From: Mucilaginibacter arboris
Lineage (GTDB): Bacteria; Bacteroidota; Bacteroidia; Sphingobacteriales; Sphingobacteriaceae
Assembly (NCBI RefSeq): GCF_009754915.1
Contig: NZ_WPIK01000010.1
Span: 1 to 64,000 of the forward strand
Direction of reading: 5' to 3'
Length of the DNA stretch: 64,000 nucleotides
The position numbers were made by a program, and so were the translations under genes. Positions 1 to 64,000 of this stretch are shown in pieces. Below the pieces are notes generated by a model. That model was not told the DNA's origin. It saw only the letters and a program-made list of their open reading frames with translations, and did no database searches. Each line of letters opens with the position of its first letter. Positions within the stretch are counted from its first letter, which is position 1.

Positions 1-47
1 TTTTATTCTAAAAACTATAGCTATCATCAACCTATTATTATTTCGTA

Positions 48-266
48 CTAAATTAAAAAAGTACGTAATATTGGTTTCGCATTGCTTATTTTTTTGTAAA
101 ACCAGCGTTTAGCCAATTCGGCTGTCGCGAGGTAAAATAGTATGATCAGTAACATCCAGCCATAATAAGCCAAAGGCAGCTTTACAAACCCAAACCATGT
201 AGATAGAAGTGTAACAGGTAAAGCTATTACACCTTGTTCATTTTTAATCCTGTTCGTATAGCCCAA
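48..266 (-). pseudogene. C-terminal remnant of a P-type cation ATPase
   Basis: A 72-codon open stretch starting at a TTG and lacking any ATPase core. It reads as two hydrophobic segments with a GFVKLPLAYYGW turn and a final AKRWFYKK, which looks like the last two transmembrane helices of Mg2+-type P-type ATPases (family pattern GF-x-PLP-x-SY ... L-x-KRWF). Nothing of the phosphorylation or nucleotide domains precedes it; the sequence just upstream on its strand is a copy of the window-wide repeat. I read it as the tail left after a deletion. The family assignment rests on a short, mostly hydrophobic match, so it is tentative. Confidence 0.45.
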
Positions 267-273
267 TCTTTTG

Positions 274-297
274 ATGCTTCTTTTATGCCACTAAAAA
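274..297 (-). repeat. bipartite ATGCTTC motif copy with a dialect-2 core directly behind it
   Basis: The plus strand carries ATGCTTCTTTTATGCCA followed by CTAAAAA, and the next bases make AAAAACAGTAT, the core of the second motif dialect. It sits at the broken edge of the ATPase remnant. Confidence 0.8.
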
Positions 298-314
298 CAG
301 TATTGCCGTTTCGT

Positions 315-1967
315 TCAGCCCTTGTACATTACTTCGTAATATTCTTTGGCTAAACGGCCTGATTCAAAAGTGGGCATTATATTAGCGGCGGCTTGTTTAA
401 GTATAGTTAACCATTTCTGTTCATCGTTATAATACATTGGAAGGACAGTTTTTTCTAATGTATCCATTAAGTTTATATTTTCCTGTTTATCTTTTTCTAT
501 TGTTGAAAGCAGGTCTGAAGCTGGTTGGATGATAAAACAATTTTCCCCGTTTACTGCAAATTCTGGCATCCAGCCATCAGGTACAGAAAGGTTAATACTG
601 CCGTTCATGGCGGCCGTCATACCACTGGTCCCCGAAGCTTCCCGGTACAAGCGCGGGTTGTTTAGCCAAACATCAGAACCTTTTTTTAACAAAGCAGACA
701 GGCCAAGCTCGTAACCGGTAAGTACCGCACAGTTTTTAACAGGCTTTGCCCGGGAGATGATCTGGTTAAATAAGTCGATAGCGCTATTATCTTCAGGATA
801 GGGTTTGCCAGCCCAAATAATTTGTACCGGAAACTGCGTGTTGTTTATCAGGCTTAAAAATCTTACCCAATCAAGCATTAAAAGATCGGCACGTTTGTAA
901 CCTGCAAATCGCCTTGCCCAAACAAGGGTCAGGATGTTTTCATCAAACAGTTTTCCGCACTGGTTGGCAATTTCTTTAAATAAATGTCGTTTCAGTTCTT
1001 TTTTTCTGCTGATGATCGCTTCATTATGATTGCTTTTGATAGCATTATCCAATAATGCATCTGTCCAATAAGCTTTGTTTTGTGCGTTGGTAATAGCGGT
1101 AATTTCGCATACGCCCGGATTGCTGCCCCACATTTCCCGCGCAACTTCTGCGTGTAATTTGGATACGCCATTTGCTTTCCGTGAAAATTTTAGTGCAGCC
1201 AAAGTATAATTAAAATTATCGCCCTCCATGTTCAGCAGAAATTTAACTTCATGCTCCTGCAAATGGTAAAAAAATGACATCTCTTTCAATAAACCGTAAT
1301 GATGTTCTTCATTGCCAGCCATTTCGGGCGTGTGGGTTGTAAATACAACTCTTTTTTTTACTTCTTCGAGGCTCTTATATTTGGCATGCAAGTAAAAGTT
1401 AAGCGAAACAGAATGTCCTTCGTTCATGTGATAAACATCAGGTTCTATTCCTAAAATATCCAATAACATTGCACCTCCAATACCTAAAATAATGCTTTGG
1501 GCGATACGGGTGGCTTCATGAGGGTCATACAAACGATGGGTTATGGTACGGGAGACGTAATCGTTATCAGGAATATCTGTACTGAGCAGAAATAATGGGG
1601 CAGAGCCAAATATTTCCGGTTTTAACAGAAAAGCTTTTACGTGTACCGGGGAATCATGTACCGGAACAGTAAAAACAATGCCTGTATCTTGTAAAAAGGC
1701 ATATTCCTTTTCTATAAAATCGGGCTTCATCAGGGCATTGGTATCCCTTGCCTGTTCATAGTAACCATATTTCCATAACATGCCTACGCCCAGCATATTT
1801 TGCTTTAACTCATACGCGCTGCGCAAATGCGACCCTGCGAGAAAGCCTAATCCGCCGCTATAAATTTTTAGCGACTGGTCAACCGCAAATTCCATAGAAA
1901 AATAAGCGGCGGAAGTATTGTATTTTTGATCTGGTACGTACCCGAAAATTTCCTCTTTTGTTATCAT
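315..1967 (-). CDS. glgP: alpha-glucan (glycogen) phosphorylase family, GT35
   Basis: Phosphorolysis of alpha-1,4-glucans to glucose 1-phosphate in the cytoplasm. The 550-residue protein has the short alpha-glucan phosphorylase layout: an N-terminal SAAYFSMEFAVDQSLKIYSGGLG block (residues 19-41), HMNEGHS in the middle, FTTHTPEMAGNEEHHYG, the RRFAGYKRADLL block, and near the C-terminus EASGTSGMTAAMNGS followed by LSVPDGW. The last block is the region around the cofactor and phosphate sites in GT35. The length fits the compact archaeal/bacterial subfamily rather than the 800-residue E. coli type. It stands alone on the minus strand, followed downstream by the ATPase remnant; the next gene upstream is the trehalase pseudogene, so a former glucan/trehalose cluster is possible. 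ATG start is supported by the conserved SMEF block close behind it. Confidence 0.9.
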   Translation of the reverse strand: MITKEEIFGYVPDQKYNTSAAYFSMEFAVDQSLKIYSGGLGFLAGSHLRSAYELKQNMLGVGMLWKYGYYEQARDTNALMKPDFIEKEYAFLQDTGIVFTVPVHDSPVHVKAFLLKPEIFGSAPLFLLSTDIPDNDYVSRTITHRLYDPHEATRIAQSIILGIGGAMLLDILGIEPDVYHMNEGHSVSLNFYLHAKYKSLEEVKKRVVFTTHTPEMAGNEEHHYGLLKEMSFFYHLQEHEVKFLLNMEGDNFNYTLAALKFSRKANGVSKLHAEVAREMWGSNPGVCEITAITNAQNKAYWTDALLDNAIKSNHNEAIISRKKELKRHLFKEIANQCGKLFDENILTLVWARRFAGYKRADLLMLDWVRFLSLINNTQFPVQIIWAGKPYPEDNSAIDLFNQIISRAKPVKNCAVLTGYELGLSALLKKGSDVWLNNPRLYREASGTSGMTAAMNGSINLSVPDGWMPEFAVNGENCFIIQPASDLLSTIEKDKQENINLMDTLEKTVLPMYYNDEQKWLTILKQAAANIMPTFESGRLAKEYYEVMYKG

Positions 1968-2051
1968 ATTTTAAATTATTGGCTTCTTTGCTAAAATTAC
2001 AAGTTTTAAGCTGTAAAATTGAAACCACAACTAATCATACCGAAATTGTTC

Positions 2052-2075
2052 ATGCTTCTTTTATCACCTAAAAAA
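2052..2075 (-). repeat. bipartite ATGCTTC motif copy, full consensus
   Basis: ATGCTTCTTTTATCACC followed by TAAAAAA on the plus strand, a complete two-part copy upstream of glgP. The 270 bases between glgP and the trehalase remnant otherwise show nothing but this copy and the one at 2217. Confidence 0.85.
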
Positions 2076-2216
2076 CATAACCAGATGAAGGATTGATCGA
2101 AAAAGAGGAAGTACAATCATCATATTAAACTTGAAGTTACTTGCATAGGTGAAAAACTGGCAAGGATTATTCTGAGAACTTCCAATCAAATTTAAAAGCT
2201 TCGACAAAAAAACAGT

Positions 2217-2230
2217 GATAAAAGAAGCAT
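2217..2230 (+). repeat. motif copy GATAAAAGAAGCAT at the 3' edge of the trehalase remnant
   Basis: Exact core, eight bases beyond the trehalase stop codon, opposite in orientation to the copy at 2052. Confidence 0.8.
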
Positions 2231-2237
2231 CGAACGG

Positions 2238-2776
2238 TTAAGGATTGATATGATAACGGTCCATTAAATCAAGCAGCACGCCATTTGTCCAGCCAAAGCC
2301 ATCTTGCAAAGGATATTCGCCGCCGCCAGCGTTTAAATTTGCATCTACTACATTGTATTTTTCCATTAATTTTCCGGTTTGTTTTAAAAGACGCACGTTA
2401 ATATTGATTCATCTTTCGGCAATTTCCCTGGCTAAATTTTTCTGCTGATATTTTTCCAATCCGTCAATAGCAATATATTCTAAAGGTGTCCAGGCATTTG
2501 GCAAATCCCATTGCTGTCCGCTGCGGTTAACGGTAGTTACCAAACCGCCTGTTTTTAAAAATGTGCTTTTTAATTTCTGCGCCACGCTTTCGGCCTGTTT
2601 TTTTGTAGCAACTTCAAATTCTAAAGGAAACGTACCGGCAAGCGTTTCAACAGGAGAGGTTTGTTGCAGCTTCCAGTTATAATCCAGGAACCATCCGGTT
2701 TTCTCATTCCAGCAATATTTTAAAATGGCTTTTTTGTGCTGTTCTTATCGTCTGTAAAAATTGCTGCCGATATTGC
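2238..2776 (-). pseudogene. trehalase (GH37) C-terminal pseudogene
   Basis: Translation of the minus strand gives, in one frame, KKAILKYCWNEKTGWFLDYN, then QQWDLPNAWTPLEYI, then ARREI-like sequence ending AEIAER, and finally [17 protein letters not shown]. QWDxPxxW and [17 protein letters not shown] are the two trehalase family signatures. The frame is broken by a TGA at 2409-2411 where the family has Trp, and by a one-base frameshift near 2745, upstream of which the reading (GQYRQQFLQTI) continues in another frame. The N-terminal two thirds are missing; the remnant begins right at the stop codon of the DUF983 gene, so a deletion joined them. Too broken to make trehalase. Confidence 0.85.
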
Positions 2777-2779
2777 CCG

Positions 2780-3205
2780 TTATTTTAATTGTCCTTCATT
2801 TTGATGATAAGTAGGCAAGGGTTTAATTTCAGGATGATATTTAACCCCTCTGGGCGTTAACCAATACAAAAGCATTACCCTGGAATAGCGAAAGTTAAAA
2901 GGCGATAAAATAACTGAAACGCCCAAAATAAGGAAAATGTAGAGCCATGGAGAACTGGTATTATGCGTAAAAGTATAAATGGCAATTACTGCCGCTACCA
3001 TTTCGGCTACATTTAAAGCATAGCTGGCAAACATCGACACATAAAAATAACCAGGCTCCTGCTCAAATACAAAGCCGCAATAAGGGCAACTTTTGTTCAT
3101 CTTTTGGGTATGAAAACCATACATGCTATTGGCAAACATATTTCCCTTGCGGCAGCGCGGACATTTAGCATGGGCCATTGCGTAAGCTTTAGAAACCTTT
3201 TCCAT
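2780..3205 (-). CDS. DUF983 family membrane protein
   Basis: 141 residues. Two CxxC pairs at the N-terminus (CPRCRKGNMF and CPYCGFVF) form a zinc-ribbon-like knuckle, followed by the EPGYFYVSMFASYALN block typical of DUF983 and two predicted membrane helices (about residues 63-82 and 88-105). Function of the family is not established. It starts five bases after the stop of the AraC-type regulator on the same strand, so the two are probably co-transcribed. Its stop abuts the trehalase pseudogene. Family call is confident; role is unknown. Confidence 0.85.
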   Translation of the reverse strand: MEKVSKAYAMAHAKCPRCRKGNMFANSMYGFHTQKMNKSCPYCGFVFEQEPGYFYVSMFASYALNVAEMVAAVIAIYTFTHNTSSPWLYIFLILGVSVILSPFNFRYSRVMLLYWLTPRGVKYHPEIKPLPTYHQNEGQLK

Positions 3206-3210
3206 TATAT

Positions 3211-4122
3211 TTATAAATTAAAGTTCTGTGGATAATCGTATTTATAATTGTGGTCAATACTCTTTTTAAACACCTCCGGTGTAATACCAGTTTGCTTTTT
3301 AAAGAATTTTGTAAAGTAGGAGTTATCTGAAAAATTAAGCTGATACGCAATTTCAGAAATACTTAATTCGGCATTAATTAACAAGCGCTTTGCTTCCAGT
3401 AAAACACGGTCGCGTATTAATTCGCCTGCAGATTTTCCCGCAAAATCTTTACAAAGCGCATTTAAATGATTGGGCGTTACGTAAAGCAAATCTGCATATT
3501 CTTTAGGCAGCTTCAAATCAGTAAAATGTTTATTAATCAGCTTCTGAAAATTTTTCAATAGCAAATGGCTTTGTTTGGGCTGTTTTTTTAAGGTTGAATC
3601 TGAAGTTGTTCTGGAAATAGAAATGAATAATTCCAGCAGCAAAGAACGGATCATATCTTTATACGATGCTTCTTTTTGCTGATATTCTAACAAAATCTGT
3701 TCAAAAAGCCGAATAGCATTTTGCTTATTTTTATCTGATAAAAGAAGTACTTCATCTTCGGCCATTCCGCTAAAAAAAGAGAAATATTCCAGATAAGCAG
3801 GGTTTAATAATAAAGACTGAAAAAACTGATCCGAAAAATTAATGATGTAACCATCAATGTTTCCTGCAAAATTCCAGGTATGTACCTGGCCAGGAACCAT
3901 AAAATAAATCTGGCCAGCTTCTACAGGAAATCTTTTAAAGTCGATATCATGGGTCCCAGTCCCTGAAGTAAACATGACCAAATGATAAAAAGAATGCCGG
4001 TGTGGAAAACGCAGGTTTTGGTGATGATGCAAATAAGCAGCGAAACGATCTGTCAGAATATCTTCCTGATCTGGTTTTTCTGCTGATAATGTGCAGATAT
4101 CGTACACTGGTATTTGTTTCAT
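3211..4122 (-). CDS. AraC family transcriptional regulator
   Basis: 303 residues. The N-terminal half is cupin-like (HRHSFYHLVMFTSGTGTHDIDF, then GQIYFMVPGQVHTWNF), the usual ligand-binding module. The C-terminal about 100 residues carry the two helix-turn-helix motifs, including LSISEIAYQLNFSDNSYFTKFFKKQTGITPEVFK, the AraC signature. It lies just upstream of the DUF983 gene, which it may control together with itself. The divergent neighbour is a TonB-receptor remnant, so its former target may have been that lost receptor; this is inference from position only. A TACTTTTG box lies only eight bases before the ATG, which would give a very short leader. Confidence 0.9.
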   Translation of the reverse strand: MKQIPVYDICTLSAEKPDQEDILTDRFAAYLHHHQNLRFPHRHSFYHLVMFTSGTGTHDIDFKRFPVEAGQIYFMVPGQVHTWNFAGNIDGYIINFSDQFFQSLLLNPAYLEYFSFFSGMAEDEVLLLSDKNKQNAIRLFEQILLEYQQKEASYKDMIRSLLLELFISISRTTSDSTLKKQPKQSHLLLKNFQKLINKHFTDLKLPKEYADLLYVTPNHLNALCKDFAGKSAGELIRDRVLLEAKRLLINAELSISEIAYQLNFSDNSYFTKFFKKQTGITPEVFKKSIDHNYKYDYPQNFNL

Positions 4123-4129
4123 TTCTGTA

Positions 4130-4137
4130 CAAAAGTA
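4130..4137 (-). promoter_or_regulatory. candidate Bacteroidota -7 box (TACTTTTG) for the AraC gene
   Basis: Matches TAnnTTTG on the minus strand, eight bases before the AraC start. No clear -33 TTG at the usual spacing was seen. Confidence 0.4.
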
Positions 4138-4211
4138 CCATCAGTTTAATAACAACCTTGGAACTATTAATAGTTTTAATGGTATTTTTTACTGATATGA
4201 TTTATACTTTA

Positions 4212-4284
4212 CTGTTTTTATCAGGATAAAAATGTTTAAGGCCCTTGTTTTTCTGTTGACCAATGCTGTTTTTATCAGGATAAA
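4212..4284 (+). repeat. two direct copies of the dialect-2 motif
   Basis: The 19-mer CTGTTTTTATCAGGATAAA occurs twice, at 4212-4230 and 4266-4284; the second is preceded by AATG. Each has the same two-part design as the main motif (core, YC, short gap, A-tract) but with CTGTTTTTA in place of CTTCTTTTA. The second copy encodes part of the signal peptide of the receptor remnant. Confidence 0.7.
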
Positions 4285-4566
4285 TATTCCTGATTTTTAC
4301 GCGATGGCAGCAAATAAGCAGTTAAAATTAACCGGACGAATTTGGCTGGAAACGGAAGATGGGCCGCTGCCTGGTAAGGGATGTGTAGAATTGCTTGATA
4401 AACGGAAATGTTAAAAGGTACGGTAAATGTAGATGCCCAGGTGAATTATAACCTCATTAAAACGCTTAATTTAAAAGTTGGCGCAAGCAATTTGTTTAAC
4501 CATTATTATTACTCATATCTGGGCGGTTTGCTTGTTGATGGTTTATATTATACTACGCTTACTTAG
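4232..4566 (+). pseudogene. TonB-dependent receptor remnant, internally deleted
   Basis: The 5' part (ATG at 4232, 60 codons) encodes a hydrophobic signal-peptide-like start followed by LKLTGRIWLETEDGPLPGKGCVELLD, resembling the first strand of the carboxypeptidase-regulatory-like domain that opens many TonB receptors. After a stop, another frame (from 4408, 53 codons) reads VNVDAQVNYNLIKTLNLKVGASNLFNHYYYSYLGG and ends GLYYTTLT, a typical last beta-hairpin of TonB receptors, including the SNLFNxYY block. The plug and most of the barrel are gone. Both ends are recognisable but the product cannot be functional. Confidence 0.65.
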
Positions 4567-4598
4567 CAGTTGAAGTTTTTGGGGTTGAGCTGAAAAAA

Positions 4599-4620
4599 CC
4601 GATGCTTCTTTTAGCATCGG
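4599..4620. terminator. hairpin built around a motif copy
   Basis: Perfect 7-bp arms CCGATGC (4599-4605) and GCATCGG (4614-4620) enclose TTCTTTTA, so the ATGCTTCTTTTA core is itself half stem and half loop. It follows the receptor remnant and could terminate in either direction, but no strong T-tract follows. Confidence 0.45.
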
Positions 4621-4810
4621 TTATACAAATTTAGGGTTTACAGTCCGAGTTTGCTTTTTGTTGTATTTTTCCGAATAAAAACTTAAAAATTTTAAGTGCA
4701 AAAGGTAAAAATGAACTGCAATGTTGTTTTATAGACTGCAAGCAATTAACTGAACGTGTATTTAATAAGATAATCCAATATTTTAGTGATGATTTATTTT
4801 TTTTACGGTT

Positions 4811-5140
4811 TCATTTGTCATTGGTCCATTTAAGGGTTATACGAAAATGTGCTTCACTATCTAAACTAGTCAATATTATTCCAGCCTTGGCGGTAAATTT
4901 AAACCCTAATTCAACTTCAACTTCTTTAGGGGAATTTGAAATTTCTCTTATACAATTAATAATACTATTTGAAACTTGTTGCAGGGGATAAAGAGCCTGA
5001 TCAAAACCTTCCTTAACGTTTTCAATAACTCCTCTGTTTTGAGTGATACTTCCACGCATGGGTTCGCTTTGCACTTCATTAGAAATTTCTACGAATATAT
5101 TGCTACCGTCATTTGCTTCTAATTGCAGTATATTTTTCAT
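4811..5140 (-). CDS. Trypco1 (CU044_2847-like) small protein
   Basis: 109 residues. The pattern is: first strand LQLEANDGSNIFVEIS; a central segment with F-x-ALYPLQQVSNSIINCIREI; then SPKEVEVELGFKFTAKAGIILTS, and a final strand AHFRITLKW. The PxEVEVExGxKxxAxAG block followed by a short beta-strand is the hallmark of the trypsin-co-occurring domain 1 family, which is found beside peptidase and NTPase components of bacterial conflict systems. It starts 12 bases after the CHAT gene stop on the same strand, so it is very likely co-expressed and a partner or sensor for it. Exact biochemical role unknown. Confidence 0.75.
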   Translation of the reverse strand: MKNILQLEANDGSNIFVEISNEVQSEPMRGSITQNRGVIENVKEGFDQALYPLQQVSNSIINCIREISNSPKEVEVELGFKFTAKAGIILTSLDSEAHFRITLKWTNDK

Positions 5141-5152
5141 TGTATCCTATTT

Positions 5153-6673
5153 TTAATCTTCAAAAGCGTCTATCGATAATTCTTTTGAACCCTTGTAAAG
5201 TTTCATCCAATTACTTGATTCATCATTTTGTCCTAACATATAATAACACCTTGATAATGCCAATATGTAACTTTGTTTTCGCTCGTCTTTAGGTGCTAAG
5301 TCATACGATTTTTTGAAATCGTCAATCGCTTCTGTTAATTTATTTAAATCAATATATACTAATCCACGGCCATAAAAACCTTCTGGCTGATCAGATTTTA
5401 ATTCAAGGGTTTTGTTCCAATCTGCTAAAGACAAGTTCAGTAGCTCATTTCTTTTGTCTTTATCATCAGTTTTGATTGCATGATAAGCCCTTGCCCTTGA
5501 AAAATAAGCCGATCTCAGATTACTAAGTACTTCCCACTTGTTATTATATTCTATGGCTTTAGTAAAATCTGAGATGGCTAAGTCGAAATTTCCTTTCATA
5601 TCATAACAGTCGCCCCTTTCATAATAAGCTGCTGAATAATCAGAATCTTTCTCAATTGCCAATGAGAAGTATTCAATTGCTTTATCAATATTTCCTATCG
5701 TACGTTGTCCGTTACCTCTGTCATACCATTTCTCAGCAGTTGTCAAATTATCTTTGTTGGATAAAATCTTATCTTTAATACCTGTAACATCTTCATTGGT
5801 TAATTCAAGGCCATTTTGCAGTTGCAAAAGTGCAAGTTGCGATGTCTCTGATAAAGGGTATTCATCCCTCAGGATGTCTTTTAAATATTTTTCATACTCT
5901 TCAATACCTTCACTGTGTAATTTCATTTTGGTTATTTTTTCACCCAAGATCTTTAATACAATGTCATCAGAAACCCCCATTCTTTTCCCGGTTAAAGAAA
6001 GGCCTTTAATTAAAGCGTCAAATACTTTGCCTTGTGGCCGGGCTATTGATAAAAAAGCAGTGTCAACCTCCGAAGAAAATCTAACTTCGGGCAATCCTTC
6101 TATAATAATTGGAGTTAAGTGCTCAGGTAAATTTTCAAATCTGATCGAGATGCAGCCGCTATCAAATGCTTTTAAAAGGCTTTTTTGAGAAAGATCCGGA
6201 TCTAAGGCAGTATAAAAGCCAGTAGAAAATTTTATTGCGGCACTATCACTTATTTCTTTTTTTGTCCCGATTACAATAGGAACAAATTGCGATATGGCTT
6301 TGGCTTGAATTTCAGAATAACAGGCATTTATTAAAACACATTTAACATATTCATTTACTAATTTAAAAAGAGATGCCAATGCGTCTGGAGGAATAACTTT
6401 TGAATTTCCTTTTTCGTCTTCAAAACAAATCTCGCCAGTTTCTTGTCCATGTCCAGCAAAATGAACAATGTGGGGTTTGTAGTTCAGTATTGTCTGAAGG
6501 ACATCGTCGGGTTTAACAGCTTGCCGGTCTTTTAATTCAAAAAAAGAATTTGTTGACAATCTATTTCGAACTTCTTGAAGTTCATTACCTAAACGTAATT
6601 TACCAGCATTTGTAGGTTCTGAGGCAAGAAATAGAATTCGTAGCGTTTGTCTTTCAATTGGAGAAGTTTCCAT
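5153..6673 (-). CDS. CHAT-domain caspase-like protease with TPR repeats
   Basis: 506 residues. The N-terminal CHAT domain (about residues 11-185) has the catalytic pair expected for clan CD peptidases: His75 in HFAGHG and Cys118 in INACYS. A middle helical segment (about 215-295, with LKDILRDEYPLSETSQLALLQLQNGLELTNEDV) resembles linkers seen between effector and sensor parts in conflict proteins. Residues about 315-495 form at least four TPR units (for example GNIDKAIEYFSLAIEKDSDYSAAYYERGDCY). Known CHAT proteins include Craspase/TPR-CHAT and bacterial gasdermin-activating proteases. Paired with the Trypco1 gene downstream and flanked by pseudogenes and a MITE, this is a plausible two-gene defence module. 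No gasdermin-like or CRISPR gene is nearby. Confidence 0.85.
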   Translation of the reverse strand: METSPIERQTLRILFLASEPTNAGKLRLGNELQEVRNRLSTNSFFELKDRQAVKPDDVLQTILNYKPHIVHFAGHGQETGEICFEDEKGNSKVIPPDALASLFKLVNEYVKCVLINACYSEIQAKAISQFVPIVIGTKKEISDSAAIKFSTGFYTALDPDLSQKSLLKAFDSGCISIRFENLPEHLTPIIIEGLPEVRFSSEVDTAFLSIARPQGKVFDALIKGLSLTGKRMGVSDDIVLKILGEKITKMKLHSEGIEEYEKYLKDILRDEYPLSETSQLALLQLQNGLELTNEDVTGIKDKILSNKDNLTTAEKWYDRGNGQRTIGNIDKAIEYFSLAIEKDSDYSAAYYERGDCYDMKGNFDLAISDFTKAIEYNNKWEVLSNLRSAYFSRARAYHAIKTDDKDKRNELLNLSLADWNKTLELKSDQPEGFYGRGLVYIDLNKLTEAIDDFKKSYDLAPKDERKQSYILALSRCYYMLGQNDESSNWMKLYKGSKELSIDAFED

Positions 6674-6863
6674 ATAATAATTATTTATTAAAATTAGTTA
6701 TCATATTGCTGTTAATGCCAGTTACACTTCCAGGGCAGTCAAAAAATAAATAGTAGTAAGTGGGATAAAAGGTTAATTCAAATTTAAGTAATAACAAATG
6801 TTAAACAACTAAATTTATTTTTATTTAAAAAAATAGATTTGATAAGAAAGTAATACAGATTTA

Positions 6864-7144
6864 GAGCCTGTTTAAATTTCATTCTAAGATTTTTGGGCTA
6901 AAGTCAAACCTGATTTTACAAATTCCACGGCCTGAAGACCCTGGCAATTAAGCACTTTTGTTTTACAATACCTTTACACCTAACAACAAGACCCTACATT
7001 ACAATTGCAGTTATTAATTGCCACAGCCTTTAGGCCGTGGATAAAGGGAACAAGAATTGGCTTTAGCCTAAAAGTACAAGCTATAAAATATTTGATGAAA
7101 TAAAGAAGCATGAAAAAAAGGAAGGACAAAATTTAAACAAGCTC
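6864..7144. mobile_element. MITE-like element 1 with TTA target duplication
   Basis: Terminal inverted repeats GAGCCTGTTTAAATTT (left) and AAATTTAAACAAGCTC (right) bound a 281-bp non-coding unit, flanked by TTA on both sides (6861-6863 and 7145-7147). Inside are two hairpins of the type CCACGGCC-4-GGCCGTGG (one degraded at 6924-6943, one at 7021-7040) and a motif copy ATAAAGAAGCAT at 7100-7111. Ends of the form GAGCCTG and a TNA target duplication are known from IS5-family groups, so an IS5-type transposase may have moved it; that is inference. It fills most of the gap between the CHAT gene and the hydrolase; the rest of that gap (6674-6863) is AT-rich with nothing seen. Confidence 0.65.
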
Positions 7145-7245
7145 TTACATTACAAACTATATTTTATTTGTGCAACAATGCCTATTGCCATTATAATTTC
7201 TCCCTTGATAGTCCTATTGTTAATCTTTTAACCTTCTTCAAAAAC

Positions 7246-7283
7246 AAAAAAAGAGGCTGCCTTTTACAACAACCTCTTTTTTC
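7246..7283 (-). terminator. rho-independent terminator of the dienelactone hydrolase gene
   Basis: Arms AAAAAAGAGGCTG (7247-7259) and CAACCTCTTTTTT (7270-7282) pair with one mismatch; on the minus strand the stem is followed by a T-rich run. It lies about 20 bases past the stop codon. Confidence 0.7.
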
Positions 7284-7303
7284 TGTAAAAGCTATTTCAA
7301 TTT

Positions 7304-8077
7304 CTATTGGGCAAAAACCTCATCCAAAAACAGCTTCATGTGTTCCCAGGAGCGCTTTGCAGCCAACCCATTATAAGCAGCGCCTTTAGAATTATCATTT
7401 CCGGCAGCAGGATCGGTAAAAGAATGAACAGAGTTACCGTAAAAAATCATTTGCCAGTCGGCTTTACTGTCACGCATTTCCTGCTGAAAAGCTAAAATTT
7501 CTGCCTGTGGTTCGTTTGGGTCGTCCGCACCGTGGCAAACCAAAACTTTCGGTTTAATTTGTTCTGCAGGCCGACTGGCATCTTTTCCTAATCCACCGTG
7601 AAAAGAAACTACACCTTTAACCGGAAAATTAGCACGTGCCATTTCGAGTACGCCCGTTCCGCCAAAACAAAAACCAATTGCAGCAATCCGCGAAGCATCC
7701 GCACCTGATTTTATTAATTGCTGCATCGCTAAATCAATCCGGTGCTGGTAGGCTTTGTAATCCTTTTTGTATGAACCTGCTAATTTCCCGGCCTCAGCAG
7801 GACTTTTTGGATAATTACCTTCACCATAAATATCAGCTACGAAAGCATAATAACCAAGTTTGGCTAATTGTTCAGCCGTTTCTTTAGCATGGGCATCAAT
7901 ACCCATCCAGGCAGGTAAAACCAGTATTCCAGCTTTTTTTTGTGTGGGATTTTGTGGTTTAATAGCAAACCCTGTTAGTTTTTGATTGCCATCCAGATAA
8001 GTTACAGATTTTAATTGTGCATTTGCCAATGGCAATACCAGTGTAAAAGCAAAGGCGAGAAGTAATGTTTTTTTCAT
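7304..8077 (-). CDS. secreted dienelactone hydrolase family protein
   Basis: 257 residues beginning with a clear signal peptide (MKKTLLLAFAFTLVLPLANAQ). The alpha/beta hydrolase core has the dienelactone hydrolase nucleophile elbow GFCFGG (Cys as nucleophile), the acid in CHGADDPNE, and the histidine in YGNSVHSFTDP, in the right order. Substrate cannot be told from sequence; many periplasmic members are annotated only as DLH-type esterases. It is a single gene with its own terminator. The upstream gap carries a motif copy and a MITE. Confidence 0.88.
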   Translation of the reverse strand: MKKTLLLAFAFTLVLPLANAQLKSVTYLDGNQKLTGFAIKPQNPTQKKAGILVLPAWMGIDAHAKETAEQLAKLGYYAFVADIYGEGNYPKSPAEAGKLAGSYKKDYKAYQHRIDLAMQQLIKSGADASRIAAIGFCFGGTGVLEMARANFPVKGVVSFHGGLGKDASRPAEQIKPKVLVCHGADDPNEPQAEILAFQQEMRDSKADWQMIFYGNSVHSFTDPAAGNDNSKGAAYNGLAAKRSWEHMKLFLDEVFAQ

Positions 8078-8117
8078 GATTGCTGTTTGTTAATACATCT
8101 TTTAACAACTTTATGCT

Positions 8118-8131
8118 GATAAAAGAAGCAT
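8118..8131 (+). repeat. motif copy GATAAAAGAAGCAT upstream of the hydrolase gene
   Basis: Exact core, 40 bases before the hydrolase start codon (minus-strand gene) and 24 bases outside the neighbouring MITE. Confidence 0.8.
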
Positions 8132-8154
8132 CATAGTTTTTATAAATTAGTTAT

Positions 8155-8312
8155 GGCCTGTTTAAATTTTTATCATAAGAAATCCAATGCTTCTTTTACC
8201 GATAAAAAGTTGATAGGCGGATGATCTTTAAATTAAAAATTACAGGAACATCATAAATTTTACCTGATAAAAGAAGCATCGGCAATACGTTGAATAAAAT
8301 TTAAACAAGTTC
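8155..8312. mobile_element. MITE-like element 2 carrying inverted motif copies
   Basis: A 158-bp unit with ends GGCCTGTTTAAATTTT and AAAATTTAAACAAGTTC, flanked by TTAT at both sides (8151-8154 and 8313-8316). Inside, near each end and in opposite orientation, are two motif copies: ATGCTTCTTTTACC at 8187-8200 (followed by GATAAAAA) and GATAAAAGAAGCAT at 8266-8279. No reading frame of note. This shows that motif copies can travel as subterminal parts of a small transposable unit. Confidence 0.7.
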
Positions 8313-8316
8313 TTAT

Positions 8317-8425
8317 TGTTCCCTGAAAGTTTGTACCACTGGTAGTTTCTTTCCGGGTATCAAAATCTTTTTCAGCATCCAGTTTATTTCTTACACCATT
8401 TAAAGCTGATTTACCTGTTAAAATT
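8317..8425 (-). other. possible gene fragment, unrecognised
   Basis: The minus strand reads GKSALNGVRNKLDAEKDFDTRKETTSGTNFQGT without stops and with protein-like composition, unlike the surrounding AT-rich sequence. I do not recognise the family. It is probably the end of a lost gene. Confidence 0.3.
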
Positions 8426-8428
8426 TAT

Positions 8429-8448
8429 GCTATAAAAACAGCATAAGC
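8429..8448. repeat. dialect-2 motif copy as a hairpin
   Basis: GCTATAAAAACAGCATAAGC. With the preceding TTAT it forms TTATGCT ... AGCATAA arms around ATAAAAAC. The identical 20-mer occurs inside pssA at 55173-55192. Confidence 0.65.
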
Positions 8449-9528
8449 AGGTTTTGTTTGTGCCGCATCAGAAAATATAGATTGATTTTAAAAGAACCTG
8501 TAATAAAGGCTAATATTTATACTGAGATAACCTGTTTAGAATTTTTATCCTATAGTAGGAGGGAGGATGTATGGTTTATGAAACAATTTTGGTTTTTTAA
8601 AATGCTTTACACTAAAAATGATTAGAAAGCGGAAATAATATGCTTTTTAAAAAGAACCGATACTAATTAGATTAATATAAGTCTTTGTATTACATGTTAT
8701 TGTAAATTCTATTTAAAATTATAATATAAGTATTATTTAGTATTATTAACAAATAATAGTAAAAGTTCGATTTTCTTATCATTATGCTTCTTTTACTGCT
8801 AAAAAACATAAAATGCTCATTAAAAAGCAGAAGTATTAACGATAGTAAATGCAAAAATTAGCTAAACCTGCTTTTTTAGGAAATCGAAAAATGAGATATA
8901 TTATACTGGAATTAATATTAAGGTAAATATATTTTCTCCATTAATACTAAAGTTTAAAATATTTACTTTTTATATATTAAAATTATTGATACAGATCAAT
9001 ATAATCTATTTTTTATATCTAAAGCTGGAAAAATTGTAGAAAAATCTGGTTTGACAGGATTGAAATTTTATTTCAATAATTATTAAGCGCTTTAAAAAGC
9101 AGAAAAACTATAAACTTTTAGTTATTTTTTATACAGATATTGAATTAAAATATTACACTATTCTGCTAATATTATTTATAGTTAAATGATATTTACAATC
9201 ATTGTTTTTGTTATGCCAGCAAAACATACTGACTTTTTTTAAAAACAGGTTTCCTTCCGATTAAATGCTTTTTCCTGCTTATTTATAAAAGAAAAGTACT
9301 CCTCCGTTAACTAAAATATTTTTTTATAAATAAGTTAATCACTTTTCTTGATATAAAAATAAAAATATTTATATACAAATGTTATTTCTTTAAAATATAC
9401 TATTGTTAACATAGGTAATAATAACATTTATAGTTAGTTAACAAAATAAATATTTGTAAAAATAACCCTGATAGTTGGCATGCCGTACAAGCCAACCAAT
9501 AAACAAATAGTCTTAAAAAACAGACAAT
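8449..9528. other. long AT-rich non-coding stretch
   Basis: About 1.1 kb of very AT-rich sequence with no credible reading frame on either strand. It contains one clear motif copy (8784) and a degenerate MITE end (CCTGTTTAGAATTTTTATCC near 8530). Together with the next 200 bases it forms the upstream region of the T9SS adhesin cassette and could hold a long leader or regulatory sites that I cannot resolve. Confidence 0.5.
8784..8806 (-). repeat. bipartite motif copy ATGCTTCTTTTACTGC plus TAAAAAA
   Basis: Complete two-part copy alone in AT-rich sequence. Confidence 0.8.
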
Positions 9529-9696
9529 ATGTTGCAAAATCAAGACAGGGAAAATAAGTCAATTTACTATAAAAGTTTCGGGCACGGTTCCCCAATACTA
9601 GGCAACTGCTTAAGAGTTATAAAGGCATTATTTCTACAGGACTTCTTCCTGGCCAAAACTGCTTTCCCAATCCTTCCCTCAAACCTTTTATATTAA
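9529..9696 (+). CDS. possible 55-residue leader ORF upstream of the adhesin cassette
   Basis: ATG to TAA open frame encoding MLQNQDRENKSIYYKSFGHG... and ending LPSNLLY. It stands out because its base composition is clearly less AT-rich than the flanks. No family is recognised and no start signal is visible. It ends 37 bases before the Ig-like gene. It may be a leader peptide, a fragment, or chance. Confidence 0.2.
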   Translation: MLQNQDRENKSIYYKSFGHGSPILGNCLRVIKALFLQDFFLAKTAFPILPSNLLY

Positions 9697-9732
9697 ACAT
9701 TAAATAAATATAATCAAAGTAAGTAACTGAAT

Positions 9733-10425
9733 ATGAGTGTACAATCACTAATTAAAAAACTATTATTTTGTTTAGGCTTTATTGCTTTTGGAAGTTATGC
9801 AAACGCACAGGTAACCCTGATAACAGGCCCAAGCGACCGTATTACAAGCCCGCCAACAACTTCTTCTGCTGTAGGGCAAATAATAAGTTCTGGCGGCAGT
9901 ATTTCATTAAAAATAGGTTCAGCCAGCACAGCTACTGATATTATTTACCAATGGTACAAGTTAGACAGTACAGGTGTTAAGCATTTGGTACAAAGTAGCA
10001 GTAACAGTGCTTACACCGAAACTACTACAGATGCAGGTTATTACACCTATCAACTGGTAATGAGTAATTCTAACCAGTGCACATCTGATATTTCTGATCC
10101 GTTTAAAGTTTATGTCCTTCCTGTATTAAACCCAACCATTGCCGCCAGCAGCGCCACTATTTGCTCTAACGGTGTAAGTGCATCTACATTAACCGCTAAT
10201 CCCGGTAACAGTAAATATTCCTATCTGTATCAATGGGCACTTAATGGTACCAATATAGCCGGTGCAACGGCGGCTACTTATACCACAACGGCAAATACTA
10301 CAGGCAGTAATACTTACAGTGTAAAAGTTTCTTATGCTTTAAGTTCAACCAATACCGGAACTGCCAGCCAGATCATCAACATTGTTCCGGTTCCAACCAA
10401 ACCTGCAATTTCCGTAGGGCAATAA
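9733..10425 (+). CDS. secreted Ig-like domain protein
   Basis: 230 residues with a signal peptide (hydrophobic stretch to about residue 25, ANAQ cleavage site). The mature part is two Ig/PKD-like beta repeats, each with an IYQWYK or YLYQWALNG strand, a spaced Cys pair, and Thr/Ser/Ala-rich loops. Such modules are common in cell-surface adhesins of gliding Bacteroidota. It lacks a C-terminal sorting domain, which is present in the next gene 36 bases downstream. Because the downstream protein has its own signal peptide, I treat the pair as two genes, though descent from one split adhesin is possible. No catalytic motif. Confidence 0.65.
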   Translation: MSVQSLIKKLLFCLGFIAFGSYANAQVTLITGPSDRITSPPTTSSAVGQIISSGGSISLKIGSASTATDIIYQWYKLDSTGVKHLVQSSSNSAYTETTTDAGYYTYQLVMSNSNQCTSDISDPFKVYVLPVLNPTIAASSATICSNGVSASTLTANPGNSKYSYLYQWALNGTNIAGATAATYTTTANTTGSNTYSVKVSYALSSTNTGTASQIINIVPVPTKPAISVGQ

Positions 10426-10461
10426 AAATATACTGTAAAAGAAGCTATCCTCCTGTAAGTT

Positions 10462-11694
10462 ATGACAGTAAAAAGATTTCCTAAGTTTATTGCCTGGTTA
10501 ATTCTGTTACCTGCTATGTTCCTTAGCTTTCGTACCGTGGCTGGAAACCCTCCAACGCAGGTTGTTACCATTTGTGAAGGAACTTACACTGTTTTAAATG
10601 CAGCAACTACAAATGCTGCTGGTTACCAGTGGTATTTAAATGGCCAGGTAATAGTAGGCGCATATGAAAAAAGTTATGCAGCAGGAAAAGCAGGGATTTA
10701 CACTGTAGTAGCCTATAATCAAAATTCCTGTGCATCTGCTGCTTCTGATGGGATAGAAGTGGATATGACTACTTCAGACTATATTACTTTTAATCCTTTA
10801 GCTGACAAAACGCTCGGTAATGCGCCTTTCCGGTTAACTGCAAATAGTAAGAATAACAGTAAAATAACTTACACCGCTTCTCCGGCAGGTATTGTTACTA
10901 TTGAAAATGATATGCTTACCCTGATTGGCGCTGGTACGGTTACCATTACAGCTACAGCAGACGGAAAAAACAGTTGCGGGAACGCTATTACTTCTACACA
11001 AACACTAAAGGTTAACCCTGCAGGCGTTAAAACCATAGCAGCAGTTAATCCAACAGTTGACCTTGCCTTAGCAGCAAGCTCAGACAGTAAAGATGTTAAC
11101 GTAGATCAGCCTTTTGAATATACCCTCACCGTAAAAAACCAAAGTGCACAAACTGCAACACTGGTAAGCGTAACTGATACTTTGCCAGCCGAACTAAGTT
11201 TTGTTGCCGTAAACAATGCAGTTGACGGAAAAGCAGTTTATGACCCTAATACCCGCTTGTTAACCTGGAAACTTGACCAGCTGAATGCAAGTGCTTATTC
11301 AGAACTTCGTTTTTCTGCAAAAGCTTCCCGTCATGGCACTATAAAAAATACGGTAAAAGTAGCATCTGCAGAGCAGGACAGCAACCCAACCAATAATACA
11401 GCTATTGATTACAAACAGATTTTAGGCATCAATATTCCTAACGTATTTACCCCGAACGGAGATGGTAAGAACGATACGTTTACCATAGCTGATTTGTCGC
11501 AATATAAGGAAAGCGAATTAATTATTGTGAACCGTTGGGGAGGCGAAGTATATCAATCTAAAAACTACCAGAATAACTGGACGGGCGATAAACTGGATGA
11601 AGGCACCTACTTTTACAGCCTGAAAGTTAAAAACAACAATGGCGAACAGGAAGAGTACAAAGGTTATATCACCTTGCTGCGTTCTGCAATTTAA
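10462..11694 (+). CDS. adhesin with type B T9SS C-terminal sorting domain
   Basis: 410 residues: signal peptide (to about residue 28), an Ig-like module with GYQWYLNG, a bacterial Ig-2-like module (about 110-190), a DUF11-type repeat ([26 protein letters not shown], about 212-315), and at the end the gliding-motility C-terminal domain beginning [17 protein letters not shown] and continuing with [20 protein letters not shown] and GTYFYSLKV. That last block is the T9SS type B sorting signal. It should be exported by Sec, moved across the outer membrane by the type IX machinery and attached to the surface. The PorP/SprF gene follows, as is usual for this type of adhesin. Confidence 0.88.
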
Positions 11695-11702
11695 TTAAAC
11701 AC

Positions 11703-11744
11703 AACCCTCTTTGTTAAGGAAACGTACAATGTGGCAAAGAGGGT
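11703..11744 (+). promoter_or_regulatory. 10-bp stem with large loop between adhesin and PorP/SprF genes
   Basis: Perfect arms ACCCTCTTTG (11703-11712) and CAAAGAGGGT (11735-11744) around a 22-base loop. It ends six bases before the next start codon, with no T-tract. It could be an mRNA processing or translation-control structure tuning PorP relative to the adhesin. Confidence 0.4.
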
Positions 11745-11750
11745 GGGACC

Positions 11751-12743
11751 ATGAAAAAAAGTAGTTTTAAAACTCGAAAAGCCTGTTTGTTTGTTTGTTT
11801 TATCATCTGTGCTTTAAATGTAAAAGCCCAGCAGGAGGTACAGTTTAGTCAATATATATTTAATGGCTTATACATTAACCCGGCTGCCGCCGGTGCTAAA
11901 GAAGACTTTTACGTACATAGTTTTTACCGTTCGCAATGGACCGGAGTTACCGGTGCGCCGCAAAGCTTTTCTGTTGCTGCAGATGGCACAATAAACGATG
12001 AAAAAGTAGGACTGGGCATTTTACTTGCTAAAGATAAAATAGGTGCCCAAAACAGTTTGGCAGCTTATGCTAATTATGCTTATCGTTTGCAAGTGGGCGG
12101 AAGCGGAAACCAGCGTTTGTCGTTCGGCCTGGGTGCAGGATTGGTGCAATCCGGGATTGATGGTTCTAAGCTGAATGCAGGGCAGGACGGGGATAATGTA
12201 ATACCGGTAGGTTACCAAAGCACTATTTTGCCCGATGCACGTGCTGGTGTATTATACACTTCCGAAAGTTTTTTTGCCGGTTTTTCTGCCGATAACCTGG
12301 TTGCTAAATATATGAACCGTGATAAAAGCTTGACCGTTCCCATTCCTAACCCTCACTTTTACTTGACTGCCGGAACAGTTTTATCTTTGAATGATGATAC
12401 CCGCATCAAGCCATCTTTTTTACTCAAAAATGCTTCCGGTACAGCTACTTCGTTAGATTTAAACACTTTTTTAATATTGGGCGACCGGTTTTGGATTGGC
12501 GGAACTTACCGTACCAGTTTAAAACTCTTGTCAAACTCTGCCTACAGTAGCAGCTTTCAAAATGCCAGTGCCGTGGTTGCACAGATAGAATTTTTTGCTA
12601 CCAGTAAACTGCGCATTGGTTATGCTTTCGATTATTCGATGTCGGCCTTTAGCGGTTTTGGCAACGGTTCCCACGAGTTATCGCTTGGTATTTATCTAAC
12701 TAAAAAAGGCACTCAGAACTTTGCTACCAGCAGCTATTTTTAG
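11751..12743 (+). CDS. PorP/SprF family type IX secretion outer-membrane protein
   Basis: 330 residues. Signal peptide to VKAQ (about residue 26), then the family-typical opening QEVQFSQYIFNGLYINPAAAGAKEDFYVHSFYRSQWTGVTGAPQSFSVAADG, followed by a beta-barrel of alternating strands ending in the aromatic LSLGIYL segment. PorP/SprF proteins are outer-membrane partners that hold or secrete specific type B adhesins; the gene just upstream encodes such an adhesin, so they probably act as a pair. Two-gene operon 57 bases apart with a stem-loop in between. A strong motif hairpin follows the stop. Confidence 0.92.
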   Translation: MKKSSFKTRKACLFVCFIICALNVKAQQEVQFSQYIFNGLYINPAAAGAKEDFYVHSFYRSQWTGVTGAPQSFSVAADGTINDEKVGLGILLAKDKIGAQNSLAAYANYAYRLQVGGSGNQRLSFGLGAGLVQSGIDGSKLNAGQDGDNVIPVGYQSTILPDARAGVLYTSESFFAGFSADNLVAKYMNRDKSLTVPIPNPHFYLTAGTVLSLNDDTRIKPSFLLKNASGTATSLDLNTFLILGDRFWIGGTYRTSLKLLSNSAYSSSFQNASAVVAQIEFFATSKLRIGYAFDYSMSAFSGFGNGSHELSLGIYLTKKGTQNFATSSYF

Positions 12744-12745
12744 GG

Positions 12746-12777
12746 GATAAAAGAAGTATGGCAATGCTTCTTTTATC
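12746..12777 (+). terminator. hairpin of two inverted motif copies after the PorP/SprF gene
   Basis: GATAAAAGAAGTAT (12746-12759) and ATGCTTCTTTTATC (12764-12777) form a 14-bp stem with one G-T pair and a four-base loop; an A-tract (CCTAAAAA) follows. Inverted uptake sequences serve as terminators in Pasteurellaceae and Neisseriaceae; the analogous use here is inference. Confidence 0.6.
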
Positions 12778-12894
12778 ACCTAAAAATTATTACAACTAAA
12801 AAGTTTCTAAATTTGAAAATGATGCTTTAACCTTTTAGGCAATGCTATAACAACTTCATTTATACGAACTATCAATTATAGATCTAAATTTTAG

Positions 12895-12902
12895 TAAATT
12901 TG
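12895..12902 (+). promoter_or_regulatory. candidate -7 box TAAATTTG before the retropepsin pair
   Basis: TAnnTTTG match 19 bases before the ATG at 12922. Confidence 0.45.
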
Positions 12903-12921
12903 CAGTACAAACTTCTATAAC

Positions 12922-13167
12922 ATGAATGCGGATTTCCTAACTTTTGAACAACTTAAACAGTTATATCCAAATGAATGGATATTATTGGGCAATCCTCAAA
13001 TGCAAAATACAACTGTTTTAGGCGGAACGGTTCTTTATCATAGTAAGGATAAAAAAGAGGTTTGTTACATTGGCCGTGACAAAACAAAAGACTTTTTAAA
13101 AGTGACAATTGCTTTTGCCGGTGACTTAAAACAAGCAAGAAAAATTGGAGTTTTAAGGCGTTTATGA
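12922..13167 (+). CDS. small protein coupled to a retropepsin-like protease
   Basis: 81 residues beginning MNADFLTFEQLKQLYPNEWILLGNP and continuing with GTVLYHSKDKKEVCYIG. I recall similar short proteins (F-E-x-L-K-x-x-x-PNEWVLL ... G-x-VLYHSKD) encoded just before small aspartyl proteases, mainly in cyanobacteria and Bacteroidota, but their function is not known to me. Its stop codon overlaps the next start (ATGA, 4 bases), so translation is coupled. It has its own -7-like box upstream. The flanks are a motif hairpin and a non-coding stretch, so the pair is a self-contained insertion-like unit. Confidence 0.65.
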   Translation: MNADFLTFEQLKQLYPNEWILLGNPQMQNTTVLGGTVLYHSKDKKEVCYIGRDKTKDFLKVTIAFAGDLKQARKIGVLRRL

Positions 13168-13556
13168 ACAAATTTATTTTTGACCGTAAAACAAATGAAG
13201 ACGTAATTATAGTAAACGCTGTTATAGAAGGCAAATACGAATTTAGGCTTGCATTGGATACAGCCGCAACACATACCACTATAGATAGTAATGTTTTATA
13301 TTTTTCTGGTTATGAACTAAAAGACAGTAAAGGCGAAAAGGAAATTGAAACTTCAAACGGAATTATAATTATTGAAATATATCAAATTGAAGTATTAAAT
13401 TCTTTAGGTATTAACAAGACAAACTTTGAAGTTCAGGTTTATGATTTTTTAGCTCATGGTATTCTATCTGATTATGATGGTGTTATTGGATTGAATTTTT
13501 TACAAGACAATAAAGTTTGTATAGATTTTAAAAATAGTGAAATTGTAATTGATTAA
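13164..13556 (+). CDS. retropepsin-like aspartic protease
   Basis: 130 residues, about the length of one retropepsin monomer. It has the active-site block ALDTAATHTTID (Asp at about residue 32; Gly of the usual DTGA replaced by Ala) and, near the C-terminus, GVIGLNFLQ, matching the second conserved GxxGxxFL strand of single-domain aspartyl proteases. Such proteins dimerise to build one active site. It overlaps the preceding small gene by four bases. The substrate is unknown; the partner may be an inhibitor, substrate or adaptor. The catalytic Asp is present, so activity is plausible. Confidence 0.78.
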   Translation: MNKFIFDRKTNEDVIIVNAVIEGKYEFRLALDTAATHTTIDSNVLYFSGYELKDSKGEKEIETSNGIIIIEIYQIEVLNSLGINKTNFEVQVYDFLAHGILSDYDGVIGLNFLQDNKVCIDFKNSEIVID

Positions 13557-13689
13557 CAATTGTTACGTTTCATACCAAAACCTATACTTTTAGGTTTTCT
13601 ACTTGTCTGAAATGTAAATAACACAATTAAAATTTCTCTTCTGGCGAGCCGAAATAGTTAGCCATGATAAAACTTCTTCTTCCAAAACA

Positions 13690-13713
13690 ATGCTTCTTTT
13701 ATCCTAACAAAAT
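13690..13713 (-). repeat. motif copy ATGCTTCTTTTATCC plus TAACAAAAT
   Basis: Exact core, A-tract interrupted by one C; lies between the protease gene and fdhD. Confidence 0.75.
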
Positions 13714-13787
13714 CTTAATAACTCTATTTTTACTTTCAAAAACTATAAATACGGCTAAAACGTTAACTTTTCAAGCTATAAAGTTTT

Positions 13788-14657
13788 ATGCCGAGAACAT
13801 CAGTTACACCAGTTACTATTACTAAGGTTAATGAAAAGCAAATCATCACCATAAAAGATTTTTTAGCAGCAGAAGAACCGTTGGAAATCCGCCTTGGTTA
13901 TGGTCCTGCTGAACATCGTCAGCAAAAAAGCATTTCGGTAACCATGCGTACGCCTGGAAATGATTTTGAACTGGCTATTGGTTTTTTATTCACCGAAGGA
14001 ATCATTGAAAATATTGCACAAGTTGCTTCTATTAAACATTGTAATGGTTTGCACGAAAATGTAGTCCGTGTAGAATTGATTGAAGGCCTTGAATTGGATA
14101 TGGGCAAACTGGAACGCAACTTTTACACAACTTCCAGTTGCGGCGTTTGCGGAAAATCATCAATTGATGCGGTAAAAACAGTATGCCGATTACCGGAAAA
14201 CATACAGGACGATGCTGTTTTTTCTTCGGAAGTTATTTATCGTTTGCCCGGTCTGCTCCGCCAAAATCAATCTGTATTTAACTCTACCGGTGGGTTACAC
14301 GGCTGTGCGCTTTTTAATCCCGAAGGAAATTTAATGCTTGCAAGGGAAGATGTTGGCCGGCACAATGCCTTGGATAAATTAATTGGTGCAACCTTGCAGC
14401 AAAGCCTGTTTCCGTTAAATAAATACCTTTTGCTATTAAGCGGAAGGGCGAGTTTTGAACTGATCCAGAAAGCCTATATGGCAGGTATAAAAATTGTGGC
14501 TGCTGTTGGTGCGCCTTCCAGCCTGGCTGTGCAAATGGCTGCTGATGCTGGTATTACGCTAATTGGTTTTTTACGCGGAGAAAAATTTAACATTTACTGC
14601 GGAGAACAAAGGATTAGCTTAAAAGGTTATCAAAAAGAAGTTACTGCTTATCATTAA
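13788..14657 (+). CDS. fdhD: FdhD sulfurtransferase for molybdoenzymes
   Basis: 289 residues, normal family length. FdhD carries sulfur from a cysteine desulfurase to the molybdenum cofactor so that formate-dehydrogenase-type enzymes become active. The essential CxxC is Cys118/Cys121 in TSSCGVCGKSS. Other family blocks are present: GNDFELAIGFLFTEGII, FNSTGGLHGCALF, AREDVGRHNALDK and LLSGRASFELIQKAYMAGI. It opens a three-gene operon with a DUF7009 gene and a YdeP-type molybdoenzyme, the obvious client. ATG start is near the conserved N-terminus. Confidence 0.95.
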   Translation: MPRTSVTPVTITKVNEKQIITIKDFLAAEEPLEIRLGYGPAEHRQQKSISVTMRTPGNDFELAIGFLFTEGIIENIAQVASIKHCNGLHENVVRVELIEGLELDMGKLERNFYTTSSCGVCGKSSIDAVKTVCRLPENIQDDAVFSSEVIYRLPGLLRQNQSVFNSTGGLHGCALFNPEGNLMLAREDVGRHNALDKLIGATLQQSLFPLNKYLLLLSGRASFELIQKAYMAGIKIVAAVGAPSSLAVQMAADAGITLIGFLRGEKFNIYCGEQRISLKGYQKEVTAYH

Positions 14658-14693
14658 TTGTTTTTGCTTTACCTTAATAATAAAATTACTTCA

Positions 14694-15065
14694 ATGAAAA
14701 TACGCATTAAAGGCAATTCTGTTCGGTTACGCCTTTCGCGCCCAGAAATAGAATTATTTGGAAAAGAAGGTTATCTGGAAGAAAAAACCGAATTTGGTAA
14801 AAGCGCATTTGTTTACGCCATACAGAAATTGTTTGACGGCAAATCGCTGGATGCTTCTTTTACCGATAAAAAACTTACCCTTTTTGTTCCCCAGAAAATA
14901 GTGCAGGAGTGGATCAGTACAGAAGTAGTGGGTTTTAGTCATGAATTACCAATTGGCGAAAATAAAACTTTGTTTCTGCTAATTGAGAAAGATTTTAAAT
15001 GTGTAGATGGCGAAGAAACGGAAGACCAGTCTGATTATTTTGATAACCCGGTTAAAACCTGTTGA
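14694..15065 (+). CDS. DUF7009 family protein
   Basis: The frame is open from 14658, but the ATG at 14694 (MKIRIKGNSVRLRLSRPEIE) is the likely start because it opens directly on the conserved beta-strand segment; this gives 123 residues. Small soluble protein with KIRIKGNSVRLRLS and a C-terminal acidic tail containing a single Cys-rich end (DYFDNPVKTC). It sits between fdhD and the molybdoenzyme gene, which suggests a role in maturing or regulating that enzyme; no biochemical function is known to me. Residues 53-60 (DASFTDKK) are encoded by a copy of the window-wide motif. Confidence 0.7.
   Translation: MKIRIKGNSVRLRLSRPEIELFGKEGYLEEKTEFGKSAFVYAIQKLFDGKSLDASFTDKKLTLFVPQKIVQEWISTEVVGFSHELPIGENKTLFLLIEKDFKCVDGEETEDQSDYFDNPVKTC
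14851..14872 (-). repeat. in-frame motif copy inside the DUF7009 gene
   Basis: ATGCTTCTTTTACC followed by GATAAAAA; read in frame as DASFTDKK. Same sequence as the copy inside MITE element 2 over 22 bases. Confidence 0.8.
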
Positions 15066-15067
15066 AA

Positions 15068-17395
15068 ATGAATAAAGAACCAGAACAGCCGGCTGCCCAA
15101 AACCCGGAAAAATTTAGCGGTTTAAAATTAGGTGAACCTTACAAAGTTGCGGCTGGCGTTCATGCAGTTGTAGTTGCCGGCGAACACGTATTTGGCCAGA
15201 TGCCTATAAGCCGGGGCATGAAAGCACTTTTTAAACTAAACCAGAAATTAGGTTATGATTGCCCGAGTTGTGCCTGGCCTGATCCTGATGATGACCGTTC
15301 TTCTATTGCAGAATATTGCGAAAATGGTGCAAAAGCTGTTGCCGATGAAGCCATGACAAAAAGTATAAAGCCGCCGTTTTTTGCAGAAAACACTGTTGCA
15401 GATTTGGCAAAGCTGGATGATTACCACATTAGCAAAAGCGGCCGCATTGCGCAACCAATGTATTTGCCAGAAGGCGCCACACATTATCAACCGATAAGTT
15501 GGGATGATGCTTTTAAAACAATTGCCTCACATTTAAACGGTTTGCAAAATCCAAACGAAGCTATTTTTTATACTTCCGGCCGTACCAGCAATGAGGCTGC
15601 TTATATTTATCAGTTGTTTACGAAGGAATACGGTACAAACAATTTGCCGGATTGCTCGAACATGTGCCACGAATCTACCAGTTTTGCTTTAGCTAAAAAC
15701 CTGGGGATTGGCAAAGGATCGGTAAAGCTTCAGGATTTTTACGAAGCGGAAGTAATTGTTATCCTTGGCCAAAATCCGGGAACAAACCATCCGAGAATGC
15801 TCACAGCTTTGCAAAAAGGCAGGGCGAACGGGGCAAAAATTGTTTCCGTAAATCCGCTGCACGAAACCGGTTTGCTTGGTTTCAGCAATCCGCAGAAATT
15901 TCAAGGGGTAATGGGTATTAATACCAGGCTGACAGACATCTTTTTGCAAGTAAAAGTTAACGGAGACCTGGCATTAATTAAAGCCATAGAACTTTTATTA
16001 CTGGAAGAAGAAGAAAAGAAACCGGGAACTGTTTTTGATCATGATTTTATCACAGAACATACTTCTGGTTATTTAGAATTTATCTCCCAGATAAAAAAAT
16101 ATGAGCTGGAGTATTTAGCAGAAGTTTGTGGTATTTCTATAGATCAAATTCGGGAAGTTGCTGATCTTTTAGCAAAGAAAAGTAAAATTATTGTTTGCTG
16201 GGCAATGGGTATTACCCAACACAAAAACGCGGTGGATACTATTTATGAGTTGGTAAACTTATTATTATTAAAAGGAAGCATTGGAAAACCGGGCGCAGGA
16301 ACTTGCCCAACTCGCGGGCACAGCAATGTACAAGGCGACCGTACAGTTGGTATTTTTGATAAGCCGCACGAAGCTTTATTAGATCAGATTAAAAAAGTAT
16401 ATGGTTTTGAACCGCCGAGGGAACATGGTTTGGATGTGGTGAATTCTATTAAAGCTATGTACGAAGGCAAAGCCAAAGTATTTTTTGGCATGGGTGGAAA
16501 TTTCTTATCGGCTACGCCTGATACCAATTATACCGCAGAAGCTTTAAGAAACTGTGATCTTACCGTTCATGTATCTACCAAATTAAACCGCAGCCATCTG
16601 GTACATGGTAAAGAAGCTTTGATTTTGCCTTGTCTTGGCCGCACAGACCTGGATATTCATGATGGTATTACTCAATTTGTGTCCTGCGAAAATTCCATGG
16701 GTGTAGTGCAAATGTCTAAAGGTGTTTTGAAGCCTGTTTCTGATCATTTATTAAGCGAACCGGTAATTGTTTGCCGTTTGGCCAAAGCTACTTTTGGCAA
16801 CCGTTCTGTAATTGATTGGGACAAGTTTGAAAAGAATTACGATTACATCCGGGATGATATTGAGAAAGTAGTTAACGGATTTGAACAGTACAACCAGAAA
16901 GTACGCGTAAAAGGAGGGTTCTATTTGCCAAACGGAACGCGTGAACGGAAATGGGACACGTTAAATAGTAAAGCAAATTTTAATGTAACAGAACTGGTTG
17001 TTGAACCACTTGCAGAAGATGAACTGCTGATGATGAGCGTTCGCAGCCACGATCAGTTTAATACTACCATTTATGGAATGGACGACCGTTATCGCGGCAT
17101 TTTTAACGAGCGCCGTGTTATTTTTATGAACCCGGCCGATATTATTAAAGGCGGTTTTGAAATTGGTGAAGTGATAGATATTTATAACAACTCTGATGGA
17201 AGGGAAAGGGTAGCAAAAGGCTTCATTATTGTTTCTTATGATATTCCCCGGCAGTGTGTGGCTACTTATTATCCCGAAACAAATGTTTTAGTGCCCATTA
17301 GTAGTGTTGCTGATAAAAGTAACCAGCCAGCTTCAAAATCAGTTGTGGTAAAACTTAGGAAAAGCCGACTTTTTAATCAACCCGTTACTGCTTAA
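15068..17395 (+). CDS. FdhF/YdeP-type molybdopterin oxidoreductase
   Basis: 775 residues from the ATG at 15068 (an upstream TTG at 15062 would add two residues). Family features: CPSCAWPDPDDDRSS near residue 60, FYTSGRTSNEAAYIYQLFTKEYGTNNLPDCSNMCHESTS, GQNPGTNHPRMLTALQKG, GAGTCPTRGHSNVQGDRTVGI, and the C-terminal beta-barrel domain with RSHDQFNTTIYGMDDRYRG, the cofactor-binding cap. This group (E. coli YdeP-like, oxidoreductase alpha subunit) works as a single polypeptide without the usual long N-terminal iron-sulfur domain. Natural substrate is uncertain; acid or formate stress roles are proposed for relatives. Operon with fdhD; a strong hairpin follows the stop. Confidence 0.9.
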   Translation: MNKEPEQPAAQNPEKFSGLKLGEPYKVAAGVHAVVVAGEHVFGQMPISRGMKALFKLNQKLGYDCPSCAWPDPDDDRSSIAEYCENGAKAVADEAMTKSIKPPFFAENTVADLAKLDDYHISKSGRIAQPMYLPEGATHYQPISWDDAFKTIASHLNGLQNPNEAIFYTSGRTSNEAAYIYQLFTKEYGTNNLPDCSNMCHESTSFALAKNLGIGKGSVKLQDFYEAEVIVILGQNPGTNHPRMLTALQKGRANGAKIVSVNPLHETGLLGFSNPQKFQGVMGINTRLTDIFLQVKVNGDLALIKAIELLLLEEEEKKPGTVFDHDFITEHTSGYLEFISQIKKYELEYLAEVCGISIDQIREVADLLAKKSKIIVCWAMGITQHKNAVDTIYELVNLLLLKGSIGKPGAGTCPTRGHSNVQGDRTVGIFDKPHEALLDQIKKVYGFEPPREHGLDVVNSIKAMYEGKAKVFFGMGGNFLSATPDTNYTAEALRNCDLTVHVSTKLNRSHLVHGKEALILPCLGRTDLDIHDGITQFVSCENSMGVVQMSKGVLKPVSDHLLSEPVIVCRLAKATFGNRSVIDWDKFEKNYDYIRDDIEKVVNGFEQYNQKVRVKGGFYLPNGTRERKWDTLNSKANFNVTELVVEPLAEDELLMMSVRSHDQFNTTIYGMDDRYRGIFNERRVIFMNPADIIKGGFEIGEVIDIYNNSDGRERVAKGFIIVSYDIPRQCVATYYPETNVLVPISSVADKSNQPASKSVVVKLRKSRLFNQPVTA

Positions 17396-17411
17396 TTTTA
17401 CAAGTCAGATT

Positions 17412-17454
17412 TTAATGCCATAAAAGAAGTATCATGCTTCTTTTATGGCATTAA
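17412..17454 (+). terminator. long perfect hairpin of two inverted motif copies
   Basis: Arms run from 17412 (TTAATGCCATAAAAGAAG) to 17454 (CTTCTTTTATGGCATTAA), at least 18 bp perfect, around a 7-base loop TATCATG, followed by TTTTTAG. It starts 17 bases after the molybdoenzyme stop codon and looks like its terminator. Both arms contain the ATAAAAGAAG core. Confidence 0.75.
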
Positions 17455-17562
17455 TTTTTAGTACCATTTCCTAACCTAAAATTAACATTGCCTTAATTGC
17501 TTTCCTCTGCAAAAACACGTATTTCGCTGTTCTGTAAAGTTACAGTTTGCAAAAAATTGTTT

Positions 17563-18906
17563 ATGATGATGAAGTATATGCCAATCAGTTTTTTATTCCT
17601 GGTTCTTCAATTTAGCGTTTATGCTCAAAATTGCGGACACAATATTTCTGGGACAAAAACCCTCTATCAACCTCAGCAGAAAAAATTAACACCTGCACCA
17701 GTTGGTTTTGAACCTGTTTTTGTTAACCATGTTGGCAGGCACGGCGCAAGGCATTTAACCAAAGCTGTTGATGCTTCTTTTACCTGGAAAATGTTGATAC
17801 GGGCCGACAGTTTAAACGCCTTAACAGCAAAAGGAAAATTGTTGAAGCAAATGGCAATGAAGTTGCAGAAAGTGGAGCAACCGAACCTGAAGTTTATATC
17901 TTCCGAAGGAGAAAAAGAACAGCAGCAACTGGGCGCAAGAATGGTTGATAACTATAAAGCCGTTTTTCAGCATTCGGGAAACATTAAAATTACTACCACT
18001 AAAGAAGTAAGAACAGAACAAAGCGCTAAAGCTTTTTTGGAAGGGGCAAAGATTGACAGTAAATCACCTAAAATCAGCTTTGAAAATAACAATACCGACG
18101 AACTTCGTTTTTATGATGTTGCGCCTGCTTATTCAGCTTTTGAAGAAAATGGCGACTGGCAAAAGCAAATACTTCTTTTAGAGGAGAAAAATCATATCGA
18201 GCAGTTTAATAAAAACCTGGCTAAAAAGTTTTTTACGAAAAAATTCCTGACCGGAATAAAAACTTCGGAAGTAAACAAGTTTATTGATGATATTTTTGGT
18301 TTTGCTTCTATCGTTCCATCTATAGAAACAGAAATAAAAGCAGCAGGATTTGTAACTGCTGATCTTGATTTTTATGCTTTGTTTACCTGCAAAGAATTAG
18401 AAACGTTAAACCTGATGGATACAGCTTCTGATTATTTGATGAAAGGACCGGGAACAGATAATATGGGAATCCAGGTAATTATTGCTGCTCCGCTGCTGGT
18501 TGATTTCCTCAATACAACTCAAAATTATATCGATAAAAGAAGCATATCTGCTAATCTGCGTTTTGGACATGCAGAAACTATTGGCCCATTTGCAGCATTA
18601 TTAGGTATGAAAGGAGCTTCTACTTCATCCAAGTCAATTTTAAATTTTCAGCAAGTTTATCAGGCTGATAAAGTAATTCCGCTTAGTTCTAATATTGATT
18701 GGATTTTATACGGTAAAAATAGCAGTGAAGATTACCTGATTAAGTTTTTATTGAATGAAAAGGAAGTGCATATCCAGAGTTTGCAAACCACAACGTTTCC
18801 TTATTATAACTGGAAAGATGTACGCAATTTTTATCTTCAAAAACTAAAGTCATTAAAGGTTGGGCTTAACGACGACATGCACCAATATTTGCTAAATTTA
18901 AAGTAG
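17563..18906 (+). CDS. secreted histidine-type phosphatase (MINPP/phytase-like)
   Basis: The frame extends back to a TTG at 17497, but the ATG at 17563 puts the signal peptide (MPISFLFLVLQFSVYAQ) at the N-terminus; 447 residues. The branch-2 histidine phosphatase signature VNHVGRHGARH (RHG at residues 59-61, His as nucleophile) opens the domain, and FGHAETIGPF, the HAE proton-donor motif of multiple inositol polyphosphate phosphatases, occurs at about residue 341. It should release phosphate from inositol phosphates or other phosphomonoesters in the periplasm or outside. Residues DASFTWK are encoded by a motif copy. It lies before a TonB receptor and a lipoprotein gene on the same strand. Confidence 0.8.
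   Translation: MMMKYMPISFLFLVLQFSVYAQNCGHNISGTKTLYQPQQKKLTPAPVGFEPVFVNHVGRHGARHLTKAVDASFTWKMLIRADSLNALTAKGKLLKQMAMKLQKVEQPNLKFISSEGEKEQQQLGARMVDNYKAVFQHSGNIKITTTKEVRTEQSAKAFLEGAKIDSKSPKISFENNNTDELRFYDVAPAYSAFEENGDWQKQILLLEEKNHIEQFNKNLAKKFFTKKFLTGIKTSEVNKFIDDIFGFASIVPSIETEIKAAGFVTADLDFYALFTCKELETLNLMDTASDYLMKGPGTDNMGIQVIIAAPLLVDFLNTTQNYIDKRSISANLRFGHAETIGPFAALLGMKGASTSSKSILNFQQVYQADKVIPLSSNIDWILYGKNSSEDYLIKFLLNEKEVHIQSLQTTTFPYYNWKDVRNFYLQKLKSLKVGLNDDMHQYLLNLK
17771..17791 (-). repeat. in-frame motif copy inside the phosphatase gene
   Basis: ATGCTTCTTTTACC then TGGAAAA; encodes DASFTWK ten residues after the catalytic RHG. Confidence 0.65.
18532..18545 (+). repeat. second in-frame motif copy inside the phosphatase gene
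   Basis: GATAAAAGAAGCAT, exact 14-mer, encoding DKRSI; opposite orientation to the copy at 17771. Confidence 0.7.
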
Positions 18907-19043
18907 ATAAAGTTCAATTTATACGTTTTGTTGTTTATAATAACTTAACATCAACAGATATTAATAATGTTAAGTTAACACCTTCTTTACTCCATCGTCA
19001 CGTTCGCAAGCTTTCTTTGTAGCAAATTTAATATTCGCCCAAG

Positions 19044-21827
19044 ATGAAAAAATTGCTACTGCTGATCCTTCTTTTTTCTGTTTCTTTAAAACTGACAGCA
19101 GCAGGAAATAGCATTGTAAAAGGTGTAGTAACTGATAAACAAACCGGAGAACCGATGCTTGGTGCGGTTGTTACACTGAAAAATATTAAAACTTCCGGTA
19201 AAATTTCTACAGCTACTGGTTTAGACGGAAGTTTTATTTTCAAAAATGTTGAGCAGGGAAATTACGAACTGGAAGGAAAGTTCATCTCTTATCAGGATTC
19301 CGAAACAATTTTTTCAGTTGCAGCAGGCGAGGTTAAAACAGTTAATATTTCGCTTCAAACAAAAAGCAATGGGTTAAAAGAAGTAACTATTGCCGGAAAA
19401 GTTGATGCAGGAAGCGACCAGGCTTCACGTAGAATTGAGCAACGTTCTGACCAAGTTTTAAATGCTGTTTCTGCTCGAACGATAGAAGTTTCGCCAGATA
19501 TTACCGTTGCTAATGTGATGCAACGTGTTTCCGGTGTTTCTGTGGAACGCAGTAATAATGGAGAAGCTCAATATCCAATCATCCGCGGAATGGAAAAACG
19601 TTACATTTCTACGCTTGTAAATGGTATTAAAATCCCGAGTCCGGATAACAAAAACCGTTATGTACCGCTTGATATTTTTCCGGCAGATATTGTTGATAGG
19701 TTAGAAATTTATAAATCGCTTACGCCAAATATGGAAGGCGATGCCATTGCCGGTGTAGTAAATATGGTGCTAAAAACAGCACCGGATGTTTTCACCGTGC
19801 AGGCAAACTTAGGAACAGGTTATGCGCAAAGTGTTTCTGCCAATGGTTTTACCAAGTTTGATCAAAGTATTAGCTCGTCCCGATCTTCGCGAATTAATAA
19901 TGGTGCCAATTATATTGCAACAATGGCGGATTTTCCTAATAATCCGCAACATTTCAGTAATTCTAAAGCACCTTTAGGTACAATTTTTAATTTAAGTTTA
20001 GGAGGAAGGACCAAAAACAAAAAGTTTGGCGCTATAGGCGCTGTTAGTTATCAAAACCAGTACCGGAACACAAGCAGTATTTTCTTTGATACTGAAGTTG
20101 ACCCGGCAACAAATGATCCTTCTGTTCAAAGTATTGAAAAGCGGAGTTACAGTACTCAGCAGGAACGAACTGCTATAATAACCAAATTTGATTATAGGTT
20201 TGATCATTCCAATAGCATTAGTTTAAATGCTTCGTATATTAATCTTACTCAAAATCAGTATCGTTTTACATCTGATACCAGCTTAACGCTTGGCCGTACA
20301 GCAATTGGAAATGGCCGTGTAACACAAGATCCGAGAAGCGTTAAAACTGTTCAGCAGATCTATAATTTTAACTTACAGGGCGATCATCATGTCGCCAAAC
20401 ACTTCAGCATTAACTGGTCTGCTGTTTATTCAAAAGCTACAGCTAACGAAAATCGTTCTGAACTGGCTTTAATAACAGGAAGAACACCTCAGCCCGACGG
20501 TTCGGTTTTGCAGCAACCAGTTTCTATTGATGCCTTGAAAGGACAAACAAGGATTTTTGGTTACAATACTGATGAAGATAAAAGCGGATACTTAAATTTT
20601 ATTTTTAAACCGGAAATTTTTGATGTTCATGTTGAATTTAGTGCAGGCGGAATGTACCGCAATAAAACCCGTAACAGCACTTATGATAATTATACTTTAG
20701 CGCTACCGGTATCTAATTCAACACAAAATTACAATGGTAATATTGATGATAACACTTTTGTAGTATCTACTATTCAGGGTACACAAAGCGATGCCTTGAA
20801 CTATAATTTTACCGAAAACGTCGGTGCTGCTTATGGCCAGTTTAAGTTTACCATCGGCAAGTTACAAACTTTAGGCGGTGTGCGTTATGAGTACACCAAC
20901 CAAGACTGGGTAAGTGCTTTGCCTAATACACAAACAGGAAAAACAGGTTCAATTAAATATTATGATTTTCTGCCCAGCCTGAACTTCAAATATATGCTGA
21001 ATGACCAGCAAAACTTAAGATTATCTTATTATTCTGCAATTAGCAGGCCCGGGTTTTATGAACTGATACCACATACCGGCGGCGACCCGGATGCGGATTA
21101 TAAGGAAGTAGGAAATCCATACCTAAAAAGAGTAACGGCTGAGAATTTTGATTTACGATATGAATTTTTTCCCAAAGCTTTAGATCAATTATTAGCAGGA
21201 GTTTTCTACAAAAAAATAAATAATCCGATAGAATATACTTTAGAAAAATCTGGCTTAGATTATGTTTTAAAAGCAGACAACTTTGGAACAGGTTATAATT
21301 ATGGTTTTGAATTGGATGTAACCAAGTACATTCACAATTTTGGTTTCCGTGCTAATTACACGTATACCGAATCTAAGATTACAACTACAAAATTAGAGGA
21401 TTACCGCAACGGAGAAGGTTTTTTAACAGCAAGAACTGTATTGCAAAGCAGGCCTTTACAAGGACAATCCAAAATCCTCGGCAATTTTTCCTTCCTGTAC
21501 AAACAACCTAATACTGGTTTTGATGCCCAATTATCTTTGGTTTATACAGGAGCAAGGATAAACACAGTTTCAACTTATTACGAAAACGATGTTTGGCAAA
21601 AAGGATTTGTAACATTAGATTTTTCGACAGAAAAGCGGCTGTTTAAAAAAATATATGGCTACGCAAAAATTAACAATCTGCTAAATACGCCTTATCAATT
21701 AGAAATCAGAAGGCCTTATCCTATGAGTGGTCAAGTAGTTGAACTCCAAACTGCCGGACAAAATACATTTGTTCGCAAAGACAGCTATCAGCAATATTAT
21801 TTAATCGGGCTTCGCTATAAATTATAA
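19044..21827 (+). CDS. TonB-dependent receptor
   Basis: 927 residues. Signal peptide (MKKLLLLILLFSVSLKLTAA), a carboxypeptidase-regulatory-like domain (about 23-108, GVVTDKQTGEPMLGAVVTLK), a plug domain (about 135-245, with ITVANVMQRVSGVSVERSNNGEAQYPIIRGMEKRYISTLVNGIKIPSP and MEGDAIAGVVNMVLKT), and a 22-strand-type barrel ending in QQYYLIGLRYKL with a terminal aromatic pattern. There is no SusD partner; instead a lipoprotein gene begins 10 bases downstream. The ligand is unknown; the phosphatase upstream raises the possibility of a phosphate-ester or siderophore-like substrate, which is inference. Confidence 0.92.
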   Translation: MKKLLLLILLFSVSLKLTAAGNSIVKGVVTDKQTGEPMLGAVVTLKNIKTSGKISTATGLDGSFIFKNVEQGNYELEGKFISYQDSETIFSVAAGEVKTVNISLQTKSNGLKEVTIAGKVDAGSDQASRRIEQRSDQVLNAVSARTIEVSPDITVANVMQRVSGVSVERSNNGEAQYPIIRGMEKRYISTLVNGIKIPSPDNKNRYVPLDIFPADIVDRLEIYKSLTPNMEGDAIAGVVNMVLKTAPDVFTVQANLGTGYAQSVSANGFTKFDQSISSSRSSRINNGANYIATMADFPNNPQHFSNSKAPLGTIFNLSLGGRTKNKKFGAIGAVSYQNQYRNTSSIFFDTEVDPATNDPSVQSIEKRSYSTQQERTAIITKFDYRFDHSNSISLNASYINLTQNQYRFTSDTSLTLGRTAIGNGRVTQDPRSVKTVQQIYNFNLQGDHHVAKHFSINWSAVYSKATANENRSELALITGRTPQPDGSVLQQPVSIDALKGQTRIFGYNTDEDKSGYLNFIFKPEIFDVHVEFSAGGMYRNKTRNSTYDNYTLALPVSNSTQNYNGNIDDNTFVVSTIQGTQSDALNYNFTENVGAAYGQFKFTIGKLQTLGGVRYEYTNQDWVSALPNTQTGKTGSIKYYDFLPSLNFKYMLNDQQNLRLSYYSAISRPGFYELIPHTGGDPDADYKEVGNPYLKRVTAENFDLRYEFFPKALDQLLAGVFYKKINNPIEYTLEKSGLDYVLKADNFGTGYNYGFELDVTKYIHNFGFRANYTYTESKITTTKLEDYRNGEGFLTARTVLQSRPLQGQSKILGNFSFLYKQPNTGFDAQLSLVYTGARINTVSTYYENDVWQKGFVTLDFSTEKRLFKKIYGYAKINNLLNTPYQLEIRRPYPMSGQVVELQTAGQNTFVRKDSYQQYYLIGLRYKL

Positions 21828-21837
21828 TTCAATCAAC

Positions 21838-23232
21838 ATGAAAAAAGTATTTTATCAGTTTGCTTTAGCCGCAGGCCTTACCTTGTTGTTAAATGCTTGC
21901 CATAAAGAAGAAATCGTAAACATTTCAGTTCCATTAGTGCAAGCTGGAAATGTTATTAAATCTGATACTTTAAAAGGCAGTGTAAAAGGCACTATGCTGA
22001 GTGGAAAAACTTATTATTTTAGTACAGATATTACAATTAATGATGGTGACACGCTGCTAATGCAAAGCGGTGTGAAATTAATCGCTTTAGGAGATGGAAA
22101 AACAGCAGCAACTGCACCGGAAATATTTAATCATGGGACCTTTATCAGCTTAGGAACAAAAGATCAACCTAATTATATCACGGTTAACAATGCTGCAGAT
22201 TTACATGCACAAGCAGCTACTCAAAATTATACTAATGTTTTCCAGGGATGGTGGGGCGGTATGGTTTGTACGCCTGCAGCTGCAACGGCTTCAAATCCAA
22301 CTCCGCTTGGTGGTGATGTAATTATCAAATGGACACACATGGAATTTGCAGGCTCTCCTGCTGGCCCTAATAATGATGCTGCTATTTATGCCTCAGGCGA
22401 CCCAAGATGGATGATATACTTCGCTAACATTAAAAAGAATTTTATTGTTGAAGATTCCTGGTTTTTTGGTTCTAAAGATGATAACATTCGTACAGCCGGA
22501 GGTAAAATCAGTATCATGAGAAATACTTTTGAGCTTTGCGGCGGAGTTGGCGGCGAATTTTTTAACATGAAAAGTGGTACAGTTGGTGATCTTGCTTATA
22601 ACATGTGTATTGGTTCTGCTACTAATTCATTAAAAGCATCTGATGCCGGAACATCAGGTACGCAATGTAACGTTAACATGTACAACAACACGATGATTAA
22701 TGGTGGTTTCAGGCAAACAAAAACAGGTAGGGGCGGATCTATCGATTATGAAAAAGGAGCAAGAGGAGCTATTTATAATAACCTGATTGTTAATTGCAGA
22801 TTCGGTATCCGCATTACAAGTGATGCGGATGTTGCAAACGTGGTTTATAATAATCAGTATTTCTATGGTTATTCGCCTGCAATAGTTGCACAGTTTTATT
22901 CTGCAGATGGTGTTGGAGTTAAAAAAAGTGCAGACATTATCTCAACAACACCGCAGCAAAATAATCCGCTGTTTTATGGTTATGATGTAAACACTTATAA
23001 TTTTACAGCTAATCCTGGCCCGATAACTGCCAATCTGCAACCTTATCGTCTGTTAAGTATTAGTAATTCTAATTTCAATACTGAAAGCAATTCGCCCGGC
23101 ATCAATAAGTCAAAAACAGATTTTACGCCAATGAGGGCAGTTATCACTACCGGTAATTATGGTGCAACAATTACCTTACCAGGAAAAGATATTGGTGCTT
23201 ACCAATCTGATGGAACGGGAAACCAGCATTAA
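21838..23232 (+). CDS. lipoprotein with probable parallel beta-helix
   Basis: 464 residues with a type II signal peptide (ALAAGLTLLLNAC, lipobox LNAC, lipidated Cys at about residue 21). The mature part has regularly spaced short strands and Asn/Gly turns (for example DLAYNMCIGSATNSLKASDAG and NVNMYNNTMING, then IYNNLIVNCRFGIRI), the look of a right-handed parallel beta-helix as in pectate-lyase-like surface proteins. No catalytic triad recognised. It follows the TonB receptor by 10 bases and is presumably its surface partner, functionally in the place of SusD. Exact role unknown. Confidence 0.7.
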   Translation: MKKVFYQFALAAGLTLLLNACHKEEIVNISVPLVQAGNVIKSDTLKGSVKGTMLSGKTYYFSTDITINDGDTLLMQSGVKLIALGDGKTAATAPEIFNHGTFISLGTKDQPNYITVNNAADLHAQAATQNYTNVFQGWWGGMVCTPAAATASNPTPLGGDVIIKWTHMEFAGSPAGPNNDAAIYASGDPRWMIYFANIKKNFIVEDSWFFGSKDDNIRTAGGKISIMRNTFELCGGVGGEFFNMKSGTVGDLAYNMCIGSATNSLKASDAGTSGTQCNVNMYNNTMINGGFRQTKTGRGGSIDYEKGARGAIYNNLIVNCRFGIRITSDADVANVVYNNQYFYGYSPAIVAQFYSADGVGVKKSADIISTTPQQNNPLFYGYDVNTYNFTANPGPITANLQPYRLLSISNSNFNTESNSPGINKSKTDFTPMRAVITTGNYGATITLPGKDIGAYQSDGTGNQH

Positions 23233-23238
23233 ATCGTA

Positions 23239-23261
23239 ATGCTTCTTTTACCAGGTAAAAA
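23239..23261 (-). repeat. bipartite motif copy just after the lipoprotein stop
   Basis: ATGCTTCTTTTACCAGG plus TAAAAA, seven bases past the stop codon. Confidence 0.85.
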
Positions 23262-23326
23262 TTGCGCACAATTTTTGTGATGGTTAGTTTGTTATCATAC
23301 TAACATTCTAATATCGGTTTTTCATT

Positions 23327-23875
23327 ATGAAAAGTATATATAGTTTTTCAATACGTGCAATTTTATTAATAAGCCTGCTTTTTAATGCTTATAACAAAGT
23401 ACAGGCTCAAGCTCAACAAAATACAAGGGCACAAAAAAAACAACAAAAATTAGATGCCGTTAAAAAAATGGTAAATAACCAAAACTATATTTTTATGGCA
23501 GAAAGGGCTAATCCGCTTGGATGGGGCACTATCAATTTAAACTACAATTATAATGTTGTGGTTTCTAAGGATTCTGTTGATAGTTATTTGCCTTATTTTG
23601 GACGTGCTTACGTAGCGCCAATTAATCCCGTTGATCCTAAAGAAACAGGCATTCAATTTAAATCTAAAAACTTTGATTACAACAGTGTTTTATCTAAAAG
23701 AAGCGGTTGGGAAGTAATTATTGTGCCTCATGATGTAAAAGAAACGCGCAAGTTTATACTTGATATTTCTGAAGCAGGATATGCAACCTTAAGTGTAACA
23801 AGCGAAAACAGACAATCTATTTCTTTTGATGGTTACATCACAGAAAATGTTCCGAAGAAGAAAAAAGCCTCTTAA
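23327..23875 (+). CDS. DUF4251 family secreted protein
   Basis: 182 residues. Signal peptide to about VQAQAQ (residue 28), then a short basic helix (QNTRAQKKQQKLDAVKKMVNNQNYIFMAERANP) and the DUF4251 core with NLNYNYNVVVSKDSVDSYLPYFGRAYVAP, FKSKNFDY and a C-terminal two-strand end (GYATLSVTSENRQSISFDGYI). The family is common in Bacteroidota and of unknown function; the fold resembles a small beta-sandwich. It stands 94 bases after the lipoprotein gene on the same strand. Confidence 0.8.
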   Translation: MKSIYSFSIRAILLISLLFNAYNKVQAQAQQNTRAQKKQQKLDAVKKMVNNQNYIFMAERANPLGWGTINLNYNYNVVVSKDSVDSYLPYFGRAYVAPINPVDPKETGIQFKSKNFDYNSVLSKRSGWEVIIVPHDVKETRKFILDISEAGYATLSVTSENRQSISFDGYITENVPKKKKAS

Positions 23876-23898
23876 AAGAAGCACGGTCAAATTAAGGT

Positions 23899-24363
23899 TT
23901 AGTTTTCCACTTCAAAGGTATAAAGCTTAGTTCCATTTACCTGCTGCCCATCTTCTTTCATTGCAATAGTAGAAATTGTTCCATCTTTAATCCGGTAAAT
24001 TTTAGCGTCTTTATTGTTTTTAAAAGGATAAGCAGCTAATGCTTTTTGTATCATTTCTACCTGAGGCAAATGTGTGGTAGATAACCGGATAATGGTACGC
24101 CGCTTGTTTAGGGCGATTAGAATATCTGTATAATCTGTATCGGCATAAAGTTCAAAAAAATGTGTTTCCGTATTACTTGAACCGGGCTGTAAATGATAAT
24201 CTTTCTGCTGTAAAAAATCATTAACTAAAGCAGGGTTGTTTTGTATAATGTATTGCAGGTCCTGATAAGTTAACAGTTTGTTTTGCGCAGAACAGAATAA
24301 AATGGTAAAACTAAAAATTGTACTCAGTAAGGTTTTAAGCATAATTGTATTCATGCGGTTCAT
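23899..24363 (-). CDS. hypothetical secreted protein
   Basis: 154 residues from the first ATG; the ATG at 24342 gives a cleaner signal peptide (MLKTLLSTIFSFTILFCSAQ) and may be the real start. The mature part has no motif I recognise; it contains YTDILIALNKRRTIIRLSTTHLPQ and a final strand TKLYTFEVEN. It converges with the DUF4251 gene. Nothing about function can be said. Confidence 0.6.
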   Translation of the reverse strand: MNRMNTIMLKTLLSTIFSFTILFCSAQNKLLTYQDLQYIIQNNPALVNDFLQQKDYHLQPGSSNTETHFFELYADTDYTDILIALNKRRTIIRLSTTHLPQVEMIQKALAAYPFKNNKDAKIYRIKDGTISTIAMKEDGQQVNGTKLYTFEVEN

Positions 24364-24412
24364 AATTGCAATGCTAAAGCTAATTAACGTAAATTTTCAG
24401 AGAAAAATATAC

Positions 24413-24426
24413 GATAAAAGAAGCAT
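24413..24426 (+). repeat. motif copy GATAAAAGAAGCAT upstream of the hypothetical gene
   Basis: Exact 14-mer, about 50 bases before the minus-strand start. Confidence 0.8.
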
Positions 24427-24536
24427 ATTTTTATGAGATTTGAATCGTTCCATTTGAGTGACCGTTAAATTATTAAAAAAGCAGCAGTACTTTCTAATTT
24501 TAAAGTTAACCGTTGCTTTTAATATTGAACTTGTTT

Positions 24537-25172
24537 AAACTTTTTTTTCTGGCCCTCTTTTTTTTGGGTTGATGCTTCTTTTATCGCTTAAAAATATTAA
24601 CCGCTGGTTTTTAATTTCTGTAGTTGATGTTTCTTTTATCACCTCAAAAATGTTAGGGCCTGTTTAAATTTTGTCCTTTTGTTTTGATGCCCCTTTTATG
24701 CCATGATTTTTTAAATGTTTTGTGGTTTTGTGGTTTTGGCTAAAGCCTGTTGCCGCTTATCCTTTGTCCACGGCCTGAAGGCCGTGGCAACGGCCAATTA
24801 GAACATGGCCCGGGCGTCCTGTCCGCACAGGGCAATCCAGCATTGGTAAACAAAGGTTGTCGTAAAAACACACTTTAAAATTGCCACGGCCTAAAGGCCG
24901 TGGGTTGGTAGAAACACAGGGAGCGGCTTTAGCCAAAAAAAGAAGCATACAAAAAATTGCGGAATAAATTTTAAACAGGCCTTAATGCTCAGGTTTTGAT
25001 TTTTAGGCTGATGCTTCTTTTATCACCTAAAAATGTTGGTCGTTGTTTTTTTGATTATTCAAATGCAGGAAAACACCAATTTTTATCCGGTAAAAGAAGC
25101 ATGGGCACGGTCCTGAACCTACCGAAGGGCCTTGTACCTATTTAAACGAAGCCTAAAAGTTTAAACAACTTC
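24537..25172. mobile_element. outer MITE-like element, interrupted by a second element
   Basis: Ends GAACTTGTTTAAACTTTT (24537-24554) and AAAAGTTTAAACAACTTC (25155-25172) are near-perfect inverted repeats and match the ends of the element at 58234. Within it are motif copies at 24572 (ATGCTTCTTTTATCGC plus TTAAAAA), 24627 (ATGTTTC variant), 25011 (with arms TTTTTAGG at 25000 and CCTAAAAA at 25026) and 25089 (GGTAAAAGAAGCAT). The left 60 bases align with the right end of the 58 kb element, including GGGTTGATGCTTCTTTTATC. Removing the inner element leaves about 310 bp. Flanks (ATT left, GTT right) do not give a clean duplication, so the outer unit may be two elements side by side. Confidence 0.5.
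24656..24981. mobile_element. inner MITE-like element with TTA target duplication
   Basis: Ends GGGCCTGTTTAAATTTT and AAATTTTAAACAGGCC, flanked by TTA on both sides (24653-24655 and 24982-24984). It carries two perfect hairpins CCACGGCC-TGAA-GGCCGTGG (24768-24787) and CCACGGCC-TAAA-GGCCGTGG (24884-24903), the same pair of hairpins found in element 1 at 6864, and subterminal motif variants ATGCCCCTTTTATGCC (24687) and AAAAAAAGAAGCAT (about 24936). Homologous to element 1 and so an active or recently active family. Confidence 0.65.
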
Positions 25173-25177
25173 GTTAT

Positions 25178-25330
25178 TTAAAACCTATGGTTTAAAATAG
25201 CTTTCTTTTTTGTATCAACTTTTTTACTGGTATCCTCTGCGGCTTTTAATTGGTCGGTAACTTTGGGTTTTGGATTATTGCTACAGGAGATTAAACCTAA
25301 AATCATTAGCAATATAAAAAGGTATTTCAT
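25178..25330 (-). CDS. small lipoprotein
   Basis: The frame runs back to 25360, but the ATG at 25330 gives a compact lipoprotein signal (MKYLFILLMILGLISCSNN, lipobox LISC, Cys at residue 16) and a 50-residue product with a Lys/Asp-rich tail (DQLKAAEDTSKKVDTKKK). Such tiny lipoproteins are common in Bacteroidota. It lies directly against the outer MITE end, which might supply its terminator. Function unknown. Confidence 0.5.
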   Translation of the reverse strand: MKYLFILLMILGLISCSNNPKPKVTDQLKAAEDTSKKVDTKKKAILNHRF

Positions 25331-25369
25331 TAAAATAAATAATGGTTTTTGGTTTAACAATTCGGTTCA

Positions 25370-25561
25370 CTATAAATTGTTTCTTTTAGAAATAATATAA
25401 TCAAAAATCATATTTAAACCGTTAATATCTTCTTCAATTTTAACTTCTAACGAATTAATCTCAGATATAATATTGGATGATTCTTTTTTCAGATCTGAAA
25501 GTTTTACTTTTTTTTTCTTCAGTTCCAACTTCAGATTACGATAAATTATGTAATTTTCCAT
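25370..25561 (-). CDS. hypothetical coiled-coil small protein
   Basis: 63 residues, almost entirely charged heptad-like helix (LKLELKKKKVKLSDLKKESSNIISEINSLEVKIEEDINGL). No family recognised. Upstream of the small lipoprotein on the same strand, so possibly one transcript. Could be real or a chance frame in AT-rich sequence. Confidence 0.4.
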   Translation of the reverse strand: MENYIIYRNLKLELKKKKVKLSDLKKESSNIISEINSLEVKIEEDINGLNMIFDYIISKRNNL

Positions 25562-25697
25562 AAATAATTTACGCGGAAATGATAATCATAGTTTTTAATA
25601 TACCGTAAGTATCATTGTTACAATAAATTTTAAGTATAGCTTATTTAAATGCTTGAATTATTGTAACAGAATTAATGCAATTCAATTGATATTTATA

Positions 25698-25988
25698 ATG
25701 AATGAAGTTTTTTTAGAGATTGTACCTGCAAGGTTTACTGCGGCAGATTTTGAAAAGCATCAATTACCAATGCCGGTATCTAATACCAATGATGTTTTTA
25801 AAATGATTTTTTTTACTGAAGCAGATTACTGTAAATATTTAAAGGAGTTAGAAACTACAAATACAATTTTTCTTTCTCAATATTGGATAGTTAAAACACA
25901 GGATTTGATTGATAAAAATAGATTTATAATTGCTGTTTTAACCACTTTAACTATAGCTAAATCAAAAAAATACAGCTGTTTAAATTAG
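25698..25988 (+). CDS. hypothetical protein
   Basis: 96 residues from the ATG at 25698 (MNEVFLEIVPARFTAADFEKHQLPMP), chosen over an upstream in-frame start at 25653 because the conserved-looking sequence begins here. Mixed alpha/beta composition (FKMIFFTEADYCKYLKELETTNTIFLSQYWIVKTQDLIDKN). Not recognised. It diverges from the coiled-coil gene. Confidence 0.5.
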   Translation: MNEVFLEIVPARFTAADFEKHQLPMPVSNTNDVFKMIFFTEADYCKYLKELETTNTIFLSQYWIVKTQDLIDKNRFIIAVLTTLTIAKSKKYSCLN

Positions 25989-26011
25989 TTGTACAAAGCA
26001 TATTTTTTGTT

Positions 26012-26027
26012 GATAAAAGAAGTATGC
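26012..26027 (+). repeat. motif copy GATAAAAGAAGTATGC just past the arylesterase stop
   Basis: GTAT variant of the core, three bases beyond the minus-strand stop at 26030. Confidence 0.7.
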
Positions 26028-26029
26028 TA

Positions 26030-26620
26030 TTACAATATTGTTTTAAGCACTTGCCATACATTTTCTGCTATAATTTCATATCCTTTTGCATTTGGGTGTA
26101 CGCCATCTGCTAAGTTTAGCAAACGGTTACCTGCAACTCCGTGTAATAAAAAAGGTAAAAAAGCCATCTGGTTTTTGTCCGCCAATTGCCTGAATATCAT
26201 TCTAAATTCTATTAAAATATTTCCGGTTAAAAAGGGCGGAAGTTCCATCCCTAACAAAATCATTTTAATATTTGGCTGCTTGTTTTTTACTGTATCAATA
26301 ATAAATTGCAAATTGTTTTTGGTTTCTGCAACTGTTATCCCGCGTAAAATATCGTTAATTCCAAGTTCCAGTACAAAAACATCTATTGGTTGGTTTAAAA
26401 GGCCTGCAATTCTGTTTTTTCCGCCGACAGAAGTTTCACCGCTTAAACCTGCATTAACAATATGGTACGAAAGCTGTTGCGAGTTGATTTTTTGCTGCAA
26501 TAAAGCCGGGAAAGACTGGTTTGCAGGTAAACCATATCCGGCAGTAAGGCTGTTGCCAAAAAATAAAATGTGTTTTAACTTTTGCTGATTGCTTTGGTAA
26601 GGATTATAATCTTCCGGCAT
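26030..26620 (-). CDS. SGNH/GDSL arylesterase (TesA-like)
   Basis: 196 residues. Block I is FFGNSLTAGYGLPANQSFP (GNSL in place of GDSL, nucleophile Ser kept), block II NAGLSGETSVGG, block III GINDILRG, and block V DGVHPNAKGY with the catalytic Asp/His. No signal peptide is apparent, unlike E. coli TesA. Hydrolyses esters or thioesters; substrate not predictable. Stands alone between two motif copies. Confidence 0.9.
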   Translation of the reverse strand: MPEDYNPYQSNQQKLKHILFFGNSLTAGYGLPANQSFPALLQQKINSQQLSYHIVNAGLSGETSVGGKNRIAGLLNQPIDVFVLELGINDILRGITVAETKNNLQFIIDTVKNKQPNIKMILLGMELPPFLTGNILIEFRMIFRQLADKNQMAFLPFLLHGVAGNRLLNLADGVHPNAKGYEIIAENVWQVLKTIL

Positions 26621-26653
26621 TAAAATAAATTTATTATAGAATGAAAAATTGCC

Positions 26654-26667
26654 GATAAAAGAAGCAC
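26654..26667 (+). repeat. motif variant GATAAAAGAAGCAC upstream of the arylesterase
   Basis: One mismatch at the last base, 34 bases before the start codon on the other strand. Confidence 0.65.
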
Positions 26668-26694
26668 TACCTGCTAACTGTTTGTAAATTAATT

Positions 26695-26964
26695 TTAATG
26701 TTCCAGTCCTCTGCCGGTTTTATGCTGCAACTCATCAATTTTTTTGGATGCTTCTGCTTTATTTAACGTTTCATCCACTTGTTCTCCTGCCTGATCGGAC
26801 AGGGTTTTCAAATACGAGTGTTGTGCACCTGTCATCGGTTCATCGCCTGTTGTCCAGGTATCCGGATCTTTTATGGTGTTGGTATTATCGGTTGAAGAAT
26901 TGCTGTTATCAGGAGTATTGTTTTTGTCCTGATCAAACTGTTTGTCTTTTTCTGTTGAGTTCAT
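26695..26964 (-). CDS. DUF3072 family small protein
   Basis: From the ATG at 26964 (MNSTEKDKQFDQDKNN), 89 residues; a second in-frame ATG four codons earlier is possible. The N-terminal half is Asn/Ser/Thr/Asp-rich and disordered; the C-terminal half carries the DUF3072 block DEPMTGAQHSYLKTLSDQAGEQVDETLNKAEASKKIDELQ, a SAP-like helix pair. Function unknown. Lies downstream of accD on the same strand but 70 bases apart. Confidence 0.8.
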   Translation of the reverse strand: MNSTEKDKQFDQDKNNTPDNSNSSTDNTNTIKDPDTWTTGDEPMTGAQHSYLKTLSDQAGEQVDETLNKAEASKKIDELQHKTGRGLEH

Positions 26965-27043
26965 TTTGTTTTGCATTGGTTGTCATAAATCAACCCAAAA
27001 CAAAATCGATTGTTTTAAAAAAACAGTAAAAAAGCTAAAAATA

Positions 27044-27889
27044 TTAGTTATCCATCATTTTGATAAATGCAGCAAGCTGTTCTTTCATTTTTCGGCGGTC
27101 AACAATAAAATCAAGAAAGCCATGCTCTAATACAAATTCTGCAGTTTGAAATCCTTTTGGCAGATCTTTTTTTATGGTTTCTTTGATAACCCTCGGGCCG
27201 GCAAAACCAATTAATGCGCCAGGTTCTGATACGTTAATATCGCCCAGCATGGCATAAGAAGCGGTAACGCCGCCAGTTGTAGGATCTGTTAATAAAGATA
27301 TATAAGGAAGTTTTGCCTGGGCAAGCAAGGCAAGCTTAGCTGATGTTTTTGCCATTTGCATTAAAGAGAAAGCAGCTTCCATCATCCGCGCGCCCCCGGA
27401 TTTTGAAATCATCAGAAATGGCATCCGGTGTTCGATGCAATAATCAATGCTCCGGGCTATTTTTTCGCCTACTACAGAACCCATAGATCCGCCGATAAAA
27501 GTAAAATCCATGCAGGCAATAACCAAATCATGGCCTTCTATTTGGCCATGTGCTGCACGTATGGCATCTTTTAAACCTGTTTTATTTTTACTTTCTTCTA
27601 ACCGTTCAGTATATTTTTTTGTATCCACAAAGTTTAATGGATCGGCAGAGATAAGGTTTGGAAAAAGTTCTGTAAACTCATTATTGTCAAAAAGAATAGA
27701 AAAGTACTCTTTAGAACCGATTCGGATATGATAGCTGCAATAGTGGCAAACGTATTTGTTCTCCACCTGTTCTGTATAATGAAGCGGCTTTTTACAATTT
27801 GGGCATTTGTTCCAAATACCATCAGGAGCCTCTTTTTTCTCTTGTGTAGTTGTAATAATTCCTTTTTCTTCCCTTTTAAACCAAGCCAT
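27044..27889 (-). CDS. accD: acetyl-CoA carboxylase carboxyltransferase subunit beta
   Basis: 281 residues. Catalyses carboxyl transfer from biotin to acetyl-CoA, first step of fatty-acid synthesis, in complex with AccA. The N-terminal zinc finger has Cys29, Cys32, Cys48 and Cys51 (CPNC ... CHYC). The crotonase-type core shows [73 protein letters not shown] and [18 protein letters not shown]. Normal length and no accA nearby. Confidence 0.97.
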
Positions 27890-28075
27890 CTATACTTTTT
27901 TTTAAAGCACAAATTAACGAAAAAAAATCATCGTGTTTTATGTTTAGAAAAGCATCGGCATATAAAATTGTTCCGGGAAGTATAAATTGCTTTATACGAG
28001 GTTAATTTTTTAGATTTTATTGCCAAAGTTTGTATTTTGCTTACCTTCGGTACCTTAAAAAAGAACATCATAATT

Positions 28076-29155
28076 ATGGACCTTAAAAATTTGAAAGGTG
28101 TACTGCACGGCGACCAGGTACAGCAATTGTTTGAACTTGCTAAAAAGCACCAGTTTGCTTTACCGGCAGTTAATGTAATTAATACCAACTCTGTTAATGC
28201 AGTAATGGAAACTGCAAAAGCTGTTAATTCTCCGGTTATTATTCAGCTTTCTAACGGTGGTGCGCAGTTTTATGCTGGTAAATCACTTAATAACGATCAA
28301 TTACAAGCCTGTATTTTAGGTGCGGTTTCGGCTGCAAGGCACGTACATTTATTAGCAGAACATTACGGTGTTGCTGTTATTTTGCATACAGACCACGCTG
28401 CCATGAAGTTTTTGCCCTGGATTGATGGTTTACTTGCCCATGGAGAACGCTTTTTTGAAGAACATAACAAACCGTTGTTTTCTTCCCACATGCTTGATCT
28501 ATCCGAAGAACCAATCGAAGAAAACATAGAAATTTCTGCCAAATACCTGGAGCGCATGGCTAAATTAGGCATGACTTTAGAAATTGAATTGGGCGTAACC
28601 GGCGGAGAAGAAGATGGTGTTGATAATACAGATGTTGACAGTTCCCGTTTATATACCCAACCGGAAGATGTAGCTTATGCTTACGAACATTTAAGTAAAG
28701 TAAGCCACCGTTTTACAGTTGCCGCTGCTTTTGGTAATGTACATGGCGTTTACAAACCTGGAAATGTAAAACTGCAGCCTGTAATTTTACACAACTCACA
28801 AGAGTATGTAAAACAACATTTTAATTTATCTGCAGAAAAACCAATCGATTTTGTTTTTCATGGCGGATCTGGTTCTTCTCAGGAAGAAATCCGCGAAGCT
28901 ATTTCTTACGGAGCTATAAAAATGAATATAGATACTGATATGCAATGGGCTTTCTGGGAAGGTATTTTGCATTACTATCAGGCAAACGAAGGTTATTTGC
29001 AAACACAGATTGGTAATCCAAAAGGAGACGATTCGCCCAATAAAAAATATTATGACCCACGTGTATGGTTGCGCAAAGGCGAAGAAAACTTTGTTAAACG
29101 CCTTACTACTGCTTTTGATGATTTAAATTGCATCAATGTAAACGAAAAGTTATAA
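28076..29155 (+). CDS. fbaA: class II fructose-bisphosphate aldolase
   Basis: Start at ATG 28076 (MDLKNLKGVLHGDQVQQLFELAKKHQFALPAVNV); an upstream TTG frame to 28037 covers only the leader. 359 residues, the E. coli FbaA-type length. Zinc ligands and active-site blocks: HTDHAAMKFLPWIDGL (His pair), LEIELGVTGGEEDGVDN, AAFGNVHGVYKPG, FHGGSGSSQEEI, and KMNIDTDMQWAF. Cleaves fructose 1,6-bisphosphate in glycolysis and gluconeogenesis. Followed by a strong terminator, so a single-gene unit. Confidence 0.97.
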   Translation: MDLKNLKGVLHGDQVQQLFELAKKHQFALPAVNVINTNSVNAVMETAKAVNSPVIIQLSNGGAQFYAGKSLNNDQLQACILGAVSAARHVHLLAEHYGVAVILHTDHAAMKFLPWIDGLLAHGERFFEEHNKPLFSSHMLDLSEEPIEENIEISAKYLERMAKLGMTLEIELGVTGGEEDGVDNTDVDSSRLYTQPEDVAYAYEHLSKVSHRFTVAAAFGNVHGVYKPGNVKLQPVILHNSQEYVKQHFNLSAEKPIDFVFHGGSGSSQEEIREAISYGAIKMNIDTDMQWAFWEGILHYYQANEGYLQTQIGNPKGDDSPNKKYYDPRVWLRKGEENFVKRLTTAFDDLNCINVNEKL

Positions 29156-29175
29156 GCTACTTAAAATAAACCCAT

Positions 29176-29208
29176 AAAACGCCGTTGTTATATTTGCAAT
29201 GGCGTTTT
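29176..29208 (+). terminator. rho-independent terminator of fbaA
   Basis: Arms AAAACGCCGTTG (29176-29187) and CAATGGCGTTTT (29197-29208), 12 bp with one G-T pair, nine-base loop, T-run. Confidence 0.85.
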
Positions 29209-29248
29209 TTATTTTCGGTATGGTTAAAATTTATTTATAAAAAAATGT

Positions 29249-29722
29249 ATGGCAAAAAACAGTAATTTATTTGAGCGCTTTGCTAACTGGGCAACTAAGG
29301 CTACCGGTAGTGCAACTGCGTTTATTCTTGCGCTCATCATCATTATCGTTTGGGCTATAACCGGCCCGTTATTTAAGTTTTCTGATGTTTGGCAGCTAAT
29401 TATCAATACCGGGACTACCATTGTTACTTTTTTGATGGTATTTCTTATCCAAAAGTCACAAAATAAAGATTCAAAAGCGATACATCTAAAACTAAACGAA
29501 TTAATTGCAGCTAATAAATACGCCAGCAACCGGATGGTAAGTATTGAAGATTTATCTGAAAAAGAATTGGATGACCTGCATCAGTTTTATTGTACATTAA
29601 CAAATCTTGCCAGAAAAGATTCTGATATCCATGAATCACATTCTATAGATGCAGCTAATAAAAATCATTCAACTAAACTAAAATCTCATAAAGATTTTTC
29701 AGAAGAAAAAAATGAACATTGA
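29249..29722 (+). CDS. low-affinity iron permease family protein
   Basis: 157 residues. The N-terminal FERFANWATKATGSATAFILALIIIIVWAITGPLF and the second helix TGTTIVTFLMVFLIQKSQNKDSKAIHLKLNELIAA are the conserved elements of this family (two membrane helices, then a soluble tail). The name comes from fungal Fet4; transport by the short bacterial forms is not established. The 3' end overlaps the GNAT gene by 11 bases, so they are co-translated. Confidence 0.85.
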   Translation: MAKNSNLFERFANWATKATGSATAFILALIIIIVWAITGPLFKFSDVWQLIINTGTTIVTFLMVFLIQKSQNKDSKAIHLKLNELIAANKYASNRMVSIEDLSEKELDDLHQFYCTLTNLARKDSDIHESHSIDAANKNHSTKLKSHKDFSEEKNEH

Positions 29723-30134
29723 AGTAAATAAAGTAAACGATCCCGATGTTTTAGAAAATGTTTTTGCTATCCGAAGGGAAGTATTTGTAGAAGAACAAGA
29801 TTGTCCGCCAGAATTAGAATGGGAACATGAAGATGAATCGGTACATTTTCTGGCAAAAGTAAACGGAGAACCAGCGGGCGCAGCGCGTTGGCGGAAAACA
29901 GCAAACGGGTACAAGCTGGAACGTTTTGCCGTATTAAAAAAATTCAGGGGAGCCGGAGTTGGGCAAGCATTGGTTAAAGCTGTTCTGGCAGATTTGCCAT
30001 CCAGTGCGGATCATATTTATCTACACGCACAAATACAAGCAGTTGGTTTGTACGAGAAATTTAATTTTAAAAAACTAGGAGAAGAGTTTGAAGAAGCAGG
30101 CATCCGGCATTATAAAATGTTGCTGAATTCGTAA
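29712..30134 (+). CDS. GNAT family N-acetyltransferase (ElaA-like)
   Basis: 140 residues. The start IRREVFVEEQDCPPELEWEHEDESVHFLA is typical of the ElaA/YjcF-type GNAT proteins, followed by the acetyl-CoA pyrophosphate loop LERFAVLKKFRGAGVGQALVKA and the C-terminal HAQIQAVGLYEKFNFKKLGEEFEEAGIRHYKML. Soluble enzyme; acceptor unknown. Overlaps the upstream permease-like gene. Confidence 0.9.
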   Translation: MNIEVNKVNDPDVLENVFAIRREVFVEEQDCPPELEWEHEDESVHFLAKVNGEPAGAARWRKTANGYKLERFAVLKKFRGAGVGQALVKAVLADLPSSADHIYLHAQIQAVGLYEKFNFKKLGEEFEEAGIRHYKMLLNS

Positions 30135-30192
30135 AGCGTAAATACATTTTTTGCCTGTTAAAAACAGCATTAATGTTATCGGCTACACAACA

Positions 30193-30229
30193 AACCTAAA
30201 AACACCTCAGTTATAAGGCGTTTTAGGTT
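30193..30229. terminator. bidirectional hairpin between convergent GNAT and NDH-2 genes
   Basis: AACCTAAAAACACCT (30193-30207) and AGGCGTTTTAGGTT (30216-30229) pair with a bulge, giving A/T-rich tails on both sides. Confidence 0.6.
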
Positions 30230-31535
30230 ATAATTTTGGACCAGGGTTAGCCACTTTTAAATCTTCCTTATAAAAAGGCCTGATAATTAAACGCTGCCCG
30301 CCATTACGGCTGATATAGCTTCCCAGCCAATTAATAAAAACCACTACTTTATTACGAAAGCCCATTAATAAAATTAAGTGAATAAACATCCAAACTAACC
30401 AGGCAAAAAACCCCTGAAATTTAATTTTTCCTAAATCTACTACAGCTTTATTTCTACCAATTGTTGCCATAGAGCCCTGATCATTATATTCAAATTTTTC
30501 AGTTGGTTCACTTTTAACCAAGTGTAAAATGTTTTTTGCTAAATGTTTTCCCTGCTGTATAGCTACAGGCGCAACACCTGGTAATCCTTTTGGATATTTA
30601 TCGTTAACAAAAGAACTTACATCGCCGATGGCAAATATGTTATTAAATCCTATTACCCTATTGATTTCGTCTGTAGAAATACGATTCCCCTTTGCAATTT
30701 GTTCCTTTGGTAAACCATCCGGAACAACGCCTTGTACGCCGGCAGACCAGATTACGTTTTTAGTTTTTATTTTTCTGCCGCCTTCAAACGAAATTACTTC
30801 GCCATCGTAAGCTTCTACTTTCACGCCTGTTAGTACTTCTACATTCATTTCTTCTAAAAACTCCTGGGCTTTTTTAGATGCCTGTTCAGACATATTGGCT
30901 AAAACTTTCGGCAAGAAATCTACCAGGTAAACTTTCATTTCTTCCTTATGCAATTCAGGGTAATCTTTGCCCAAAATGTTATTTCGAATTTCAGCAAGAG
31001 AACCTGCTAATTCTGCACCAGTTGGGCCAGCTCCAACCAAAACGAAAGTAAGATAAGGTTCTCGTTCTTCCGGAGTTTTTAAAAGGAGCGATGCTTCCAG
31101 ATTTTGTAAGATCGCGCTTCTGAGATTTAAAGCTTCAGGAATGCTTTTCATTGGAAGCGCATGTTGCTCAATCTCTTTATTTCCAAAAAAATTAGTTGTA
31201 GAACCCGTAGCAATCACTAAGTAATCGTAATCAATTACACCAATGCTTGTTTCAATATTATTTTTGTACGGGTTGATTTTTTGTACTTCAGCTATGCGGA
31301 AACGCAGGTTCTTTTGTCCTTCAAAATTTTTCCGGATAGAAAAAGCTATCGAATCTGCCTCGAGTCTGCCGGTTGCAACCTGATACATTAAAGGCTGAAA
31401 AGTGTGATAATTATGCTTATCTATAAGTAAAACATCTACTTCTTTATTTTTAAGATCTGTTGCAAGTTCTATCCCGCCAAAGCCAGCGCCGATAATTACG
31501 ACTTTAGGAAAGCTGTTGTTGTAATTTGATTCCAT
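30228..31535 (-). CDS. type II NADH dehydrogenase (NDH-2)
   Basis: 435 residues from the ATG at 31535 (MESNYNNSFPKVVIIGAGFGG). An earlier in-frame ATG at 31571 lies too close to the secDF terminator. Two Rossmann folds: VVIIGAGFGGIELA for FAD and FVLVGAGPTGAELAGSLAEI for NADH; the family blocks YLVIATGSTTNFFG and NIFAIGDVSSF are present, and a C-terminal hydrophobic stretch (FFAWLVWMFIHLILLMGFRNK) serves membrane attachment. Passes electrons from NADH to menaquinone without proton pumping. Confidence 0.92.
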   Translation of the reverse strand: MESNYNNSFPKVVIIGAGFGGIELATDLKNKEVDVLLIDKHNYHTFQPLMYQVATGRLEADSIAFSIRKNFEGQKNLRFRIAEVQKINPYKNNIETSIGVIDYDYLVIATGSTTNFFGNKEIEQHALPMKSIPEALNLRSAILQNLEASLLLKTPEEREPYLTFVLVGAGPTGAELAGSLAEIRNNILGKDYPELHKEEMKVYLVDFLPKVLANMSEQASKKAQEFLEEMNVEVLTGVKVEAYDGEVISFEGGRKIKTKNVIWSAGVQGVVPDGLPKEQIAKGNRISTDEINRVIGFNNIFAIGDVSSFVNDKYPKGLPGVAPVAIQQGKHLAKNILHLVKSEPTEKFEYNDQGSMATIGRNKAVVDLGKIKFQGFFAWLVWMFIHLILLMGFRNKVVVFINWLGSYISRNGGQRLIIRPFYKEDLKVANPGPKL

Positions 31536-31581
31536 ACATTTATTACAGAATTTTAACGATTCTGTTTGCATTTAAAAGTAC

Positions 31582-31615
31582 AAAAGCCGTTCTGAATAAT
31601 CAAAACGGCTTTTTA
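31582..31615 (-). terminator. rho-independent terminator of secDF
   Basis: AAAAGCCGTT (31582-31591) and AACGGCTTTT (31604-31613), 10-bp perfect stem with T-runs on both sides. Confidence 0.8.
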
Positions 31616-31630
31616 ATAGTATTATTGAAA

Positions 31631-34600
31631 TTATTTTAAATCTTTTTTGCCAAAATCTACAATAACCGGTGTAGCTACGCAGATGGAAGAATAGGTACCG
31701 AAACATACACCTATCAGCAAGGCAAAAGAAAATCCGCGGATAACCTCCCCACCAAAAATAAATAATACAATCAGTACGAAAATAACAGTTAAAGCTGTGA
31801 TAATGGTACGGCTTAAAGTGCTGTTGATAGCATCATTAATTACTGCTTCAGGGTCATCTGTTTTAGAATGGTGTAGGCCCAGATATTCGCGGATCCTGTC
31901 AAAAACAACTACTGTATCATTAATGGAGTAACCAATAACCGTTAAAATAGCCGCAATAAATGCCTGGTCAATATCCAATGAAAAAGGAAGGATCCCCCAA
32001 AATAATGAGAAGAAACTCAATACTAGCAAAGCATCATGTGCCGTTGCAATTAAGGCACCTAAACTAAATTGCCATTTTCGGAAACGAATGAGGATGTAGA
32101 ATGAAATTACCAATATGGCAAATACTACAGAATAGATGGCACTGGTTTTAATATCATTTGCTACGGTAGGGCCAACTTTCTGCTGGCTCATAATCTCGCT
32201 TGGATTATTAACCTGCTTTAAGCCTTCCTTTAATTTATTTTCAGCTTTGGTATCAGCATTAGGCGAGTTATCATCAACCAAATAAGTTGTGGTAATGCGT
32301 AGTTGAGGATTGGCTGTACCAAAAGTTTTAACTTCTGTGGTTAAATTGTAGGTTTTGTCTAATACTTCGCGCACTTGTTGTGCATCAACTGGTTTTTCAA
32401 AACGGACTACATAAGTTCTTCCTCCTTTAAAATCAACGCCTAAACTAAACCCTCTTGTAAAAATGGAGATTAAACCGGCAAGGATAAACAGACCGGAGAA
32501 GGTGTAAAACTTAAACCTGTTTTTAACAAAGGCATAATGGGCGTTTTTAAAAGTATGCGCACTCCAGGGATGAGAAAAGCTGATGTCCCAGCCTTTTTCA
32601 AGCATCCACTCAAAAATTAAACGGGAAATTAAAAGTGAGCAGAACAGGGAAGTAATGATACCAATTAACAATGTGGTTGCAAAACCAAGGATCGGGCCTG
32701 AACCAAAAACGTAAAGGATGATACCGGTTAAAAAGGTAGTGATGTTTGAATCCAGGATGGATGGCATGGCATGTTTAAAACCATCGGCAATAGCAATACG
32801 GATAGATTTACCATGTGCAAGTTCTTCCCTTACACGTTCATAAATTAATACGTTGGCATCCACCGATATTCCAAGCGTTAACACGATACCTGCAATACCA
32901 GGAAGTGTAAGTACAGCGCCTAAACTTGCCAATACACCAAACAAAAAGAAAACGTTGATAAAAACAGCAACAACGGCAACTGTACCGGCACGGCTGTAAT
33001 AAACAACCATGAAAACCAATACCACTAATAAACCAACAACACACGAGATTAAACCTGCATTGATAGCTTCCTGGCCTAAAGACGGGCCAACAATGGCTTC
33101 TTCTACAATTCGCGCAGGAGCTGGTAAACGGCCGGCTTTTAAAACGTTGGCTAAATCTTTGGTATCATCAACCGTAAATGTTCCGGTAATAGATGAAACA
33201 CCACCGGCAATTTCGTTCTGAACAGTTGGTGCAGAATAAACATTATCATCTAATACAATAGCAATTGCTTTTAAGTTGTTCTTATCAGCAGAAGCGGCAG
33301 CCGTAACAGTACGCCATTTAGCAGCGCCTTCGCTGTTCATGGTCATTTGTACTTCCGGGCTTCCTTTCTGGTCATAATCATTACGGGCATCCGCAATTAC
33401 ATCACCGGCTAATACAGGCCCGCCATCGGCACCTGTCAGTTTTATCGCATAAAGTTCAACGCGCGGAATTTTATCGTTAAAGCGCCTGCTGTAATCCTCA
33501 TTTATCGGCATGGCTTTTACGCCCCACATAAACTTCATGTTTTGAGGTATTACTGCTTTTACATCAGCATTTGCCAGCAGCCTGTTTACTTTAGCAGTAT
33601 CGCCAACAGCCGAAAAACCAACAACTGCTCCTGGTGCCGCCTGCATGCCTCCGTTTTGAGAAGCATAAACATTTGGACGCAGCATGTTTTGGTTAAGCAG
33701 CGGACTGCTAACAGCGGGATTGCTGTTTTTTAAGTTTTTAGAACTTGTATCTGCTAATTTGCTTTTGGCAACTTTATTCAACAAGCTGGTATTAGCAGAA
33801 GCCGTATCTTTTTTTGAAGTAGCAGTAGCAGTTAAGGTATCTTTTGCAGGCGCAGCAGCCAACTTTGCTTTGGCTGCTAAAATATTGTTAATATTAGCCA
33901 GTAAATTAACAACTTCAGCATTGTCAAAAGTTTCGTAGAACTCCAGTTTTGCAGAACCTTGTAATAATTTACGGACACGGTCTGTATTTGCTTCAGAAAC
34001 ACCGGGCAATTCAATCAGGATACGGTTAGAACCACTTTGCAACTGAATATTTGGGGCAGTAACACCAAATTTATCAATACGGGTCCTTAGGATATTATAA
34101 GAACGGTCCACCGCGCTTTTAGCTTCATTCTGTAAATAACGCTTTACCTCATTGTTGGAAGCATCAAACTTAATGCGGCTCTGGCTTTCTTTTGTAGAGA
34201 AAATAGGGGCCAGTTTACCGTTTGGGTTTAACTTTTCGTACTCGTTTACAAATAGCGTAATATAATCCTGCTGACTGTTTTTAGACTGAACTTCTGCATT
34301 AGCTAAAGCCTGGTTAAAAGCAGGGTCAGTACTGTTATCAGACAAAGATTTTACCAGTTCGGCCAGCGAAATTTGCATCGTTACGTTCATTCCGCCTTTT
34401 AAATCCAAACCTAAAGCCAAGGCTTTTTCTTTGCAGTACTGATAAGTATGGTTAAAAACAGGATATACCGGTTCTGTAGAGATCGAATCGAGATAAGACC
34501 TTTCCTTTTCAGGATTGCCTTTGGCATAATTTCTGGCGTTTTTTTCTACATTTTGTGCTACCCAGGTAAAGGATAGCTGATAAAGGCAGACGATTGCCAG

Positions 34601-34639
34601 AACAATTGCGAAGAATTTAATTACTCCTTTACTTTGCAT
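31631..34639 (-). CDS. secDF: SecDF fusion protein, protein-export subunit
   Basis: 1002 residues with SecD and SecF in one chain, as is usual in Bacteroidota. SecD part: first helix, DLKGGMNVTMQISL (about residues 78-91), the P1 domain with NRILIELPGV, then the membrane block ending RVREELAHGKSIRIAIADGFKHAMPSILDSNITTFLTGIILY. SecF part: GVDFKGGRTYVVRFEKP and YSINDTVVVFDRIREYLG. Between the P1 halves (about residues 255-345) there is a long low-complexity Ala/Lys/Ser/Thr linker not found in E. coli SecD. Uses the proton gradient to pull exported proteins across the inner membrane with SecYEG. Confidence 0.96.
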   Translation of the reverse strand: MQSKGVIKFFAIVLAIVCLYQLSFTWVAQNVEKNARNYAKGNPEKERSYLDSISTEPVYPVFNHTYQYCKEKALALGLDLKGGMNVTMQISLAELVKSLSDNSTDPAFNQALANAEVQSKNSQQDYITLFVNEYEKLNPNGKLAPIFSTKESQSRIKFDASNNEVKRYLQNEAKSAVDRSYNILRTRIDKFGVTAPNIQLQSGSNRILIELPGVSEANTDRVRKLLQGSAKLEFYETFDNAEVVNLLANINNILAAKAKLAAAPAKDTLTATATSKKDTASANTSLLNKVAKSKLADTSSKNLKNSNPAVSSPLLNQNMLRPNVYASQNGGMQAAPGAVVGFSAVGDTAKVNRLLANADVKAVIPQNMKFMWGVKAMPINEDYSRRFNDKIPRVELYAIKLTGADGGPVLAGDVIADARNDYDQKGSPEVQMTMNSEGAAKWRTVTAAASADKNNLKAIAIVLDDNVYSAPTVQNEIAGGVSSITGTFTVDDTKDLANVLKAGRLPAPARIVEEAIVGPSLGQEAINAGLISCVVGLLVVLVFMVVYYSRAGTVAVVAVFINVFFLFGVLASLGAVLTLPGIAGIVLTLGISVDANVLIYERVREELAHGKSIRIAIADGFKHAMPSILDSNITTFLTGIILYVFGSGPILGFATTLLIGIITSLFCSLLISRLIFEWMLEKGWDISFSHPWSAHTFKNAHYAFVKNRFKFYTFSGLFILAGLISIFTRGFSLGVDFKGGRTYVVRFEKPVDAQQVREVLDKTYNLTTEVKTFGTANPQLRITTTYLVDDNSPNADTKAENKLKEGLKQVNNPSEIMSQQKVGPTVANDIKTSAIYSVVFAILVISFYILIRFRKWQFSLGALIATAHDALLVLSFFSLFWGILPFSLDIDQAFIAAILTVIGYSINDTVVVFDRIREYLGLHHSKTDDPEAVINDAINSTLSRTIITALTVIFVLIVLFIFGGEVIRGFSFALLIGVCFGTYSSICVATPVIVDFGKKDLK

Positions 34640-34690
34640 GTTCTGTTAAATGTATATTTTATGTTGTTTATGGGTTTTTTAACAAGACGG

Positions 34691-34698
34691 CAAAGCTA
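34691..34698 (-). promoter_or_regulatory. candidate -7 box TAGCTTTG for secDF
   Basis: Match to TAnnTTTG on the minus strand, about 50 bases upstream of the secDF ATG. No good -33 TTG found. Confidence 0.45.
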
Positions 34699-34804
34699 AC
34701 AAAAAAACGGTATTTAGGTTTTTTCATTTGCATAATTTCTCTTTTAATCATAGCAGCGTTAATAACAGCTACAATTTAAGATGATTTTAAGTATGGGTTA
34801 TACT

Positions 34805-34829
34805 AATTTTAGGTTGATAAAAGAAGCAT
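34805..34829 (+). repeat. bipartite motif copy after folA
   Basis: AATTTTAGGTTGATAAAAG then AAGCAT: A-tract arm and exact core, eight bases past the folA stop. Confidence 0.85.
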
Positions 34830-34836
34830 TCCAATA

Positions 34837-35319
34837 TCAACGGCGCTTTAAAGTGATAAACGAATAAGAAAAAGGGTTTTTTTCATCCGCAGCAAAATCT
34901 TCTCGTTGTGTTTCTGTCCAGGTTTGAGGATCAATTTCCGGAAAAAAAGTATCGCCATCAAAATCCTGATGAATGCAAGTTAATTCAATGCGTTCTGCCA
35001 AGAAAAAAGACTGGCGGAAAATTTCTGCTCCGCCAATGATAAAAATTTCTGCTTCCTCTGATGCTGACTTTAAAGCTTCTTCCAGCGAAGCTGCAACTTC
35101 GCATCCTTCTATTTTTTTAACACTTTTACTGATGACAACATTTTTGCGGTTTGGCAAAGGCTTGCCAATAGAATCATAAGTTTTTCTGCCCATAAAAACA
35201 GTATGGCCGGTAGTTATCCGCTTAAAATGCTTCAAATCGGCAGGCAAATGCCAGGGCAACTGATTGTTTTTACCGATAACGTTATTGGCTGCGACAGCAA
35301 CAATAAGAGAAATAACCAT
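34837..35319 (-). CDS. folA: dihydrofolate reductase
   Basis: 160 residues, the E. coli length. Signature AANNVIGKNNQLPWHLPADLKHFKRITTGHTVFMGRKTYDSIGKPLPNRKNVVIS, with the substrate-binding acid in the LPADLKHF helix (Asp) and the NADPH-binding GRKT; later IFIIGGAEIFRQSF. Reduces dihydrofolate to tetrahydrofolate using NADPH. Two genes from thyA, which makes the dihydrofolate it must recycle, on the same strand with an M1 peptidase in between. Confidence 0.97.
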   Translation of the reverse strand: MVISLIVAVAANNVIGKNNQLPWHLPADLKHFKRITTGHTVFMGRKTYDSIGKPLPNRKNVVISKSVKKIEGCEVAASLEEALKSASEEAEIFIIGGAEIFRQSFFLAERIELTCIHQDFDGDTFFPEIDPQTWTETQREDFAADEKNPFSYSFITLKRR

Positions 35320-35321
35320 GC

Positions 35322-37223
35322 TTATTTTACTGCTAAAGTATTGTTGCCCGTATCAGCATCCATATAAATCCCGCCGTCAATGTTTACAGAAACGATTTTT
35401 TTAGTCGATAAAAGAAGTATGGAAGCTTGTTTCTGATTTTTCTGCCAAACTTCCGGCGTTTGATGGAAAATTTTCGTGCTGCCATCAGCATAAGTTACTT
35501 TAACATCAAACGGAATGGCAAAACCTCCAATATTATCAATAACCAAATTATAACCTTTTTTAACTTGATCTAATTTTGAAATTGAAAGATCGATGTAATT
35601 ATCGGAGAAAAACCAATTGTTCCAAAACCAGTTGAGGTTTTTACCGGAAGCATTATTGATCGAGTAAAAAAAGTCCCAGGGAATTGGATGTTTTCCATGC
35701 CAACGGCTCATAAATTCCTGCAAACTTTTCTTAAAAAGCGCATCTCCCAGCATATCTTTTAAAGCTAAATAAGCTAATGATGGTTTTCCGTATTCGTTAC
35801 TGCCGAGAATATTGTTTGGCGTTAATTCTCCGCGGGTAATAATTGGTACTTCTTTTACCGAACGATTTTTGATCCAGCGGTTAACCCTAAATTGTTTGTA
35901 ATTTTCTGCAGCTTTTTCTTTTCCTAAATCAACCTGGCCAATTAAATATTCAAAAGTTGTTGCCCAGCCTTCGTCCATGAATCCGTAACTTGATTCGTTG
36001 ATGCCCATGTAAAAAGGAAACCAGGTATGTGCAATTTCATGTTCTGCAACAAACCTCGAAAAAGTAGTATCAGCATAAGTTTCATCATTCACCATCATTG
36101 GATATTCCATTCCGGCATAACCTTGAAGAATAGTTGTTTTTGGGAAAGGATACGGCACGCCAGGCCAGTTTTTAGAAAACCAGTTTAACGCGTGCTGACC
36201 GTATTTTACCATCTGATGAAAATCTGCAGAAGTATCGTTATAAGCAGCTTGCACACTTGCGCGGCGGTTGGTTTTTTCATCTACAACCGTACTGCTGGCG
36301 TCCCAGTCAAAATGATCACTTATGGCAAGCGCAACATCTGTTAAATAAGTAGCTTTCCATTTCCAGGTATTGGTTTGATTTTGAAGCGTTACCGAGTGAT
36401 TTCCCAATTCGTTTTTTGTAGCGATATGAAAAACAGAATCAGCCGTTAAAGATTGATTTAAACGTTTAGCATAAACAGGCTGTAAAACTTCTGTTGGGTT
36501 TTGTAAAGTACCGGTTGCATAAACAATATAATTTTTTGGTACGGTAACCTGGAATGTATAATCATTAAAATCGTTATAAAACTCGCGGCCACCAGTAAAA
36601 TCTAATCGGTCCCAACCGTTGTAATCATCATAAACGGCAACACGCGGGTAATAATAAGCAAGGAAAAAAGTTGTACTGTCAATAATGCCTTCTCGTCCAT
36701 GCTGAGAAGAGATAAAAAAGTGCCAGCTAACATTTAGTTTGACAGAATCATTTGGTTTTAAGGGACGATCTAAAGCTACATTTTGCCAGGTGTAATGGCC
36801 TTCGTTATCTGGTAAAGCTGTTTTCTTGCCGTTTACTTCAAAATTATCAATCACAATCCCGTTGCTTAAAGTATCCTGATTCGGGCGGTTTCTTGTATTT
36901 ACAGCGTTCCTTTTATGGATATTCTGAATAAGTTTCATCACCAGCTCATTCAACGTGTTCGGACTGTTATTGAAATAGGTAATTTCTTCTGTACCACGAA
37001 TTAAACGATTGGGAGGCGCGGCAGAAATTGAAATATTATAACGCCCGTGGTTTTGCCAGTAATTTTTGCCCGGTTTGCCATCCATCAAATGCGTACCTTT
37101 TTGGTAAGCTTGCTGCACGTAGTCTGGCATCGGCAAGGTTTGCGCCTTGCTTTTAAATAAGCAGCAAAAAAGCAGCAAAATTATTGCTGAAGCAAGGGAT
37201 TTAGTAGGAGCTATTATATTCAT
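35322..37223 (-). CDS. M1 family metallopeptidase
   Basis: 633 residues with a signal peptide (hydrophobic stretch to about residue 28, KAQT). Zinc site HEIAHTW at residues 395-401 with the third ligand Glu418 in MDEGWATTFEYL, and GMEYPMM (371-377) in place of the GAMEN exopeptidase motif. Aminopeptidase-like, periplasmic or surface. It lies between folA (3-base spacing) and thyA on the same strand, a housekeeping operon by position only. Residues SILLLSTKK, near the C-terminus, are encoded by a full motif copy (35395-35420). Confidence 0.93.
   Translation of the reverse strand: MNIIAPTKSLASAIILLLFCCLFKSKAQTLPMPDYVQQAYQKGTHLMDGKPGKNYWQNHGRYNISISAAPPNRLIRGTEEITYFNNSPNTLNELVMKLIQNIHKRNAVNTRNRPNQDTLSNGIVIDNFEVNGKKTALPDNEGHYTWQNVALDRPLKPNDSVKLNVSWHFFISSQHGREGIIDSTTFFLAYYYPRVAVYDDYNGWDRLDFTGGREFYNDFNDYTFQVTVPKNYIVYATGTLQNPTEVLQPVYAKRLNQSLTADSVFHIATKNELGNHSVTLQNQTNTWKWKATYLTDVALAISDHFDWDASSTVVDEKTNRRASVQAAYNDTSADFHQMVKYGQHALNWFSKNWPGVPYPFPKTTILQGYAGMEYPMMVNDETYADTTFSRFVAEHEIAHTWFPFYMGINESSYGFMDEGWATTFEYLIGQVDLGKEKAAENYKQFRVNRWIKNRSVKEVPIITRGELTPNNILGSNEYGKPSLAYLALKDMLGDALFKKSLQEFMSRWHGKHPIPWDFFYSINNASGKNLNWFWNNWFFSDNYIDLSISKLDQVKKGYNLVIDNIGGFAIPFDVKVTYADGSTKIFHQTPEVWQKNQKQASILLLSTKKIVSVNIDGGIYMDADTGNNTLAVK
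35395..35420 (+). repeat. in-frame motif copy inside the M1 peptidase gene
   Basis: ATTTTTTTAGTCGATAAAAG then AAGTAT, a complete two-part copy (GTAT variant), encoding SILLLSTKK on the gene strand. Confidence 0.75.
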
Positions 37224-37227
37224 TACA

Positions 37228-37251
37228 ATTTTTATATGATAAAAGAAGCAT
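37228..37251 (+). repeat. bipartite motif copy upstream of the M1 peptidase start
   Basis: ATTTTTATATGATAAAAG then AAGCAT, ending the 54-base gap between thyA and the peptidase gene; its A-tract lies five bases before the peptidase ATG. Confidence 0.85.
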
Positions 37252-37277
37252 CTGTTTTGATTAAAGGCTCTAAAAAA

Positions 37278-38072
37278 TTAAACCGCAACCTGCGCTTTAA
37301 TGTGTGGCCAAGGATCATAGTTTTCCAACGTAAAATCCTCAAACTTAAAACTGAAAATATCTTTTACTTCCGGATTAATTTTCATTGTTGGTAAAGCTCT
37401 CGGTTCCCGGCTCAGTTGCAAATTAGCTTGTTCTATATGATTGTTGTAGATGTGCGCATCGCCAAAAGTATGGATGAAATCTCCAGCTTCTAAACCGCAA
37501 ACCTGTGCCAGCATTAACGTAAGCAAAGCATAAGAAGCAATATTGAAAGGAACGCCCAGAAAAATATCAGCACTGCGCTGATACAACTGACAGGAAAGCT
37601 TTCCATCTGCAACATAAAACTGGAACAAACAATGGCAGGGCGGAAGCGCCATTTTATTCACATCGGCAACGTTCCATGCAGAAACAATAATTCTTCTGGA
37701 ATCAGGATTGTTTTTAATTTGATTTACAATCTGACTGATCTGATCAATATGACTTCCATCGTGCGTAGGCCAGCTTCTCCACTGGTAACCATAAACTGGC
37801 CCAAGGTTTCCTTCTGCATCAGCCCATTCGTCCCAAATCTTTACGCCGTTTTCTTTCAGGTATTTGATGTTGGTATCTCCGCTTAAAAACCAAAGCAGTT
37901 CGTGGATGATGGATTTTAAATGCAGCTTTTTTGTAGTAACCACCGGAAAACCTTTTTGCAGATCAAAGCGCATTTGATAACCGAAAACGCTGATAGTTCC
38001 GGTTCCTGTCCTGTCATGCTTCTGGTTGCCTGTTTCCAAAACGTGGCGCATCAAATCCTGGTATTGTTTCAT
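37278..38072 (-). CDS. thyA: thymidylate synthase
   Basis: 264 residues, exactly the E. coli ThyA length. Catalytic Cys146 in [11 protein letters not shown]; dUMP-binding [22 protein letters not shown] and [18 protein letters not shown]; folate-binding [18 protein letters not shown]-terminal HIKAQVAV as in the family. Makes dTMP from dUMP and methylene-tetrahydrofolate, producing dihydrofolate for FolA downstream. A motif copy sits in its leader. Confidence 0.98.
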
Positions 38073-38076
38073 GTTG

Positions 38077-38100
38077 ATTTTTAGTTGATAAAAGAAGCAT
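38077..38100 (+). repeat. bipartite motif copy directly before the thyA start codon
   Basis: ATTTTTAGTTGATAAAAG then AAGCAT. On the thyA strand the A-tract TAAAAAT ends only four bases before ATG, where it may replace a Shine-Dalgarno site as an unstructured A-rich ribosome entry. Confidence 0.85.
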
Positions 38101-38125
38101 TACGCAACCGCAAAGAAAAATAATC

Positions 38126-38133
38126 TATTTTTG
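38126..38133 (+). promoter_or_regulatory. candidate -7 box TATTTTTG for ispE
   Basis: TAnnTTTG match about 40 bases upstream of the ispE ATG, in the divergent region shared with thyA. Confidence 0.45.
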
Positions 38134-38173
38134 GAATCCTATAAATGTTCAAAAGTAGTAGTAGTTAATCTGC

Positions 38174-38977
38174 ATGATCGTCTTTCCAAACGCAAAAATA
38201 AATATCGGTTTAAATGTAGTTGAACTAAGAAGTGATGGCTATCATAATTTGGAAACCGTTTTTTATCCCATAAAAATACACGATGCGCTGGAGGTTGTGT
38301 TGAGTGATGAACTGCGTTTTACTTCTTCCGGCAACTTTCTTCCCGGAAATGCTGCTGATAATTTGTGTTTAAAAGCTTATCATCTCATCAAAAAAGAACA
38401 TGATTTGCCTCCTGTAAACATTCATCTCCATAAAAATATTCCGATTGGTGCAGGTTTAGGCGGAGGTTCTGCGGATGCCGGGTTTTTTATCAAGCTTTTA
38501 AATGAAGTTTGCGAAATAGGTTTAAGCACAGAAACCATGCAAAATTATGCCAGGCAGCTTGGTGCTGATTGTGCTTTTTTTATCGGCAATAAACCTGTGT
38601 TTGCTTTTGAAAAAGGAGACCGTTTTGAAGAAATACAACTTGATCTTGCTGCTTATTATTTGGTTTTGGTGATGCCACCAATTCATGTTTCTACAGCAGA
38701 AGCGTATGGAGGAGTTAAACCAGTACGTTCAGAATCTGATCTGCGATCAGCATTAAAACTTCCGGTAGAAGAGTGGAAAGCGCTTGTTGAAAATAATTTT
38801 GAAAGGTCGGTATTTGAGCACCATCCGCAAATTAAGGCGGTAAAAGAAGCATTATATCAACAAGGTGCAATCTATGCAGCAATGAGTGGGAGTGGGGCTT
38901 CTGTGTTTGGCATCTTCAACAAAAAACCTGATTTGCAGAAATTTGAGCAGGCAAACCAGGTTTTTTATGATGTTTGA
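38174..38977 (+). CDS. ispE: 4-diphosphocytidyl-2-C-methyl-D-erythritol kinase
   Basis: 267 residues. GHMP-kinase blocks: FPNAKINIGLNVVELRSDGYHNLETVFYPI at the N-terminus, the ATP loop IPIGAGLGGGSADAGFFIKLLNE, and AAMSGSGASVFGIF near the C-terminus. Phosphorylates CDP-methylerythritol in the MEP isoprenoid pathway. Divergent from thyA; converges with the dehydrogenase gene five bases on. Residues VKEALYQ are encoded by a motif core. Confidence 0.96.
   Translation: MIVFPNAKINIGLNVVELRSDGYHNLETVFYPIKIHDALEVVLSDELRFTSSGNFLPGNAADNLCLKAYHLIKKEHDLPPVNIHLHKNIPIGAGLGGGSADAGFFIKLLNEVCEIGLSTETMQNYARQLGADCAFFIGNKPVFAFEKGDRFEEIQLDLAAYYLVLVMPPIHVSTAEAYGGVKPVRSESDLRSALKLPVEEWKALVENNFERSVFEHHPQIKAVKEALYQQGAIYAAMSGSGASVFGIFNKKPDLQKFEQANQVFYDV
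38839..38852 (+). repeat. motif core GGTAAAAGAAGCAT inside ispE
   Basis: Exact core reading VKEA in frame. The codons are ordinary for these residues, so coincidence is possible. Confidence 0.5.
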
Positions 38978-38981
38978 TTTT

Positions 38982-39869
38982 TTAGAGCCCGGCATCATCA
39001 GTTACGCCGTGCCCAAATCCTTCCACCCAATCCCGCTCGCCCCAACCTTTTGCAAGTGCAGAAAGCAGCCGGTTATGCACGGTTGCGGCCAAAGGCATCG
39101 GCGTTTCGCTTTTTTGTGATAAAGCCATCGCCAGCCGCGCATCTTTGTAACCTAATTTCGCTTTAAAACCCACCTGTTCGTATTGTTTGTTTGCAATCAG
39201 TTTACCATAATTTTGGTAAATTGGCGCGTTAAACAAAGTAGATCCAAAGAAATCAGATAGTTTTTTAGGATCGATTCCATTCTTTTCGCCTAAAGTAAAA
39301 GCTTCCGCCATCATTTCCATGGAAGCCATGATCATAAAGTTGCCCGTTATTTTAACTACGTTAGCGTTTCCTGGTTCTTCTCCAAAATCAACAATTCCTT
39401 GTCCCATGCTTTCCAGGATCGGTTTTGCGGCTTCTTTTAAAGATGAATCGCCGGAAGTACAAATCCATAATTTCTGGGCAGCAGCGGCTTCTGGCCGGCC
39501 AAAAACGGGAGCAGTTAAATAATGTGTTTCTGTTTCTTTATGCAAAGCAGTTAGTTTTACAGATGTTTCTGGAGAGATAGAACTCATAGAAATATGCACT
39601 GCCCCTTTTTTTAACGATTTTAACAAGCCTTTGTCTCCGCTTACTGATTCTTCTAAAATATTATCCTGTGCAAGCATCGTTATAACGTATTGTACCTCTC
39701 TCGCGGCTTCTTCCGGAGAACTGCAAACTTTAATTGCCGCTTGGTCTAAGTCATCTGCTTTGGATGCAGTGCGGTTATAAACCTGTAACTCATAGCCTGC
39801 TTTAAGCAGGTTTTTCGCCATGGGCAAACCCATGTTGCCTAATCCTATAAATCCAATTTTTTCTTTCAT
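38982..39869 (-). CDS. NAD(P)-dependent 3-hydroxyisobutyrate-dehydrogenase-type oxidoreductase
   Basis: 295 residues from the ATG at 39869. N-terminal nucleotide-binding GFIGLGNMGLPMAKNLLKAGY; substrate-binding SSISPETSVKL; catalytic Lys in VVKITGNFMIMASMEMMAEAF; C-terminal KLGYKDARLAMALSQKSETPMPLA. The group includes glyoxylate/succinic semialdehyde reductases and imine-reductase-like enzymes; the substrate is not clear. Starts three bases before the LapA-like gene stop on the same strand, so they form an operon. Confidence 0.88.
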   Translation of the reverse strand: MKEKIGFIGLGNMGLPMAKNLLKAGYELQVYNRTASKADDLDQAAIKVCSSPEEAAREVQYVITMLAQDNILEESVSGDKGLLKSLKKGAVHISMSSISPETSVKLTALHKETETHYLTAPVFGRPEAAAAQKLWICTSGDSSLKEAAKPILESMGQGIVDFGEEPGNANVVKITGNFMIMASMEMMAEAFTLGEKNGIDPKKLSDFFGSTLFNAPIYQNYGKLIANKQYEQVGFKAKLGYKDARLAMALSQKSETPMPLAATVHNRLLSALAKGWGERDWVEGFGHGVTDDAGL

Positions 39870-39871
39870 AA

Positions 39872-40156
39872 TCAATCGCTGATGTAATCCCTGTCTTCTG
39901 CACTTAGTGTATCGTTAGGGTTATGGTTGTTGTTTGTGTTTTCGTTGTTGTAATTGTTATAAGAGGATTTGGAAGGCCGGCTGCCCAGCAATAAACCAAG
40001 GATGATACCGAGGAAAATGACGCCGGTCAGGATAACCAATTTGGGCAAATACAAATCCCAGAAAAGAAGTTTAAATTTTACTTCATCGGCATTCTGCATC
40101 AGGACGACGGTAATCAAAACGGTTAGAAAAATAACGAATAAAGTTTTAGCGCTCAT
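39872..40156 (-). CDS. LapA-domain (DUF1049) membrane protein
   Basis: 94 residues. Two helices (about 5-18 and 35-60) with VLMQNADEVKFKLLFWDLYLPKLVILTGVIFLGIILGLLLGS, the LapA/YciS pattern, then an Asn/Ser/Tyr-rich disordered tail. In enterobacteria LapA works with LapB in controlling LPS synthesis; whether that holds here is unknown. Upstream gene of a two-gene unit. Confidence 0.75.
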   Translation of the reverse strand: MSAKTLFVIFLTVLITVVLMQNADEVKFKLLFWDLYLPKLVILTGVIFLGIILGLLLGSRPSKSSYNNYNNENTNNNHNPNDTLSAEDRDYISD

Positions 40157-40776
40157 ACTTCAAATTAATCAACATTTTGTTAGGGTAGGATGTTTTCTTA
40201 AAATCAGGATTAATAGTTTTTCCTAATCAACAGAAGTACAAAAAAATATTTTTATAAAATGATTTTTATGGTACAGCCTTTGTTTAACTAACGTGAAATT
40301 TATTTTCATTTAATTTTTTTCCTTCGAAACCAGGAGCCATAATATTTATACTGCTTCTTTTGATAATTTCCCTCAATTAAAGTCGTCGCAGCAACATTAA
40401 GACTTCTTAAAAAATAACTATACTTTCAATAAAGGTTAATAATGATTAGTATCTGACTTTCAGTATTTTATATATTTATTTTATTCCATTTTCGATATTT
40501 GCTAATTTAATTAGCCGGAAATTTTTGTTTTTATAGTTTCTACTTTTATTTCTAATTTAATTGATAAGCGTTAATGACTGACTTTCACCATATTAATTGT
40601 TGTAATAATTATAAAAATTAAATTTGTTACTGATTTTTATGTCATAAAAACAGTATGCCACAGTATTAAATTAATTACAGCATTTTGCACATTCCTAAAA
40701 TGTAAAAACATTGAAATGATAGAAATTTGATGAGAAAGGCGGGTTTATTCCTGGTTGAAATATTAAGGAAAAAGTG
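40157..40776. other. 620-bp non-coding gap
   Basis: Very AT-rich and without a credible frame. It holds a degenerate motif (CTGCTTCTTTTGATAA near 40351), a dialect-2 core (CATAAAAACAGTATGCC at 40642-40658), and two direct copies of CTGACTTTCA (near 40448 and 40577). Nothing else recognised. Confidence 0.5.
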
Positions 40777-41688
40777 TTAACGGGTTTGCTTTTTTGTCCG
40801 ATAATCAGCAATTTTTTGTTGTGCCAAGGGGAATAAAAATATGGTTGAAAGGATGATTACAGCCCCTATCCAAAAGCCCGTAGTCATTTTTTTAAGGTCT
40901 CCAAAAAAAATGAAAGCCATAATAATACCATAAACGGGTTCCAGATTAGTAACCAGCGCAACCTTAAAAGCAGATAACTGGCGCATAACAGAAACACCGG
41001 CAACATAAGCTACAGCCGTACAAACAGTACCTAAAAGAAGTAAATATACAATGTCGTCATGCTTTAAATACAATCCGTTCTTAAACCCGCCCATAATAAA
41101 CAGGTATAAGGAAAGCCAGAAAAAAGCACCTGAAAGTTCGTAAAAAGCAATAACTGGCGCGGACTTTTGCTTCACGAATTGCGAGTTGATGATAGAAAAA
41201 ATGCTTGCTGAGGCAGCACTAATCAATCCTAAAATGATACCCTTAGTGTAATGAGATTCAAATTTGAAGATTAAAGTAATGCCGGTAATGATCATGATAC
41301 CAGCTAAAATTTCGAGCCGGGAAATGTTTTTATTGGTGACTAAAGGTTCGAAAACTGCAGTAAACAAGGTCATTGATGAAAGGCAAACAAGTGTGACAGA
41401 AACTGTAGAAATTTTTATGGACTGGAAAAAAAGCAGCCAGTGCATGCCTACTAAAGCACCGGTAAAAATGAATTGAAGGAAGGCCTGCCAGTTAACCCTG
41501 AAATTTACCCTTGCAAACACAAAGTACAGGAACAGGGATACAAAGGCAATCAGCAAGCGGTACCAAACTAAGTAAACTGCAGAAACAGAGATCAGGGCAC
41601 CGAGAATGCCCGTAAAGCCCCAGATAAAAACAGTGCCATGAAGGATAAGCAGATTTTTATCTGAAGCACTTAAAGAATTAAATTTCAT
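40777..41688 (-). CDS. EamA/DMT family transporter
   Basis: 303 residues with ten hydrophobic helices in two EamA halves (first: LHGTVFIWGFTGILGALISVSAVYLVWYRLLIA; second: GIILGLISAASASIFSIINSQFVK ... LVTNLEPVYGIIMAFIFFGD). Inner-membrane exporter of metabolites; substrate unknown. Starts immediately after the LptF/LptG-type gene stop, in an operon with it and tgt. Confidence 0.9.
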   Translation of the reverse strand: MKFNSLSASDKNLLILHGTVFIWGFTGILGALISVSAVYLVWYRLLIAFVSLFLYFVFARVNFRVNWQAFLQFIFTGALVGMHWLLFFQSIKISTVSVTLVCLSSMTLFTAVFEPLVTNKNISRLEILAGIMIITGITLIFKFESHYTKGIILGLISAASASIFSIINSQFVKQKSAPVIAFYELSGAFFWLSLYLFIMGGFKNGLYLKHDDIVYLLLLGTVCTAVAYVAGVSVMRQLSAFKVALVTNLEPVYGIIMAFIFFGDLKKMTTGFWIGAVIILSTIFLFPLAQQKIADYRTKKQTR

Positions 41689-42786
41689 TTATTTAGGGGC
41701 GTTTCTAAGTAAATACCCGCCAAGAATGCCAAAAATAATATTGGGGATAAAAACAGCAATAATGGGCGGCAAACCTCCTTTTAAAGCAAAAACTTTAGCA
41801 AACTGGACCGTAACAATATACGCGAAGCAAAGAAAAATACCGATTCCTAAAGGTAAGCCAATACCTCCGCGAACTTTTCTGGAAGACATAGAGACACCAA
41901 TCAGCGTTAAAATATAGGAGGAAAGCGGGTAAACAAATCGCTGATATTTTTCGTACAGCAAATCGACCATAATTCCAGTACCCCGTATTTTTTCTTTTTC
42001 AATATTTGTATTTAGTTCTTTCATGGGCATAGCGTCGTATGCGTTATGTCCCACAAAATCAGCAGGATGCATATCTAAAAGAGTATCTTTTTTAACGCCG
42101 CTCACCATTTTTTCCTTTAGCCCGTTAACATAGCGGATCGAATAATCCATCATAGACCAAACCCTTTTTAGCGAATCATAAACAACCCTGGTGGCCATTA
42201 TTTTTTCCTTCAGCGTATCCTGTTTAAATTTTTCTAAAACGAATTGATAACCGGTATGCTGGGCTTCATCAAAAGACTGTACATAAACATAAGTGCTTTT
42301 ATCTAACTGCATGTGCACTTCGTTTTTTAATTCGTTATTGCCACTGCTTACGTAAGTGTTCTCAAAACTGCTTTTAAGCTGATTGGTGTGCGGAATAATA
42401 AAAACGTTGAATACCAGCGATACGATAAAAATGATAGAAGACGCAACGGCATAAGGCCTTAAAAACCGGTTAAAACTTGCCCCTCCGCTTAAAATAGGTA
42501 CAATTTCGGTTTGATCGGCCATTTTTGCAGTAAAAAAAATAACCGCAATAAAATTAATTAACGGAGATAAAAAGTTGAGGTAAAAAGGAATGAAACCAAA
42601 ATAATAATGCGTAACAATAAACCAGAAACCTAAGTCGTGCTTTAAAAAGTCATCCAGTTTTTCGGAAATATCAAACACAACAATAATCACCAGGAAAATG
42701 CCTAAAGTGAAAACAAAGGTTCCAAGATATTTATTGATGATGTACCAGTCGATTATTTTAAGGTACCGCTTTGTGAGTTTTTGCAT
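41689..42786 (-). CDS. LptF/LptG family LPS-export permease
   Basis: 365 residues. YjgP/YjgQ pattern: N-terminal IIDWYIINKYLGTFVFTLGIFLVIIVVFDISEKLDDFL, second helix with YLNFLSPLINFIAVIFFTAKMADQTEIVPILSGGASFNRFLRPY, large periplasmic domain, and C-terminal helices ending FIPNIIFGILGGYLLRNAP. Part of the ABC complex that extracts LPS from the inner membrane. Its ATG shares one base with the tgt stop (TAATG), so translation is coupled. LptF and LptG cannot be told apart here. Confidence 0.92.
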   Translation of the reverse strand: MQKLTKRYLKIIDWYIINKYLGTFVFTLGIFLVIIVVFDISEKLDDFLKHDLGFWFIVTHYYFGFIPFYLNFLSPLINFIAVIFFTAKMADQTEIVPILSGGASFNRFLRPYAVASSIIFIVSLVFNVFIIPHTNQLKSSFENTYVSSGNNELKNEVHMQLDKSTYVYVQSFDEAQHTGYQFVLEKFKQDTLKEKIMATRVVYDSLKRVWSMMDYSIRYVNGLKEKMVSGVKKDTLLDMHPADFVGHNAYDAMPMKELNTNIEKEKIRGTGIMVDLLYEKYQRFVYPLSSYILTLIGVSMSSRKVRGGIGLPLGIGIFLCFAYIVTVQFAKVFALKGGLPPIIAVFIPNIIFGILGGYLLRNAPK

Positions 42787-43916
42787 TACAAACGTTGTGC
42801 AAGTTTTTTCACCATGTTATTTTTCCAGTTGTAAAACGTTCCTGCAATAATTTGTTCGCGTGCTTCTTTTACCAGCCATAAATAGAAATTCAGGTTGTGC
42901 AGGGTAGCTATTTGTGCGCCAAGCATTTCGCCGGAATGGATCAGGTGTCGAAGATAAGCCTTTGAGTAATTTATATCACTAAACAAAGCGCTGTCTTCAT
43001 CAATTGCCGAAAAATCATTTTTCCATTTTTCGTTTTTAATGTTGATAATGCCGTTCCGGGTAAAAAGCATACCATTCCTGCCGTTCCTGGTGGGCATTAC
43101 ACAATCAAACATATCAATACCTAAAGCAATATTTTCCAGGATATTAACAGGCGTGCCTACACCCATTAAGTAACGCGGTTTGTTTTGTGGGAGGATGTTG
43201 CATACTACTTCCGTCATGGCATACATTTCTTCTGCCGGTTCTCCAACAGATAAACCTCCAATAGCATTTCCTTCCCGTTCAAAAAAAGCAATTGCTTCGG
43301 CAGATTTTTCGCGTAAATCTTTATAAACAGAACCCTGTACAATTGGAAAAAGCGCTTGCGGGTAACCATATTTTGGTTCAGTAGAATCAAAGCGTTCGCA
43401 ACATCTTTTTAACCAGCGATGCGTCATTTCTATGGATTTTCGTGCATACCCATATTCGCATGGATAAGGCGTACACTCATCAAAAGCCATAATAATATCG
43501 GCACCAATAATGCGCTGTGTATCCATTACATTCTCTGGTGTAAACAAATGTTTTGAACCATCAATATGCGAACGAAAAGTTACGCCTTCTTCTTTGATTT
43601 TACGAACTTCGGAAAGTGAATAAACCTGGTAACCGCCGCTATCTGTTAAAATTGGTTTGTCCCAATTCATAAACTGGTGCAATCCGCCCGCTTTTTCTAA
43701 AATATCTAAACCCGGCCTTAAATAAAGATGGTAGGTATTGCCAAGAATAATCTGTGCTTTAACATCGTTAGCCAATTCCCGCTGATGTACTGCTTTTACT
43801 GTTCCGGCTGTACCAACAGGCATAAAAATTGGCGTTTGTATGGTTCCGTGACCGGTAGTAATTTCTCCTGCCCTTGCTTTAGAAAGGGTATCAAGGGCAA
43901 CTTGCTGAAACTTCAT
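42786..43916 (-). CDS. tgt: queuine tRNA-ribosyltransferase
   Basis: 376 residues. Exchanges guanine for preQ1 at the wobble position of GUN-anticodon tRNAs. Catalytic Asp92 in LTDSGGYQVYSL, GGLSVGEP for base recognition (220-227), and nucleophile Asp271 in MFDCVMPTRNGRNG. The usual zinc ligands CxCxxC after the core are absent: residues 307-313 read EDSALFS before YSKAYLRHL. This is as I recall for Bacteroidota Tgt. First gene of the tgt/LptF-G/EamA operon, with a strong -7 box upstream. Confidence 0.96.
   Translation of the reverse strand: MKFQQVALDTLSKARAGEITTGHGTIQTPIFMPVGTAGTVKAVHQRELANDVKAQIILGNTYHLYLRPGLDILEKAGGLHQFMNWDKPILTDSGGYQVYSLSEVRKIKEEGVTFRSHIDGSKHLFTPENVMDTQRIIGADIIMAFDECTPYPCEYGYARKSIEMTHRWLKRCCERFDSTEPKYGYPQALFPIVQGSVYKDLREKSAEAIAFFEREGNAIGGLSVGEPAEEMYAMTEVVCNILPQNKPRYLMGVGTPVNILENIALGIDMFDCVMPTRNGRNGMLFTRNGIINIKNEKWKNDFSAIDEDSALFSDINYSKAYLRHLIHSGEMLGAQIATLHNLNFYLWLVKEAREQIIAGTFYNWKNNMVKKLAQRL
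42860..42882 (-). repeat. motif variant inside tgt
   Basis: GTGCTTCTTTTACCAGCC then ATAAA; first base differs from the core. Encodes LWLVKEA on the gene strand. Confidence 0.5.
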
Positions 43917-43939
43917 TTATATAAACACCAATTAGGGCG

Positions 43940-43947
43940 CAAAAGTA
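43940..43947 (-). promoter_or_regulatory. candidate -7 box TACTTTTG for tgt operon
   Basis: TAnnTTTG on the minus strand, followed by CG, 24 bases before the tgt start. Confidence 0.55.
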
Positions 43948-44041
43948 GGAAATAAAAGTATTTTAGCGGATGTTTTATTGCTTTGGATACGGTAATGCGG
44001 TTAATTTTTAAGAAATTCGCAAGCCGAAAATTGATTTTAAT

Positions 44042-45163
44042 TTGGAAGAATTAGTACATTATACACTGTTTATACTGTTTCAGGTTTGTTTTGTTGTCCA
44101 GTTGTATTTCCTGTTTTATTATTACAACGGATTTAAATTCAGCAATTTTATAAGCAATAATCCTGCAGTAAAAACCTTACCAATTTCTGTTGTAATTTGT
44201 GCCCGGAACGAAGCACAAAACTTACAGGAAAACCTGCCTGCTATTTTAGCTCAAAATTATTCTGATTTTGAAGTAGTAGTGGTTAATGATTGTTCAAACG
44301 ATGATTCATCACACATTCTCAATCAGTTTAAAGCTGCTTACCCCAATTTGAAAATTGTTACTGTAAGCGAACATAAACTTTTTAAAACAGGTAAAAAGTT
44401 TGCTTTAACAATGGGTATTAAAGCAGCAAAAAACGAATATCTGCTTTTTACGGATGCCGATTGCAAGCCAGCTTCAGAGCAATGGCTGCAATTAATGCAG
44501 GACGGTTTTACAGATCAGAAAGAAATAGTGCTTGGTTATTCTCCCTACCGAAAAACCGGCGGTTTATTTAATACGTTTATTAGGTTTGAAACTATAAAAA
44601 CTGCCATTAATTATTTATCGGCAGCATTAAACAATAACCCATATATGGGTGTTGGGCGTAATATGGGTTATACCAAGTCTTTATTTTTCCGTTCTAAAGG
44701 ATTTGCTGCTCACATGCACCTTTTGTCTGGTGATGATGACCTGTTTGTTAATCAAAATGCAACAGCTTTTAACACCACTGTTCAAATCAGTCCCGAAACA
44801 CATACCTATAGCGAAGCTAAAGACAGTTTAGGCAGTTATTACCGGCAGAAAAGGCGGCACATGGGCGTAGGAAAATATTACCGCACAAAAAACCGTATTT
44901 TAATCACTTTAGATGCTTTAAGTGGCTTTCTTTTTTATACCTTTCTAACCGTATTACTTTTACTAAAATTTGAGCCCTGGATTGTAGGCGGGATTTTTAT
45001 TTTCAGACTGGTTATACAAAGCATTATTTATCCTAAAATATTTAGAAAACTCGATGCAGCAGACCTGATCTGGTGGTTGCCACTGTTAGATTTGTTTTAT
45101 TATATATACCTGAATGTATTTGGAATAGTTGGGTCGGTTACAAAAAATCTGAAATGGAAATAA
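44042..45163 (+). CDS. family 2 glycosyltransferase
   Basis: 373 residues with a TTG start (LEELVHYTLFILFQVCF): the frame is closed by TAA at 44009-44011 and no ATG occurs before the catalytic domain. N-terminal membrane helix, then the GT-A core PISVVICARNEAQNLQENLPAIL, EVVVVNDCSNDDS, LLFTDADCKPAS (DxD), a GDDDLFVN acceptor block and YRQKRRHMGVGKYY (QxxRR-like), and two C-terminal helices. Processive-type glycosyltransferase of the inner membrane. Its stop overlaps the sigma-factor start by 10 bases. Divergent from tgt. Confidence 0.88.
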   Translation: MEELVHYTLFILFQVCFVVQLYFLFYYYNGFKFSNFISNNPAVKTLPISVVICARNEAQNLQENLPAILAQNYSDFEVVVVNDCSNDDSSHILNQFKAAYPNLKIVTVSEHKLFKTGKKFALTMGIKAAKNEYLLFTDADCKPASEQWLQLMQDGFTDQKEIVLGYSPYRKTGGLFNTFIRFETIKTAINYLSAALNNNPYMGVGRNMGYTKSLFFRSKGFAAHMHLLSGDDDLFVNQNATAFNTTVQISPETHTYSEAKDSLGSYYRQKRRHMGVGKYYRTKNRILITLDALSGFLFYTFLTVLLLLKFEPWIVGGIFIFRLVIQSIIYPKIFRKLDAADLIWWLPLLDLFYYIYLNVFGIVGSVTKNLKWK

Positions 45164-45768
45164 ACGTTAACTTTTCTGAGAACGCAAAAAATGATTTTAA
45201 CCTGGTGGTGCGCGCCAGGAAAGGCGAGCAGAAGGCTTATGCCGATTTGATGCAGCGTTATAAAGAATCCATTTACTTTATGGTTTTGAAAATGGTAAAT
45301 AATAAGGACGATGCGCAGGATTTAACGGTAGAAACCTTTGGTAAAGCTTTTCAGAAACTGGATAAGTATCAGCCGGAATTTGCTTTTAGTACCTGGCTTT
45401 TTCGTATTGCTACCAATAATTGTATCGATTTTATCCGTAAAAAGAAATTAAACACGCTTTCTATAGACCGTTTGGTAGATGAAGAAGGAAACAACCAACC
45501 GCTTCAAATTAAATCGGATACATTAAACCCGGAAGAAACATCCATCAAAAAACAGCAGGCGCAAGAGCTGAAAGTAATTGTAGAAGGTTTACCGCTTCGT
45601 TACCGTAACCTCATTATGTTGCGTTATTTTGAAGAATTGTCGTACGATGAAATTGCGAAAGAACTTGATTTGCCTTTAGGAACCGTAAAAGCACAACTTT
45701 TTAGGGCAAGGGATTTATTATCAAACGTGTTGAATAGAAGGAGAAAAGATATTAATAGTGACTTTTGA
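45154..45768 (+). CDS. ECF-type RNA polymerase sigma factor
   Basis: 204 residues from the ATG at 45154. Sigma-70 region 2 (FNLVVRARKGEQKAYADLMQRYKESIYFMVLKMVNNKDDAQDLTVETFGKAFQKLDKYQPEFAFSTWLFRIATNNCIDFIRKKK) and region 4 (LPLRYRNLIMLRYFEELSYDEIAKELDLPLGTVKAQLFRARDLL). No anti-sigma gene adjacent; both neighbours overlap it (glycosyltransferase by 10 bases, rsmG by 11), so expression is tied to theirs. Single-copy envelope sigma of this type is well conserved in Bacteroidota. Confidence 0.93.
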   Translation: MEINVNFSENAKNDFNLVVRARKGEQKAYADLMQRYKESIYFMVLKMVNNKDDAQDLTVETFGKAFQKLDKYQPEFAFSTWLFRIATNNCIDFIRKKKLNTLSIDRLVDEEGNNQPLQIKSDTLNPEETSIKKQQAQELKVIVEGLPLRYRNLIMLRYFEELSYDEIAKELDLPLGTVKAQLFRARDLLSNVLNRRRKDINSDF

Positions 45769-46384
45769 TATCCTGCTCAAATATTTTCCTGATCTAAGCA
45801 CACAACAGCAGCAACAATTTAAACAGTTGCTGGAACTTTATACGTATTGGAATGGGCAAATCAATGTAATTTCCAGAAAAGATATTGATTTGCTTTACGA
45901 GCGGCACGTGCTGCATTCTCTTGGAATAGCAAAAATTTGCAGTTTTTTAGGTGGAGAAACTGTTTTAGATGTAGGCACAGGCGGCGGTTTTCCGGGCATT
46001 CCTTTAGCCATCTTATTTCCCGAAACCCAGTTTCATTTAGTAGATTCTATCGGCAAAAAAATTAAGGTGGTAAAAGAAGTATCACACGCACTTGGGTTAG
46101 CTAACGTGAAACCAAGCCATGCAAGAGCAGAAGAAATTAACGGAAAATTTGATTTTGTAGTTTCTCGCGCTGTAACCCAGTTAAAAGACTTTTATCCCTG
46201 GGTAAAGAACCAATTTAACAAGCAATCAAAAAATAAGCTTAAAAACGGTTTGCTTTATTTAAAAGGCGGCGACTTGGAGAAGGAAATTGCAGAATCTAAT
46301 TTAAAAGTACAGCAGTTTCCTTTAAATGCTTTTTTTGAAGAAGACTTTTTTGAAACCAAGAAAGTAATTTATATACCTGCTTAG
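45758..46384 (+). CDS. rsmG: 16S rRNA (guanine527-N7)-methyltransferase
   Basis: 208 residues from a GTG start at 45758 that overlaps the sigma-factor stop; AGGAG lies about 14 bases upstream. SAM-binding VLDVGTGGGFPGIPLAILFPETQFHLVDSIGKKI, then FDFVVSRAVTQLKDFYPWV. Methylates G527 in the decoding centre. A motif core (46069-46082, GTAT variant) encodes VVKEVS in frame, with ordinary codons. Confidence 0.95.
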   Translation: MTFDILLKYFPDLSTQQQQQFKQLLELYTYWNGQINVISRKDIDLLYERHVLHSLGIAKICSFLGGETVLDVGTGGGFPGIPLAILFPETQFHLVDSIGKKIKVVKEVSHALGLANVKPSHARAEEINGKFDFVVSRAVTQLKDFYPWVKNQFNKQSKNKLKNGLLYLKGGDLEKEIAESNLKVQQFPLNAFFEEDFFETKKVIYIPA

Positions 46385-46408
46385 CTTCCTTTAATTATCT
46401 CGGCAACG

Positions 46409-46432
46409 ATTTTTACCTGCTAAAAGAAGCAT
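46409..46432 (+). repeat. bipartite motif copy between rsmG and dprA
   Basis: ATTTTTACCTGCTAAAAG then AAGCAT; A-tract and exact core. Confidence 0.85.
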
Positions 46433-46478
46433 CCTGTTTATACTTTAAAATAAATTTTTAATTTAGACGAAAGTATAT

Positions 46479-47576
46479 ATGTCGTTACTACACCAGCTTG
46501 CTTTAAAATTTGTTCCTGGAATTGGCGATGTGCTTGCCAAAAACCTAATCAGTTATTGCGGAAGTGCAGAAGAAATATTTAAAACTTCCAAACATAAATT
46601 ATTACAAATTCCAGGTATCGGCCCAAAAATGGCAACTGCATTTCTAAATAAAGAATGTTTTGTCAAAGCAGAAAATGAAATTCGGTTTATAGAAAGAAAC
46701 AAGGTAAAAGCTATTTTTTATACTGATGCTGCTTATCCTAAAAGATTAAAAAGCTGTATTGATGCACCTGTAATGCTGTTTTTTAAGGGAAATGCAGATT
46801 TAAACAAGCAACGGGTAATTAGCATTGTTGGCACGCGTAATGCAACTGCTTACGGGAAACAATTATGCGACGAATTGATAGGGCACTTAAAAAAGTATGG
46901 TGCAACAATAGTCAGTGGTTTAGCTTATGGTATTGATATTTGTGCACATAAAGCGTGTGTTAAGCAAACGCTTCCAACAGTTGGTATTTTAGCACATGGT
47001 TTAGACCGTGTTTACCCATCTCAACATACTCACATTGCAGAAAAAATGATGGAAAATGGTGGATTATTAACAGAATTTCCATCTCAAACCAATCCCGAAC
47101 GCGAAAATTTTCCTAAAAGAAACCGCATTATTGCAGGCATGGCAGATGCAACAGTGGTAGTAGAGGCAAGCATTAAAGGCGGCGCTTTAATTACTGCAGA
47201 AATTGCCAATTCGTATAATCGTGATGTTTTTACTTTTCCCGGAAGGATAGGAGACGAGTTTTCTGAAGGATGCAACTTTTTAGTAAGGTTTAACAAAGCT
47301 GGTTTGCTAACCGGTTATAGTGATCTGGCAGAACAATTGGGCTGGTTAGAAAATACAGTATTGGTAAAAAAGCAGCAATTGTTGTTTCCGCTGGATTTAA
47401 CAACAGATGAAAAAACGATTTTTGAAATGCTGCAATTAGCAGAACAAACAGGAATTGATGACCTTTCTATCCAAACAAACCTGCCGGTAAGCATTCTTGC
47501 CATGAATTTGTTGAACCTCGAAATGCAAGGGTTGGTGCGGTCTTTACCGGGAAAATCCTACACTCTAATCAAATAA
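46479..47576 (+). CDS. dprA: DNA-processing protein DprA
   Basis: 365 residues. Helix-hairpin-helix start (FVPGIGDVLAKNLISYCGSAEEIF and IPGIGPKMATAFL), the Rossmann domain with ISIVGTRNATAYGKQLCDELI, IVSGLAYGIDICAHKAC, FPKRNRIIAGMADATVVVEASIKGGALITAEIA, and a C-terminal winged-helix DML1-like end. Loads RecA on incoming single strands during natural transformation. Its presence means the cell has at least one component needed for competence, relevant to the motif interpretation, though dprA is also found in cells not known to be competent. Confidence 0.95.
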   Translation: MSLLHQLALKFVPGIGDVLAKNLISYCGSAEEIFKTSKHKLLQIPGIGPKMATAFLNKECFVKAENEIRFIERNKVKAIFYTDAAYPKRLKSCIDAPVMLFFKGNADLNKQRVISIVGTRNATAYGKQLCDELIGHLKKYGATIVSGLAYGIDICAHKACVKQTLPTVGILAHGLDRVYPSQHTHIAEKMMENGGLLTEFPSQTNPERENFPKRNRIIAGMADATVVVEASIKGGALITAEIANSYNRDVFTFPGRIGDEFSEGCNFLVRFNKAGLLTGYSDLAEQLGWLENTVLVKKQQLLFPLDLTTDEKTIFEMLQLAEQTGIDDLSIQTNLPVSILAMNLLNLEMQGLVRSLPGKSYTLIK

Positions 47577-47578
47577 GT

Positions 47579-48052
47579 TCAGGTGTATTTGTATTGAAGC
47601 ATTTTTCCGGTCCCGCTGCTTACTTCAGCCCAACGGTCTGCTTCTAACTCAACTTCGGCCCAGGCAGCAGTAGGAATTGTTGTTATTTTACCAGTTAGAA
47701 AATACAGGAGGTTACTGATACCGGGATTATGACCAACCAAACACGCAGTTTCGTATTGATCTTCCAACCGATTTAGTAGTTGAAGCAAAGCGTCAACATT
47801 TGCTTCATAAATTTTGGCGTTTATTACAGCATCATCCAAACCTAAAGTAGCAGTAAAAATATGGGCTGTAGCTAAAGCGCGTACAGCCGGACTGGTAATG
47901 GTAATTTGAGGCAAATTTCCGCTGTTTAATAAAAAAGCAGCCATTTGTGCTGCATCCTGTTTGCCTTTTGATGTTAGCGGCCGGTCAAAATCAGTTAAGC
48001 TTTCTAAAATTGATTCGGCTTCTGCATGCCTTATCAAGATTAATTTTTTCAT
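47579..48052 (-). CDS. SixA-type phosphohistidine phosphatase
   Basis: 157 residues. RHG-type motif LILIRHAEAES at the N-terminus (His8 nucleophile; RHA instead of RHG as in SixA), FDRPLTSKGKQDAAQMAAFL, ITSPAVRALATAHIF and the second histidine in LVGHNPGISNLLYFL. Branch-1 histidine phosphatase, small one-domain form. Removes phosphate from histidine of Hpt-type or PTS proteins in relatives. Converges with dprA. A motif core abuts its start codon. Confidence 0.92.
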   Translation of the reverse strand: MKKLILIRHAEAESILESLTDFDRPLTSKGKQDAAQMAAFLLNSGNLPQITITSPAVRALATAHIFTATLGLDDAVINAKIYEANVDALLQLLNRLEDQYETACLVGHNPGISNLLYFLTGKITTIPTAAWAEVELEADRWAEVSSGTGKMLQYKYT

Positions 48053-48054
48053 CG

Positions 48055-48067
48055 GTAAAAGAAGTAT
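48055..48067 (+). repeat. motif copy directly before the sixA start codon
   Basis: GTAAAAGAAGTAT; on the gene strand ATACTTCTTTTACCG runs straight into ATG. The distal base also overlaps the stop of the upstream gene. Confidence 0.75.
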
Positions 48068-48750
48068 CAGTTATTTTTGATCAGGTAAGAAACCGCTATA
48101 CCGAAAACCTTATTCCTGGTTTTAATATTTACATCGTCGTACAATCCCGGAGTTGCAATATCCCGCAAGCCATATTCATAATTTAATTCAAACCCGATTC
48201 CATGTAATAAACGGATCTCCGCCCTAAAATTGAGGCCGTAATCCGTACGTTTATAATCGCTGTTTTCATTGTTTCCAAACGCAACTTTTTCGCTTCCGTC
48301 AATTGGAGAATCAAAAATAATACCGGAGAGCGTGTAATTTCCCCAAAGCCCGTAAGCTACATAGGGGCCTCCGCCCAAAAATAAAGTACCGATTTTCGTA
48401 CTCTTACGATATAGAAAGCTGACCGGAACTTCTAAGTAATATAAACGGGCATTTTTTCGCCTGTTGGTACTTGTTTCCGGGTTGATGTACGTGTTTTCAC
48501 CACCTTTGCCATCCAACATTAAACCAGTTTGTATAGTAAATTTAGGCCACTCTAATTCTGTTGTGCCACCGATCCTAAAATTACTATAGTTTTTAGATTG
48601 ATAAGTTGAACTGGTTGGATTATTATAAGCACTGATAGAGGCAAAATTAATACCTGCTTTTGCACCAATTTTAACAGTTTGCGCCTTTAATGTTTGGAAC
48701 AACAGGAACAGCGAAATAAAGATAAGTGTACATTTTTTTAACATCATCAA
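48067..48750 (-). CDS. PorT-like outer-membrane beta-barrel protein
   Basis: 227 residues with signal peptide (to KAQT, about residue 24). Opens with VKIGAKAGINFASISAYNNP, the common start of small outer-membrane barrels (porin-family, PorT/OmpA-like) of Bacteroidota, continues with alternating strands (FTIQTGLMLDGKGGENTY, LYYLEVPVSFLYRKS) and ends in NKVFGIAVSYLIKNN. Eight-strand barrel likely. Substrate or function unknown. Confidence 0.8.
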   Translation of the reverse strand: MMMLKKCTLIFISLFLLFQTLKAQTVKIGAKAGINFASISAYNNPTSSTYQSKNYSNFRIGGTTELEWPKFTIQTGLMLDGKGGENTYINPETSTNRRKNARLYYLEVPVSFLYRKSTKIGTLFLGGGPYVAYGLWGNYTLSGIIFDSPIDGSEKVAFGNNENSDYKRTDYGLNFRAEIRLLHGIGFELNYEYGLRDIATPGLYDDVNIKTRNKVFGIAVSYLIKNN

Positions 48751-48801
48751 AAATAATTAGGATGAATAGGTAGAGGTAAATTTAGTCAATAAGAATGACG
48801 G

Positions 48802-49821
48802 TTAAAAAGAAGCATCAGCTTTGTTTGCAAAGTTAATGAGTTGCTGGTTCGGGATGTCTTTCATGCACTTAAAATGGCCTAACGGACATTTTTCTAAACC
48901 AAATTTAGAACAAGGCCTGCAATATAAATCGACACCAATAACTTCTGCATCTTTTTTTTGATAGGGCCAAACGCCAACTAATTCAGGTGCTGTACTTCCC
49001 CAAACAGAAGCAACTGGTTTATCAAAAGCCTCGGCAATGTGGGTTAAGCCTGTATCAAAACCGATAATTTTATGCGCTTGTGTCAACAAAAAAACCGATT
49101 GGTCTAAAGTAAGCGTACCGCAGGCATTGTAAATTTTTTTGCCGGTAAAAGAAGCAATTTCGTCGCCATTGATTTTTACATCATCTCCGCCAAGCAAAAC
49201 AACCGGAAAATTAATATCATTACAAATTTGTGCTACCTTTTCATTTGGCATGCGTTTGGTAAAATGCGTGGCACCAATAATAAATACTACATAGTTGGGC
49301 AGGTGAGAAGCCGGAAGCAGATCTGGTAGTTTGTATTGCCTTTTCAGGTAGTAATTGATGGGCTGCCCATCGTTTTTTATGCCCAGAAAAGCTACCGTTT
49401 CTAAATAACGGTCAACCAGGTGTTTATCAGAAATGAATTTCCATTTCCATTTCAAATAAAGCCACTTTTGTAAAGGTTGTTTTTTGAAGGTAGAAGCCGG
49501 AATACCAGTTTTAAATTTGATGAGGGAAGTTCGCAAGTTATTATGCAAGTCAATCAAATAATCATATTTTTCTGCTTTGATCTGATAAATTGTGTCTGAT
49601 AAATTTTTCTGCAATAGAAGCAGCTTATCTACATAAGGGTTTCCTTCGTAAATGTATTTAAAAGCAGGTTTAGTTAAAAAATGGATTTCTGCATCAACCA
49701 ACTGCAACTTTAAACAGCGCACTACAGGCGTTGTATAAATAATATCGCCCATAGAACTTAAACGGATAACCAATATTTTAAGCGTTTTTTTCAAAATAGC
49801 AGGATCAGATGTTGAACTCAT
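48802..49821 (-). CDS. glycosyltransferase family 9 (heptosyltransferase-like)
   Basis: 339 residues. N-terminal LKILVIRLSSMGDIIYTTPVVRCLKLQL, mid-blocks YLIDLHNNLRTSL, VFIIGATHFTKRMPNEKVAQICN, VLLGGDD, and C-terminal IIGFDTGLTHIAEAFDKPVASVWGSTAPELVGVWPY, the GT9 signature for LPS heptosyltransferases. Adds a sugar to lipid A core on the inner face. Final residues KADASF are encoded by a motif copy which also supplies the TAA stop. Confidence 0.92.
   Translation of the reverse strand: MSSTSDPAILKKTLKILVIRLSSMGDIIYTTPVVRCLKLQLVDAEIHFLTKPAFKYIYEGNPYVDKLLLLQKNLSDTIYQIKAEKYDYLIDLHNNLRTSLIKFKTGIPASTFKKQPLQKWLYLKWKWKFISDKHLVDRYLETVAFLGIKNDGQPINYYLKRQYKLPDLLPASHLPNYVVFIIGATHFTKRMPNEKVAQICNDINFPVVLLGGDDVKINGDEIASFTGKKIYNACGTLTLDQSVFLLTQAHKIIGFDTGLTHIAEAFDKPVASVWGSTAPELVGVWPYQKKDAEVIGVDLYCRPCSKFGLEKCPLGHFKCMKDIPNQQLINFANKADASF
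48803..48815 (+). repeat. motif copy that provides a stop codon
   Basis: TTAAAAAGAAGCAT region: on the gene strand GATGCTTCTTTTTAA ends the GT9 gene as DASF-stop. Confidence 0.65.
49132..49156 (+). repeat. in-frame bipartite motif copy inside the GT9 gene
   Basis: AATTTTTTTGCCGGTAAAAG then AAGCAATTT; encodes EIASFTGKKI, with one core mismatch (GCAA). Confidence 0.7.
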
Positions 49822-49830
49822 TACAATGCG

Positions 49831-49855
49831 ATGCTTCTTTTACCGGGTAAAAATC
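49831..49855 (-). repeat. bipartite motif copy spanning the stop of the PolX gene
   Basis: ATGCTTCTTTTACC then GGGTAAAAATC; the PolX stop codon is part of the core, with last residues KIFTR. One of only two minus-oriented copies in 26-57 kb. Confidence 0.85.
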
Positions 49856-51528
49856 TTTTCTTTTTTTGCTTTAAAAAACTGAGCGGTTTCAACAGCCGAC
49901 AAAGCATTTAAACATTGTTCTTTTGATAAACCGCCTTTCCGTGCAACATGAACGCCATAATGCATATCCCACAAACCAGTTGTACGGTGTGCATCCGGAT
50001 TGATAGAAAGCCAAACGCCTTTTTCCAATGCGTACTGGTGCCAGCGCCAATCCAAATCCAGACGTAAAGGGTTTGCATTAATTTCAATCACCACGCCATT
50101 TGCAGCACAGGCATCAATCATCTTTTTATAATCGACCGGATAACCGTTTCGGCTTAAAAGCAACCTGCCGGTTGGATGGCCAAGAATAGTGGTATAAGGG
50201 TTTTCGATTGCTTTTATGATACGTTCCATCGCTTTTTCTTCTGTCATTCTTAAATTGGAATGAACGGAAGCAACCACAAAATCAAACTTTTCCAGAATTT
50301 CATCCGGGTAATCCAAAGAACCGTCACTTAAAATATCAGATTCAATTCCTTTAAAAATATGGAAATCCGGTAGTTTTTTGTTGATCGCATCTACTTCTTC
50401 TGCTTGTTGTAAAACGCGTTCAATACTTAAACCGCTGGCATAAAAAGCACTTTTGCTATGATCGCAAATGCCGAAATATTCTAACCGAAGCTTGTCTCGG
50501 CTGTACAACGCCATTTCTTCCAACGTATTTACACCATCGCTCCAGGTACTGTGGTTATGCAAGGTGCCTTTTAAATCTTTAAAAGTAATCAATTCGGGAA
50601 GTTTTCCGGCAGATGCTTTGTTTATCCAGTAAATTCCTTCACGCAATTCTGGTTCGATGTAAGGTAAACCTACTTTCTTATAAATTTCTTCTTCGGATCC
50701 AGGCTGAAAGTCAGGATCATCAATTTTAGAAAGTACAGTTTGTACATGTTCTAAATCTCCGGTTTCTATAAATACAGTTTTGATAAAATGTTGCAGTTCG
50801 CAAAAAACAAGTTTAACCTGCATTCCATGTTCTGTTTTTCCATTCCACTTTTGTTCATCTGTTGATGTAAATTCCAAATACGCCGCTTCATCTAATCCTG
50901 AAAATACTTGTTCCCGGTTTTCGGCAGCAACTACTACAACCAGTTCATTAATAATTTCAAGATTTCTTCTAAACTCTCCTGCCGATGCTGTTTTTATGCC
51001 GGTAAAAGAAGCATTCAGGTTTTGAAGCAAATCATGTTCAATTGCTTCCGCCTGCGCATATAAAAATTTGCCTTGCGAAGCGATATTAAACTCAATCGTT
51101 TTGCGGATTTGTTCCTGTGTTTTCCAACCAAAACCTTTTGCTTCAATCAACCGGTTTTCGTTGCAGGCATAATACAATTCGCCAACAGAATCGATCTGAA
51201 GCTCATGCCAGATTACAGCAATTTTTTTCGGGCCAATCCCTTTAATCCCTAACATTTCTACAATTCCGGCAGGTGTATTGTTAAGAAGGTTTTCCGTTTC
51301 TTTTAATGTTCCGGTTTCCAGTAATTCTGCAATTTTCTCAGCCAAACTTTTACCAATACCGTCAATTTTATCTAATTCGGCAATCGTTTTTTCAGCCAGC
51401 GGAAAAGACAGTTTATCTACCTTAAAAGCAGCGTTAGCAATAGATTTTATTTTGAAAGGGTTCTCTTCATGCAGTTCCATCAACTGCGATAAGAAGCGGA
51501 GATGCCTGGCAATTTGTTTATTCTCCAT
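49840..51528 (-). CDS. PolX/PHP protein with degenerate polymerase site
   Basis: 562 residues: N-terminal helix-hairpin-helix domain (NPFKIKSIANAAFKVDKL, then IDGIGKSLAEKIAELL and IKGIGPKKIAVIWHEL), a family X polymerase-like domain (about 110-310) and a C-terminal PHP domain (from about 320, LHNHSTWSDG, ICDHSKS, HPTGRLL, NPDAH). In the polymerase palm the expected metal-binding Asp-x-Asp after AGxxRR is Glu-Leu-Val (195-197, in AGEFRRNLEIINELVVVV), and the third Asp in xVDL is Lys239 (MQVKL). So polymerase activity should be lost while the PHP exonuclease remains. Base-excision repair role is inference. Confidence 0.9.
   Translation of the reverse strand: MENKQIARHLRFLSQLMELHEENPFKIKSIANAAFKVDKLSFPLAEKTIAELDKIDGIGKSLAEKIAELLETGTLKETENLLNNTPAGIVEMLGIKGIGPKKIAVIWHELQIDSVGELYYACNENRLIEAKGFGWKTQEQIRKTIEFNIASQGKFLYAQAEAIEHDLLQNLNASFTGIKTASAGEFRRNLEIINELVVVVAAENREQVFSGLDEAAYLEFTSTDEQKWNGKTEHGMQVKLVFCELQHFIKTVFIETGDLEHVQTVLSKIDDPDFQPGSEEEIYKKVGLPYIEPELREGIYWINKASAGKLPELITFKDLKGTLHNHSTWSDGVNTLEEMALYSRDKLRLEYFGICDHSKSAFYASGLSIERVLQQAEEVDAINKKLPDFHIFKGIESDILSDGSLDYPDEILEKFDFVVASVHSNLRMTEEKAMERIIKAIENPYTTILGHPTGRLLLSRNGYPVDYKKMIDACAANGVVIEINANPLRLDLDWRWHQYALEKGVWLSINPDAHRTTGLWDMHYGVHVARKGGLSKEQCLNALSAVETAQFFKAKKEKIFTR
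50984..51016. repeat. both motif dialects head to head inside the PolX gene
   Basis: GATGCTGTTTTTATGCC (dialect 2) is followed at once by GGTAAAAGAAGCATTC (dialect 1), making an imperfect hairpin. Read in frame as NASFTGIKTAS, just before the AGxxRR block. Confidence 0.75.
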
Positions 51529-51537
51529 AAAAACATC

Positions 51538-51551
51538 GGTAAAAGAAGCAG
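51538..51551 (+). repeat. motif variant just before the PolX gene
   Basis: GGTAAAAGAAGCAG, about 10 bases upstream of the start codon on the gene strand. Confidence 0.6.
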
Positions 51552-51558
51552 TAAAAAT

Positions 51559-51590
51559 ACAAAAGCCGCCTTTTGCAAGGCAGCTTTTGT
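51559..51590 (-). terminator. rho-independent terminator of sppA
   Basis: ACAAAAGCCGCCTT (51559-51572) and AAGGCAGCTTTTGT (51577-51590), 14 bp with one mismatch and loop TTGC; T-rich on the minus strand side. Begins 20 bases past the sppA stop. Confidence 0.8.
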
Positions 51591-51609
51591 AAATATTATT
51601 TAAAAAATA

Positions 51610-53370
51610 TTAACGAATATCTAACGTGTAAGGCAAACGCATTTGCGTGCCGCTAAATTTCAGGATCGTTTTCAGGTCATTATAATAACGGTAACTTTCG
51701 CCTAATTCCTGTTTCATCATGTAAGTTTTTACTTCAGAAGTTAAACCCGAACCAAAGTTTTCGAGCAAAGTTTTTTGTTCGGGATAAGCTACTAATTTGT
51801 AATCTGTGATTTTTGCTTTCGCTGCTGCAGAATGGATGGCATCATCCAAATTTCCCAAACGATCTACCAAACCAATTTTTAAGGCCTGAGAACCGGTCCA
51901 TACGCGGCCTTGTCCAATACTGTCGATGTATTTTTGTGTTTTTTTCCTTCCTGAAGCTACAGCATTGGTAAAATCAAGGTAACCGCGGTTCACCTGGTCC
52001 TGCAAGATCATGCGTTCTTCAGGGTTTAGCGGACGGGTAACATCACCCAAGTCAGCAAATTTACCGGTTTTAACGCCATCAAAAGTAATCCCTAATTTCT
52101 GGTTCAAAAACGTTTGCATATTTGGTAAGATAGCAAAAATACCGATAGAACCAGTGATTGTATTGGGTTGGGCAAAGATAGAATCGGCTGCACAAGCCAT
52201 GTAGTAACCACCTGAGGCAGCAACATCGCCCATAGAAACGATAATGGGTTTTACTTTTTTGGTCATCACCACTTCCCGCCACAAAACATCAGAAGCCAGC
52301 GAACTTCCGCCAGGAGAATTAATGCGCAATACAACTGCTTTTACTTTTTTATCTAACCGCGCTTTACGTATGGCTTTAGAAATCCCTTCAGAACCGATAG
52401 AATTATCATCGCCTTCTCCGCTGCCAATATCACCAGAAGCATAAATTATGGCAATGCGGCTGTTGGACGAACCGCTATCTTTATTTTGATCAGGATCGTT
52501 ATAGTCGTTCATTTCAACCAAATTTATATTTTCGTCCTGCTCTTTTCCGGTACGTTTTTTTAATTCGTCCAGAATTTCGTCTTTATATTTCAAACCGTCA
52601 ACCAACTTGTATTTCAGGGCATCTTCCGGGTATTTAATCCTTAAATTGTTGGCAATGTTGAATAGTGAATCTTTGTTCAAATTACGGCTTTTGCCAATTC
52701 CGGTCAAAAAATAATCGTATAAAGAACCTAAGTACGAGTTTACCTGCAAACGGTTGGCATCGCTCATTTTATCCAGGATAAAAGGCTCGACAGCGCTTTT
52801 GAAAGTGCCTACTTTAATTACCTGTGCTTCGATACCTAATTTTTCGAGCGCGCCTTTAAAAAAGGTATATTGAGAATGAAAACCGCGGAACTCGAAAATG
52901 CCTTTTGGGTTAATGTAAACCTTATCCGCAACAGAAGCTAAATAATAAGCACCTTGCGTATAAATTTCACCATAAGAAATGATAAACTTGCCCGACTTTT
53001 TAAAATCGATCAGCGCATTTCGGATTTCCTCAATAGTAGCTTCTCCTGATAGCATGTAGCTTTCATCCAGGTAAATTCCCTTAATATTGCTATCGGTTTT
53101 TGCCCTTTTAATGTTGGCCAAAATATCATTTAAACCTAAAGATTTTTTAACGCTGAGATTTAGGAACGGGATACCAGACAAAGGATTGGCAGAAGTCCTT
53201 TCTTTAATGGCATAGTCAAGCGAGATGCGAAGCACAGAATTGGCTTCAACTTCTGTTTTCTTGTCTTTTCCCGCAGAAGATATGATGCCAATAACAACGA
53301 AAGTAAAGATCACGAGGCAAAGTAAAACCCCGATGATGGTAGCAAAAACATATTTGAAAAATTGTTTCAT
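51610..53370 (-). CDS. sppA: signal peptide peptidase SppA, 67K type
   Basis: 586 residues with an N-terminal membrane anchor (about residues 8-32). Two ClpP-like halves. The second half has the nucleophile Ser in MGDVAASGGYYMACAADSIFAQPNTITGSIGIF and the first half the Lys base in the KFIISYGEIYTQGAYYLASVADKVYINP region, the tandem arrangement of E. coli SppA. Degrades cleaved signal peptides in the membrane. Own terminator and a -7 box at 53400. Confidence 0.94.
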   Translation of the reverse strand: MKQFFKYVFATIIGVLLCLVIFTFVVIGIISSAGKDKKTEVEANSVLRISLDYAIKERTSANPLSGIPFLNLSVKKSLGLNDILANIKRAKTDSNIKGIYLDESYMLSGEATIEEIRNALIDFKKSGKFIISYGEIYTQGAYYLASVADKVYINPKGIFEFRGFHSQYTFFKGALEKLGIEAQVIKVGTFKSAVEPFILDKMSDANRLQVNSYLGSLYDYFLTGIGKSRNLNKDSLFNIANNLRIKYPEDALKYKLVDGLKYKDEILDELKKRTGKEQDENINLVEMNDYNDPDQNKDSGSSNSRIAIIYASGDIGSGEGDDNSIGSEGISKAIRKARLDKKVKAVVLRINSPGGSSLASDVLWREVVMTKKVKPIIVSMGDVAASGGYYMACAADSIFAQPNTITGSIGIFAILPNMQTFLNQKLGITFDGVKTGKFADLGDVTRPLNPEERMILQDQVNRGYLDFTNAVASGRKKTQKYIDSIGQGRVWTGSQALKIGLVDRLGNLDDAIHSAAAKAKITDYKLVAYPEQKTLLENFGSGLTSEVKTYMMKQELGESYRYYNDLKTILKFSGTQMRLPYTLDIR

Positions 53371-53399
53371 TAAAATGGTATTCTATTTCTATTTATTCG

Positions 53400-53407
53400 C
53401 AAACTTA
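53400..53407 (-). promoter_or_regulatory. candidate -7 box TAAGTTTG for sppA
   Basis: TAnnTTTG on the minus strand, 30 bases before the sppA start, in the divergent gap with folK. Confidence 0.5.
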
Positions 53408-53459
53408 GCAAAACCATAACATTAAATGTAGGAGCTTTGCTTATATAATTTGTTACAAC

Positions 53460-53951
53460 ATGGAACTTGTTTATTTTTTATTAGGAAGTAACTTAGGTGA
53501 TAGAAATTGGTACCTAAAAGAAGCATGCAGGCTTTTAGAAAAAACGGTTGGAAGGATGGTGCGCAGTTCAGCTGTTTATGAAACACAATCATGGGGCGTA
53601 TCCGATCTTCCGGATTACTTAAACATGGTGGTAGAAATGGAAACAAGCCTGTTGCCGACAGTTGTTTTAAAAAAAACACAGGAAATTGAAGAAAAGTTGC
53701 ATCGGGAAAGAACAAAAAAATGGCATTCACGTACAATTGATGTAGATATTTTATTTTTTGGAAAAGTAATTGTTAACTTACCTGAGCTTAAAATACCACA
53801 CCCGGAATTGCATAACCGTTTGTTTACGTTGGTGCCACTGGATGAACTGATACCCGATTTTATTCATCCGGTATTACATAAAACAGTACATAGTTTAAAG
53901 CAGGAAGTTAATGACGGACTGCTGGTAAAAAAATATAAATTAACTAATTAG
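53460..53951 (+). CDS. folK: 2-amino-4-hydroxy-6-hydroxymethyldihydropteridine pyrophosphokinase
   Basis: 163 residues. Start VYFLLGSNLGDRNWYLKEACRLLE, later ETQSWGVSDLPDYLNMVVEMET, and the signature HSRTIDVDILFFGKVIVNLPELKIPHPELHNRLFTLVPLDELIPDFIHP, with both metal-binding Asp residues. Pyrophosphorylates hydroxymethyl-dihydropterin for folate synthesis. Divergent from sppA. A motif core encodes YLKEAC. Confidence 0.96.
   Translation: MELVYFLLGSNLGDRNWYLKEACRLLEKTVGRMVRSSAVYETQSWGVSDLPDYLNMVVEMETSLLPTVVLKKTQEIEEKLHRERTKKWHSRTIDVDILFFGKVIVNLPELKIPHPELHNRLFTLVPLDELIPDFIHPVLHKTVHSLKQEVNDGLLVKKYKLTN
53513..53526 (+). repeat. motif core CCTAAAAGAAGCAT inside folK
   Basis: Exact 11-mer encoding LKEA in frame; ordinary codons, so coincidence is possible. 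Confidence 0.5.
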
Positions 53952-53968
53952 TTTTTACTATTGATTAT

Positions 53969-54343
53969 ATGATTACGCAAAGCAGTGAACAAGAGTTTGA
54001 CCTTTCTTTTTTAGAAGAAATTGCCGACGGTAACAAAGAATTTATGATAGAATCTATTGATATGTTTCTGGTCCAGACGCCAGAAATTTTTAACAGTATG
54101 TCTAATTCTATTTCTTGCGGTGATTGGGCTACTACATCAGCATTGGCGCATAAGGTAAAATCAAACCTTGGTTTTTTTGGTATGCAGCGCATTAAAGATG
54201 AAATGCAGGAAATAGAAATTAATGCTAAAGCAGGCGGTACAGACCCCATGCTGGCCAAAAAATTTGAATCTGCAAAAAAATCCATTACTAAAAGTATAGA
54301 ACAGCTTTACCAGGTAAAAAAACAAATGGAGGCCGGAGTTTAA
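53969..54343 (+). CDS. single-domain Hpt phosphotransfer protein
   Basis: 124 residues. An Hpt four-helix domain: LSFLEEIADGNKEFMIESIDMFLVQTPEIFNSM, then LAHKVKSNLGFFGMQRIKDEMQEIE with the phospho-accepting His in ALAHKVKSNLG. Relays phosphate between hybrid sensor kinases and response regulators. No kinase nearby. It converges with purS by a four-base overlap. A SixA-type phosphohistidine phosphatase is encoded about 6 kb away and could act on such domains (inference). Confidence 0.88.
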   Translation: MITQSSEQEFDLSFLEEIADGNKEFMIESIDMFLVQTPEIFNSMSNSISCGDWATTSALAHKVKSNLGFFGMQRIKDEMQEIEINAKAGGTDPMLAKKFESAKKSITKSIEQLYQVKKQMEAGV

Positions 54344-54591
54344 GCCTGATGAAGGTTAAAAGTATAGCTTTCCATAATTAGGTTGGCCAGTAATTTTTTA
54401 CAGGCCTGCTCTACTTTTTCGTGTGCTGCGGCTTCATTGTCTGCCTCCACTTCTAAAGAGATATGTTTGCCTATACGCACATGGGTTATTTCCGATAAGT
54501 CTAAATTTTTCATACTTCCTGAAACTGCTTTTCCCTGCGGGTCCAGGATTTCTTTTTTTGGCATCACATCAATTTCTGCTTGAAACTTCAT
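54340..54591 (-). CDS. purS: phosphoribosylformylglycinamidine synthase, PurS subunit
   Basis: 83 residues from the ATG at 54591 (MKFQAEIDVMPKKEILDPQGKAVSGSMKNLDLSEITHVRIGKHISLEVEADN). Short PurS-type subunit of the three-part PurLQS enzyme in purine synthesis, recognised by DPQGKAV and VRIGK. Its 5' end overlaps the pssA stop by 23 bases on the same strand. No other purine gene near. Confidence 0.88.
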   Translation of the reverse strand: MKFQAEIDVMPKKEILDPQGKAVSGSMKNLDLSEITHVRIGKHISLEVEADNEAAAHEKVEQACKKLLANLIMESYTFNLHQA

Positions 54592-55288
54592 TTTTTGTGG
54601 TTCTGATTTGGATGATAGATAGAATAATATAAAAAAATATGATGACTGGTATTGCCGCAAACTTAAAAAATACCAGACAAACTACTGCAAAAAACACCAG
54701 GATGTACCGGTAAATATTTTCCTTAAAATCCAGGTTTTTAAATTTTAACGCGAGGAGTGGCAGTTCGGCAACCAGCAGCCAGCAATTAATAACAATAAAA
54801 GTTAATAAAAACCAATGGTTTAAAATTAACCCGGTAAAAAAAGCATTATGCTGATTTAAAATTAAAGGGAACGAAGCGGAAAGCATTGCACCGGACGGCG
54901 TAGGCAAACCAATAAAGCTGTTGGTTTGCCGGGTATCAATATTAAATTTAGCCAGCCTGAGCGCAGAAAAAACAGCGATAAAAAAAGCACTGCTGTACCA
55001 CCAGACAGAGCTGCCTGAACCGATGTTTGGCAAATAAAATAAATGATAAATAATAACAGCAGGTAAAACACCAAAGCTTACCATATCTGCCAGCGAGTCT
55101 AACTGTTTGCCGATTTCTGAATGTACTTTAAGCAACCGGGCAGCCATTCCATCTAAAAAATCGAGAAAGGCAGCTATAAAAACAGCATAAGCCGCAAAGT
55201 CAAGCCGGCCATGAAAGGCAAAGACAATACCTAAACAACCACTAAAAAGGTGCGAACAGGTAATTGCATTTGGAATGTGTTTCTTCAT
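54569..55288 (-). CDS. pssA: CDP-diacylglycerol-serine O-phosphatidyltransferase
   Basis: 239 residues, membrane protein. CDP-alcohol motif DGMAARLLKVHSEIGKQLDSLADMVSFG (DGxxARxxxxxxxxGxxxDxxxD). Start IPNAITCSHLFSGCLGIVFAF is typical of the PssA type II group. Makes phosphatidylserine, precursor of phosphatidylethanolamine. It contains a dialect-2 20-mer (55173) and a GGTAAAAAAAGCAT variant (54833-54846, encoding NAFFTG). Confidence 0.93.
   Translation of the reverse strand: MKKHIPNAITCSHLFSGCLGIVFAFHGRLDFAAYAVFIAAFLDFLDGMAARLLKVHSEIGKQLDSLADMVSFGVLPAVIIYHLFYLPNIGSGSSVWWYSSAFFIAVFSALRLAKFNIDTRQTNSFIGLPTPSGAMLSASFPLILNQHNAFFTGLILNHWFLLTFIVINCWLLVAELPLLALKFKNLDFKENIYRYILVFFAVVCLVFFKFAAIPVIIFFYIILSIIQIRTTKNEVSSRN
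55173..55192. repeat. dialect-2 motif inside pssA, identical to the copy at 8429
   Basis: GCTATAAAAACAGCATAAGC, encoding AYAVFIA on the gene strand; the same 20 bases occur in non-coding DNA at 8429-8448. Confidence 0.65.
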
Positions 55289-55290
55289 TT

Positions 55291-55356
55291 AAGTTGTAGG
55301 TTTTAAGTTGTACGTTTTAAGTTATAGCATGGCAGTAAACTTACAACGTAAAACTT
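55291..55356. repeat. palindromic repeat unit between pssA and rho
   Basis: Two direct copies of AAGTTGTA-S-GTTTTAAGTT (55291-55309 and 55305-55323) and an inverted partner AACTTACAACGTAAAACTT (55338-55356) fold into a 19-bp stem with two mismatches. It looks like a dispersed palindromic element or a strong terminator for rho. Confidence 0.55.
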
Positions 55357-55370
55357 ATTACTTAAACTTC

Positions 55371-57113
55371 TTATCCGTTCATGCTGATTAAGAATTCTTC
55401 GTTGGATTTCGTTCCTTTAATTTGTCCCTGTAAAAACTCCATTGCTTCCTGCGAATTCATATCTGCCAAATGATTTCTTAAAATCCAAATGCGCTGTAAT
55501 GTTTCGCGGTCTAACAGTAAATCATCGCGGCGGGTGCTGGAAGCGGTAAGGTCAATAGCAGGGAAAATCCTTTTGTTAGATAACTTGCGGTCAAGCTGCA
55601 ACTCCATGTTGCCTGTACCTTTAAATTCTTCAAAAATAACCTCGTCCATCTTAGAGCCGGTATCGATCAAAGCGGTTGCAATAATCGTCAAAGAACCGCC
55701 GTCTTCAATATTACGGGCAGCGCCAAAAAAGCGTTTAGGTTTGTGCAAGGCATTGGCATCCACACCACCGGAAAGGATTTTTCCGGAAGCAGGCGCAACG
55801 GTATTGTAAGCGCGTGCCAAACGGGTAATAGAATCTAACAAAATCACCACATCATGTCCGCATTCTACCATGCGTTTTGCTTTTTCCATCACAATATTGG
55901 CAATTTTTACGTGGCGTTCTGCTGGCTCATCAAAGGTAGAAGAAACAACTTCTGCACGTACGCTGCGCGCCATATCGGTAACTTCTTCCGGGCGTTCATC
56001 AATCAGTAAAATGATTAAATAAACTTCAGGATGATTTTTGGCGATTGAATTGGCAATGTCTTTTAGCAAATTAGTTTTGCCGGTTTTAGGCTGGGCTACA
56101 ATTAAACCGCGCTGGCCTTTACCAATCGGGGTAAATAAATCAATAATACGGGTAGAGTAATTATTTGCTTCAGAAAACAAGTTCAGTTTTTCCTGCGGAA
56201 ACAGTGGTGTTAGAAAATCAAACGGAACCCGGTCGCGAACTTCGGATGGAATACGGCCGTTAATAGCTTCTACACGCACTAAAGGAAAATATTTTTCGCC
56301 TTCTTTTGGCGGACGGATGCTCCCGCGAACAGTATCACCTGTTTTTAAACCAAATAATTTGATTTGCGATTGAGATACATAGATATCATCCGGAGAAGTT
56401 AAATAATTATAATCCGAAGAACGTAAAAAACCATAGCCGTCGGCCATAATTTCCAGTACGCCTTCATTAACAATTACGTTATCAAAATCCAGGTTTGTTG
56501 CAACTTCAGCCTGTTTGTTCGGTACGTTATTTTGATTGTTGTTATTCTGATTGTTAGTATTTTGCAGATTATTTGAACTTTGGTTGCCATTGGTTTGGTT
56601 TCCGTTATTGTTATAACGTTTTTCAAACTTAGGTTGGCGGCTTTCGTTTGGTACTTCAGAATATCTTCGTACAGTTTCTGCAGTCCCATTATTATTTCCA
56701 GCATAAGAAGGGGAAACCCTTGCAGATTGATTTTCCTGAATATCACTTTTTGCTTCAACACGTTCTGCAGCAGGAAAAGCAATTTCCGGTATTGCACCTG
56801 ACTGGCTGTCTTTTACAGCTTTAATAGTCCTGGTTCTTTTCCGTGGTTTATCATCTGCAACAGCTTGTTCGTTAACGGCTGCTGCCGGTGCTTCTGGTAC
56901 TTCGGCAGGTTTTTCTGCAACTGCTGCCACAGTTTCTGTAACTTTGGGCTTTCTGCCTGGTTTGGGTTTTTCTGCTGGTGCCGTTTGTTTATTGCTAATT
57001 TCTGTTATCAAGTCTTGTTTTCGTAAATCATCCGTTTGGGCAACGCCCAGACCTTTGGCTATTTCACGCAACTCAGACACGAGCTTATCGTTCAGTTCGG
57101 TGGTATTAAACAT
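55371..57113 (-). CDS. rho: transcription termination factor Rho with extended N-terminus
   Basis: 580 residues against 419 in E. coli. The core has the RNA-binding cold-shock domain ([28 protein letters not shown]), Walker [20 protein letters not shown], Walker [16 protein letters not shown], and the Q/R-loop region ending [12 protein letters not shown]. Before it lies a SAP-like helix ([34 protein letters not shown]), then about 150 residues of low complexity: Lys/Pro/Glu-rich with GRKPK, then Asn/Gln-rich (about 165-205). Extensions like this occur in Bacteroidota Rho and can aid RNA binding or phase separation. Confidence 0.95.
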
Positions 57114-57213
57114 GAGAAGGAATAATGATAATAATAATTTATCTTTTATCTTAAGATTAAATAGTAGATGTAAATTTTTCTTTGCTGATACCGTACATCT
57201 CAGTTTTTACACT

Positions 57214-57227
57214 GATAAAAAAAGCAT
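57214..57227 (+). repeat. motif variant GATAAAAAAAGCAT upstream of rho
   Basis: Preceded by TTTTTACACT (57204), so the two-part layout is intact; one core mismatch. Confidence 0.65.
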
Positions 57228-57389
57228 TGGAGAATAGTTCTGTTTTTTTGAAATGCAGGAAAATCGTCAGGAAAACGCTGCAATTGTAAATAATATTTAT
57301 AACTATTCAAACTATTTGTATAAAAAAATTTTTTCGGGATGCCGTTATAGCAATTTTTGTTTATTTTGATTGATTTAAAATACAATAAT

Positions 57390-58226
57390 ATGTTTTCAAG
57401 GCAGCAATTAGTAAGCCAAATCCATAAGAAAAAATCTTTTCTTTGTATCGGTTTAGATACAGACCCCGAAAAAATCCCGGCATTTTTAAATAATTTTCCA
57501 AATCCGGTAATGGAATTTAACCGCCGCGTTATTGATGCCACGCATGATTTATGTATCGCTTATAAACCAAACACTGCATTTTACGAAAGTTATGGTGCAA
57601 AAGGTTGGCAAAATCTCATCGATACCTGTAATTATATTCCGGATGATGTTTTTAAGATTGCTGATGCCAAACGCGGCGACCTGGGCAACACGGGCGAAAT
57701 GTACGCAAAAGCTTTTTTTAACAAAGCATCATCAGGAATGGAGTTTGATGCCGTAACTGTAGCGCCATATATGGGAGCAGATTCTGTAATACCTTTTTTA
57801 GCGTATCAAAATAAGTGGGTTATTTTATTAGCGTTAACCTCCAACCAAAGCCATCAGGATTTTCAGTTATCCGAAACAGAAAACGGCGCTTTGTACGAAC
57901 AGGTGCTGCAAAAATCTCAAACGTGGGGAACTACAGAGCAATTAATGTATGTAGTTGGTGCTACGCGTGGCGAAGCTTTTTTAACGATCAGAAAACAAGT
58001 TCCAGATCATTTTTTATTGGTCCCTGGTGTTGGTGCACAGGGCGGAAGTATGGAAGAGGTTTGCAAATATGGGATGAATGAAAGTTGTGGGTTAATTATA
58101 AATGCTTCGCGTTCTGTAATTTATGCTTCCAATGGCCGGGATTTTGCTGAAGCCGCACGTGCCGAAGCGCTTTCAATTCAGGTTGAAATGGAGAAACAGC
58201 TTGTTAAATATAGATTTTTAGAATAG
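57390..58226 (+). CDS. pyrF: orotidine 5'-phosphate decarboxylase, type 2
   Basis: 278 residues from the ATG at 57390 ([30 protein letters not shown]); an upstream TTG at 57357 only extends through the leader. Active-site block [23 protein letters not shown] (Lys-Asp pair) and the [12 protein letters not shown] phosphate loop. The longer subfamily of mycobacteria/Bacteroidota. Last step of UMP synthesis. A MITE-like element follows the stop by seven bases. Confidence 0.95.
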
Positions 58227-58233
58227 TAGTATT

Positions 58234-58437
58234 GAAATTGTTTAAACTTTTAGGGCTGCTTTTAAATTTGTACAATGTCCCTCGATATTTTCAGGATTGG
58301 TACCCATGCTTCTTTTACCGGGTAAAAATTGGTGTTTCCTGCCTTTGATCAATCAAAAATCTGATAACCAAAATTTTTAGGTGATAAAAGAAGCATCAAC
58401 CCAAAAAAGAGAGATAGAAAAAAGTTTTAACAATTTC
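58234..58437. mobile_element. MITE-like element 4 carrying inverted motif copies
   Basis: Ends GAAATTGTTTAAACTTTT (58234-58251) and AAAAGTTTTAACAATTTC (58420-58437); ATT lies on both sides. Inside are inverted full motif copies: ATGCTTCTTTTACC plus GGGTAAAAATT (58306-58330) and, from 58374, TTTTTAGGTGATAAAAG then AAGCATC. Its right 60 bases align with the left end of the outer element at 24537. It fills the gap after pyrF. Confidence 0.65.
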
Positions 58438-58479
58438 ATTGTTAAAAAGGGTATAAGTTGGAAAAATAATTCTGTATGT

Positions 58480-58683
58480 TCAGTGCCTTTCACGTTTAAC
58501 ATAAACAAAATTGAAGCATTTATCGCAGCGGTAACGTTTTAAAGGCAACCAGAAAAATAAATATTTTACTATCCAGCCACGCGAAATACGATGATGAAGT
58601 TCGGTATGGCAATGCGGACAATAATAAACTTGTTTATTATTGTAAAAAGCGTATTTGCTAAATGGCGGTAATAAGTTTTCCAT
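58480..58683 (-). CDS. small zinc-ribbon membrane protein
   Basis: 67 residues. CPHC ... CDKC pair (YYCPHCHTELHHRISRGWIVKYLFFWLPLKRYRCDKCFNFVYV) with a short hydrophobic segment between. Looks like a zinc-ribbon anchored at the membrane. No family recognised. Alone on its strand next to the MITE. Confidence 0.55.
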   Translation of the reverse strand: MENLLPPFSKYAFYNNKQVYYCPHCHTELHHRISRGWIVKYLFFWLPLKRYRCDKCFNFVYVKRERH

Positions 58684-58786
58684 AAAAATAAGTAGTGTTT
58701 AACTACTCCTAATTCAGGGAACAATCGGTTAATTGAAAATAAAAAAACGGCCTTGACCCAAAATTATTTTTATTGATTGCTGTAAC

Positions 58787-58810
58787 ATTTTTAGGGTATA
58801 AAAGAAGCAT
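58787..58810 (+). repeat. bipartite motif copy upstream of the glucokinase gene
   Basis: ATTTTTAGGGTATAAAAG then AAGCAT, 120 bases before the start codon. Confidence 0.8.
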
Positions 58811-58904
58811 AGGTCATTCAAATATTTTAATCATTTTGAATTTATTAACAAACAGAAAATAACCTGCATTGTAATTAAATGTAGCCGAGTTAATAGAATA
58901 ATAT

Positions 58905-58912
58905 TACTTTTC
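58905..58912 (+). promoter_or_regulatory. possible -7 box TACTTTTC for the glucokinase gene
   Basis: One mismatch to TAnnTTTG, 17 bases before the ATG. Confidence 0.3.
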
Positions 58913-58929
58913 GGAAATTTTTCTCAACA

Positions 58930-59661
58930 ATGCAAAATTCTTCTGACCTTAAAAAAATTCTTTCTATCGATATTGGTGGTTCGCATATTAAAGCCACTGT
59001 TTTGGATGCAGAAGGAAACACACTCAAAGCCTACGAAAAAGTACAAACCCCAAGCCCTGCTTCCCCGGAAAATCTTATCGAAGCGGTTAAAACGCTAACT
59101 AAAGATTTCCCGGAATATGATCATATTTCTGCCGGTTTTCCTGGTTATGTTAAAAATGGTACTGTTTTTACGGCACCAAATTTAGGGACAGATTTATGGA
59201 AAAACACCAACTTACAGGAGTTACTTAAAAAGAACTTAGGTAAGGATGCTATTGTAGTTAACGATGCCGATATGCAGGGAATGGGCGTGATCAATGGAAA
59301 AGGTTTCGAAATGGTTATTACGCTTGGTACTGGTTTTGGCACCGCTTTATTTAATGATGGTAAATTGCTTCCGCATTTGGAACTGGCACATCTCCCAATT
59401 AAAAAAACAACTACTTACGATGAGTATTTAGGCGATAAAGCATTACACGAAATTGGCAATGGCAGATGGAACAAACGTGTCAAAAAAGTGCTCGACATCT
59501 TTAGTACCGTTTTTAACTATGATTTTCTATACATTGGAGGAGGAAATTCTACCAAGATCGATTTTAAATTAGATGATAATATTAAGATTGTATCTAACCG
59601 TGAAGGCATTAAAGGAGGCCCGCGGTTGTGGCAGCAAGATGAAAATGTACTTCATAAATAA
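58930..59661 (+). CDS. polyphosphate glucokinase-type ROK sugar kinase
   Basis: 243 residues, shorter than classical ROK kinases but normal for the PPGK branch. N-terminal phosphate loop LSIDIGGSHIKATVLDAEGN, SAGFPGYVKNGTVFTAPNLGTDLW, catalytic Asp in VVNDADMQGMG, GTGFGTALFNDGKL and YIGGGNSTKI. Phosphorylates glucose with polyphosphate and/or ATP; donor cannot be settled. It opens the run of sugar-phosphate genes (transketolase follows by about 50 bases). Confidence 0.85.
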   Translation: MQNSSDLKKILSIDIGGSHIKATVLDAEGNTLKAYEKVQTPSPASPENLIEAVKTLTKDFPEYDHISAGFPGYVKNGTVFTAPNLGTDLWKNTNLQELLKKNLGKDAIVVNDADMQGMGVINGKGFEMVITLGTGFGTALFNDGKLLPHLELAHLPIKKTTTYDEYLGDKALHEIGNGRWNKRVKKVLDIFSTVFNYDFLYIGGGNSTKIDFKLDDNIKIVSNREGIKGGPRLWQQDENVLHK

Positions 59662-59709
59662 CACAAAAACAGTTCTTAAACCTTTTAATTAATAATTACA
59701 ATTTAAATA

Positions 59710-61716
59710 ATGAATGTAGAAGCAAAAAACGTTGAACAATTGGGTATTGATACGGTAAGGGTGTTATCGGTTGATGCTGTTCAAAAAGCTAACTCCGGCC
59801 ATCCAGGCGCGCCTATGGGACTTGCATCTGTCGGACATGTTTTATGGTCTGAAGCTATGAATTACAGCCCGGGAAATCCTGAATGGGCAAACCGCGATCG
59901 TTTTATTCTTTCTAACGGCCACGCTTGTATGTTGCAATATTGCTATTTGCATCTTACAGGTTATGATTTATCGTTGGACGACCTGAAAAATTTCCGTCAG
60001 TTAAACAGTAAAACTGCCGGCCACCCGGAATATGGCCTGGCCCCCGGCATCGATGTTACCACGGGCCCTTTAGGACAGGGCTTTGCAAATGGTATTGGTT
60101 TCGCCATCGGCCAGAAACATTTGGCCGGCCGTTACAATAAACCTGGACATCATATCTTTGACTATAAAATTTTCGCTATTTGCAGTGATGGCGATTTAAT
60201 GGAAGGCGTAACTTCCGAAGCTGCTTCCCTTGCCGCACAATTAGAGTTGGGCAACCTGATCTATTTGTATGATGACAACCACATTTCGATTGAAGGCGAT
60301 ACCGATATTACTTTTACAGAAGATGTGGCCGCACGTTTTGAAGCTTACGGCTGGCATGTACAAGTGGTAGAAGATGGCAATGATATTAATGCAATAAAAA
60401 ATGCCGTACACAATGCTAAAATCGAGATCCGTAAACCTTCGCTGATTAAAATCCGTACGCATATTGCCTACGGTAGCCCGAATAAAGTAGATACAGCGGG
60501 TGCACATGGTTCTCCGCTTGGCGAAAAAGAAGTTCGGTTGGTTAAAGAAGGTATGGGTTTTGATCCGGACCAGTTTTTCGTAGTGCCAAAAGAAGTATCC
60601 GATTATTACCTGGAATGCGGAAAAAAAGGTACCGAGAAAGAGCAAAAATGGAACGAGCAGTACGAAGCCTACAAAAAGGAGTTTCCGGAACTTGCCGCAG
60701 AATATGAACTTTTAAGCAGCGGAAACCTGCCAGAAGGCTGGAAAGACGGCATTCCGGTTTTTAAAGCCGAAGAAGGTAAGATCGCTACCCGTAAAGCCTC
60801 CGGTAAAGTACTGAATGCCATTGCAGCTAAATTGCCAGGTTTAATTGGTGGTTCTGCGGATCTTTCGCCTTCAACAGATACGAACCTTGATAAATACGAA
60901 TCTTTTACGGCAGAAGACCGGACCGGAAGGAACTTCCATTTCGGTATTCGCGAACACGCTATGGGTTCTGCCTTAAACGGTATGGCCTTAACTAAAGGGA
61001 TTATTCCTTATGGCGCCACTTTCCTGATCTTTTCTGAATATATGCGTCCGCCGATACGTTTGGCAGCTATCATGAAAATTAATCCTATCTTTATTTATAC
61101 CCACGATAGTATTGGTTTAGGTGAGGACGGAACTACGCACCAACCGGTAGAACAATTAATTTCTTTACGTTCTATTCCGAACATTACTTTAATCCGGCCA
61201 GCGGATGCCAATGAAACCGCACAGGCCTGGCGCGTGGCAATAGAACATAAAGGCGGGCCGGTAGTATTGGTATTAACCAGACAAGGTTTGCCAACTATCG
61301 ATCAGGATAAATATGCCAAGGCAGAAAATGTAGAAAAAGGGGCTTATATTTTGTCTGATGCCGAAAATCCGAAATTGTTGTTGATTGCAACAGGTTCTGA
61401 GGTTGCTTTGGTAATGGATGCACAGGCAAAACTAAAAGAACAAGGTATTGCTGCCCGTGTAATCAGTATGCCATCCTGGGAATTATTTGAAAAACAGGAT
61501 GCAGCCTATAAAGAACAAGTATTGCCAAAAGGATTGAAAAAACGTTTGGCAGTAGAAGCCGGTTCTACTTTGGGCTGGCATAAATATATAACAGACGAAG
61601 GTGATGTAATTGGCATGCACAGCTTTGGTGAATCTGCCCCTGCCGAAGAATTGTTTAAAGTTTTCGGCTTTACGGTAGATAACGTGGTGGAAAAAGCAAA
61701 AGCCTTACTTGCATAA
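59710..61716 (+). CDS. tkt: transketolase
   Basis: 668 residues, full length. Thiamine diphosphate motif GDGDLMEGVTSEAASLAAQLELGNLIYLYDDN; N-terminal DAVQKANSGHPGAPMGLA; catalytic HGSPLG; middle-domain FGIREHAMGSALNGMAL and DSIGLGEDGTTHQPVEQL; C-terminal GSTLGWHKYI. Transfers two-carbon units in the non-oxidative pentose phosphate pathway. Followed by rpiB and tal, forming a dedicated operon. Confidence 0.97.
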   Translation: MNVEAKNVEQLGIDTVRVLSVDAVQKANSGHPGAPMGLASVGHVLWSEAMNYSPGNPEWANRDRFILSNGHACMLQYCYLHLTGYDLSLDDLKNFRQLNSKTAGHPEYGLAPGIDVTTGPLGQGFANGIGFAIGQKHLAGRYNKPGHHIFDYKIFAICSDGDLMEGVTSEAASLAAQLELGNLIYLYDDNHISIEGDTDITFTEDVAARFEAYGWHVQVVEDGNDINAIKNAVHNAKIEIRKPSLIKIRTHIAYGSPNKVDTAGAHGSPLGEKEVRLVKEGMGFDPDQFFVVPKEVSDYYLECGKKGTEKEQKWNEQYEAYKKEFPELAAEYELLSSGNLPEGWKDGIPVFKAEEGKIATRKASGKVLNAIAAKLPGLIGGSADLSPSTDTNLDKYESFTAEDRTGRNFHFGIREHAMGSALNGMALTKGIIPYGATFLIFSEYMRPPIRLAAIMKINPIFIYTHDSIGLGEDGTTHQPVEQLISLRSIPNITLIRPADANETAQAWRVAIEHKGGPVVLVLTRQGLPTIDQDKYAKAENVEKGAYILSDAENPKLLLIATGSEVALVMDAQAKLKEQGIAARVISMPSWELFEKQDAAYKEQVLPKGLKKRLAVEAGSTLGWHKYITDEGDVIGMHSFGESAPAEELFKVFGFTVDNVVEKAKALLA

Positions 61717-61724
61717 ATTTAACC

Positions 61725-61805
61725 GGTAAAAGAAGCATCGCCTCACCCTAGCCCTCTCCAAAAGAGAGGTAGCAGGCCAATGCTTCTTTTATCAACCTAA
61801 AATTA
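61725..61805. repeat. composite of inverted motif copies around a GAGAGG hairpin
   Basis: GGTAAAAGAAGCAT (61725-61738), then CCTCACCCTAGCC and a hairpin CCTCTC ... GAGAGG (61753-61769), then ATGCTTCTTTTATC (61780-61793) with ACCTAAAATTA. The whole forms one nested inverted repeat between tkt and rpiB, with the last A-tract seven bases before the rpiB start. The hairpin core resembles a dispersed element common in AT-rich Bacteroidota. Confidence 0.65.
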
Positions 61806-61811
61806 ACATCA

Positions 61812-62255
61812 ATGAAAGTTGGAATTTCGGCAGATCATGGCGGTTTTGAGTTAAAGGAAATGCTGCGGGATTATTTAAAAGGTTTAGGTCATGAAGTAAC
61901 AGATTTCGGTGCACAATCATTGGTTCAGTTAGATGATTTTCCTGATTATGTAATTCCGATGGCAAGAGCTGTAGCAAATAAGGAAGTAGAGCGCGGCATT
62001 GCCGTTTGCGGAAGCGGCGTTGGTGCCTGCATTGCTGCCAATAAAGTTCATGGCGTTCGGGCAGCTTTAATTACCGATCATTTTTCTGCCCATCAGGGTG
62101 TGGAAGATGATAATATGAATGTGATGGCCATTGGCGGCCGTGTTGTTGGTTTCAATGTGGCCCAGGAGCTGGTAAACTCCTTTTTAAAAGCAGCGTTTAT
62201 TGGGGCAGAACGACATTTACGGCGCCTGGACAAAGTAGATCAAATAGATAAATAA
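61812..62255 (+). CDS. rpiB: ribose 5-phosphate isomerase B
   Basis: 147 residues. ISADHGGFELKEMLRDYLKGLGHEVTDFG at the start, active-site Cys in GIAVCGSGVGACIAANKVHGVRAAL, then DDNMNVMAIGGRVVGFNVAQELV. Interconverts ribose and ribulose 5-phosphate. Second gene of the pentose phosphate operon, 19 bases before tal. Confidence 0.96.
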   Translation: MKVGISADHGGFELKEMLRDYLKGLGHEVTDFGAQSLVQLDDFPDYVIPMARAVANKEVERGIAVCGSGVGACIAANKVHGVRAALITDHFSAHQGVEDDNMNVMAIGGRVVGFNVAQELVNSFLKAAFIGAERHLRRLDKVDQIDK

Positions 62256-62274
62256 ACTTTAAAAGATTAAGATC

Positions 62275-63375
62275 ATGTCAAACAGAGTAAAAAAAATACA
62301 CGATTTCGGCCAAAGCGTTTGGCTGGATTTTATTGACCGTAAAATAATGGATACGGGACAATTGCAAAAACTGATTACTGAAGATGGTGTAAGAGGCGTA
62401 ACCTCGAACCCTGCAATCTTTGAAAAAGCTTTCAGCAGCAGTTCTGATTATGATGAAGACATTGCCAAATTAGCTAAAGAAGGCAAAAGCAACGATGATA
62501 TTTTTTACGGCGTTGCGGTAGAAGATATCAAACGTGCCGCAGATCTATTTATGCAGGTTTACGAAGATGAAGTAAAAGGCGCTGATGGTTATGTAAGCCT
62601 GGAAGTATCGCCGCGTTTGGCTTTGGATACCGAAGGAACAACCAAACAAGCATTAGAACTTTGGAAAGCTGTTCATAAAGATAATGTGATGATCAAAATT
62701 CCGGCAACAAAAGAAGGCTTACCGGCCATTCAAAAATGTATCAGCGAAGGTTTGAACATCAATGTTACCCTGCTTTTTGGTTTAGAAAGATATGAAGCCG
62801 TTACCGAAGCTTATATTGCAGGCTTGGAAGAACGTGCAGCTGCAGGTAAAACAATAGAATATGTTTCTTCTGTTGCCAGTTTCTTTTTAAGCCGGATTGA
62901 CGTTTTGGTTGATCCTTTGCTGAAAGAAAAAGGTTTAGATAATTTAAAAGGAGAAGTAGCAATTGCATCTGCAAAAAAAGCTTATGAAATCTACAAACGT
63001 GTTTTCAGCAGCGAACGCTTTAAAAAGCTGGAAGAAAAAGGCGCAAAACCACAACGTTTGCTTTGGGCAAGTACCGGAAGCAAAGATCCTGCTTTTTCTG
63101 ATGTAAAATATGTAGAAGCTTTAATCGGCCCTGATACGGTAGATACGATCCCGATGGAAACACTGGAAGCTTTCCGCGATCATGGAAATGCAGCTAATAC
63201 TTTAGAAGAAGGTTTAGATAAAGCAAACGAAGTTTTAACAAAGATAAAAGAAGCAGGTATTAATATAGATGCCATCACCCAGCAATTAGAAGACGAAGGA
63301 ATTGAAAAATTCAATAAACCTTACGATAAACTGCTGGCCGCAATTGAAGAACAAAAACAAAAAGCATCAGTCTAA
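62275..63375 (+). CDS. tal: transaldolase, long bacterial type
   Basis: 366 residues. GVTSNPAIFEKAFSSSSDYDEDI and VSLEVSPRLALDTEGT near the start; Schiff-base Lys in NVMIKIPATKEGLPAIQKCISEGLNINVTLLFG; VASFFLSRIDVLVDPLL and WASTGSKDPAFSDVKYVEALIGPDTVDTIP. Transfers a three-carbon unit between sugar phosphates. A motif-like GATAAAAGAAGCAG lies in frame at 63243-63256 (KIKEAG), possibly by chance. Confidence 0.95.
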   Translation: MSNRVKKIHDFGQSVWLDFIDRKIMDTGQLQKLITEDGVRGVTSNPAIFEKAFSSSSDYDEDIAKLAKEGKSNDDIFYGVAVEDIKRAADLFMQVYEDEVKGADGYVSLEVSPRLALDTEGTTKQALELWKAVHKDNVMIKIPATKEGLPAIQKCISEGLNINVTLLFGLERYEAVTEAYIAGLEERAAAGKTIEYVSSVASFFLSRIDVLVDPLLKEKGLDNLKGEVAIASAKKAYEIYKRVFSSERFKKLEEKGAKPQRLLWASTGSKDPAFSDVKYVEALIGPDTVDTIPMETLEAFRDHGNAANTLEEGLDKANEVLTKIKEAGINIDAITQQLEDEGIEKFNKPYDKLLAAIEEQKQKASV

Positions 63376-63388
63376 AACCCTGTAAATA

Positions 63389-64000
63389 ATGGAATCAGGG
63401 TTTCGCAAGTTTGTGTTTCTGGATATTGGAGGCGTTTTGCTAACAAATGGCTGGGGGCACGAATCAAGGCAGTTAGCGGCAGAAAAGTTTGGGGTCGATT
63501 ACCAGGAAATGGAAGTTCTGCACAATCTCATATTTAATATTTATGAGATTGGCAGAATAACTTTAGATGAATATCTGGATAACGTTGTTTTTAACAAAAC
63601 CCGCGATTTTACCCGCGAAGATTTTAAATCATTTATGTTTTCAGAATCCAAAGAACTGCCCGATCTGTTGCAATGGCTGGTGGAATGGAAGAAAGACTTT
63701 CCGTTTAAAATCTTTTCGTTAAACAATGAAGGTAAAGAATTAAATGATTACCGGATCAAGAAATTTAAACTGCACCGTTGCTTCGATGGTTTTATCTCCT
63801 CTTGCGAAGTTGGGATGCGGAAACCTGATCCGGGAATATTTAAAATTGCAATGGGGATAACCCAGGCCAGTCCAGAAGATTGTTTTTATTTTGATGACCG
63901 GCTGATGCTTGCCGAGTCGGCACGCTGGACTGGTATGAATAGTTTTCAGCATATTGGATTTGAATCCACAAAAAAGATTTTAGAAGACATTAAAAGTAAT
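63389..64000 (+). CDS. HAD family hydrolase, cut by the window edge
   Basis: Begins at ATG 63389, 14 bases after tal; 204 codons are visible without a stop. HAD motif I is FVFLDIGGVLLTNG (first Asp present, second replaced by Gly), motif III at MRKPDPGIFKIAM, motif IV YFDDRLMLAESARWTGMNS. IFSLNNEG is motif II. Missing the second motif I Asp is unusual for phosphatases (DxD), so activity may differ. The operon position suggests a sugar-phosphate substrate. Confidence 0.8.
   Translation, partial: MESGFRKFVFLDIGGVLLTNGWGHESRQLAAEKFGVDYQEMEVLHNLIFNIYEIGRITLDEYLDNVVFNKTRDFTREDFKSFMFSESKELPDLLQWLVEWKKDFPFKIFSLNNEGKELNDYRIKKFKLHRCFDGFISSCEVGMRKPDPGIFKIAMGITQASPEDCFYFDDRLMLAESARWTGMNSFQHIGFESTKKILEDIKSN

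Follow-up and report, generated by a model that had tools for sequence, protein, structure and literature searches.

The locus and its surroundings

The window, i.e. the whole stretch of 64,000 nucleotides of Mucilaginibacter arboris DNA analyzed here, harbors two small genes on the forward strand, denoted P1 and P2. P1 (12922..13167, +) is an open reading frame (ORF) for a protein of 81 aa with the motifs PNEWILL and YHSKD, and P2 (13164..13556, +) is an ORF for a single-domain retropepsin-like protein of 130 aa with the stretch LDTAATHTTID. The stop of P1 and the start of P2 overlap in the sequence ATGA (13164..13167, +). This layout had been put forward from the DNA alone (the original prediction): the overlap coordinates proved exact, the 81-residue ORF with both motifs is present, and for the one-domain protein with DTAAT the ORF, the Pfam profiles, and the predicted fold agree. 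The overlap is also the commonest arrangement among relatives, 39 of the 53 loci that show a P2 motif having the 4-base offset (the script took a wrong start for several of the other 14).

The pair was described as solitary, and it does stand by itself: the PorP/SprF gene before it stops at 12743, and the next gene, FdhD/NarQ, begins at 13788. The host genome (4.16 Mb) holds a single copy of P1. In a genome of the same genus (G002), the pair is found at the equivalent position, again flanked by these two genes, P1 being short there and P2 devoid of its first ~60 residues. The claim of a promoter-like box of its own also stood: the box TAnnTTTG, here TAAATTTG (12895..12902, +), lies 27 nt before the P1 start and fits the promoter box consensus of Bacteroidota. 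It occurs at most 70 bp upstream in 47/75 copies, versus a mean of 2.6 and a maximum of 9 in single-base shuffles, and 42 of the 47 matches are positioned 25-33 nt before the P1 start.

Motif copies flanking the pair had been reported as well. They are real but belong to a genome-wide repeat unrelated to the pair: the host genome contains 675 exact copies of the 13-mer AATGCTTCTTTTA versus 1 of the reversed pattern, which rules out the flanking motif as part of the system. The repeat AATGCTTCTTTTATC and its variants are found at 44 places in the window with at most two mismatches, including 12746-12777 and 13689-13703, and past the PorP/SprF gene, two of these copies make up a hairpin.

Distribution of the pair

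A scan of named genomes with two P1 peptide patterns, KDKKEVC among them, yielded 74 loci, nearly all labeled Bacteroidota; the set includes the cyanobacterium Aliterella, and some titles lack a phylum name. Since KDKKEVC served as a scan pattern, its conservation is partly a product of selection by the search. Some of the record titles (e.g. Bacteroides fragilis, Porphyromonas) are bin names of metagenome-assembled genomes (MAGs) and may be wrong. A full-length P2 ORF directly downstream of P1 is present in 46 of the 74 loci by a first rule, and both genes are intact in 55 of 82 copies by a profile (HMM) rule, so that the pair is conserved and not a chance arrangement.

The pair is rare and patchy. 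P1 matches were obtained in 4/301 genomes of the window's family and in 12/274 genomes of a second family. Convincing P2 matches came from three genomes of a draw of 301, the weak matches in 10 of 13 genomes (E 7e-5 to 8e-4, frames of 166-501 aa) not being counted. A draw of 395 genomes across the phylum gave two P2 matches, one from the window's genome itself and a distant one from G549. The scan with the narrow alignment A1 did not pick up G549, in which a distant P1 sits beside P2, and four weak partial matches of that scan outside the window genome (E 9e-4 to 0.009, frames of 598-1032 aa) were ignored. Three of five carrier genomes examined hold two to four P1 copies.

Spread by plasmids or phages was considered and rejected. 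Among plasmids, tblastn searches with the window P1, the P1 and P2 of locus L072, and the P1 of locus L097 found nothing; the same holds for phages searched with the window P1 and the L072 P2, and no relative came up in IMG/VR scans with alignments A1 and A4. Five plasmid records with generic retropepsins of less than 60% identity were retrieved by the distant P2 of L097. One gene on from the L097 pair (2747-3303), genes resembling the DUF5615 and DUF433 toxin-antitoxin genes were noted by eye.

The retropepsin-like protein P2

P2 is retropepsin-like by profile family and by predicted fold. It exceeds the Pfam cut-offs of PF13975 (30.5 bits, cut-off 28.2) and PF13650 (30.0 bits, cut-off 24.3), which together with PF08284 are its only Pfam matches at E<=1, and matches TIGR02281 below the cut-off (E 0.0029). 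Its AlphaFold2 model reaches a mean pLDDT of 91.5. In Foldseek comparisons, the model resembles the Rickettsia protease APRc (5c9f; E 7.2e-7, TM ~0.70, identity <20%) and, among the matches listed, many HIV-1 proteases (E <3e-5). No relative of P2 was recognized by sequence among solved structures at E<=10.

The window P2 carries D-T-A in place of the D-T/S-G catalytic motif, within the DTAAT of residues 32-36 (13257..13271, +), and because this one position of the catalytic motif is changed, P2 is named 'retropepsin-like'. The stretch GVIGLNF (residues 106-112; 13479..13499, +) corresponds to the second retropepsin motif (hydrophobic-hydrophobic-Gly). D32, T33, G106, and G109 are invariant in the 32-row P2 alignment, in both clades. 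Across 46 pairs, the third motif position is Ala in 17 (D-T-A) and Gly in 29 (D-T-G), a comparison that left out the intact pair of L044 owing to a wrong P1 start. D-T-A marks one clade, the sister clade having DTGAT.

The exchange of the usual Gly for Ala in all 17 pairs of the clade could mean that P2 is a pseudo- or altered protease there, serving as a binding domain in a module that binds rather than cuts. This is highly improbable: the aspartate, the threonine, and both glycines of the second motif are unchanged in either clade, pairs from both have a low dN/dS for P2, and gene organization is no different in the DTG sister clade.

The partner protein P1

The structural model of P1 has a mean pLDDT of 85.1, three of the five models being far lower. 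Residues 6-65 are predicted to form a compact alpha/beta core, which includes two helices. The C-terminal tail (66-81) is predicted with low confidence, yet its stretch 73-81 is conserved. R73 is invariant, G76, I/V77, and R80 are nearly so, and with a mean entropy of 0.88 bits the stretch 73-81 is conserved to much the same degree as the folded stretch 14-28 (0.81).

The window P1 has no Pfam domain at E<=1, and no DNA-binding domain was recognized. A Foldseek comparison of its predicted fold with solved structures returned nothing at E <0.001, and the sole row of a VIA-align comparison was that of a designed repeat protein, with Z 3.2 and an rmsd of 2.7 over 42 residues. A weak or missing fold match is no demonstration of a new fold. 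Assignment of P1 to DUF5678 (PF18929) was rejected, the window P1 having no match at E<=1; two P1 relatives match this family weakly and below the cut-off (E 0.098 and 0.14).

At L098, a single ORF (1447-2052) combines an N-terminal DUF5678 match with a C-terminal retropepsin-like domain that matches the PADLOC profile PDC-M08B. The ORF preceding this fusion (603-1412) is, judged by eye, retropepsin-like too.

Relation to the defense candidate PDC-M08 and gene neighborhood

All 32 P2 proteins of alignment A4 match PDC-M08B, the retropepsin-like component of the PADLOC phage defense candidate PDC-M08, at E<=0.001 (window P2: E 1.9e-6). The small component, PDC-M08A, is matched weakly by 11/34 P1 proteins (best E 0.0031), the other 23 of the 34 showing no match at E<=0.1; where shown, the matched stretches cover 15-27 of the 86 profile positions. 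The window P1 has no PADLOC family at E<=1, and the P1 proteins of L124-L126 do not match PDC-M08A. The pair of L097, from another family of the phylum and with the same ATGA overlap, matches both profiles (PDC-M08A, 3.4e-5; PDC-M08B, 2.7e-11). Because the window P1 fails the PDC-M08A profile, the pair is called a relative and not a member of PDC-M08.

According to PMC12988326, PADLOC candidates of this kind (PDCs) go back to the 'guilt-by-embedding' preprint of Payne et al. 2024 and have for the most part not been validated by experiment. A literature search brought up neither an experiment on PDC-M08 nor a paper naming it, the source preprint lying outside the scope of that search. It found no paper combining retropepsin and toxin-antitoxin, and among the matches listed for retropepsin and defense none contains the word 'retropepsin'.

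Of the 142 neighbors picked, 139 were aligned and compared with PADLOC, giving matches to 119 families; no defense family recurs among the 25 of these that were listed, the most frequent having three members. The listed families thus speak neither for nor against a defense island around the pair. YoeB matches occurred in four of the 139 neighbors, by eye those of L050 and of L058, L059, and L066, the last three representing one shared neighborhood.

Co-occurrence and decay of the two genes

Both profiles were applied to 274 genomes of one family. Fourteen P2 copies were found in 10 genomes, after three of 13 genomes (L120-L122, frames of 401-415 aa) had been dropped as weak. P1 lies directly upstream of P2 in 13/13 testable copies, two of which have an internal stop and nine of which are also among the 74 loci found through P1; the 14th (L123) is cut by a contig end. 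Co-occurrence analysis of the two families, proposed as a check of the module, therefore came out in its favor, with no P2 lacking P1.

The 82 copies comprise 55 with both genes intact, 21 with intact P1 and a broken or missing P2, and six with both genes broken, whereas intact P2 with a broken P1 occurs in none of the 82; L097 and L137 were classified by hand, and the near-identical L058 and L059 were counted separately. Frequent occurrence of either gene alone had been named as the observation that would speak against a module. It holds for P1, which lacks a functional P2 in 21/82 copies, and does not for P2, alone in 0/13 testable ones.

A P2 fragment detectable by HMM is kept in 13 of the 21 copies with intact P1 and no working P2, and many of the losses therefore look recent. 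At L049 and L055, a further two of the 21, tblastn detects 22-27 remaining P2 residues. Similarly, the P1 of G738 (on the same contig as L064) is accompanied by a P2 fragment only, and a P1 of G710 by a 22-residue match to the P2 end. For breaks falling in proportion to gene length, the occurrence of 21/21 in P2 has p ~4e-5, and for the 15 copies with a remnant p ~7e-4. Frameshifts in MAGs may be sequencing errors, from which P1 and P2 should suffer alike. As the 74 loci were found through P1, the set is biased against broken P1, and the lopsided decay is supportive of an antitoxin-like P1 but, in a P1-anchored set, not decisive. The pattern would be expected of an antitoxin next to a liability, toxicity not being proved thereby. 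It is read here as P2 being a liability or dispensable and not being kept without P1.

These counts bear on two other explanations. P1 might be an adaptor or activator that brings a substrate to P2 or switches P2 on, comparable to RimB with RimK. Its location upstream of P2 and the co-inheritance of the two are compatible with such a role, as are, according to PMC11957791, the involvement of protein factors with other bacterial A2 peptidases and the stimulation of RimK by RimB. An adaptor should vanish as fast as its protease, yet P1 outlives P2 by 21 to 0, and the 25 most frequent of the 165 Pfam families matched by neighbors include none of the ATP-grasp kind. An adaptor is thus considered rather unlikely.

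Alternatively, P1 persisting alone could mean that it has its own job. P2 would then be the protease that processes P1, e.g. by cutting its tail; the conserved, low-confidence tail of the model could be the cleavage site. Retention of P1 without a working P2 in 21/82 copies accords with this, and dN/dS of the L031 P1 to its nearest relative is 0.04, the change being unassigned to a branch. For copies with broken P2, dN/dS of P1 is 0.04-0.40 in 14 listed rows, some of the nearest relatives being unsuitable for the comparison. The apparent recency of many losses, given the remnants in 13/21, and the patchiness of P1 (4/301 and 12/274 genomes), unlike a housekeeping protein, make this explanation improbable.

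Some individual copies show further rearrangements. At L095 (2998-3219), a deletion has created one reading frame that runs from P1 into the active-site stretch of P2 (KDKKEVCYLG-LDTAATHTTIDSN). A 7-kb contig (G696:C127) contains two P1 copies without P2 (L102, L107), one of them frameshifted, next to ORFs that by eye resemble a minimal nucleotidyltransferase and nuclease-like proteins.

Selection, co-inheritance, and transfer as a unit

Both P1 and P2 are under strong purifying selection, with dN/dS of 0.02-0.17 in close pairs where computable (dS of the window P1 is saturated). Mirror-tree comparison of P1 and P2 gave r 0.81, a value equaled by 0/2000 permutations, and 0.82 and 0.89 within the clades. 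The difference between D-T-A and D-T-G corresponds to one change on each tree, and this split coincides with the P1 tail types GI/VL and TGI/VF (17 versus 29) with no exception. Because adjacent genes share their history, matching trees indicate co-inheritance without partner exchange and not contact between the proteins. At L045, an insertion of two residues as in the DTG clade sits in the middle of P1, but the P1 tail and P2 are those of the DTA clade.

DNA similarity between loci usually ends ~100 bp or less from the P1 start and, on the other side, close to the P2 stop. Six locus pairs with common neighbors depart from this and share more than 120 bp. From these limits, the moving unit is concluded to consist of the promoter and the two genes. 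The P2 sequences of L053 and L071 are ~95% identical, although the MAGs are labeled as different families, which suggests horizontal transfer, provided that the bin labels, which may be wrong, are correct. For the window copy, there is no indication of recent mobility.

Integron-like arrays around some relatives

The pair of L027 sits between two copies of a ~200 nt repeat, with a third copy in the locus and a fourth on the contig, and a tyrosine recombinase gene (421 aa) precedes the array. Matches to a 198-nt copy, fragments included, number 26 in the genome of L027, 27 in that of L063, 14 in that of L028, and five in G696; eight other genomes tried gave no match. The repeat has a variable stretch at its start ending in AAC and CGTT at its end, and the sequence starting at GTT is the complement of that leading up to AAC in the following copy. 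Complementary ends with at least 8 matching bases were found in 8/10 successive copy pairs with available ends versus 14/186 non-successive combinations; the two failing pairs are 3.4 and 3.8 kb apart, and one fitting pair skips a fragment. This complementarity corresponds to the R'/R'' rule of integron attC sites.

The L063 pair lies between shortened copies of the L027 repeat, whose ends were read by eye; it fails an automatic end test, which 3/47 loci (L071, L027, and L037) passed with a score of at least 7 versus 0.4% of swapped controls. The window copy, with an end-complementarity score of 1, has no attC-like flanks with complementary ends. Inverted repeats between upstream and downstream flanks exceeded the 99% control at L027 and L073 only, of 47 loci. 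Folding of one repeat with flank as single-stranded DNA was unexceptional (z 0.54; 140/200 shuffles as good), the ends pairing in the model. As L027 and L063 lie between attC-like sites, transfer of the pair in cassette form is concluded for at least some hosts.

An IntI integrase beside the L027 array was considered and rejected (163 bits to TIGR02249, cut-off 265); the best match of the recombinase is NF040815, below the cut-off. A TIGR02249 scan produced matches in 11/11 genomes, none over the cut-off, and 4/14 control genomes matched too. Arrays were noted at L027 2709-5164 and on G896:C126, G744:C98, and G896:C62, all from one family, with some bins labeled Chitinophagaceae. On two of the array contigs, attC-like repeats stand in line with a tyrosine recombinase of ~420 aa below the IntI cut-off. 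For Bacteroidetes proper, the IntegronFinder 2.0 paper mentions one complete integron, that of Salinibacter ruber.

Such arrays around two loci, the patchy occurrence, multiple copies in some genomes, frequent decay, and unrelated neighbors would also fit a selfish cassette of no benefit to the host that is kept by addiction or chance transfer only. The strong purifying selection on both genes speaks against it, though addiction alone could cause that, and a purely selfish cassette is regarded as quite improbable.

Proposed function

The original prediction of a toxin-antitoxin-like or regulated-protease module is partly supported, namely by the promoter box, by the co-occurrence and joint transfer of the two genes, and by their lopsided decay. 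The pair is tentatively interpreted as a small mobile module, distantly related to PDC-M08, that acts in the manner of toxin-antitoxin or abortive-infection pairs, an interpretation that comes close to an even call. In this module, P1 would be made first and its translation coupled to that of P2 by the ATGA overlap. P2 probably forms a homodimer, as retropepsins do. Because of the gene order, the co-occurrence, and the decay pattern, P1 is supposed to bind P2 and to keep it off, probably via the conserved tail R73-x-I-G-I/V-L/F-x-R, which could occupy the substrate cleft or the dimer interface of P2. A trigger, e.g. phage infection or loss of P1, would free the protease, and released P2 may cleave a cellular or phage target. 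The most likely use would be defense against phages or other mobile DNA, or stabilization of the carrier cassette.

A more specific version is doubtful, though a real possibility: an HIV-protease-like toxin of a toxin-antitoxin or abortive-infection system, held by a flexible tail and spread as a single cassette, in some hosts via integron-like arrays. Few bacterial retropepsins have been characterized so far, and a mobile pair whose protease is unseen without its partner lends itself to a direct and inexpensive test for a toxin or immune-effector role of HIV-fold proteases in bacteria.

Comparison with known systems

Rickettsia APRc (5c9f) and the retroviral proteases have the single-domain retropepsin fold, as predicted for P2. 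In contrast to them, P2 has DTA instead of D-T/S-G and forms a pair with P1. According to PMC8649778, APRc is a conserved protein of rickettsiae with a possible action on surface proteins.

RimB and RloA of Pseudomonas are bacterial retropepsin-like proteins as well and are encoded in operons with partner proteins, as described in PMC11957791 and PMC12239564. Their partners include ATP-grasp proteins, whereas the window pair is flanked by PorP/SprF and FdhD. RloA is there assigned a signal peptide and another Pfam family than those matched by P2, and the window P2 has neither the Pfam family of RimB/RloA nor an ATP-grasp operon partner. RimB removes glutamates from RpsF and stimulates RimK, and known bacterial A2 peptidases involve other protein factors, as stated in PMC11957791.

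Closer in organization are type II toxin-antitoxin systems. These consist of two small overlapping genes with their own promoter, the small partner coming first, and are transferred as a unit. P1 and P2 resemble them as small co-inherited neighbors with a promoter box, in which P1 comes first and outlasts P2, and, as expected of the toxin of such systems, 0/13 testable P2 copies in the 274 genomes lack P1. The pair differs in that a protease would be an unusual toxin and in that P1 has no recognized DNA-binding domain.

The nearest counterpart is PDC-M08, likewise a two-gene unit (A and B) of a retropepsin-like B and a small A (86-position profile). A and B are adjacent, and so are P1 and P2 in the window and its relatives. 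For the role originally called unknown, PADLOC thus lists a related pair as a candidate. The P1-P2 pairs point to a large Bacteroidota family, kin of PDC-M08, that the present PDC-M08A profile mostly misses.
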